Assembly (NCBI GenBank): GCA_002698665.1
Contig: NZZP01000006.1
Span: 1 to 35,826, forward strand
Length of the DNA stretch: 35,826 nucleotides
Source: Gammaproteobacteria bacterium
GTDB taxonomy: Bacteria > Pseudomonadota > Gammaproteobacteria > GCA-002705445 > GCA-002716945
Direction of reading: 5' to 3'
In this document: positions 1 through 35,826 of the stretch, in pieces
Layout: each line of letters begins with the position of its first letter
Position numbering within the stretch: position 1 is the stretch's first letter
Notes under the pieces: generated by a model
Told to the model about the DNA's origin: nothing
What the model saw: the letters and a program-made list of their open reading frames with translations, nothing else
The model's database searches: none
Position numbers and translations under genes: made by a program

Positions 1-1
1 A

Positions 2-223
2 TCAATACCTGCTATTTTTATGGCGACTGCATATCAATCAATACAATTATATGAAGAAAGTAACACCGGAATCTTAAATGAACACTTGCTTGGAATGTTT
101 TTATCTTTTATATTTTCATACATAACTATCCATTTATTTATATCTACTATAAATAAAATATCATTTACGCCATATATAATATACCGAATTATTTTAGGTA
201 TTAGTTTGCTTATGTTTATCTAG
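2..223 (+). CDS. uppP: Undecaprenyl-diphosphatase, C-terminal fragment (5' end outside window)
   Basis: The frame is open from base 2 ([15 protein letters not shown]...), upstream of the listed ATG at 20. The C-terminus ...[41 protein letters not shown] resembles the UppP/BacA terminal helix region with its YRIxLG motif. Confidence 0.8.
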
Positions 224-1303
224 AAAACCTTGAATATGATTTCTTGTAATATTAATATGCGCTTCTTCAATAATTTTTTTTATTTCTTTTCCTGATTTAG
301 ATTGATCTTTATCACTTAATTTATAGTTCATTATATTACCCATAAGGCTTTCAAAAAAATTCTTATGACCATCAAACAAATTTATATCAGTGTTATAGAC
401 ACATCCCATAAACGAATCTAATCGAGATTTTTTTCTAGCATCTAATTTTTTTATTAACGATAATAATTTTTTAGCTTCATCAGTAGATTTTGGAACATAT
501 GAAACAAAATCATTGAAGCAATCATTTAATAGTAACGTAAGATCTCTGCATTCATTTGGTATCTTTAGTCTGTCTGAAAATGATACAATATCACTCCTTG
601 AGTCTATCCAATTATATATTTGGACTGCAATAACATCTAATTTTTTTGGATTATTAGAATAGAAACACTTGAAATTATAGTTTTTGATTTCAGGAAATAA
701 TACCTTGCCAGCGTTGCATTTAATGAGAAAACTAAAAAATTCATTTAAGTATTCATCAGATTTATATATTTCCATCCATATGCGTTCAGCAGTTAAAAAT
801 TCTAATTCTCCCGACTCTATTATATCTCCGATTAATTTTAAAGTATTGGGCACTACCTCAAAATTCTGTAGTCTTGCGTAAAACCTTGCCACCCGCAGGA
901 CTCTTAGAGGATCCTCAGAAAATGCATTTGAAACATGTCTTATTTTTTTATTTTTGATATCTTCTTGTCCGTTAAAAGGGTCTACTAATTTACCATTTTC
1001 ATCTTTAGCTATAGCATTGATTGTTATATCTCGCCTCGATAAATCTTCCTCTATCGTAACATTAGGATTTGTATCAAAATCAAAGCCTGTGTAGCCATGA
1101 CCAGATTTTCTTTCTGTTCTAGCTAAGGCATATTCTTCTCCAGTCTTTGGATGGATAAATACTGGAAAATCTTTTCCAACCTGTTTAAATTTTTTTTTAA
1201 GCATTTCTTCCGGTGAAGATCCAACCACAACCCAGTCTCTCTCTTTTACCTGTTGTCCCAATAGACTATCTCTAATTGCACCACCTACAAGATATATCTT
1301 CAT
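194..1303 (-). CDS. cca: CCA-adding enzyme / tRNA nucleotidyltransferase
   Basis: N-terminus [38 protein letters not shown] and [15 protein letters not shown] are poly(A) polymerase/CCA-transferase class II signatures. Confidence 0.95.
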
Positions 1304-2247
1304 TTTTTTCTTCCTGATTCTTTTCTAAGCTTCATCATTCTTTTTTGTTTATAATTTATATTCAAGTATCTGGGTACTATATCTTCAAGATTAGATGTGC
1401 CTTTGTATCCGCTAGAGCTTATACTGTCAACTTGCAATGAATAATAGTTATCCATGGTAAAGATTTTACCTGGAAGGTTCTGAAATACTCTTGCTTGCAA
1501 TCTAGATAATGTTTGATTTAGAGGAACTACAAATCTCTTTATTTTCAATGTGTTAATTGTAATATTGATCAATTCTTGAAATGTATATTCTTTTGGTCCT
1601 GTAGCATCAAAAGTTTGGCCATATGTATTTATATCAGTAATTGAATTCATCATGAATTCCGTTAAATCATCTACATATATCGGCATGAATTTTGACTTTG
1701 GGCATGCAAGCGGAAATATAATTGCAAATTTTAATATTTGAGAAAATTTATTGAAAAAAGAATCATCTTCACCAAACACTATAGAGGGTCTAAATATTGT
1801 AATATTTGAAAATTTTTTTGTTGTCTCTAGCAAGTAACTTTCTGCCTGACCTTTTGTTCTTAAATATTCACTTCTGGCATGAACATCAGCATTTAACGAA
1901 CTAATATGGAGATATCTTTTAATTTTGTTTTTTGCTAATGCATTAGAGATTTTCTTAGTAAGTTCATAATGTAATTTTTCAAAAGTATTGTCTTGATTGT
2001 ATTCGTTAAGAATACCAATAGTATTTATAACAAGATCACAATCTTTGAAATTATGTATAAGAGACCTCTCGTCTTGTACATTTGTCTGGATTATTTCTAC
2101 GTTAGGTATTAGCTTCAAATCATGATTAGAATTGATAGATCTTGACAAGATGCACACTTTTTCTGATAACTTGAATATCTTATTTGCTAAATGTGAACCA
2201 ATAAATCCAGTTCCTCCTAGTATTATTATTTTTCTTAGTTTTTGCAT
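1300..2247 (-). CDS. NAD(P)-binding SDR/epimerase, complex I NDUFA9-like
   Basis: Rossmann motif [29 protein letters not shown] active-site region, [16 protein letters not shown] typical of NDUFA9-like atypical SDRs. Confidence 0.85.
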
Positions 2248-2308
2248 GATTATGAGCTATTATTAACACTATTATAAAGCATTAATTCGTTACAGACTAT
2301 TAGGATAT

Positions 2309-2788
2309 ATGGATAGTAAGAAAATAAAAGATGATATGTTTGTTGTTTTAACATATACGATATTCGATTTGGAAAAAAACATTATAGAGAAGGTAGACTC
2401 TCCTATTTCTCACATACAAGGTTTTGGTAAAAAATTACTTCAAAAAATTGAAGATAAGCTGAATGGTAAACAAGCTGGGGATGAACTAGAGGTTAGAATT
2501 GAGCCTGGTGATGGCTTTGGTGACTATGATGACTCGTTGATTATTAAAGATAAATTATCTAATGTTCCCGAAGAATATAGAAAAAAAGACGAGCTTATAT
2601 CGTTTGTGAATGAAAAAGGTGATAAGAAGGATTTTAGAGTAATAGATTTGAACAATGAAACCATCACATTAGATGGCAATCATTATCTTGCAGGCAAAGA
2701 ACTTGTTTATAAGATAAAAATATTAGATGTAAGAGAGTCTACTCCTTTTGATAAGGAGCAGGCTCAAATTAATATGTTAAATGGATAG
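2309..2788 (+). CDS. FKBP-type peptidyl-prolyl cis-trans isomerase (SlyD-like)
   Basis: Architecture and motifs GDELEVRIEPGDGFGDYDDSLI and ITLDGNHYLAGKELVYKIKILDVRE match SlyD/FkpB-type PPIases. Confidence 0.85.
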   Translation: MDSKKIKDDMFVVLTYTIFDLEKNIIEKVDSPISHIQGFGKKLLQKIEDKLNGKQAGDELEVRIEPGDGFGDYDDSLIIKDKLSNVPEEYRKKDELISFVNEKGDKKDFRVIDLNNETITLDGNHYLAGKELVYKIKILDVRESTPFDKEQAQINMLNG

Positions 2789-2819
2789 ATTATGATGCGA
2801 CTAAACTGAGCTCTAAGAT

Positions 2820-4808
2820 TTAAGTCAAACTCATGTTTAAAACACCTTCCATTTTTTCTGCCATCTCTGACTTACCTGTTCTACTATCACCAATTGTGGC
2901 AATGGTAACATCAACTTCTTTGATGGAGTCGTCACCTAATAATTTACGTTTATGAACAGCGGTATTTTTTATAAGTTTAATCATATCGTGAGCTGCACGT
3001 TCCGGGCCATGATGCTCAACCAGTTCACGACTATCAAAACCACATTTTTCTAGTAACTCATCAGAACTTTCTTTATAAACACCAGCCATTAACATGCTAT
3101 GAGCTAAACCAATTTGCATTTTTCCTTCTTTCACACGACTTTTAAAGTTATTCCAAAACTTGGTTTCAATTTCTTCAAACTTTTCACACATATCAGCGTG
3201 TTCAGGTAGTACTTTCCAGTCTTTATCTTTTAAGAGAGGGAAAGGGTTAGCCCAATAACTAATTTCAACATCACCTCTATGTGTTTGTGTACTTCCAGCA
3301 GCAACCCTTGCGCCGCTTCTGAAGTGTTCTAAAGCATCATCAGGTGTCATATCTGTCTTCATGCAATCCTCACCTGGAGCCATCAGCTTATAGTTATTTA
3401 GATATAAAAGGATATCAAGTTCTGAGCCTGTAGAAATTTCAGAGTATTCCGTTACTGGTACAATCTGCCTGGCGTTAGTACCTGAGTGCTTGTTGTAACC
3501 TATCTCTCTGCCTTCCATTTGCATTTTGGCATGTTCACTAAAGCCATCTAAACAGCAAAATGCACCGGTTTCAGTACCATAGAAATAAGGCACATTATTT
3601 TCTAAAGTTGCTCTACCCATATCATCAGCTTTGATAAATGAATCAAATATGTATGGTTCATTAGTTTTTTCATCGAATCTAACAACATATCTTGTTGCAC
3701 CACAATGGAGAGGTAGATCGCCTTTTAATATGCAAAGCACATTATGTAGGGTCAACATAGGTTTTTTTCCATAACCAAAATATTGACATTCATCGAGACC
3801 TGGAATTAGTCCAACTAATATATCATTTTCTTTATCATGATAGTAACCAAGATCTTTCATATCAGAATTAGGACAGCCTAATACGAAAATTCCATCTGGT
3901 TGTTTTTTTGTAATATTATCAATTTTAGAGAAAGGAAATAAATTTAATAGACCAGGTTCAATTTCTATGTAACCCCGTGTTTTATGGATGTAGCATAATA
4001 TATTCCACGCTCCAATCTCAAAAGGTATAGCTACATATTCCTCTGGTTTAAATGAATCATTTTTAACTGGATTATGGTCTAATGCAAAAAAAGGAAAAGC
4101 TCGTTTGTTTGCATGAGTTGTGTAGTAAACACCTGTTCTCATATCAGCTGCAGTAGTAACTGGCACTTGATTTAAGTTTGAATAATCACCTGGTAAGTTT
4201 ACATAATGCCCAGAAATTTCTCCTACAGCAACATTAGGGTGACACTCCAAACCTTGGGTTCTTCTCACTCCTTCACCTAGACCAGCTCTTATCAATAGAA
4301 TCCTTCTGGTTTCAATTATTAATTCTGATAATTTGTCTGCTTTTGTAGATACTTTGTCTTTTATTTCTTCTGCATCTATTCCATTTTCTAGAATTTCATT
4401 ATGCAATCTGACAAGCCTAGTATAGGATTTAGTTCTATAGTGGTGAAATGCACCATCAATAAATTTCACAGAATCTCTGGCATCCCTTAATTCGTCTCCT
4501 GAAAGTGGAGTAGCAGCCTCTATTATAGATATATATGCTTCAGGCCCTATACTTTCTATGTATTCAATTTTATGAAGTACATCTTCTTTTAGATCAGTAT
4601 TTTCACGATTTTTAAGCTCTTTAATAAATTGCTTTTTATAAATATCTAGGTACTGCGCAAATGCTTTGCTTTTTAATAGTTGTACCGGGGTAGAACACCC
4701 ATCTCTTATTTCTAGAATTTCTTCCATATTTAATTCTCTCTTATTTGTTAATATTTTTAATATAGTATTATACCTATATCGTACAAAAGTGCTTTGACTT
4801 TTTTGCAA
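2820..4808 (-). CDS. Uncharacterised PEPCK-like protein with C-terminal P-loop; likely start is the ATG at 4727
   Basis: 662 aa ORF. LPLHCGAT recalls PEPCK 'MHCSAN'. TPDDALEHFRSGARVAAGSTQTHRGDVEISYWANPFPLL resembles PEPCK 'T..Q..YHFLSGYTAKVAGTE.G......F..CFG.PFL'. The C-terminal ATIGDSRTGKSEMAEKM is a Walker A resembling HprK GDSGxGKSE. The internal ATG at 4727 (MEEILEIRDG) has a GAGAG Shine-Dalgarno (plus-strand ctctc 4736-4740). Function unknown. Confidence 0.6.
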   Translation of the reverse strand: MQKSQSTFVRYRYNTILKILTNKRELNMEEILEIRDGCSTPVQLLKSKAFAQYLDIYKKQFIKELKNRENTDLKEDVLHKIEYIESIGPEAYISIIEAATPLSGDELRDARDSVKFIDGAFHHYRTKSYTRLVRLHNEILENGIDAEEIKDKVSTKADKLSELIIETRRILLIRAGLGEGVRRTQGLECHPNVAVGEISGHYVNLPGDYSNLNQVPVTTAADMRTGVYYTTHANKRAFPFFALDHNPVKNDSFKPEEYVAIPFEIGAWNILCYIHKTRGYIEIEPGLLNLFPFSKIDNITKKQPDGIFVLGCPNSDMKDLGYYHDKENDILVGLIPGLDECQYFGYGKKPMLTLHNVLCILKGDLPLHCGATRYVVRFDEKTNEPYIFDSFIKADDMGRATLENNVPYFYGTETGAFCCLDGFSEHAKMQMEGREIGYNKHSGTNARQIVPVTEYSEISTGSELDILLYLNNYKLMAPGEDCMKTDMTPDDALEHFRSGARVAAGSTQTHRGDVEISYWANPFPLLKDKDWKVLPEHADMCEKFEEIETKFWNNFKSRVKEGKMQIGLAHSMLMAGVYKESSDELLEKCGFDSRELVEHHGPERAAHDMIKLIKNTAVHKRKLLGDDSIKEVDVTIATIGDSRTGKSEMAEKMEGVLNMSLT

Positions 4809-4830
4809 CGTTGATTATAGTATTAGTCAC

Positions 4831-4860
4831 TTGTATCATCAATGCTAATTTAATTATAAT
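4831..4860 (+). promoter_or_regulatory. Candidate sigma70-like promoter of sat (TTGTAT - 18 bp - TATAAT)
   Basis: -35-like TTGTAT at 4831-4836 and perfect -10 TATAAT at 4855-4860 with 18 bp spacing. The background is AT-rich, so chance matches are possible. Confidence 0.4.
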
Positions 4861-4874
4861 TTTATGGATTTTTT

Positions 4875-6068
4875 ATGAAAAATTTGATAGAGCCCCATGG
4901 ATCAAGCACTCTAAACCCTTTATTTATTGAAGATATTCAAAAAAGAGAGCGAATTTTGCAAGACGCAGATAATATGAAAAAAGTACTAATTAATTCTGCA
5001 GCAGCTGCAAATGTAGTTATGTTAGGTGCTGGTTACTTCAACCCACTTGAGGGCTTTATGGGCAAAAATGATGCATTTTCTGTTGCAGAAAATCTAGTGA
5101 CCGAAAATGGGCTATTTTGGCCAATACCAATTATTAACCTTACTAAAATTGATGATAATTTTGCTGTTGGAGAAAAAATAGCACTTTTGGATCCCAATAT
5201 AGAGGGTAACCCTATTATTGCAGTCCAGGAAATATCTGAAATAACCAGTTTGAATGACGATGAATTACAATTGCTCACACACAAAATTTTTGGCACAACT
5301 GATACAGAACACCCGGGTGTTGCTAATTTTCTCAGTCTTGGAAATGTTATGTTGGCTGGAAATATCCAAGTATTGAATTATAGCTATTTTCCAGAAGATT
5401 TCCCCGGTACTTTCTATACTGCGCCAGAAATTAGAGATATGTTAGCAAAAGCTAACTGGGGTACTACGGTTGCGTTTCAAACAAGAAATCCAATGCATAG
5501 GGCTCATGAAGAATTATGCAAAATGGCATTAGAAAGAGTAGAAGCTGATGGTGTATTAATTCATATGACATTAGGTAAACTTAAAGATGGTGATATCCCC
5601 GGAGATATTAGAAACAAAGCAATAGAAAAAATGGTCGAATTATACTTCCCTGAAAATACCGTTATGATTACTGGTTTTGGTTTTGACATGCTTTATGCTG
5701 GACCGAGAGAAGCACTTCTACATGCGGTTTTTCGTCAAAATTGTGGATGTACTCACTTAATTGTCGGAAGAGACCATGCTGGTGTTGGAGATTACTATGG
5801 CCCATTTGAGGCACAAGAAAACTTTGACTTAGATATTGTCAAGAAATCTCTTAAGCTTAAGATTTTCTCGGCAGACCATACTGCATATTCTAAAAAACTC
5901 AATAAAGTTGTAATGATGCGAGATGTGAAAGATCATAATAAGGATGATTTTGTCCTTCTTTCAGGAACCAAAGTTAGAGAGATGTTATCAAATGGAGAAG
6001 AGTTACCAGAAGAATTTGCAAGAAAGGAAGTTGCAGAAATACTTATGAAATATTATCAATCCCTTTAG
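4875..6068 (+). CDS. sat: Sulfate adenylyltransferase (dissimilatory ATP sulfurylase)
   Basis: 397 aa with QTRNPMHRAHEEL, GRDHAGVGDYYGPFEAQ and SGTKVREML signatures; followed by apr genes. Confidence 0.97.
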   Translation: MKNLIEPHGSSTLNPLFIEDIQKRERILQDADNMKKVLINSAAAANVVMLGAGYFNPLEGFMGKNDAFSVAENLVTENGLFWPIPIINLTKIDDNFAVGEKIALLDPNIEGNPIIAVQEISEITSLNDDELQLLTHKIFGTTDTEHPGVANFLSLGNVMLAGNIQVLNYSYFPEDFPGTFYTAPEIRDMLAKANWGTTVAFQTRNPMHRAHEELCKMALERVEADGVLIHMTLGKLKDGDIPGDIRNKAIEKMVELYFPENTVMITGFGFDMLYAGPREALLHAVFRQNCGCTHLIVGRDHAGVGDYYGPFEAQENFDLDIVKKSLKLKIFSADHTAYSKKLNKVVMMRDVKDHNKDDFVLLSGTKVREMLSNGEELPEEFARKEVAEILMKYYQSL

Positions 6069-6076
6069 ATAGTAAG

Positions 6077-6101
6077 GTAAATAAAGAATATGCTTATTTA
6101 C
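6077..6101 (+). repeat. AT-rich imperfect inverted repeat after sat (gtaaataaag aatatg cttatttac)
   Basis: GTAAATAA(A)G pairs with CTTATTTAC with one bulged A. Lies 8 nt after the sat stop. Confidence 0.4.
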
Positions 6102-6173
6102 TAATTAAGTCGTTTTAAATACTATAAATATATACTATAATCATTCAAGCAGATATCAAAGAAAGGAGAGATT

Positions 6174-6323
6174 ATGTCTAAATACAATAAGAATATCACT
6201 GATTATGCAATTACTCACAGATGCAGACATTTTCATAAACTAGATATCATATCATTACCAACAATTAGAGAATCTGATAATAATCATAAGTCAATAAAAC
6301 GAATATCAGGTTTTAATAAATAG
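6174..6323 (+). CDS. Small ORF of 49 codons between sat and aprM, hypothetical protein
   Basis: ATG at 6174 preceded by AAAGGAGAG Shine-Dalgarno. Translation MSKYNKNITDYAITHRCRHFHKLDIISLPTIRESDNNHKSIKRISGFNK, stop TAG 6321-6323. The stop abuts the GGAG Shine-Dalgarno of aprM. Below the length cutoff of the supplied ORF track. Confidence 0.6.
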   Translation: MSKYNKNITDYAITHRCRHFHKLDIISLPTIRESDNNHKSIKRISGFNK

Positions 6324-6331
6324 GAGAAATT

Positions 6332-7111
6332 ATGCTAACCACCAATCCTTTTGTAGATAATGTTTTAAATGTTCCATTTGTAGCTCTTCAGATATTTTTA
6401 ATTTTAATGGTAGTACTTACAATAGGTGGTGTGGTACTTGATATGATTCATAAAAAGAATGTTAAGTTTTTCTTTGAGAATGCTAAAAAAGCAAAGCTAT
6501 CTGCGACTAAGTCTGTTCCTACAGGTAAAAAGGTTGCTATCATTGCCAAAACTTTAGCTCATGATGTCGCAACCTCCGCTGAATTCTGTGGTGTAACCAG
6601 AAGAGTCACACATTTACTGGGTATGTATGGAACGATTGCTTTCTGGGTTTCATCAGCTGTTCTAATATTTAGCAACCCAACGACATCTACATGGCCAATA
6701 ATCTGGCATGTAGGTGCATTAATGACATGTATAGGAGGATACTGGTTTTGGTTTATTCAAAGAGTAGATGTCAGATCAGAAGGATACAGTTGGACTAGAG
6801 TTGTTTTTGCTGATTTGTTTGTAATGTCACTAGTTTTAACATCTACATTCGGTTTACTTTGGTCTTACTTTCAGTCAACTAATTCATCAGTACTAGCAGT
6901 ATTATTTTTTATTTTGTTTGCATTATCAAATATTGTATTATTTGGTGGAGTGTATTGGTCTAAATTTGCTCATATGTTTTATAAACCAGGTGCTGCAATA
7001 CAGAAGCACCTAGCAAAAGCAGATGGTTCAAGAGATGATTTACCTGAACCTGCAGACTTGCCAAAACAGTATGGACTTGGTATAAAACGTCAAGAACCAC
7101 AGAATTATTAG
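6332..7111 (+). CDS. aprM: Adenylylsulfate reductase-associated membrane anchor protein AprM
   Basis: 259 aa protein with multiple hydrophobic segments (FVALQIFLILMVVLTIGGVVLD, IIWHVGALMTCIGGYWFWFI, VVFADLFVMSLVLTSTFGLLW), immediately upstream of aprBA. Confidence 0.88.
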   Translation: MLTTNPFVDNVLNVPFVALQIFLILMVVLTIGGVVLDMIHKKNVKFFFENAKKAKLSATKSVPTGKKVAIIAKTLAHDVATSAEFCGVTRRVTHLLGMYGTIAFWVSSAVLIFSNPTTSTWPIIWHVGALMTCIGGYWFWFIQRVDVRSEGYSWTRVVFADLFVMSLVLTSTFGLLWSYFQSTNSSVLAVLFFILFALSNIVLFGGVYWSKFAHMFYKPGAAIQKHLAKADGSRDDLPEPADLPKQYGLGIKRQEPQNY

Positions 7112-7150
7112 AGAATTAGAGTTTAAAGAAGAGATTAACGGAGAAATATT

Positions 7151-7642
7151 ATGTCAACTTTTGTATATATGACCAGATGCGATGGATGTGGACATTGCGT
7201 AGATATCTGTCCTTCAGATATCATGCATATCGATAAATTAATTAGGAGAGCGGTAAATATCGAACCTAATTTTTGCTGGGAATGTTATTCCTGTGTAAAA
7301 GCTTGCCCGCAAAATGCAATAGATGTGCGTGGCTATGCAGACTTTGCACCCATGGGTCACAAAGTTAGAGTTCTAAGAGAAGAAGAAAAAGGAGTAATTA
7401 GTTGGAAAATAAAATTTAGAAATGGTCATATGAAAAGTTTTGTATCTCCAATCACAACAAAACCATGGGGGAAGTACATTCCTCATCTAGCTGAGAAAAA
7501 TATTCCTACAAAAGCAGAACATGAGAACAATCAATTGTATGGTGAACCTAAATATCTCAAAACCGGAAAGGTTCCTGTATCTGAGACAGGATTACCAGTC
7601 ATGGAAAAAGTTGGTAAACTAAAACAAGGAGTGTACTACTAA
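7151..7642 (+). CDS. aprB: Adenylylsulfate reductase beta subunit (2x[4Fe-4S])
   Basis: CDGCGHCVDICPSDIMHID and CWECYSCVKACPQNAIDVRGYADFAPMGH are diagnostic of AprB. Confidence 0.97.
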   Translation: MSTFVYMTRCDGCGHCVDICPSDIMHIDKLIRRAVNIEPNFCWECYSCVKACPQNAIDVRGYADFAPMGHKVRVLREEEKGVISWKIKFRNGHMKSFVSPITTKPWGKYIPHLAEKNIPTKAEHENNQLYGEPKYLKTGKVPVSETGLPVMEKVGKLKQGVYY

Positions 7643-9510
7643 TGGCTAACTACAAAACACATTATGAAGATTGCGATATATTAATTGTCGGTGGCGGCAT
7701 GGCAGGAACAGGTGCAACTTTTGAGTCTAGATATTGGGGTCGAGACATGAAAATCATTTGCGCAGAAAAAGCTAATATCGATAGAAGCGGTGCAGTTGCT
7801 CAAGGTCTATACGCAATCAACTGTTATATGGGTATGCAATGGGATGAAAATCAACCTGAGGATCACGTTAGATATGCACGAAATGATTTAATGGGAATGG
7901 TTAGAGAAGACTTAGCTTATGATATGGCTCGTCATGTAGATTCTTGTGTACATATGTTTGAAGAGTGGGGATTGCCACTGATGCGTAACGAAAAAACTGG
8001 AAGATTTCAACGTGAAGGTAAATGGCAGATAATGATTCATGGTGAGAGTTATAAGCCAATCGTGGCTGAAGCTGCTAAAAAATCTGCTGATAAAATTTAT
8101 AACCGGGTCATGATTACACATCTCTTAATGGATGAAACGAATAGCAACAGAGTTGGTGGCGCTACTGGATTTAATATGAGAACGGGTGATCATTATGTAT
8201 TCCGTGCTAAAGCTGTGATTTGTGCTGCAGGTGGTGCATCTCATATATTTAAACCAAGAGCAGTTGGTGAAGGCATGGGCCGAACTTGGTATGCACCTTG
8301 GAGTAATGGTTCAGCATATGCACTTCCAATAGCAGTCGGTGCTAAGATGACACAGATGGAAAACCGCATTGTCCTAACAAGGTTTAAAGATGGTTATGGT
8401 CCTGTGGGAGCATATTTTCTTCATCTTAAAACATATACACAAAATGCAAATGGTGATAACTACGAAAAAACATGGTATGACCAAACAAAAGAGATGGTTG
8501 GTGAATATATAGATCACGTACCAACTCCAACATGTCTAAGAAACCATGCTTTCATTCAAGAGACAGCAGCAGGAAGAGGTCCTATTCATATGGTAACAAT
8601 GGAAGCTTTCCAGGACCCTCATTTAGAAGTTATAGGATGGGAGAATTTCTTAGGTATGACAGTTGGTCAAGCGGTCGTGTGGGCATCTCAAGACATAGAT
8701 CCTAAATACCAAAACCCAGAACTAACTACTTCCGAACCTTATGTTATGGGTTCACATGCTACATGCTCTGGTGCCTGGGTTAGTGGGCCAGAGGATATAT
8801 CTGGAGGTATACCTGAATATTTTTGGGGATACAATAGAATGATGACTGTAGATGGGTTATTTGCAGCTGGTGATGCAGCTGGTGGAACAGCTCATGCATT
8901 CTCATCCGGGTCTTTTACCGAAGGAAGATTGTGTGCAAAAGCAGCAGTGCAATACATAAATGATGGTAAAGCAAATGGTATTACAGTTACTGAGAAACAG
9001 TGTGAGAAATTTAAAGAAATAATATATAAACCTCTTGAAAATTACACTGTAGGTAGAAATGAGATTACTGCTGGAACTGTTTCTCCTAGTTATATATTAC
9101 CAATCCAAGGGCTTCAGAGACTCCAAAAAATTATGGATGATTATGTTGGTGGAATAGGTACTAATTACATGACAAATGGTAATGGTCTTAAAAGAGGACT
9201 CGAGTTGTTAGAAATTTTACAAGAAGATTTGGAAAATGTTGGAGCTGAAGACCTACATCAATTAATGCGTGCCTGGGAGTTAAAACATCGTGCGTTGGTT
9301 TCACAATGTGTGGCTGAACATACAATGTTCCGTGAAGAAACAAGATGGCCAGGATATTACTACAGAGGAGATTTCCTCAAGCTTGATGATGATAATTGGC
9401 ATTGTTTAACAGTTTCAAGACGTGATCCAACTACTGGTAAATTTACACTAGAGAAAGCACCTCTATACCATCTTATTGATGAAGAATCTGAAGGCGAAAA
9501 AAAAGCATAA
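7642..9510 (+). CDS. aprA: Adenylylsulfate reductase alpha subunit (flavoprotein)
   Basis: FAD-binding CDILIVGGGMAGTGAT, AEKANIDRSGAVAQGLYAINCY, ETAAGRGPIHM, SHATCSGAWVSGPED; overlaps aprB by one base. Confidence 0.98.
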   Translation: MANYKTHYEDCDILIVGGGMAGTGATFESRYWGRDMKIICAEKANIDRSGAVAQGLYAINCYMGMQWDENQPEDHVRYARNDLMGMVREDLAYDMARHVDSCVHMFEEWGLPLMRNEKTGRFQREGKWQIMIHGESYKPIVAEAAKKSADKIYNRVMITHLLMDETNSNRVGGATGFNMRTGDHYVFRAKAVICAAGGASHIFKPRAVGEGMGRTWYAPWSNGSAYALPIAVGAKMTQMENRIVLTRFKDGYGPVGAYFLHLKTYTQNANGDNYEKTWYDQTKEMVGEYIDHVPTPTCLRNHAFIQETAAGRGPIHMVTMEAFQDPHLEVIGWENFLGMTVGQAVVWASQDIDPKYQNPELTTSEPYVMGSHATCSGAWVSGPEDISGGIPEYFWGYNRMMTVDGLFAAGDAAGGTAHAFSSGSFTEGRLCAKAAVQYINDGKANGITVTEKQCEKFKEIIYKPLENYTVGRNEITAGTVSPSYILPIQGLQRLQKIMDDYVGGIGTNYMTNGNGLKRGLELLEILQEDLENVGAEDLHQLMRAWELKHRALVSQCVAEHTMFREETRWPGYYYRGDFLKLDDDNWHCLTVSRRDPTTGKFTLEKAPLYHLIDEESEGEKKA

Positions 9511-9541
9511 CTAACTTAGTTAATTTACAAGAGTATAAACA

Positions 9542-9892
9542 ATGAATCTTGTTGATATGTCAGATGACGAGATTATGGAAATTGCTAATCCAATATGGGA
9601 TAGTCTCGTGCAAGCATCAAATAAAAAAGATTATGGCGGGTTTACAAAACATTTTGCTAAAGATATGTTATTTGGTGCAAATGAAGTTGAAATAGGTAAA
9701 CAGTGGGCAAGCAATAAAATGCTGACCACATTATCTACCGATAGAGAATGTTTTGGGTGCCTTCGACGTAAAGATCATGTAACCGTTTTATTTAAACAAA
9801 CTAGTACTGAAATACCTGGAGAGTATCTAGGAAGATTGGTTTTGGGAATCGAAGATGATTCTGTAAAAGTTTTCGGCGCTACAATTTTTTAA
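9542..9892 (+). CDS. Small conserved-looking protein downstream of aprA, possibly NTF2/SnoaL-like fold
   Basis: 116 aa. Helical N-terminus (DEIMEIANPIWDSLVQASNKKDYGGFTKHFAKDML) followed by predicted strands (HVTVLFKQTSTEIPGEYLGRLVLGIEDDSVKVFGATIF), with a CFGC motif. Fold call is by pattern only. Confidence 0.6.
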   Translation: MNLVDMSDDEIMEIANPIWDSLVQASNKKDYGGFTKHFAKDMLFGANEVEIGKQWASNKMLTTLSTDRECFGCLRRKDHVTVLFKQTSTEIPGEYLGRLVLGIEDDSVKVFGATIF

Positions 9893-9915
9893 ATCTAATT
9901 ATAAAAATATATCTT

Positions 9916-10422
9916 ATGACTAATAATATTACATCTAACTCTTTTAGAATAATTATCATATCTGATACACATGGTGTTATGCATGAAAAAATATATAACC
10001 TTATCGAAGCATCAGATTATGTGATCCATGCTGGTGACATATTGGATGAGTCAATATTGCTCAATATAGAAAAGATGTGTAGTAAGCTTTTTGCTGTTAA
10101 CGGAAACAATGATTTTTATCCGACGTTAAATGATACTGAACAAATAAATACTCCGCTTGGCGATATAGTTGTTACTCATGGACATAAACACTATCCTGAC
10201 TATCATGATTCCTTAAGAAAAACTTTCCCAGATGCGCTGGCTATTATTTATGGTCATACACACCACCACATAATTGATACAGCTAGAAGACCCTATATAA
10301 TTAACCCAGGTGCAGCAGGAAACACACGTACACAAGGAGGATCATCTTGCGCGATATTAAATGTGAACAATAATAATTTATCAATTCAGTTATCTAAATT
10401 TAACTATGAGCATCATACCTAA
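9916..10422 (+). CDS. YfcE/MJ0936-family metallophosphoesterase
   Basis: IISDTHGVMHE, VIHAGDI, VNGNNDF, VTHGHKHYPD, IIYGHTHHHI, INPGAAGNTR motifs. Confidence 0.9.
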   Translation: MTNNITSNSFRIIIISDTHGVMHEKIYNLIEASDYVIHAGDILDESILLNIEKMCSKLFAVNGNNDFYPTLNDTEQINTPLGDIVVTHGHKHYPDYHDSLRKTFPDALAIIYGHTHHHIIDTARRPYIINPGAAGNTRTQGGSSCAILNVNNNNLSIQLSKFNYEHHT

Positions 10423-10517
10423 TAAAGCTTGACTTATTATTTAAACGTAATAATATATGAGTATTCAAAGCAAACCACAATTCAATCCGATTTATAATAC
10501 AGCAGAGGAATTTTATT

Positions 10518-10841
10518 ATGAGTTTAGTACTTAATATAACAGATAGTGATTTTGAATCTAAGGTTCTTGGGTCTGATACACCTGTCCTTGTAGATTTTTG
10601 GGCTGAGTGGTGCGGCCCATGTAAAGTTCTTGGACCAATTATAGATGAAGTTGCACCTGAATTTGAAGGCAAAGTGACTTTTGCAAAACTAAACATAGAT
10701 GAAAATCCTGATACTGCTCCAAAATATAACATTCGAGGTATTCCTACGATTATGATTTTTTCTGCTGGAGAACTTAAAGCTACGAGCGTTGGAGTTTTAA
10801 CAAAATCTGAATTACAAAATTTTTTAAATGAAAATATTTAA
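10518..10841 (+). CDS. trxA: Thioredoxin
   Basis: [17 protein letters not shown] active site, [10 protein letters not shown]. Confidence 0.97.
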
Positions 10842-10882
10842 CTTACCCAAAAAACTCTAATAATTATAATTATCACTTTTAT

Positions 10883-12139
10883 ATGAACTTAACTGAACTT
10901 AAAGAAAAACCTATTCAAGAATTGATATCCATGGCTGAAAAGATGGGTGCAGAGAATGTCGGTAGGCTAAGAAAACAAGATGTAATTTTTACAATTCTTA
11001 AAAATCATTCCTCTAGTGGTGAAGATATATCAGGAGGAGGTGTTCTAGAAATACTTCAAGATGGTTTTGGATTTCTAAGGAATGCTGGGAGTTCATATTT
11101 AGCTGGCCCAGATGATATATATGTATCACCTAGTCAGATACGCAAATTTTCATTAAGAACAGGTGATACAGTTGAAGGAAAAATAAGACCACCAAAAGAA
11201 GGTGAGAGGTATTTTGCCTTATTAAAAGTAGATAATGTTAATTTTGATTCTACTGAAAACTCAAAACATAAAATTTTGTTTGAAAACCTCACTCCATTGC
11301 ATGCAAATGAAAGATTAAGATTAGAGTGCGGAAATGGTAGTAGAGAAGATATATCTGGTCGATTAGTTGACATAGCCGCACCTATTGGTAAGGGTCAGAG
11401 AGGTCTTGTGATCTCACCGCCAAAGGCTGGCAAGACAATCATGTTACAACAAATCGCACAAAGCTTAATAACCAATAACCCCGAATCAATTCTCATTGTT
11501 CTATTAATAGATGAGAGACCAGAAGAAGTAACCGAGATGTCAAGAATGGTAAAAGGAGAAGTGGTGGCAAGTACGTTTGATGAGCCAGCAAATAGACATG
11601 TACAGGTAGCTGAGATGGTCATAGAGAAAGCAAAAAGATTAGTAGAACACAAAAAAGATGTGATTATATTACTAGACTCAATCACACGCTTAGCACGAGC
11701 TTACAACACCATAGCACCGTCATCTGGCAAGGTTTTATCTGGTGGTGTAGATGCTAATTCGTTAACCAAACCTAAAAGATTCTTTGGAGCTGCAAGAAAT
11801 ATTGAAGAGGGTGGTAGCTTAACAATATTGGCAACTGCACTAATAGATACAGGTTCTAAAATGGATGAAGTCATTTATGAAGAATTTAAAGGAACTGGAA
11901 ATATGGAAGTTCATTTAGACAGAAGGATTGCAGAAAAACGAATATATCCGGCAATAAATATAAATAGGTCTGGTACAAGAAGAGAGGAATTATTAACTAC
12001 TCCTGAAGAACTCCAAAAAATTTGGATTCTTAGAAAAGTACTTCATTCTATGGATGAACTAGATGCAATGGAGTTCATGTTAAGTAAATTGCAGTCAACT
12101 AAAACAAACTCAGAGTTTTTTGACTCAATGAAAAGATAA
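10883..12139 (+). CDS. rho: Transcription termination factor Rho
   Basis: [22 protein letters not shown]..., [23 protein letters not shown]-loop, [24 protein letters not shown]. Confidence 0.98.
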
Positions 12140-12148
12140 GGTTTACAG

Positions 12149-13489
12149 TTAATTCCCTATATCCTCTCTAAAAAATACTAAATCTTGATTTTGATGTTTA
12201 AAATCTTTATCTTCAAATACCTTAATTTCTTTTATTTTTTCATAAGCCATATCAATTGCTTTTTGACGATCATTTGCATATACATTGACAGAAAGAATTC
12301 TCCCTCCTTTTGATACAATTTTCCCATTTTCGATATCAGTTCCAGAATGGAATATAACAAGTTGATCTGTTTCTTTTATGGAACTTAAATCTAAGTAGAA
12401 ACCTTTTTTATAGGACTCTGGATACCCTTTAGCTGCTAGTACTAATGTGCAACAGTACCCATTATCTTCATTATCAATCCTATCTAGATTAAAGTCTTTT
12501 TTATTATTTTTTCTACCTAGTATTAAGTCCAACAAATCAACATCTTTATTGTGGAGTGTTAACATTATGTTTTGTGTTTCAGGGTCACCCAGCCTGCAGT
12601 TGTATTCAAGTACATTAATTTCGTCTTTGTTATTAATCATTAATCCCATATATAAAAATCCTAGATATCCAACACCATCATCTTTGTTATAGTTGTTTAT
12701 AGATGTTAGTGTTTTGATTAATATTTTTTCTATGTCAAGATGAAGTTTGAATAAAGAGTTTTTATTCTCAAAACATAGAGGATGACTAACAGCACCCATA
12801 CCACCAGTATTTGGTCCGCTATTGTATTCATCTCTAGATTTATAGTCTTTTGTCCATGGCAAACCTATTTCATAACTAATGCCTTGATAATTTACTATAT
12901 AGATAGCTGAGAGTTCTTGGCCATTCAAGAATTCTTCTACAACTATGTAATCAGAATGTTCTGATTTTAGAAGACTATCAATAGCTTCATATGACTCATC
13001 TATTGAGGCAGATACAACTACACCTTTTCCAGCCGCAAGACCATCTGCTTTTATTACAATCGGGTGTTTTTTAGTTGAACAGAAATCTTTAGCCTCTTGA
13101 TTGCTTGAAAACATTTGATATTCAGACGTTGGTATATTGAAATTTTTCATGAATTCTTTTGAAAAGACTTTTGAGCTTTCCAAAAGAGCATATTGCTTTT
13201 TTGGACCAAAGATTTTAAGACCTGCATTCAAGAAACTATTCACTATTCCAGCTGCCAGCGGGTTTTCAGGGCCAACTATTGTCATAGTAATATTATTTTG
13301 TTTTGCAAAGTTCACAAGAGAATCATGGTCGTTAATATTTAAATTTACATTTAGCAGCGATGAGTCGAGCTCTGTACCACCATTGCCTGGACATACATAT
13401 ACTTTTGAAACATTGGGTGATTTAGATATTTTCCAAGCTATTGCGTGTTCCCTACCTCCTTGACCAATAACTAATATATTTTGATTCAT
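12149..13489 (-). CDS. purD: Phosphoribosylamine--glycine ligase
   Basis: NILVIGQGGREHAIAWK, IKADGLAAGKGV, YNCRLGDPETQ. Confidence 0.97.
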   Translation of the reverse strand: MNQNILVIGQGGREHAIAWKISKSPNVSKVYVCPGNGGTELDSSLLNVNLNINDHDSLVNFAKQNNITMTIVGPENPLAAGIVNSFLNAGLKIFGPKKQYALLESSKVFSKEFMKNFNIPTSEYQMFSSNQEAKDFCSTKKHPIVIKADGLAAGKGVVVSASIDESYEAIDSLLKSEHSDYIVVEEFLNGQELSAIYIVNYQGISYEIGLPWTKDYKSRDEYNSGPNTGGMGAVSHPLCFENKNSLFKLHLDIEKILIKTLTSINNYNKDDGVGYLGFLYMGLMINNKDEINVLEYNCRLGDPETQNIMLTLHNKDVDLLDLILGRKNNKKDFNLDRIDNEDNGYCCTLVLAAKGYPESYKKGFYLDLSSIKETDQLVIFHSGTDIENGKIVSKGGRILSVNVYANDRQKAIDMAYEKIKEIKVFEDKDFKHQNQDLVFFREDIGN

Positions 13490-13493
13490 AATG

Positions 13494-15050
13494 CTAATGT
13501 TTAAAAACTCTTATTCCACTGAATACCATAGACATTTTATGCTTATCCACAATCTTTATGATTTCTGTATCCTTTATTGACCCTCCTGGCTGTATAATAC
13601 TAGAAACTCCGATTTTTTTTGCCAAATCAACATTATCCCTAAATGGAAAAAAAGCTTCAGAAGCCATAACAGATCCTTTAAGAGATAGTTTATGTCTTCT
13701 TGCTTTCATCTGAGCTATTTTTGTTGAGTCAATTCTGCTCATTTGACCAGCACCAATTCCAAGTGTTTTTTTATTTTTAACAAATACAATAGCGTTCGAT
13801 TTTACATACCTAGCAACCTTAAATGCAAAAATTAAATCTTCAATTTGACTTTTAGTTGGTCTTTTTTTAGTTACAAATCTTAAGTCACTATTTTTAAGTT
13901 TTATGTCATCTTTATTTTGTAATAATAACTTGTTACCAAGTGACTTGAGTTCATAGGATACTTTGTCATTCTTAACCTTAGATGATTTTAACAAACGTAT
14001 ATTTGGTTTTTTTTTAATCAAATCTAAACATAAATTCTTAAAGCCTGGAGCGATAATAACTTCAACAAATTGTTGAGATAGAATTTTTTTTAACACTTTT
14101 GCATCCACTATCTTATTAAATGCAATGATTCCTCCAAATGCTGAAATGGGGTCAGTTTTATAAGCTCTATTATAAGCACTAAGTAAATCAGTAGATTCCG
14201 AGACTCCGCATGGATTAGCATGTTTTACAATTACGCATGCAGGTTTATCAAATTGTCTCACACATGCAAGTGCACTTTCAGTATCAACAATATTATTAAA
14301 TGACAAATCTTTGCCAGATAATTGTTCAAAATTGAAGTTATCATATATAGGTGCGGCTATGTCATATAGCGCTGCCTCTTGATGTGGGTTTTCTCCATAT
14401 CTTAGATTATTTAATTTTTCCATTGTTATATTAATTTTCTCTGGAAATTTTTTATTATTTGGATTAAGGTAGTCACAAATTATCGAGTCATATCTCGCAG
14501 TTTTTTCAAATGCTTTAATAGCCATGTCCAGACGCGTTTTTGGTTTTGTTTTACCATGTCTATTAATTTCTTCTAAAATCTTTTCGTAATCATTAGGGTC
14601 AGTTATAACCGTAACTCTCTGATGATTTTTTGCTGCGGCTCTAAGCATTGTTGGGCCCCCAATATCTATGTTTTCAATTGCCATATTAAAAGTTGAGTTT
14701 TTTTTATTTATAGTTTTCTCAAAAGGATATAAATTGACTACAACAAGATCAATAGCCATATATGAACTATTTTTGATCTCATCTAGTAGTTTTTGATTTT
14801 TAGCTAGTATGCCTGCATGTATTTTAGGATGTAATGTTTTTACTCTGCCTTCTAAAATCTCATCGAAATCTGTAAAGTCTGCTATAGATATATTATTGAT
14901 CCTTTTCGATGTAAGAAAATCGGCAGTGCCACCTGTAGAAAGTATTCTGTAATTGTTGTCTATGAGTTTTTTAGCAAAATTATCTATGCCTGTCTTGTCA
15001 GAAACGCTTATTATGGCTAATTTTTTGGAATTATGATGCCTTAATACCAT
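13494..15050 (-). CDS. purH: Bifunctional AICAR formyltransferase/IMP cyclohydrolase
   Basis: LAIISVSDKTGIDNFAKKL, EGRVKTLHPKIHAGIL, VVNLYPFEKT, LRYGENPHQEAALY, IVKHANPCGV, SDAFFPF-like SEAFFPFRDNVD. Confidence 0.97.
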   Translation of the reverse strand: MVLRHHNSKKLAIISVSDKTGIDNFAKKLIDNNYRILSTGGTADFLTSKRINNISIADFTDFDEILEGRVKTLHPKIHAGILAKNQKLLDEIKNSSYMAIDLVVVNLYPFEKTINKKNSTFNMAIENIDIGGPTMLRAAAKNHQRVTVITDPNDYEKILEEINRHGKTKPKTRLDMAIKAFEKTARYDSIICDYLNPNNKKFPEKINITMEKLNNLRYGENPHQEAALYDIAAPIYDNFNFEQLSGKDLSFNNIVDTESALACVRQFDKPACVIVKHANPCGVSESTDLLSAYNRAYKTDPISAFGGIIAFNKIVDAKVLKKILSQQFVEVIIAPGFKNLCLDLIKKKPNIRLLKSSKVKNDKVSYELKSLGNKLLLQNKDDIKLKNSDLRFVTKKRPTKSQIEDLIFAFKVARYVKSNAIVFVKNKKTLGIGAGQMSRIDSTKIAQMKARRHKLSLKGSVMASEAFFPFRDNVDLAKKIGVSSIIQPGGSIKDTEIIKIVDKHKMSMVFSGIRVFKH

Positions 15051-15288
15051 AATCTTTAATTCTCTTGATTAGTGTACCCCTATTTATGCCTAGATAGCAT
15101 GCAGTTTTTGTCACATTACCACCTAAATGGTCTAAGACAGCTGAAATGAGAGATTTCTCAGCTTCAGATATAAATAATTCATGTAGATTACTGACTCCTT
15201 CACCATTCATCTTATTAATGTAAGTCAAAGTTTCGTTTTTAATAGTTTTACTCAAAGAGCTTACAGCAATCTTTTTCGATTTTTCCAT
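15031..15288 (-). CDS. fis: Fis family DNA-binding protein
   Basis: 85 aa with C-terminal Fis HTH (AVLDHLGGNVTKTACYLGINRGTLIKRIKDYGI). Overlaps the purH start by 20 nt. Confidence 0.9.
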   Translation of the reverse strand: MEKSKKIAVSSLSKTIKNETLTYINKMNGEGVSNLHELFISEAEKSLISAVLDHLGGNVTKTACYLGINRGTLIKRIKDYGIKAS

Positions 15289-15317
15289 GGTTTTTAAAAT
15301 TTTACCCCTGTGTTTTC

Positions 15318-15337
15318 AGTTCGATTTGATTCGAACT
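15318..15337. repeat. Perfect 7-bp inverted repeat agttcga-tttgat-tcgaact upstream of fis
   Basis: AGTTCGA (15318-15324) and TCGAACT (15331-15337) are exact reverse complements with a 6-nt loop, in the accC-fis intergenic gap. Confidence 0.5.
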
Positions 15338-15398
15338 TTATTGATGGAATGTTTTACTATCTTACAATTATAATGAACTGTATTAAAGAGGTAATTTG

Positions 15399-16742
15399 CT
15401 AATTTTTGTTGATATATTCGTTTAATGTATTAATTGTGAACTCACCATTCATAAAAAAATCGCTAGTCAATAACTTCTTATGCAAACTAATGTTGGTTTT
15501 GATGCCTTCTACTACAGTTTCATTAAGTGCGAAGAGCATTTTTTTAATAGCGCCGTTTCTAGTTTCAGCATGAGTGATAATTTTTGCTATTAATGAATCA
15601 TAATTTGGTGGAACATTATAACCAGAATATACATGAGAGTCTATTCTAACGCCTGGGCCACCTGGGGCGTGAAAAAGGTTGATTTGACCTGGCGAAGGCA
15701 TAAATGTCTCAGGGTCCTCTGCATTTATCCTACATTCTATAGAATGACCTTTAAACTCTATTTCGTCTTGTTTTACCCTTAATTTCTCATTTGAGGCAAT
15801 TAATATCTGTTCTGCTATCAAATCAACACCTGTTAATAATTCGCTCACAGGATGTTCTACTTGTATTCTTGTGTTCATCTCAATAAAACTAAAACTACCA
15901 TCCTGATATAAGAATTCAAAAGTTCCTGCACCAGTATATCCAAGCTTTACACAAGCTTGAGTGCATATTTCTCCAATTTTATGGATTTCTTCTCTAGGTA
16001 TGTTCACTGCAGTTGTTTCTTCAATTACTTTTTGATTACGTCTTTGTAATGAACAGTCCCTCTCTCCTAAATGTATGGCATTACCATGGTTGTCAGCTAA
16101 TACCTGTATTTCTATATGTCTTGGTTTGTCAAAATATTTTTCAAAGTATAAATCACCATTTCCAAATGCATTTTCAGCCTCTGCTTTAGTAATGTTCATA
16201 GCCTTTCCGAGGTCTTCTGGTTTATGAACAATCATCATGCCACGACCACCTCCGCCATGAATAGCTTTCAGCATTATTGGAAACCCTATTTCTCCGGCTT
16301 TTTTAATTACAGTAGTAGTATCAGCTGGAAGAATACCATCATATCCTGGTATGCAAGGTACACCAAAACCCTTCATTGCGTTTTTTGCTTTAATCTTATC
16401 ACCCATTTTTTTCAACACTGTACTTGATGGACCAATAAAGATAAATTTATTTGATTCTACGATTTCTGCAAATTCTGCAGATTCTGATAGGAATCCATAT
16501 CCAGGATGAATTGCATCTGCATTAGTTAACTCTGCAGCACTAATAATCGATGGGATATTTAAATAACTTTTTTTTGGATCTGGGGCTCCTATACAAACAG
16601 ATTCATCCGCCATTTTAACGTGTGGCAATTGCCTATCAACCGTAGAGTGTACTGCTACAGTTTTAATACCAAGTTTCTTACAAGCTCTTAAAACACGTAA
16701 TGCTATCTCACCTCTATTAGCTATTAATATTTTCTTTATCAT
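15399..16742 (-). CDS. accC: Acetyl-CoA carboxylase biotin carboxylase subunit
   Basis: KKILIANRGEIALRVLRACKKLGI, GGGGRGM, FIEMNTRIQVEHPVSE. Confidence 0.98.
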   Translation of the reverse strand: MIKKILIANRGEIALRVLRACKKLGIKTVAVHSTVDRQLPHVKMADESVCIGAPDPKKSYLNIPSIISAAELTNADAIHPGYGFLSESAEFAEIVESNKFIFIGPSSTVLKKMGDKIKAKNAMKGFGVPCIPGYDGILPADTTTVIKKAGEIGFPIMLKAIHGGGGRGMMIVHKPEDLGKAMNITKAEAENAFGNGDLYFEKYFDKPRHIEIQVLADNHGNAIHLGERDCSLQRRNQKVIEETTAVNIPREEIHKIGEICTQACVKLGYTGAGTFEFLYQDGSFSFIEMNTRIQVEHPVSELLTGVDLIAEQILIASNEKLRVKQDEIEFKGHSIECRINAEDPETFMPSPGQINLFHAPGGPGVRIDSHVYSGYNVPPNYDSLIAKIITHAETRNGAIKKMLFALNETVVEGIKTNISLHKKLLTSDFFMNGEFTINTLNEYINKN

Positions 16743-16743
16743 A

Positions 16744-17199
16744 TTATTTTATAATGAACAGGGTTTGTCCAAATTCTACAGGTTCAGCATCTTCAACAAG
16801 GATATCAACAATCACACCATCTTTTTCAGCAGTAACTTGATTCATCATTTTCATTGCTTCAAGAATGCAAACAGTATCACCCTTATTAACTTTTTTGCCT
16901 TTTTCCACGAAGGGCTTTGAGTCAGGTGATGCAGCTCGATAAAAAGTCCCGACCATTGGCGACTTAATAGAATCACCCTCTGGTATAGACTTATCTATAT
17001 CATTTTTTGTTTCTGTTAACTCTGATTTTTCTACATTATGAATTTGAGTATTCTCTGTAGCAATTTGTTGATTTATAGGTTGAGTATTTTTTGATGACCT
17101 AGATAATCTTATGGATTCCTCGCCTTCTTTAACTTCAATTTCTGCAATACCTGACTCTTCAAGTAATTCCATAAGTTTTTTTATCTTTCTTAGATCCAT
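16744..17199 (-). CDS. accB: Biotin carboxyl carrier protein
   Basis: [32 protein letters not shown] biotinylation motif. Confidence 0.98.
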
Positions 17200-17201
17200 A
17201 A

Positions 17202-17645
17202 TTATCTATCTCTCAAGTAATTTTTTACTCTTCTCATTGCTAATCCATACCCGCCAACTCCACAGCCAATTATACAACCGATACTAATATCACTTAAAAA
17301 TGAATTTTTTCTAAAATCTTCTCTTTCAAAAATATTAGAAATATGTATTTCTACAAAAGGGATTTTTGTACTTAAAAAAGTATCTCTTAAGGCAATACTG
17401 GTATGTGTAAGAGGTCCTGGGTTTATTATTATTACATCAGTTGAATTTTTACTAGCATTTTGGATTGAATCTATAATTTCATATTCTGCATTTGATTGAA
17501 GACAGATTAATTCATGTCCAGCATCTTCAGCACTAGACTTAAGCTTGTTTTCAATCTCTTCTAATGTTGTATCACCATATATCTCAGGCTCTCTTGTACC
17601 AAGAAGATTTAGATTTGGCCCATTTATGAGAAGTATTTTAGACAA
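17202..17645 (-). CDS. aroQ: Type II 3-dehydroquinate dehydratase (TTG start)
   Basis: [48 protein letters not shown]. Minus-strand start is TTG preceded by AGGGG. Confidence 0.97.
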
Positions 17646-17711
17646 TTTTACCCCTAAATTGTGATTTTAATAGAAGTTAACAGATAATTGAAGAATTTAC
17701 AAGGAAGTTAA

Positions 17712-19466
17712 CTAATTTTGAGATATCTTATAGTCAATTGTCTGAAATCTTTCAAGGAATGTGTCGGCATCTACAAAACCTACGATTCTTGATGATTCAA
17801 GTTCATTGCCTACTGAATCAAAAAATAATAATGCTGGCGGACCAAATAATTTATATTCATTTAGAAATTCTGTATTGTCATCTGTAGTTTCCGTAATATC
17901 TAATTTAAGTAATGTGACGTTTTTAAGTACACTAGAGACCCTCTGATCACTAAAAGTATACTTATCTAGTTCTTTACATGCGACACACCAGTCTGCATAA
18001 AGATCAATCATTACTATTTTAGTAGAATTATTAATTTCTTTGAAAAGCTCTTCAGTGTTAGTAACTTTAATAAAATTTAAATCTATTTTTTGTTCATAGA
18101 AACTTATTATTGGGTCAAAATTTTTATTAACATTAATACCATAAACTTGAAATACTGAGTATGTAAATAAAAGTAATGCTGTTAGTTTTGCTGCAATTTT
18201 AATAGCATTAAATTTTATGTAAGTTTTATATAGATATAATGCCATTATAAATGCAAGTATAGCCCATAAATATGCAGCTACTTGAATAGAAACTATTCTT
18301 TCTATAAGCCAAATGGATACAACTAAGAATAATACACCGAATACCTTATTTGTTATCTCAAGATAAGGCCCTATTTTTTTAGTCAATTGTGATGCAGATG
18401 TTCCTAGTAATAAGAGAGGTAGACCCATTCCTAATCCCATAGAAAATAAAGCAAGCCCGCCTAGAATATAGTCATTAGTTGTTGATATGTATATTAAAGC
18501 ACCAATTAATGGTGCAGTTACACAAGGGCCAACAATTAGAGCAGATAAGGACCCCATAATTGCAACACCTATATAGGTTCCAGATTGATTTTGATTAGTT
18601 TTGTTTAATATCAGGTTCTGTATGAATCTTGGCATTTGTATTGTAATGATATTAAACATCGATAATGATAAAATAACAAAAAGTCCAGCAAATGATGATA
18701 TTACATATGGGTTTTGTAAATTAGCTTGCACATTAGAACCTGACAATGATATTAACACACCTGCAAGTGCATAAGTTAAAGCCATAGACAATACGTATGT
18801 CAAGGAAAGCAAAAATGATTTTTTTGCAGAAATCTTATTACCCTGTCCAACAATTAGTCCGGTCAATATAGGTATCATAGGGAACACACACGGAGTAAAT
18901 GCTAATAAGATGCCAGCGAGAAAAAATAAAAAAATGTTAAACGCAATAGATTTTTCTGCTAGTTGTTGGCTTATTGTAATCTGATTATTAGGCATGCTAG
19001 TTTTTTGTAGACTAAAATCTCCACTAAAAAAATTATCTAATCTAAATTTTTTAGTAATTGGCGGATAACATAAACCTGCATCAGCACAACCTTGATATTT
19101 GACTATAATATATGCATTAGGTTTTATCCTATCAAATTCAATCAGTGCGCTAGTATAATCATAGTACACATCTACTTCACCAAAAAATTCATCTGTTTTT
19201 TTTAGACCATCAGGCATTATCGCTTTAGTAATTTGCACCTCTGGATTATCTGTCTTAAATTCAAACATACCAAGATACAGGTAATAACCCTCTGAAATAT
19301 CCCATTCTATCTTAAGTCTTGTGTTAGAATCTTTTATTAAATTGACCTTAAAAGCTTCATCCGGTGGAAGGTATATATTTTCTTGTTTGACAATGTTATC
19401 CGCAATAGCAAGATTGCTCATTAGAGAGATAATCAGTAATATTTTTTTCATATTTAACATAATCAC
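17712..19466 (-). CDS. dsbD: Protein-disulfide reductase DsbD
   Basis: N-terminal domain with CADAGLCYPP, central TM domain (TPCVFPMIPILTGLI, GPCVTAPLIGAL), C-terminal thioredoxin domain DWCVACKELD. Confidence 0.95.
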   Translation of the reverse strand: MIMLNMKKILLIISLMSNLAIADNIVKQENIYLPPDEAFKVNLIKDSNTRLKIEWDISEGYYLYLGMFEFKTDNPEVQITKAIMPDGLKKTDEFFGEVDVYYDYTSALIEFDRIKPNAYIIVKYQGCADAGLCYPPITKKFRLDNFFSGDFSLQKTSMPNNQITISQQLAEKSIAFNIFLFFLAGILLAFTPCVFPMIPILTGLIVGQGNKISAKKSFLLSLTYVLSMALTYALAGVLISLSGSNVQANLQNPYVISSFAGLFVILSLSMFNIITIQMPRFIQNLILNKTNQNQSGTYIGVAIMGSLSALIVGPCVTAPLIGALIYISTTNDYILGGLALFSMGLGMGLPLLLLGTSASQLTKKIGPYLEITNKVFGVLFLVVSIWLIERIVSIQVAAYLWAILAFIMALYLYKTYIKFNAIKIAAKLTALLLFTYSVFQVYGINVNKNFDPIISFYEQKIDLNFIKVTNTEELFKEINNSTKIVMIDLYADWCVACKELDKYTFSDQRVSSVLKNVTLLKLDITETTDDNTEFLNEYKLFGPPALLFFDSVGNELESSRIVGFVDADTFLERFQTIDYKISQN

Positions 19467-19527
19467 TTATACTATATTAACCAAAGAAGATATTTTGTCT
19501 ACATGTGATAGTGTATGATTAGAGTAT

Positions 19528-19944
19528 ATGAATATAAAGAAAATAATTGCTTTTTCATTAATATTTCTGCCTTTGATAGAGATAGTGTTATTCATTGAAT
19601 TAGGGCCTATACTTGGAAGCCTTGGCACTATCATTGAGATCTTTTTTACCATCATAGTTGGCTCATATATTATTAAACAAAATGCAAGAGTCTACATTAC
19701 TGAGATTCAGCTGAAGATAATGAAAGGGCTCAGACCTGACGAAGAAATCTTGTCTGGTATTATTGTTTTTCTATGTGGCATCATGTTGATATTACCTGGT
19801 TTCTTTACTGATTTTTTGGCAATTATTTTTCTAATTAAGCCCATTAGAAGGTTATTAATAATAAAATATTCTTTAAAACCCTCATCTTATGATAATCAAT
19901 CTAGAAAGAATGTCATTGATATAGACCACACGAAAGACAATTAG
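19528..19944 (+). CDS. fxsA: FxsA family membrane protein
   Basis: PLIEIVLFIELGPILGSLGTI, ILPGFFTDFLAIIFLI match FxsA. Confidence 0.9.
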   Translation: MNIKKIIAFSLIFLPLIEIVLFIELGPILGSLGTIIEIFFTIIVGSYIIKQNARVYITEIQLKIMKGLRPDEEILSGIIVFLCGIMLILPGFFTDFLAIIFLIKPIRRLLIIKYSLKPSSYDNQSRKNVIDIDHTKDN

Positions 19945-19964
19945 ACTAATCCAGTGAAAATGGA

Positions 19965-19992
19965 CTTGAAATTTATCAAAAGGACGCTATAT
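19965..19992 (+). promoter_or_regulatory. Candidate sigma32 heat-shock promoter of groESL
   Basis: CTTGAAA (19965-19971), 13 bp spacer, CGCTATAT (19985-19992) versus consensus CTTGAAA-N13/14-CCCCATNT. Confidence 0.5.
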
Positions 19993-20043
19993 TATCATCA
20001 AAGAGCGATAATAGCTCCTATAATCAATAAATGAGGATTACGT

Positions 20044-22021
<1,978 letters not shown>

Positions 22022-22050
22022 ACAGCCTGGTAATTATTAAATCATTATTT

Positions 22051-22085
22051 CAAAGCCTCTTATATAGAGGCTTTGTTATTTTTGA
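22051..22085 (+). terminator. Rho-independent terminator after groEL
   Basis: caaagcctct (22051-22060) / agaggctttg (22066-22075) perfect 10-bp stem with 5-nt loop, followed by ttatttttg. Confidence 0.88.
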
Positions 22086-22099
22086 TGTTAATATAAAGT

Positions 22100-23746
22100 A
22101 TGAAGAATTTATGGTTAAAAAATTATCCACCACAGGTTAGACATAATATTGATGAGTTAAAATATGACTCACTTTCAGATTTAATGGTAAATACTTCAAA
22201 AATCTATGGCAATAAAATCGCATTTACAAATCTAAAAACTAAAATCTCATACAAAAAACATATCGAATTATCTAAGGTTTTTGCCTCTAATCTTCAAAAA
22301 AAATGTAATGTTAGAAAAGGAGACAAGATTGCAATTATGTTGCCCAACTTATTAACATACCCAGTTGCTTTGTTAGGATCATATCTAGCAGGAGCTATTA
22401 TTGTAAATATAAATCCTTTATATAAAAGCAGAGAAATAGAGGATGCTTTAAAAGACTCTGGAGCTGAGACTATTATTGTCCTAGATATATTTCTTTCTGA
22501 GCTTAATGAAGTTATTTCTAAAACAAAGATACAAAATGTAATAGTTTGTAAAGTAACTGATTTACTCAATCCCATAATGAAAATAGTAGTTGGGTTGGTT
22601 ATGCTTATAAAAAACCGAAAAATTAGCATAGAAAAAGAATATCTACCATTTTCTAAGATGCTAAAAAAGGAAACTAACTTGCTAGAAATCAAGTTAACAC
22701 ATGATGATATAGCATTATTACAATATACTGGTGGTACAACCGGGAAATCAAAAGCTGCAGTACTTACACATAGGAATATTCTTTCCAATATTCTTCAATT
22801 AGATTCGTGGGTTGAGCATATCATAAAAAAAGGTAATGAGAGCATTATTACCGCTTTGCCTTTGTATCACATATTTTCTTTCACAGTAAATCTAATGTAT
22901 TTTTATAGTATTGGCTCTAACAATATATTAGTAACAAATCCTAGAAATATAAAAGATTTTGTAAAAATACTGAAGAACAATAAATTCACTGTTATTACTG
23001 CAGTAAACACTCTATTTAATTTATTATTAAATAGTAGTAATTTCAAGAAGCTTGATTTTTCAAACTTAAAGTTTTCTGTTGGTGGCGGGATGTCTGTCTT
23101 GAGCTCAACTGCCAGTAAATGGAAGTCTGTTACAGGAGTAGAAATAACTCAAGGCTATGGTTTAACAGAAACCTCGCCTATAGTTTCTATAAATAAAATT
23201 AAAGATGCTTATAATGGAACTATAGGCTTGCCAGTTCCATCTACAGATATATCAATTAGAAATGATAACGGAGAGGAACTAAGTATCGACCAAGAAGGCG
23301 AGCTATGCATTAAAGGTCCGCAAGTTATGACGGGATACTATAACAATATTCAAGAAACCGAAAAATCATTTACAGATGATGGTTTTTTTAAAACAGGTGA
23401 TATTGCAACAGTAAATAGTGAGGGGTTTATTAAAATTGTTGACAGAAAAAAAGATATGATTATCTCATCTGGATACAACGTATATCCCAATGAAATCGAA
23501 GATTATGTATCTCAGCATCATGATGTAAGAGAGTGTGGGGTTATAGGTAAACCAGATTTAAACAGAGGAGAAAGTATTATCTTATATGTTGTTAGGTCAA
23601 ACTATTCTTTGTCAGAAAATGATATTATCTCTTTTTGTAAGAATGGTTTAACTGAATATAAAATCCCTAAAAAAGTTAAATTTATTGAGGAAATACCAAA
23701 GAATAATGTTGGTAAGATTCTCAGAAGGAAATTAAGAGAATTATAG
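22100..23746 (+). CDS. AMP-dependent long-chain acyl-CoA synthetase
   Basis: LLQYTGGTTGKSKAAVLTHRN AMP-binding motif, GYGLTETSP, DGFFKTGDIATVNSEGFIKIVDRKKDMIISSGYNVYPNEIED. Confidence 0.92.
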   Translation: MKNLWLKNYPPQVRHNIDELKYDSLSDLMVNTSKIYGNKIAFTNLKTKISYKKHIELSKVFASNLQKKCNVRKGDKIAIMLPNLLTYPVALLGSYLAGAIIVNINPLYKSREIEDALKDSGAETIIVLDIFLSELNEVISKTKIQNVIVCKVTDLLNPIMKIVVGLVMLIKNRKISIEKEYLPFSKMLKKETNLLEIKLTHDDIALLQYTGGTTGKSKAAVLTHRNILSNILQLDSWVEHIIKKGNESIITALPLYHIFSFTVNLMYFYSIGSNNILVTNPRNIKDFVKILKNNKFTVITAVNTLFNLLLNSSNFKKLDFSNLKFSVGGGMSVLSSTASKWKSVTGVEITQGYGLTETSPIVSINKIKDAYNGTIGLPVPSTDISIRNDNGEELSIDQEGELCIKGPQVMTGYYNNIQETEKSFTDDGFFKTGDIATVNSEGFIKIVDRKKDMIISSGYNVYPNEIEDYVSQHHDVRECGVIGKPDLNRGESIILYVVRSNYSLSENDIISFCKNGLTEYKIPKKVKFIEEIPKNNVGKILRRKLREL

Positions 23747-24790
23747 TTTTTCTTCAAATAAAACTAGATGATCAATTTCAGCCTTGATCCCTATTACTTC
23801 ATTTATTTCATGATTATGGTGACTAGGAGTGAAACAGAAAATATTTTCATTATTTTTGATTTTTAATTTATATAAAAACTCAGAGCCATAATAAACTTTT
23901 TCAACTATTTGGGCATTTTGTGTAGAATTATCGTCATGTATAATATCGTCAGGCCTTATCATAACATCTACAGTTGCTGATTTTTTATAACCTGATACAT
24001 CGCCAAATAACTTACCCAATCCTGTAGAAACATGATTGGCGCCAATTACATTGCCTTTAATAAAGGACCCTAAGCCACAAAAATTAGCAATTTCTCTTGT
24101 AAGAGGTTTATGGTAAAGGTTATATGGTGTATCATGTTGAATAATTTTTTTGTCACCCAAAAATGCTATTCTATCAGATAGTTGAAAGGCCTCTTTAATG
24201 TTATGAGTAATAACAATAGTAGTTATTTTTTCTTCTTTAAGGAGTTTTTTAACATCTCCTATGAGCTGTTCTTTTAATAATTCATCTAGAGCGCTAAATG
24301 GCTCATCTAATAATAAAATTTCTGGTTTTGGCGCCAGAGCTCTAGCGACTGCAATTCTTTGTTGTTGCCCTCCCGATAATTCATGAGGATATTTTTTTGA
24401 GATTTTACTTATATTGAGTAAGTCTAATAACCGATTAAGCCTCTGTTTTTTTTGATCATCGCTTTGATTAAATATTCCAAAAATGATATTTTCTTCACAA
24501 TTTAAGTGTGGAAACAGGGCCAAGTCTTGAAAAATAATACCTATATTTCTATCCTGTGGCTGAATCAGTGTATTTTCATTGTCTACAATCCTATCATTAA
24601 CTTTGATATATCCCGAGGTAGTTTTTTCAAAACCAGCTATCAGCCTTAATAAGGAGCTCTTGCCAGAAGCACTAGACCCAATGATAGATGTTATTTCATT
24701 ATTTGGAATAATTAAGTCTACCCCATCAAGAATTAGATTATTATTTAATTCAAGTGTTGCATTCTTAATTTCGAGTTTCAGTGTCTGCAT
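23741..24790 (-). CDS. fbpC: Fe(3+) ABC transporter ATP-binding protein
   Basis: SIIGSSASGKSSLLRLIAGFE Walker A, LSGGQQQRIAVARAL signature, LLLDEPFSALD; adjacent FbpB/FbpA-type genes. Confidence 0.88.
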   Translation of the reverse strand: MQTLKLEIKNATLELNNNLILDGVDLIIPNNEITSIIGSSASGKSSLLRLIAGFEKTTSGYIKVNDRIVDNENTLIQPQDRNIGIIFQDLALFPHLNCEENIIFGIFNQSDDQKKQRLNRLLDLLNISKISKKYPHELSGGQQQRIAVARALAPKPEILLLDEPFSALDELLKEQLIGDVKKLLKEEKITTIVITHNIKEAFQLSDRIAFLGDKKIIQHDTPYNLYHKPLTREIANFCGLGSFIKGNVIGANHVSTGLGKLFGDVSGYKKSATVDVMIRPDDIIHDDNSTQNAQIVEKVYYGSEFLYKLKIKNNENIFCFTPSHHNHEINEVIGIKAEIDHLVLFEEKL

Positions 24791-26405
24791 CTTTTTTGTT
24801 TATAGTATTATTTATCAATATTATAACAGGAATCATGCTGATTATAATCAACATCAACGCAGGAGTTGCTATATTAGATAATTGTTCAGCTTCAGCTAAC
24901 TCATAAATATGAATTGCTAATGTATCAAAGTTAAAAGGCCTGAGTATTAATGTAGCAGGAAGTTCTTTAACAATATCAACAAAAACAAGTATAAAGGCCG
25001 TCATTATGGAAAATTTCATCATAGGAAGATGAATATTTTTGAGAGTCATAAAAGTTGAATAACCAAATGACTTTACAGTAAGATCAATATTTTTTTTAAT
25101 TTTTAATAAACCTGACTCTGTTGCATTATATGATATGGTCGAAAATCTGACTAAATATGCTATTAATAAACCAATCAAAGAGCCACTCAAAAAGTATATT
25201 GGCTCATCAAATAATAATGTTTGTATATTATCTACCATAGTTAACAATAGTATAATACCCATAGCAATCACCACGCCAGGTATTGAATATCCCAAAGAAT
25301 ATATTTTTATAGATAATCTGGTTACAATGTTATTTGTAGATCTTTTAATATAAGAAGAATACATTGATATCGCTACAATCAGCAATGCGCCTAAACTAGC
25401 TAAGAAAATAGTATTAAATATAATCGTAGTAAAATAGAAATTCAGCATATATGAGTATGTATCTATTAACCAAAATAATATCTGTAAAACTGGAATAATA
25501 ATTCCAAGCATGCAGATTATAAGACACCACATAAATGCATAGGTACTTTTAGCTCCAGTTATTTTTTCAGCTTTAATATATTTTATTTTTTGCGAAGTAT
25601 GAAAATATTTACTTTTGCCTCTAGTGTAATTCTCTAAAATAATTACTATGAAAACAAAGGTAAGCAATATAGAGGCTAAATGAAGTGCGCTTGCTTCATC
25701 TTCGAGAAAGAACCAAGTTCGATAAATTCCTGTTGTAAATGTACTAACACCATAATATTCCATGGTCGCAAATTCAGCTAATGTTTCCATTAATACTAAA
25801 CTTAATCCTGCAATAATCCCTGGTCTTGCCAGTGGTAAGCTGACTTTTTTAAATAATTCTTTTTTGTTTAGTCCTAAAGATTTGCCAACTTCAAGCGCGC
25901 AGGAAGACTGTTCTGAAAAAGATGAATAGCATAGTAAGTATATGTATGGATATAAACATATACTGAGAATAAAAATCACCCCACCTATGTTTCTGACATC
26001 TATACTTTTATATATTAATGCTCCTGAATTAAAGAAATATTCAAAAAAGTCAAAAAATAAACCAGTTGGCTCAATTAATCCTGCATATATATATGCAGCT
26101 ATGTAAGTAGGTAATGCAATTGGTAGAACAAGGAGCCATTTGAAAACTCTTTTCCCTGGAAAATCATACATTGTAACAACCCATGCTGAGATTAATCCTA
26201 TTGCTGTGGCAGCAAAACCCACACATAACAAGATAATTAGTGTGTTATTTAGGTACTCTAATAATAAGGTATTAAATAAATGACTCCATATTTCAGTTGA
26301 AGGTGTCATTAGATATGAGAAAACAGTAATTATAGGGATAATTATTATTGTGATTATAGCTATTAAAAAAATTTGACCTTTGAAATCTTGTATATTACTA
26401 CGCAT
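24765..26405 (-). CDS. fbpB: Fe(3+) ABC transporter permease (duplicated permease)
   Basis: 546 aa with two permease EAA-like regions (KSLGLNKKELFKKVSLPLARPGI; KSFGYSTFMTLKNIHLPMMKFSI), typical of FbpB/SfuB. Confidence 0.88.
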   Translation of the reverse strand: MRSNIQDFKGQIFLIAIITIIIIPIITVFSYLMTPSTEIWSHLFNTLLLEYLNNTLIILLCVGFAATAIGLISAWVVTMYDFPGKRVFKWLLVLPIALPTYIAAYIYAGLIEPTGLFFDFFEYFFNSGALIYKSIDVRNIGGVIFILSICLYPYIYLLCYSSFSEQSSCALEVGKSLGLNKKELFKKVSLPLARPGIIAGLSLVLMETLAEFATMEYYGVSTFTTGIYRTWFFLEDEASALHLASILLTFVFIVIILENYTRGKSKYFHTSQKIKYIKAEKITGAKSTYAFMWCLIICMLGIIIPVLQILFWLIDTYSYMLNFYFTTIIFNTIFLASLGALLIVAISMYSSYIKRSTNNIVTRLSIKIYSLGYSIPGVVIAMGIILLLTMVDNIQTLLFDEPIYFLSGSLIGLLIAYLVRFSTISYNATESGLLKIKKNIDLTVKSFGYSTFMTLKNIHLPMMKFSIMTAFILVFVDIVKELPATLILRPFNFDTLAIHIYELAEAEQLSNIATPALMLIIISMIPVIILINNTINKKDADTETRN

Positions 26406-26408
26406 ATA

Positions 26409-27467
26409 TTATTGCCAATTAACTTCATCAAAGATTTTCACAGCTTTTATATTATTCTTGCCTAACTCATTCAAAGATAATGCATCTTGTTTGAAAGGAT
26501 ATCCCCAGCTTTGAACTACATCACTGACACTAACAGTATTTCTAATAGGGTATTCATGATTAGCATGAGCATATAATTCTTGTGCTTTCTCATCTGCCAG
26601 ATACTCAATGAACCTAATTGCATTATTTTTATTCTTTGAATATTTTGTTACTCCTGCACCACTTATATTAATATGCGCACCTCTATTGCTTTGGTTGGGA
26701 AAAAAAACTGATATTTGTTTAGCATATTTTCTCTCACTTTCTTTTTTTGATGTGATCCATTTTCCAAGATAGTATGTATTGACCAATGTTATATCACACT
26801 CACCTAAAACTACAGAGGTCATCTGAGTTCTATCATTACCTTTGGGTTTTTTTGAGAAATTATTTACAATTTTTTTTGCCCAGACTTTTGCTTCTTTTTC
26901 ACCTAAATGTGAAATTAAAGATGCTAATAATGATTGATTATATATATTATTTGATGATCTTATACAGATTCTTCCTTTCCATTTTGAATTTGCAAGATCT
27001 TCATAGGTAGATAATTCTGATTCATTAACTTTTTTCGGATTATACATAATCACTCTGGACCTAATCGACAAGCCAAACCATTGATTATCAATATCTTTCA
27101 GATGTGGTGGTATTAAAATTTTTAGTTTATCGGAGTCAATTGGTTGCAAGAGGTTCATTTTTTTTGCTTTATATAAATTTCCAGCATCTACTGTAAGTAA
27201 TACATCTGCCCTAGTATTAACACCTTCCTGCTCTATTCTTTTTTGAAGAGCCTTGCTCTTACCAGAAATGATATTTACTTTTATCCCAGTATCATTTTTA
27301 AAAGCTTCAATTAGTGGTTTAAGTAGGTAGCCTTTTCTAGCACTGTATACATTTACTTCATTTGAACCGTTTTTGTTTATTCCATAAGAGCTAGCATGAG
27401 CTATATTATAAAAATTACCAAAAAAAAGCGTACTAAGGACACCCATACTTATAATAATTTTTTTCAT
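26409..27467 (-). CDS. fbpA: Fe(3+) ABC transporter periplasmic binding protein
   Basis: Signal peptide, NVYSARKGYLLKPLIEAFKNDTGIKVNIISGKS, RADVLLTVDAGNL, VNTYYLGKW (YY iron-ligand motif). Confidence 0.9.
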   Translation of the reverse strand: MKKIIISMGVLSTLFFGNFYNIAHASSYGINKNGSNEVNVYSARKGYLLKPLIEAFKNDTGIKVNIISGKSKALQKRIEQEGVNTRADVLLTVDAGNLYKAKKMNLLQPIDSDKLKILIPPHLKDIDNQWFGLSIRSRVIMYNPKKVNESELSTYEDLANSKWKGRICIRSSNNIYNQSLLASLISHLGEKEAKVWAKKIVNNFSKKPKGNDRTQMTSVVLGECDITLVNTYYLGKWITSKKESERKYAKQISVFFPNQSNRGAHINISGAGVTKYSKNKNNAIRFIEYLADEKAQELYAHANHEYPIRNTVSVSDVVQSWGYPFKQDALSLNELGKNNIKAVKIFDEVNWQ

Positions 27468-27515
27468 TTATTTTTCTCCTAACATAGATTTATGAATATT
27501 AATCAACCTTCAAAC

Positions 27516-27534
27516 GCGAATGATTCTCATTATA
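27516..27534. promoter_or_regulatory. Fur-box-like site upstream of fbpABC
   Basis: gcgAATGATtctCATTATa matches 14 of 19 positions of GATAATGATAATCATTATC, including both AATGAT/CATTAT core arms. Located ~50 nt upstream of the fbpA start. Confidence 0.7.
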
Positions 27535-27646
27535 CACTCAGAAATATCATTTACAAAGCCTAAAAACATGCATATCAAGCAGAAAATACCTATGTTTATG
27601 TACCTTAAGTCATGTTATAGTTTTCAGTTGATTTAAAGGAAAAAAA

Positions 27647-28573
27647 ATGATGATGTCTGACCTGGAAGGGCAAATTTGGATGGACGGTAAGTTTTGTGAT
27701 TGGAAAGATGCCAAAATTCACATCTTAACCCATACTTTACACTATGGAACAGGTGTCTTTGAAGGTGTTAGAGCTTATGAAACTGACTCTGGACCAGCTA
27801 TATTTAGATTAGAAGACCATACAAAACGATTATTCGATTCAGCAAACTTAGTTGGTATGAAAATCCCTTATGATATTGAAATACTTATGCAAGCCCAGTG
27901 TGATTCAGTTTCAGAGAACAATTTAAAGAATGCATACATAAGGCCATTATGTTTTTATGGTAGTGAGGGCATGGGGTTAAGAGCTGATAATTTAAGGGTT
28001 CATTGCGCTATTTGTGCTTGGGATTGGGGCCCATATTTGGGGGCAGAGAAAATATTAAATGGTATAAGAGTTAAAGTTTCACCATTTCCAAAAAGGGATC
28101 CGGAGGCTATGTTGTATAAAGCCAAAGCGACAGGTAATTATATAAATTCTATGCTAGCTTTGAGAGATGCATTAGCATCTGGGTATGATGAAGCTTTAAT
28201 ATTAGATACAAATAATTGTGTGAATGAGGGCTCTGGTGAGAACTTCTTTATTATTAAAAATAACAAATTAATAACACCAGAATTAGTTACAGTGCTCGAT
28301 GGCATCACTAGAAAAACTATTATATCTTTAGCTGAAGAATTAGGTATAGAAACTGTTGAGAGGAAAATAGAGCTTAATGAGGTCTTTACAGCTGATGAAG
28401 CATTTTTTACGGGAACTGCAGCAGAAGTAACTCCGATTATTGAAATAGATACCACCAAAATAAATGATGGCAAACCAGGACATGTAACTAAAAAGCTTCA
28501 AGAAAATTATTTTAATCTAATCCGAGGAAGACATAATCATCATAGAGATTGGTTAACTCATGTTAAGATATAA
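27647..28573 (+). CDS. ilvE: Branched-chain amino acid aminotransferase
   Basis: HTLHYGTGVFEGVRAYET, YIRPLCFYG, YKAKATGNYINSMLA, EGSGENFF, TGTAAEVTPI. Confidence 0.97.
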   Translation: MMMSDLEGQIWMDGKFCDWKDAKIHILTHTLHYGTGVFEGVRAYETDSGPAIFRLEDHTKRLFDSANLVGMKIPYDIEILMQAQCDSVSENNLKNAYIRPLCFYGSEGMGLRADNLRVHCAICAWDWGPYLGAEKILNGIRVKVSPFPKRDPEAMLYKAKATGNYINSMLALRDALASGYDEALILDTNNCVNEGSGENFFIIKNNKLITPELVTVLDGITRKTIISLAEELGIETVERKIELNEVFTADEAFFTGTAAEVTPIIEIDTTKINDGKPGHVTKKLQENYFNLIRGRHNHHRDWLTHVKI

Positions 28574-28575
28574 AA

Positions 28576-29499
28576 ATGATACCAAAAAAGAAAATCTTAG
28601 TTATTGGAGATCTAATGTTAGATCGATATTGGATGGGAGAAGTAAATAGAATTTCACCAGAAGCACCTGTGCCAATTCTTGATGTTTCGAAATGTATAGA
28701 TAAGCCGGGTGGAGCTGCCAATGTTGCTTTGAATCTCTCTGACCTTGGAATGGATATTACCCTAACAGGCCTAACTGGTGATGATGAAGCATCAGCTAAA
28801 CTCAATGAATTATTATTAGCCTTAGATGTCAATTATATTCCTATGGTGGATTCAAATATTAGAACTACTATGAAATTGCGTGTTATAGATAAAAATAAGC
28901 AACTGATGAGAATAGACCACGAAGATATCAATGCCTCTAAGAAAATGATTCAATCATATAAAAAAATCCTACAATCGCAAAATTTTGATGGGATTATTGT
29001 TTCTGATTATGATAAAGGAGTAGTAAAGCCCATTATAAAAGATTTGTTATCTAAAACTAATAAAATGAATATAAAAGTATTTATTGACCCTAAAGGAGAT
29101 GATTTTAGTATTTATAAAGGTTGTTATCTTTTGAAACCTAATTTAAAAGAATTTGAAAATATCATGGGTAAATCTGCCACAACTGGAGAATTTAAAGAAA
29201 AAGGTGAAGCTCTTAGAACTCAGCTCTCTTTAACATATCTGCTGATTACTTTAGGAAAAGATGGAATGATGCTATTTGAAGATGGTAATATTACATCATA
29301 TAACGCCAATCAACTTGATGTTTATGATGTTACTGGAGCAGGTGATACAGTGATTTCAACATTATCCGCATATGTTATAGCTGGCGAGTTAATGTCTAAG
29401 GCTGTTGAAATGTCAAATATTGCAGCTGGCTTAAGCGTACAAAAACTCGGATCTACGAGTGTCTCACAAAGCGATTTAGAAAATGCCAATAAAGAATAA
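28576..29499 (+). CDS. hldA: D-glycero-beta-D-manno-heptose-7-phosphate kinase (HldE N-domain equivalent, RfaE1)
   Basis: VIGDLMLDRYWMGEVNRISPEAPVPI, GGAANVALNLSDLG, VTGAGDTVISTLSAY. Confidence 0.92.
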   Translation: MIPKKKILVIGDLMLDRYWMGEVNRISPEAPVPILDVSKCIDKPGGAANVALNLSDLGMDITLTGLTGDDEASAKLNELLLALDVNYIPMVDSNIRTTMKLRVIDKNKQLMRIDHEDINASKKMIQSYKKILQSQNFDGIIVSDYDKGVVKPIIKDLLSKTNKMNIKVFIDPKGDDFSIYKGCYLLKPNLKEFENIMGKSATTGEFKEKGEALRTQLSLTYLLITLGKDGMMLFEDGNITSYNANQLDVYDVTGAGDTVISTLSAYVIAGELMSKAVEMSNIAAGLSVQKLGSTSVSQSDLENANKE

Positions 29500-29968
29500 T
29501 AAATTAATTAACAATATTGACGACTTAAAAAATATATGTCAGCGACATAGTGCTGAAAATAAAAAAATAGTAATGACAAATGGATGTTTTGATATTATTC
29601 ATTCTGGCCATACACATATATTGCAGGAAGCAAAAAATCTAGGCGATATACTTATTGTCGCTATAAATAGTGATGCTTCTATTAAGAGAATAAAAACAGA
29701 GGCCAGACCTATTGTCAATGAAACCGATAGAGCTTATATATTGTCTTGTTTATCATCAACAGACTATATTTATATATTTAATGAAGATACTCCAGAAAAT
29801 TTAATTTGTCAGATATTGCCTGATATTCTTGTAAAAGGTTCAGATTATAAAGGCCAAAAAATTGCTGGCGAGGATTGTTTGTTAGAAAATAACAGAAAAG
29901 TTGTGCTTTTAGATTTAATACCGGACAAATCATCGACATCGATAATTAATAAAATATTAAATACTTAA
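29483..29968 (+). CDS. hldC: D-glycero-beta-D-manno-heptose 1-phosphate adenylyltransferase (HldE C-domain equivalent, RfaE2)
   Basis: VMTNGCFDIIHSGHTHILQEAKNLGDILIVAINSDASIKRIK, PDILVKGSDYK. Confidence 0.93.
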   Translation: MPIKNNKLINNIDDLKNICQRHSAENKKIVMTNGCFDIIHSGHTHILQEAKNLGDILIVAINSDASIKRIKTEARPIVNETDRAYILSCLSSTDYIYIFNEDTPENLICQILPDILVKGSDYKGQKIAGEDCLLENNRKVVLLDLIPDKSSTSIINKILNT

Positions 29969-30997
29969 TACTTCGTCTATTTTGTTAATAACATCACTCG
30001 GTTTAATTAAATCCATTGCATTCTTATTCCGAATTCTCTCACCCCACTTAGCTTGCTCTATATTTTTATCATTATATTTCATTATTGCTTCTGGATATTT
30101 ATTAATAACAAAATTATTGTTTTTATATGGCCCTGTTCTATTTGGATTAGATGTAGCATATAGGCCAATTATGGGTTTTGATAACATTGACGCAATATGT
30201 AAAGTACCGGAATCTGGACCGATATATAGACGACAATTTCTCAACAGGTTATATAGATCAATTAAAGTTGTTTTACCTACGATATTTCTTATATATGAAC
30301 CATATGTTTCAAATATTTTGGCATTATCAATTTCATAATCACTATTACCACCTACTATTATTATATCTAAGGCATACTTTTTATGTATGTATTGGATTAT
30401 TTCTTTGTAATTGTCTTTTTTCCATTCTCTATAATTAAACCTTCGGATACTTGTGAATGGATTTATTACAATATATTTTTCATTTGAAATATTAGCCTTA
30501 AGATTATTTTCAGGAATACTTATATTCCAGTCAAGAGTCCTACTTTTTATACCAATTTTTTCTATAAAAGAGAAAAATACATCTAAAACATGCTTATTTG
30601 CTGAACAGTCGATAGTTTCATTAATAAATAACGAATGGAGATTTTTAGAATAATGACTATTGAATCCTACTTTCCTCGACGCATTTATGAATAGGCTTAT
30701 TAAGTTTGCTCTAAAGGACACTTGCATATGGAGTAAAATATCAAATGTACCTAATTTTCTTAGCTTAATCATAAATCTTATATTCTCTAGCCAGCTAGTT
30801 TTATCTAGGATTAAAAATTTAATATTTTTGATGTTTTTGACCAAGGAGTATTCTGTTTTATTAATAATCCATGTAATATCTAGTTTAGGGTCAAAACTTT
30901 GTAGCGTTTTAACTATTGGTATCATATGAGTGATATCTCCAATAGAAGATAAGCGTAAAATACATATTGATTTTTTTAAAATTGGAGTTTGAGACAT
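29957..30997 (-). CDS. Glycosyltransferase family 9, LPS heptosyltransferase
   Basis: ICILRLSSIGDITHMIPIV, YIGPDSGTLHIASMLSKPIIGLYATSNPNRTGP. Confidence 0.9.
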   Translation of the reverse strand: MSQTPILKKSICILRLSSIGDITHMIPIVKTLQSFDPKLDITWIINKTEYSLVKNIKNIKFLILDKTSWLENIRFMIKLRKLGTFDILLHMQVSFRANLISLFINASRKVGFNSHYSKNLHSLFINETIDCSANKHVLDVFFSFIEKIGIKSRTLDWNISIPENNLKANISNEKYIVINPFTSIRRFNYREWKKDNYKEIIQYIHKKYALDIIIVGGNSDYEIDNAKIFETYGSYIRNIVGKTTLIDLYNLLRNCRLYIGPDSGTLHIASMLSKPIIGLYATSNPNRTGPYKNNNFVINKYPEAIMKYNDKNIEQAKWGERIRNKNAMDLIKPSDVINKIDEVLSI

Positions 30998-31738
30998 AAT
31001 TTGGATATAGTTACAAAAAAAATTAATAATCAGTTTATATTTTATGATAAAGATATAGAAATTAACATAGAAGAATTATTTTTATCTAATGCATTTGAAT
31101 CATCTGAGAAAGAAAATGTCGTGTGGCTGAACAATGACACATGGGTTAAAAAGCATTATTTCCGTAAAGGAAAGATGTCTTTTCTTAATGATAACTATTT
31201 ATATTCGCGTCTTAAGCAAACAAGATCATATAGAGAGTTTGAAATACTTAATTATCTCTATAAGCATAATTTTGATACCTGCAAGCCATTGGTTGGTTGG
31301 GTGACATATAATGGAATCGCATATAAAGCTAATTTAGTTACAGAGGCGGTTCATGCAAGACCGTTAGATGAAATACTAAGTTTACTCTTTACAGGATTAG
31401 GGGTTGTTGATATGAGTATTTTTAATAGTTCAATTGTAAAATATGAAAGACCCACACTATTAAAGGAGATTGGCGCTAAAGTTGCGCAAATGCATAATCT
31501 AAATGTTTTTCATGGCGATTTGAATATCAGTAATATTTTAATATCTCGTGACCCTATTACTAATAAAAAGGTAGTATGGATATTAGATTTTGACAAGTCA
31601 TTTGTAAAAGATTTACGAGAAAAAGATAGAATGTCAAACTTAGATAGATTTTATAAATCATTAGTCAAAAATGGGTACTATCTTGATTCTGATTATACAG
31701 AATTTGTTACAGGTTATAACTCAGTAATTAATCGTTGA
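30989..31738 (+). CDS. kdkA: 3-deoxy-D-manno-octulosonic acid (Kdo) kinase
   Basis: RKGKMSFLNDNYLYSRLKQTRSYREFEILNYL, NVFHGDLNISNILI, WILDFDKSF; located between heptosyltransferase and waaA. Start is TTG at 30989 or in-frame TTG at 31001. Confidence 0.88.
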   Translation: MRHNLDIVTKKINNQFIFYDKDIEINIEELFLSNAFESSEKENVVWLNNDTWVKKHYFRKGKMSFLNDNYLYSRLKQTRSYREFEILNYLYKHNFDTCKPLVGWVTYNGIAYKANLVTEAVHARPLDEILSLLFTGLGVVDMSIFNSSIVKYERPTLLKEIGAKVAQMHNLNVFHGDLNISNILISRDPITNKKVVWILDFDKSFVKDLREKDRMSNLDRFYKSLVKNGYYLDSDYTEFVTGYNSVINR

Positions 31739-32943
31739 ATTGATCTACAGTAGCTATGTATTATATCTTGTTTAGATTCAATAATTTTTTTTGCATTATT
31801 TCCAAACAACTCTCTTCTTTGTTTAGATTTTAATAATCTTTCAAAAACATGCTTTAGGGTATTAGAATTCTTAACCATTATCATGGCATTTTTTTTAAGA
31901 AATTCTTCAGTTTCAGATATAAAGTTATACATATATGGTCCAACGATAATTGTTTTCCCATAAGATGCAGCCTCCATAAAATTTTGACCGCCATGGTCAA
32001 CTAATGAACCACCTACAAATACAAACTCGCAAAATTCTAGTAAACTATCTACTTCACCTAGAGTATCTGCGATATATATTTGAGTATTATTCTTGATTTT
32101 TTCATTTTTACTTCTAATAGCAATATTCAGCAAATCAAGAGGTAAATCAGATAAAATATCTCCTAATCTTTCTGGATGTCTAGGGACAATTACTAAGAGT
32201 GTCTTCTTTTCATTTGTGCGCAACCATTCAGTAATTATTTGTCTTTCTTCATCAGCATGTGTTGATACTGCAAGTATATATTTTTTATTTATTATATTAT
32301 GATTATTTTTTTTAGAATCATATAATGTGAATTTTAAATTTCCTTCTATTGAAAGCTGTTTTTCATCAGCCCCTAAAGCAATAAATTTTTTTTTATCATA
32401 ATCTGACTTACATATAATCATTTCATAATTTTTTATTGTCAATTTATATATATTTTTCAAGATACTATTAGTCTTTAATGTTTTGTCAGACAACCGTCCA
32501 TTTACTATGATTGCTGGAATACTATTCCTTTTACATAAAAATACAAAATTTGGCCAAATCTCAGTTTCTACTGTAATAGATATTCTAGGTTTAATTTTTT
32601 TAATAAATTTTCTAGCTGAAAAAAACCAGTCAATTGGGAGATGGCTATGTAAGAGATTTCTATCCTCAGGTATTAAGTATTTTGCCGAGGGAGTTGTTGT
32701 AGTAATTAAAAAATTAGTTTCAGGATATTTTATCTTTAGAGTATCATATAGTCTTATGGCAATTTTAGTTTCTCCTATAGATGCTGCATGTAACCAAATT
32801 GGACTATTATTTATTTTTGGAAGTAGATAACCTAACCTCTGAAAAAAATATTTATAACCACCTTTTCTAATTATGGTTGATGATATTGTTCTAATAATTA
32901 GATAGGGTGAAAATAAATATAGTAAAAAATTATATTTATACAT
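31714..32943 (-). CDS. waaA: Kdo transferase
   Basis: IWLHAASIGETKIAIRL, ITVETEIWPNFV, VFVGGSLVDHGGQNFMEAASYGKTIIVGPYMYNF. Confidence 0.95.
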   Translation of the reverse strand: MYKYNFLLYLFSPYLIIRTISSTIIRKGGYKYFFQRLGYLLPKINNSPIWLHAASIGETKIAIRLYDTLKIKYPETNFLITTTTPSAKYLIPEDRNLLHSHLPIDWFFSARKFIKKIKPRISITVETEIWPNFVFLCKRNSIPAIIVNGRLSDKTLKTNSILKNIYKLTIKNYEMIICKSDYDKKKFIALGADEKQLSIEGNLKFTLYDSKKNNHNIINKKYILAVSTHADEERQIITEWLRTNEKKTLLVIVPRHPERLGDILSDLPLDLLNIAIRSKNEKIKNNTQIYIADTLGEVDSLLEFCEFVFVGGSLVDHGGQNFMEAASYGKTIIVGPYMYNFISETEEFLKKNAMIMVKNSNTLKHVFERLLKSKQRRELFGNNAKKIIESKQDIIHSYCRSIQRLITEL

Positions 32944-32954
32944 CGATAAATATT

Positions 32955-34304
32955 CTACCAGATAAACATATCATTTAATTGTTTGATATTTTTGATATTT
33001 AACTCTGAAGAGTAGTTTTTAAGCTTTAAATCTACTATTAAGTAATTCAGGGTAGTTTCAATAAGATCATTTCTTGCAACATTAAGGTCATATTCTGCTT
33101 CAGAGAGTTCTACATCGGTATATATGCCCGAGTATTGACCATTTTTGATAGTTTTATAATCTTCATTTTTACTCAAATAGTTTTCTTTATTTGCTATCAT
33201 TAAGTTTTTTAAAATATTATGAGTGTTTACATTGTTAATTATATCTTTCTTAATATTTCTTCTTAATTGATCTAAAGCTAGTTTTGAATTTTCATATTTA
33301 TATCTTGCTTCATTTACTTTTGAACTTTGATACCCGCCTTGGTATATAGGGATATTTAATGTGAGACCAATAGTATTTGATTCTCTTGTCTGTTGACCGA
33401 GTCTAGATCCACCAGTAATATCTGAGTAGTCATATGTTGCGGTGAAATCTAATGTTGGATAGTGTTGAGATTTGTTAGATTTAATTTCATCTTGAGATAT
33501 GCTTACATCTAGCATAGCTAACTTAATTGAATCGAAGGAATTCATTGCTTTATTTATTAAAAGGTCCTTATCATAAAAGCTAAGCGGAATATCAATCATT
33601 GGATTTAGATTATTAACTTCCAATATATCTTTTCCTGTTAATAAATATATATCCTGTTTGGCAAGAACCAAATTATTATCGCTAATTTGATAATCTACAT
33701 TAGATATCCTATACTCATTTTTATATTTATTGAATTCTACGTCTGTAATGAAACCATTACTGAAAAGATTTTTTGCATTATTGAACCTTAGCAGAGAAAT
33801 ATTATTCTTTATTTTTGCTTCATTCAATCGGTTTTGTGCATTTACTAATGCAAAGTATAGTTCAGTAGATTTAATCATCAAATCTCTTCGATAGTTCTCA
33901 ATACTAATTTCTGATTTATCTAGAATAGATTCAGCTTTATTAAGTTCATCAAAAAAGTATATTCTAATTATAGGCTGCTTAATATTTACAGTTGCTGTAT
34001 CACTAGTATAATCTGACACATTCCCAGAACCAGTATATCTATTTATATAATTCTCTTGGGTTGTAGCAGTAATACTAACTTCTGGGAAAATTGACGATGA
34101 TGTTTGATTATAAATTTCTTTAGATATTTTATGATTATTAGTAATAACCTTTAAATCATTATTATGTAATAACGATCTATTATAAATATCTACCAAATCA
34201 GCAGCATGAGCATATGGCTCAAATACCATTATAACGAGCATAAAAAAGATTGTATGTTTAAACATATTTACCCATTGTTTCATCAACCTCATTTGACCAA
34301 GCAT
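32955..34304 (-). CDS. TolC-like outer membrane efflux protein; likely true start at 34265
   Basis: Signal peptide MFKHTIFFMLVIMVFEPYAHAAD begins at ATG 34265. Two OEP repeats, e.g. NIPIYQGGYQSSKVNEARY. Confidence 0.88.
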   Translation of the reverse strand: MLGQMRLMKQWVNMFKHTIFFMLVIMVFEPYAHAADLVDIYNRSLLHNNDLKVITNNHKISKEIYNQTSSSIFPEVSITATTQENYINRYTGSGNVSDYTSDTATVNIKQPIIRIYFFDELNKAESILDKSEISIENYRRDLMIKSTELYFALVNAQNRLNEAKIKNNISLLRFNNAKNLFSNGFITDVEFNKYKNEYRISNVDYQISDNNLVLAKQDIYLLTGKDILEVNNLNPMIDIPLSFYDKDLLINKAMNSFDSIKLAMLDVSISQDEIKSNKSQHYPTLDFTATYDYSDITGGSRLGQQTRESNTIGLTLNIPIYQGGYQSSKVNEARYKYENSKLALDQLRRNIKKDIINNVNTHNILKNLMIANKENYLSKNEDYKTIKNGQYSGIYTDVELSEAEYDLNVARNDLIETTLNYLIVDLKLKNYSSELNIKNIKQLNDMFIW

Positions 34305-34581
34305 CTACGCCTCCAGTTAAATTAATTACTTCACGAAAACCTTCATTATCAAGATACTTTGCCACCATTCTGCTTCTTATTCCATGATGACAAACTACAA
34401 TTATTATATCATCTTTATTCAACATATCCTTTCTACTAGTTATTTGACCCATAGGTATGTGAACTGAGTTTTCAATGTGACATATATCATATTCCCATTT
34501 CTCTCTCACATCAAGAACTGTAATCTTGTTATTTGCAGAGTTAATCAATTTCTTTACATCAGTTGCAGTCTTCTCAATCAT
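34258..34581 (-). CDS. Rhodanese-like sulfurtransferase
   Basis: VLDVREKWEYDICHIENSVHIPMGQI, active-site loop CHHGIRS, LTGGVDAWSNEVD. Confidence 0.92.
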   Translation of the reverse strand: MIEKTATDVKKLINSANNKITVLDVREKWEYDICHIENSVHIPMGQITSRKDMLNKDDIIIVVCHHGIRSRMVAKYLDNEGFREVINLTGGVDAWSNEVDETMGKYV

Positions 34582-34582
34582 A

Positions 34583-35221
34583 TCATTGTTTATTTAATGG
34601 TTTTACGTCAGTATTTAGTAAAAATTCTTGCGTGTAACTTGAACCAGATGTCTTATTAATAATAATCCCAGATTTAGTTGGAGCATTATCACTTCCATGA
34701 AAAACAAACGCCCTAGAATTCTCTGCCATATTTTTTATTACCTTATCAAGATTTTCTAGGCTTGATGTTAGTACGATGATGTCATAGCTTAATAAAATTG
34801 ACCAATCATCAATTATATTTTCATTAATAATATTAATATTATTTTTTTTATTTATTTTTTTACAATCTTGAGATGATATGTAGCTAAGATTACTATCCCT
34901 TTCAAAACAATCCACCTTATTTCCTAATTCAGCTAAGCAGTAAGATATAAAGCCTATACCTGATCCTACTGATATAATATCTTCATGTGATTTGACATCT
35001 AGTGCTTGAAGAATTTTGCCTTCGACAGATGGGGAAAGCATTAATTGATTTTCGCTTATAGGTACAGCAATATCCACATATGCAAAATCTTTATATGAAT
35101 CAGGCACAAACAGATCTCGCGGGATTTCTTTCAAAACACTTAGCACTGATTCATCAATCACATTTAGTGATCTAAGATAATTCTCAACCATATTAATTGT
35201 ATTTGTATTATCTGCTTTCAT
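34583..35221 (-). CDS. Protein-L-isoaspartate O-methyltransferase family
   Basis: IPRDLFVPDSYKDFAYVDIAVPISENQLMLSPSVEGKILQAL, VGSGIGFISYCLAELG. Confidence 0.85.
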   Translation of the reverse strand: MKADNTNTINMVENYLRSLNVIDESVLSVLKEIPRDLFVPDSYKDFAYVDIAVPISENQLMLSPSVEGKILQALDVKSHEDIISVGSGIGFISYCLAELGNKVDCFERDSNLSYISSQDCKKINKKNNINIINENIIDDWSILLSYDIIVLTSSLENLDKVIKNMAENSRAFVFHGSDNAPTKSGIIINKTSGSSYTQEFLLNTDVKPLNKQ

Positions 35222-35290
35222 TTATTTAGTAATTTTAGTATTGTATATTATAAGCTAACAATCAATTAATTAATATAACTGGTTAAATTA

Positions 35291-35826
35291 ATGAGCAATA
35301 AAGATATCAATATTAATGATTATTCAAAAAATTTCCCAAATTCGGAAAAATATTACACTCTAGGGAGCAGTCAAAATATTCGTGTACCATCTAGAATGAT
35401 TAAACAAACACCTACCAAATTGAATAACAATTTACAGATTAATCCCCCCATTTATGTTTATGATACTACTGGACCGTATACAGATCTAGATTATAAGATT
35501 GATATAAATTTGGGTTTAAAGAAGACAAGACAGGATTGGATAAAAGATAGAAATGATTCTGAAATACAAAATAGAGATATTTTAGAAGGTGAACTTAAAA
35601 ATTTAAAAGGCAAAATATTATCTAAATCAAAAGTTGCAACCAAAAATAATAATATAACCCAAATGCATTATGCTAGAGAAGGAATTATAACTCCAGAGAT
35701 GGAGTTTGTGGCAATTAGAGAAAACATAACTAAAAATAATCACATAACAGCAGAATTTGTAAGAACTGAGGTCGCGGCTGGAAGAGCAATAATACCCTGC
35801 AACATAAATCATCCTGAATTAGAACC
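35291..35826 (+). CDS. thiC: Phosphomethylpyrimidine synthase ThiC, N-terminal part (3' end outside window)
   Basis: ATG at 35291. Frame open to window end: [22 protein letters not shown]...[31 protein letters not shown]...[21 protein letters not shown]...[26 protein letters not shown]. Confidence 0.97.

Follow-up and report, generated by a model that had tools for sequence, protein, structure and literature searches.

Our analysis of the window, that is, the whole stretch of 35,826 nucleotides of DNA under study, points to a small protein gene between sat and aprM that is confined to one genus. With a probability of roughly 0.6, we read it as a genuine genus-restricted small gene that would stand first in the aprMBA transcript and encode a trans-acting accessory or regulator of APS reductase. 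The parts of this reading differ in strength: that the ORF is a real gene co-expressed with aprMBA is highly probable from its conservation and position, and that its product acts on APS reductase is a tentative proposal with somewhat less than even odds. An earlier note, made from the letters alone, had described a 49-codon ORF with a strong Shine-Dalgarno (SD) sequence between sat and aprM, short enough to escape annotation. Its ATG, SD sequence and TAG are confirmed here, and the comparisons below support its view of a real coding small gene of the sat-aprMBA cluster.

Results

Table 1. Coordinates of the small gene and its neighbours in the window
Feature	Position	Strand	Basis
Diverged upstream box AAGTCGTTTTAAA	6107..6119	+	4 mismatches to AATTNATTCCNAA; same spacing to TATAAT
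TATAAT, probable -10 for small ORF and aprMBA	6136..6141	+	10/12 sigma-70 match in the window
sat, ATP sulfurylase, upstream neighbour	4875..6068	+	PF01747, TIGR00339
SD sequence of small ORF, AAAGGAGAG	6162..6170	+	GGAG-type SD in 7/7 orthologues
Small protein gene, 49 codons + TAG, MSKYNKNITDYAITHRCRHFHKLDIISLPTIRESDNNHKSIKRISGFNK	6174..6323	+	ATG at 6174, TAG at 6321-6323, 49 sense codons between; orthologues in 7/7 genus genomes, omega test
aprM ribosome-binding-site core GGAG	6323..6326	+	First base is last base of small-ORF TAG
aprM, membrane protein of APS reductase operon, directly downstream	6332..7111	+	ATG at 6332; position before aprBA
aprB	7151..7642	+	TIGR02060 above cut-off
aprA	7642..9510	+	TIGR02061 above cut-off

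Family models confirm sat, aprB and aprA, and aprM, which shows weak QmoC similarity below the cut-off, is named by position; its identity across the family is 61-84%. Two further proteins lie near the locus. Directly 3' of aprA, a 116-aa protein (9542-9892, + strand) is found at 48-84% identity in 21 of the 25 family genomes; it has no Pfam, NCBIfam or convincing PDB match and is likely a further unnamed member of the apr operon. Divergent from sat, a 662-aa protein (2820-4808, - strand) carries a P-loop-like GDSRTGKSE near its C-terminus; at E 0.001 it matches nothing in Pfam or NCBIfam, and in PDB it has only a weak match.

The family sample comprised 25 genomes, which also make up the order-level set, and aprM was found in 23 of them. 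In the window's genus, all seven genomes have a sat-aprM gap of 263-283 nt that holds a collinear ORF of 48-50 codons, led by a GGAG-type SD sequence and starting at nucleotide 105 or 106 past the sat stop. Loss of the frame in relatives had been named in the earlier note as what would refute a gene, and the other six genomes of the genus all keep the frame. Elsewhere in the family, in five further genera, the gap measures 124-172 nt, and none of them showed an equivalent ORF beside aprM. By profile search, each genome of the genus has a single copy, and neither the rest of the family nor 369 genomes of the class yielded an orthologue. Two weak class matches (E 6.6e-4 and 0.004 per genome; 369 genomes), one interrupted by stops and the other within a 379-residue frame, were taken as chance, as were family matches at E 0.17-4.4. 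Nor was an orthologue seen ahead of aprM when 36 out of 80 loci from more distant gamma- and alphaproteobacteria were inspected, and searches of IMG/VR and of phage and plasmid records returned nothing, giving no sign of a mobile or phage origin. By these searches the small gene is genus-restricted. Because five genera run the same operon without it, the small protein is, judging from gene content, dispensable for APS reductase in general.

The seven orthologues show the marks of protein-coding sequence. Their proteins align over 50 columns, 10 of which are invariant (M1, K6, T9, T14, D24, S27, L28, P29, S40 and R43). A dN/dS check, which had been suggested beforehand, gave under a codon model on the sat+aprM tree an omega of 0.198 in the right frame, with omega = 1 rejected (2dlnL 54.7); the exact value is rough because between most species the synonymous sites have come close to saturation, which leaves the direction and the frame specificity unaffected. 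The constraint is modest, since this omega is about five times that of sat (0.040) and aprM (0.044). In forward frames +1 and +2, omega exceeds 1 and there are 28 and 51 stops; the three reverse frames contain 6-48 stops. Variation is highest at third codon positions (0.446, vs 0.325 and 0.295 at the others), and indels inside the ORF are multiples of three, which those in the ORF-aprM spacer are not. When neutral evolution was simulated on the species tree, all seven frames stayed intact in 0 of 2000 runs. Among dinucleotide shuffles of the 263-nt gap, 1.1% contained an ORF of 49 or more codons, and 0.14% contained one of such length led by an SD sequence. In the closest pair of genomes, G014 and G012 (loci L005 and L006), the small ORF has 6 non-synonymous changes and 0 synonymous ones, and sat has 6 and 21, respectively; the pattern in the small ORF may reflect episodic adaptive change or relaxation.

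The copy in the window is the most divergent of the seven. Its branch has an omega of 0.48, vs 0.15 elsewhere (2dlnL 17.6), and this value is only marginally below 1 (2dlnL 4.55); by this measure the small gene is evolving faster in the window species. The copy has lost a KITEGPIKS-like motif common to its relatives, and both its shifted C-terminus and its shortened spacer to aprM set it apart. The clues stressed in the earlier note, namely a single Cys, the His-rich THRCRHFHK and a TAG running into the GGAG of aprM, turn out to be peculiar to the window rather than conserved in the genus. A Cys occurs in two of the seven orthologues (the window and G013), three of the four His of the window peptide are its own, with His-richness found only there, and the one-base overlap of TAG and aprM SD sequence, correctly noticed in the window, is unique to this species within the genus. 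The description of a basic peptide (pI 10.0, charge about +6) containing a single Cys and four His thus stands for the window copy, and conservation of these residues does not. A Cys/His metal-binding peptide was ruled out on the same grounds. Positive charge and length, in contrast, are constant: the seven proteins have pI 10.0-10.8, charge +3.6 to +7.6 and hydrophilic GRAVY values of -0.34 to -0.93, with no sign of a membrane span. Searches of Pfam, NCBIfam, PHROGs and PDB gave no convincing family match (best Pfam value 0.0092, in one of seven members; best PDB value 0.025, to designed proteins), and AlphaFold2 models from the seven sequences had low, uninformative confidence (pLDDT 58.7 and 55.8). 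The small protein is probably soluble, basic and little-structured, with 48-50 residues.

A promoter-like element precedes the small gene. A TATAAT stands at the matching place in the gap at all 23 family loci, in every genus, and in most genera it is accompanied at fixed spacing by the box AATTNATTCC. The exact box AATTNATTCCNAA lies 5' of TATAAT with N16 spacing at 17 of the 23 aprM-bearing loci, and at several of the other loci, reading shows it with a single mismatch. Each genome has the pattern once, against a control count of 0; near an extra box match in G011, no ORF of at least 60 codons starts within 400 nt. The AATTNATTCCNAA-N16-TATAAT arrangement can be read at loci L117-L134, and its counterpart at 6107-6141 in the window is degenerate. 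From box and TATAAT together we infer a dedicated aprMBA promoter, and the element is possibly the binding site of a regulator. The box/-10 spacing is alike across six genera, with the small gene lying between these elements and aprM, and the distance from the -10 to aprM is 52-112 nt in the other genera vs 190-212 nt in the window's genus, an excess of about the length of the small gene. Given the TATAAT in the gap of every genus and the spaced box in most, the small gene probably comes first in the aprMBA transcript of this genus. In Allochromatium vinosum, sat is described as lying immediately upstream of aprMBA and co-transcribed with it (PMC3779200), so here, too, transcripts reading through from sat may contribute. 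In genus g2 (L015-L018 and L020-L024), a short ACCCTAT/ATAGGGT-like inverted repeat was seen by eye right after sat; it may be a weak terminator that sets sat apart from aprMBA.

Discussion

The best-supported reading of these results is a trans-acting small protein that would be made together with AprMBA. AprM has been postulated as the membrane anchor of APS reductase (PMC3779200). Translated in step with AprM, AprB and AprA, the small protein would serve the membrane-bound enzyme as a trans-acting accessory or regulator, and its conserved D-x-I/F-S-L-P and S-x-K/E-R segments would be the likely binding surface. That the peptide might serve the sulfur-oxidation cluster in an accessory or regulatory way, as the earlier note suggested, remains plausible. 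The proposed role in Apr is read from operon position only, and the absence of the gene from five genera with the same operon weakens it. We further speculate that a genus-specific protein family binds and tunes AprMBA and was gained between an ancient conserved promoter and aprM, possibly de novo, a fuller scenario that is unlikely to hold in all its parts; the gene may have arisen de novo or by insertion.

The strongest rival, which we consider rather unlikely, is that the small protein is real, has a function unrelated to sulfur oxidation and is carried at this place because the aprMBA promoter suits it. Bacteria commonly have intergenic small proteins that are lineage-specific and evolve under purifying selection (PMC11188072), and Apr in the other genera needs no such protein, but the place at the head of aprMBA has been kept in all seven species without a second copy or relocation, which speaks against this rival.

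A cis-acting leader peptide, whose translation would tune aprM through coupling, reinitiation or attenuation while the peptide itself had little function, is less probable again. It would fit an ORF that follows the promoter within the 5' leader of aprM and ends 8-25 nt from the aprM start. However, this geometry is variable, with the distance being 8 nt in the window and 18-25 nt in relatives. The earlier note had proposed that translation could be coupled; because relatives combine the longer spacer with a complete aprM SD sequence of their own, obligatory coupling is not indicated. Neither does the RNA behave as such a leader predicts. The fold of the window is not significant (z = -0.08), the consensus fold reaches only -4.9 kcal/mol with a positive covariation term, there is no Rfam match, no terminator-like site was found, and the aprM SD sequence, with an unpaired probability of 0.20-0.74, is not consistently sequestered. 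An RNA element or attenuator was rejected on these grounds. The small ORF also has no regulatory codon run, and amino-acid constraint extends along the length of the protein, which again argues against such a leader.

A chance ORF without function in AT-rich intergenic DNA is hardly credible, for although the protein belongs to no database family and the window copy is divergent with a shifted C-terminus, the rarity of SD-led equivalents in shuffles, the neutral simulation and a frame intact in seven species with an omega of 0.20 contradict it at the genus level.

Many sulfur oxidizers rely on APS reductase as a central enzyme of sulfite oxidation, and here a protein that is probably produced in step with the enzyme is absent from every family library searched. 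Short, fast-evolving operon genes of this kind drop under annotation cut-offs. The locus also offers a clean lineage-specific gene gain in a streamlined genome: as the promoter and flanking genes are constant and can be compared with and without the small gene, both its origin and its effect are testable. If the fuller scenario of a family that binds and tunes AprMBA is true, a central sulfur-oxidation enzyme of marine bacteria has acquired a lineage-specific added regulator or subunit.

Comparison with known systems places the small gene more closely. In attenuated operons, a translated leader peptide is encoded by a short ORF between the promoter and the first structural gene. The small ORF likewise lies between a putative promoter and the first structural gene; unlike those leaders, it has neither a terminator/antiterminator pair nor a run of regulatory codons, and its residues are conserved over the whole length. 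The gene order sat-aprM-aprB-aprA is that of Allochromatium vinosum, from which the present locus differs by the small gene and the apparent separate promoter between sat and aprM. The nearest parallel is the 'cryptic microproteome' of Enterobacteriaceae, in which families of intergenic small ORFs are under purifying selection (PMC11188072). As there, the small gene falls within 15-70 codons, is intergenic and lineage-restricted, has a dN/dS below 1 and encodes a minimally structured product with no known domain. On this comparative evidence it is a new example of an already known class, the lineage-specific intergenic small proteins. It differs from that set in coming from marine sulfur oxidizers with small genomes, in being strongly basic and hydrophilic where the others are mainly hydrophobic, and in holding its place at the front of a single metabolic operon in all seven species of the genus examined.
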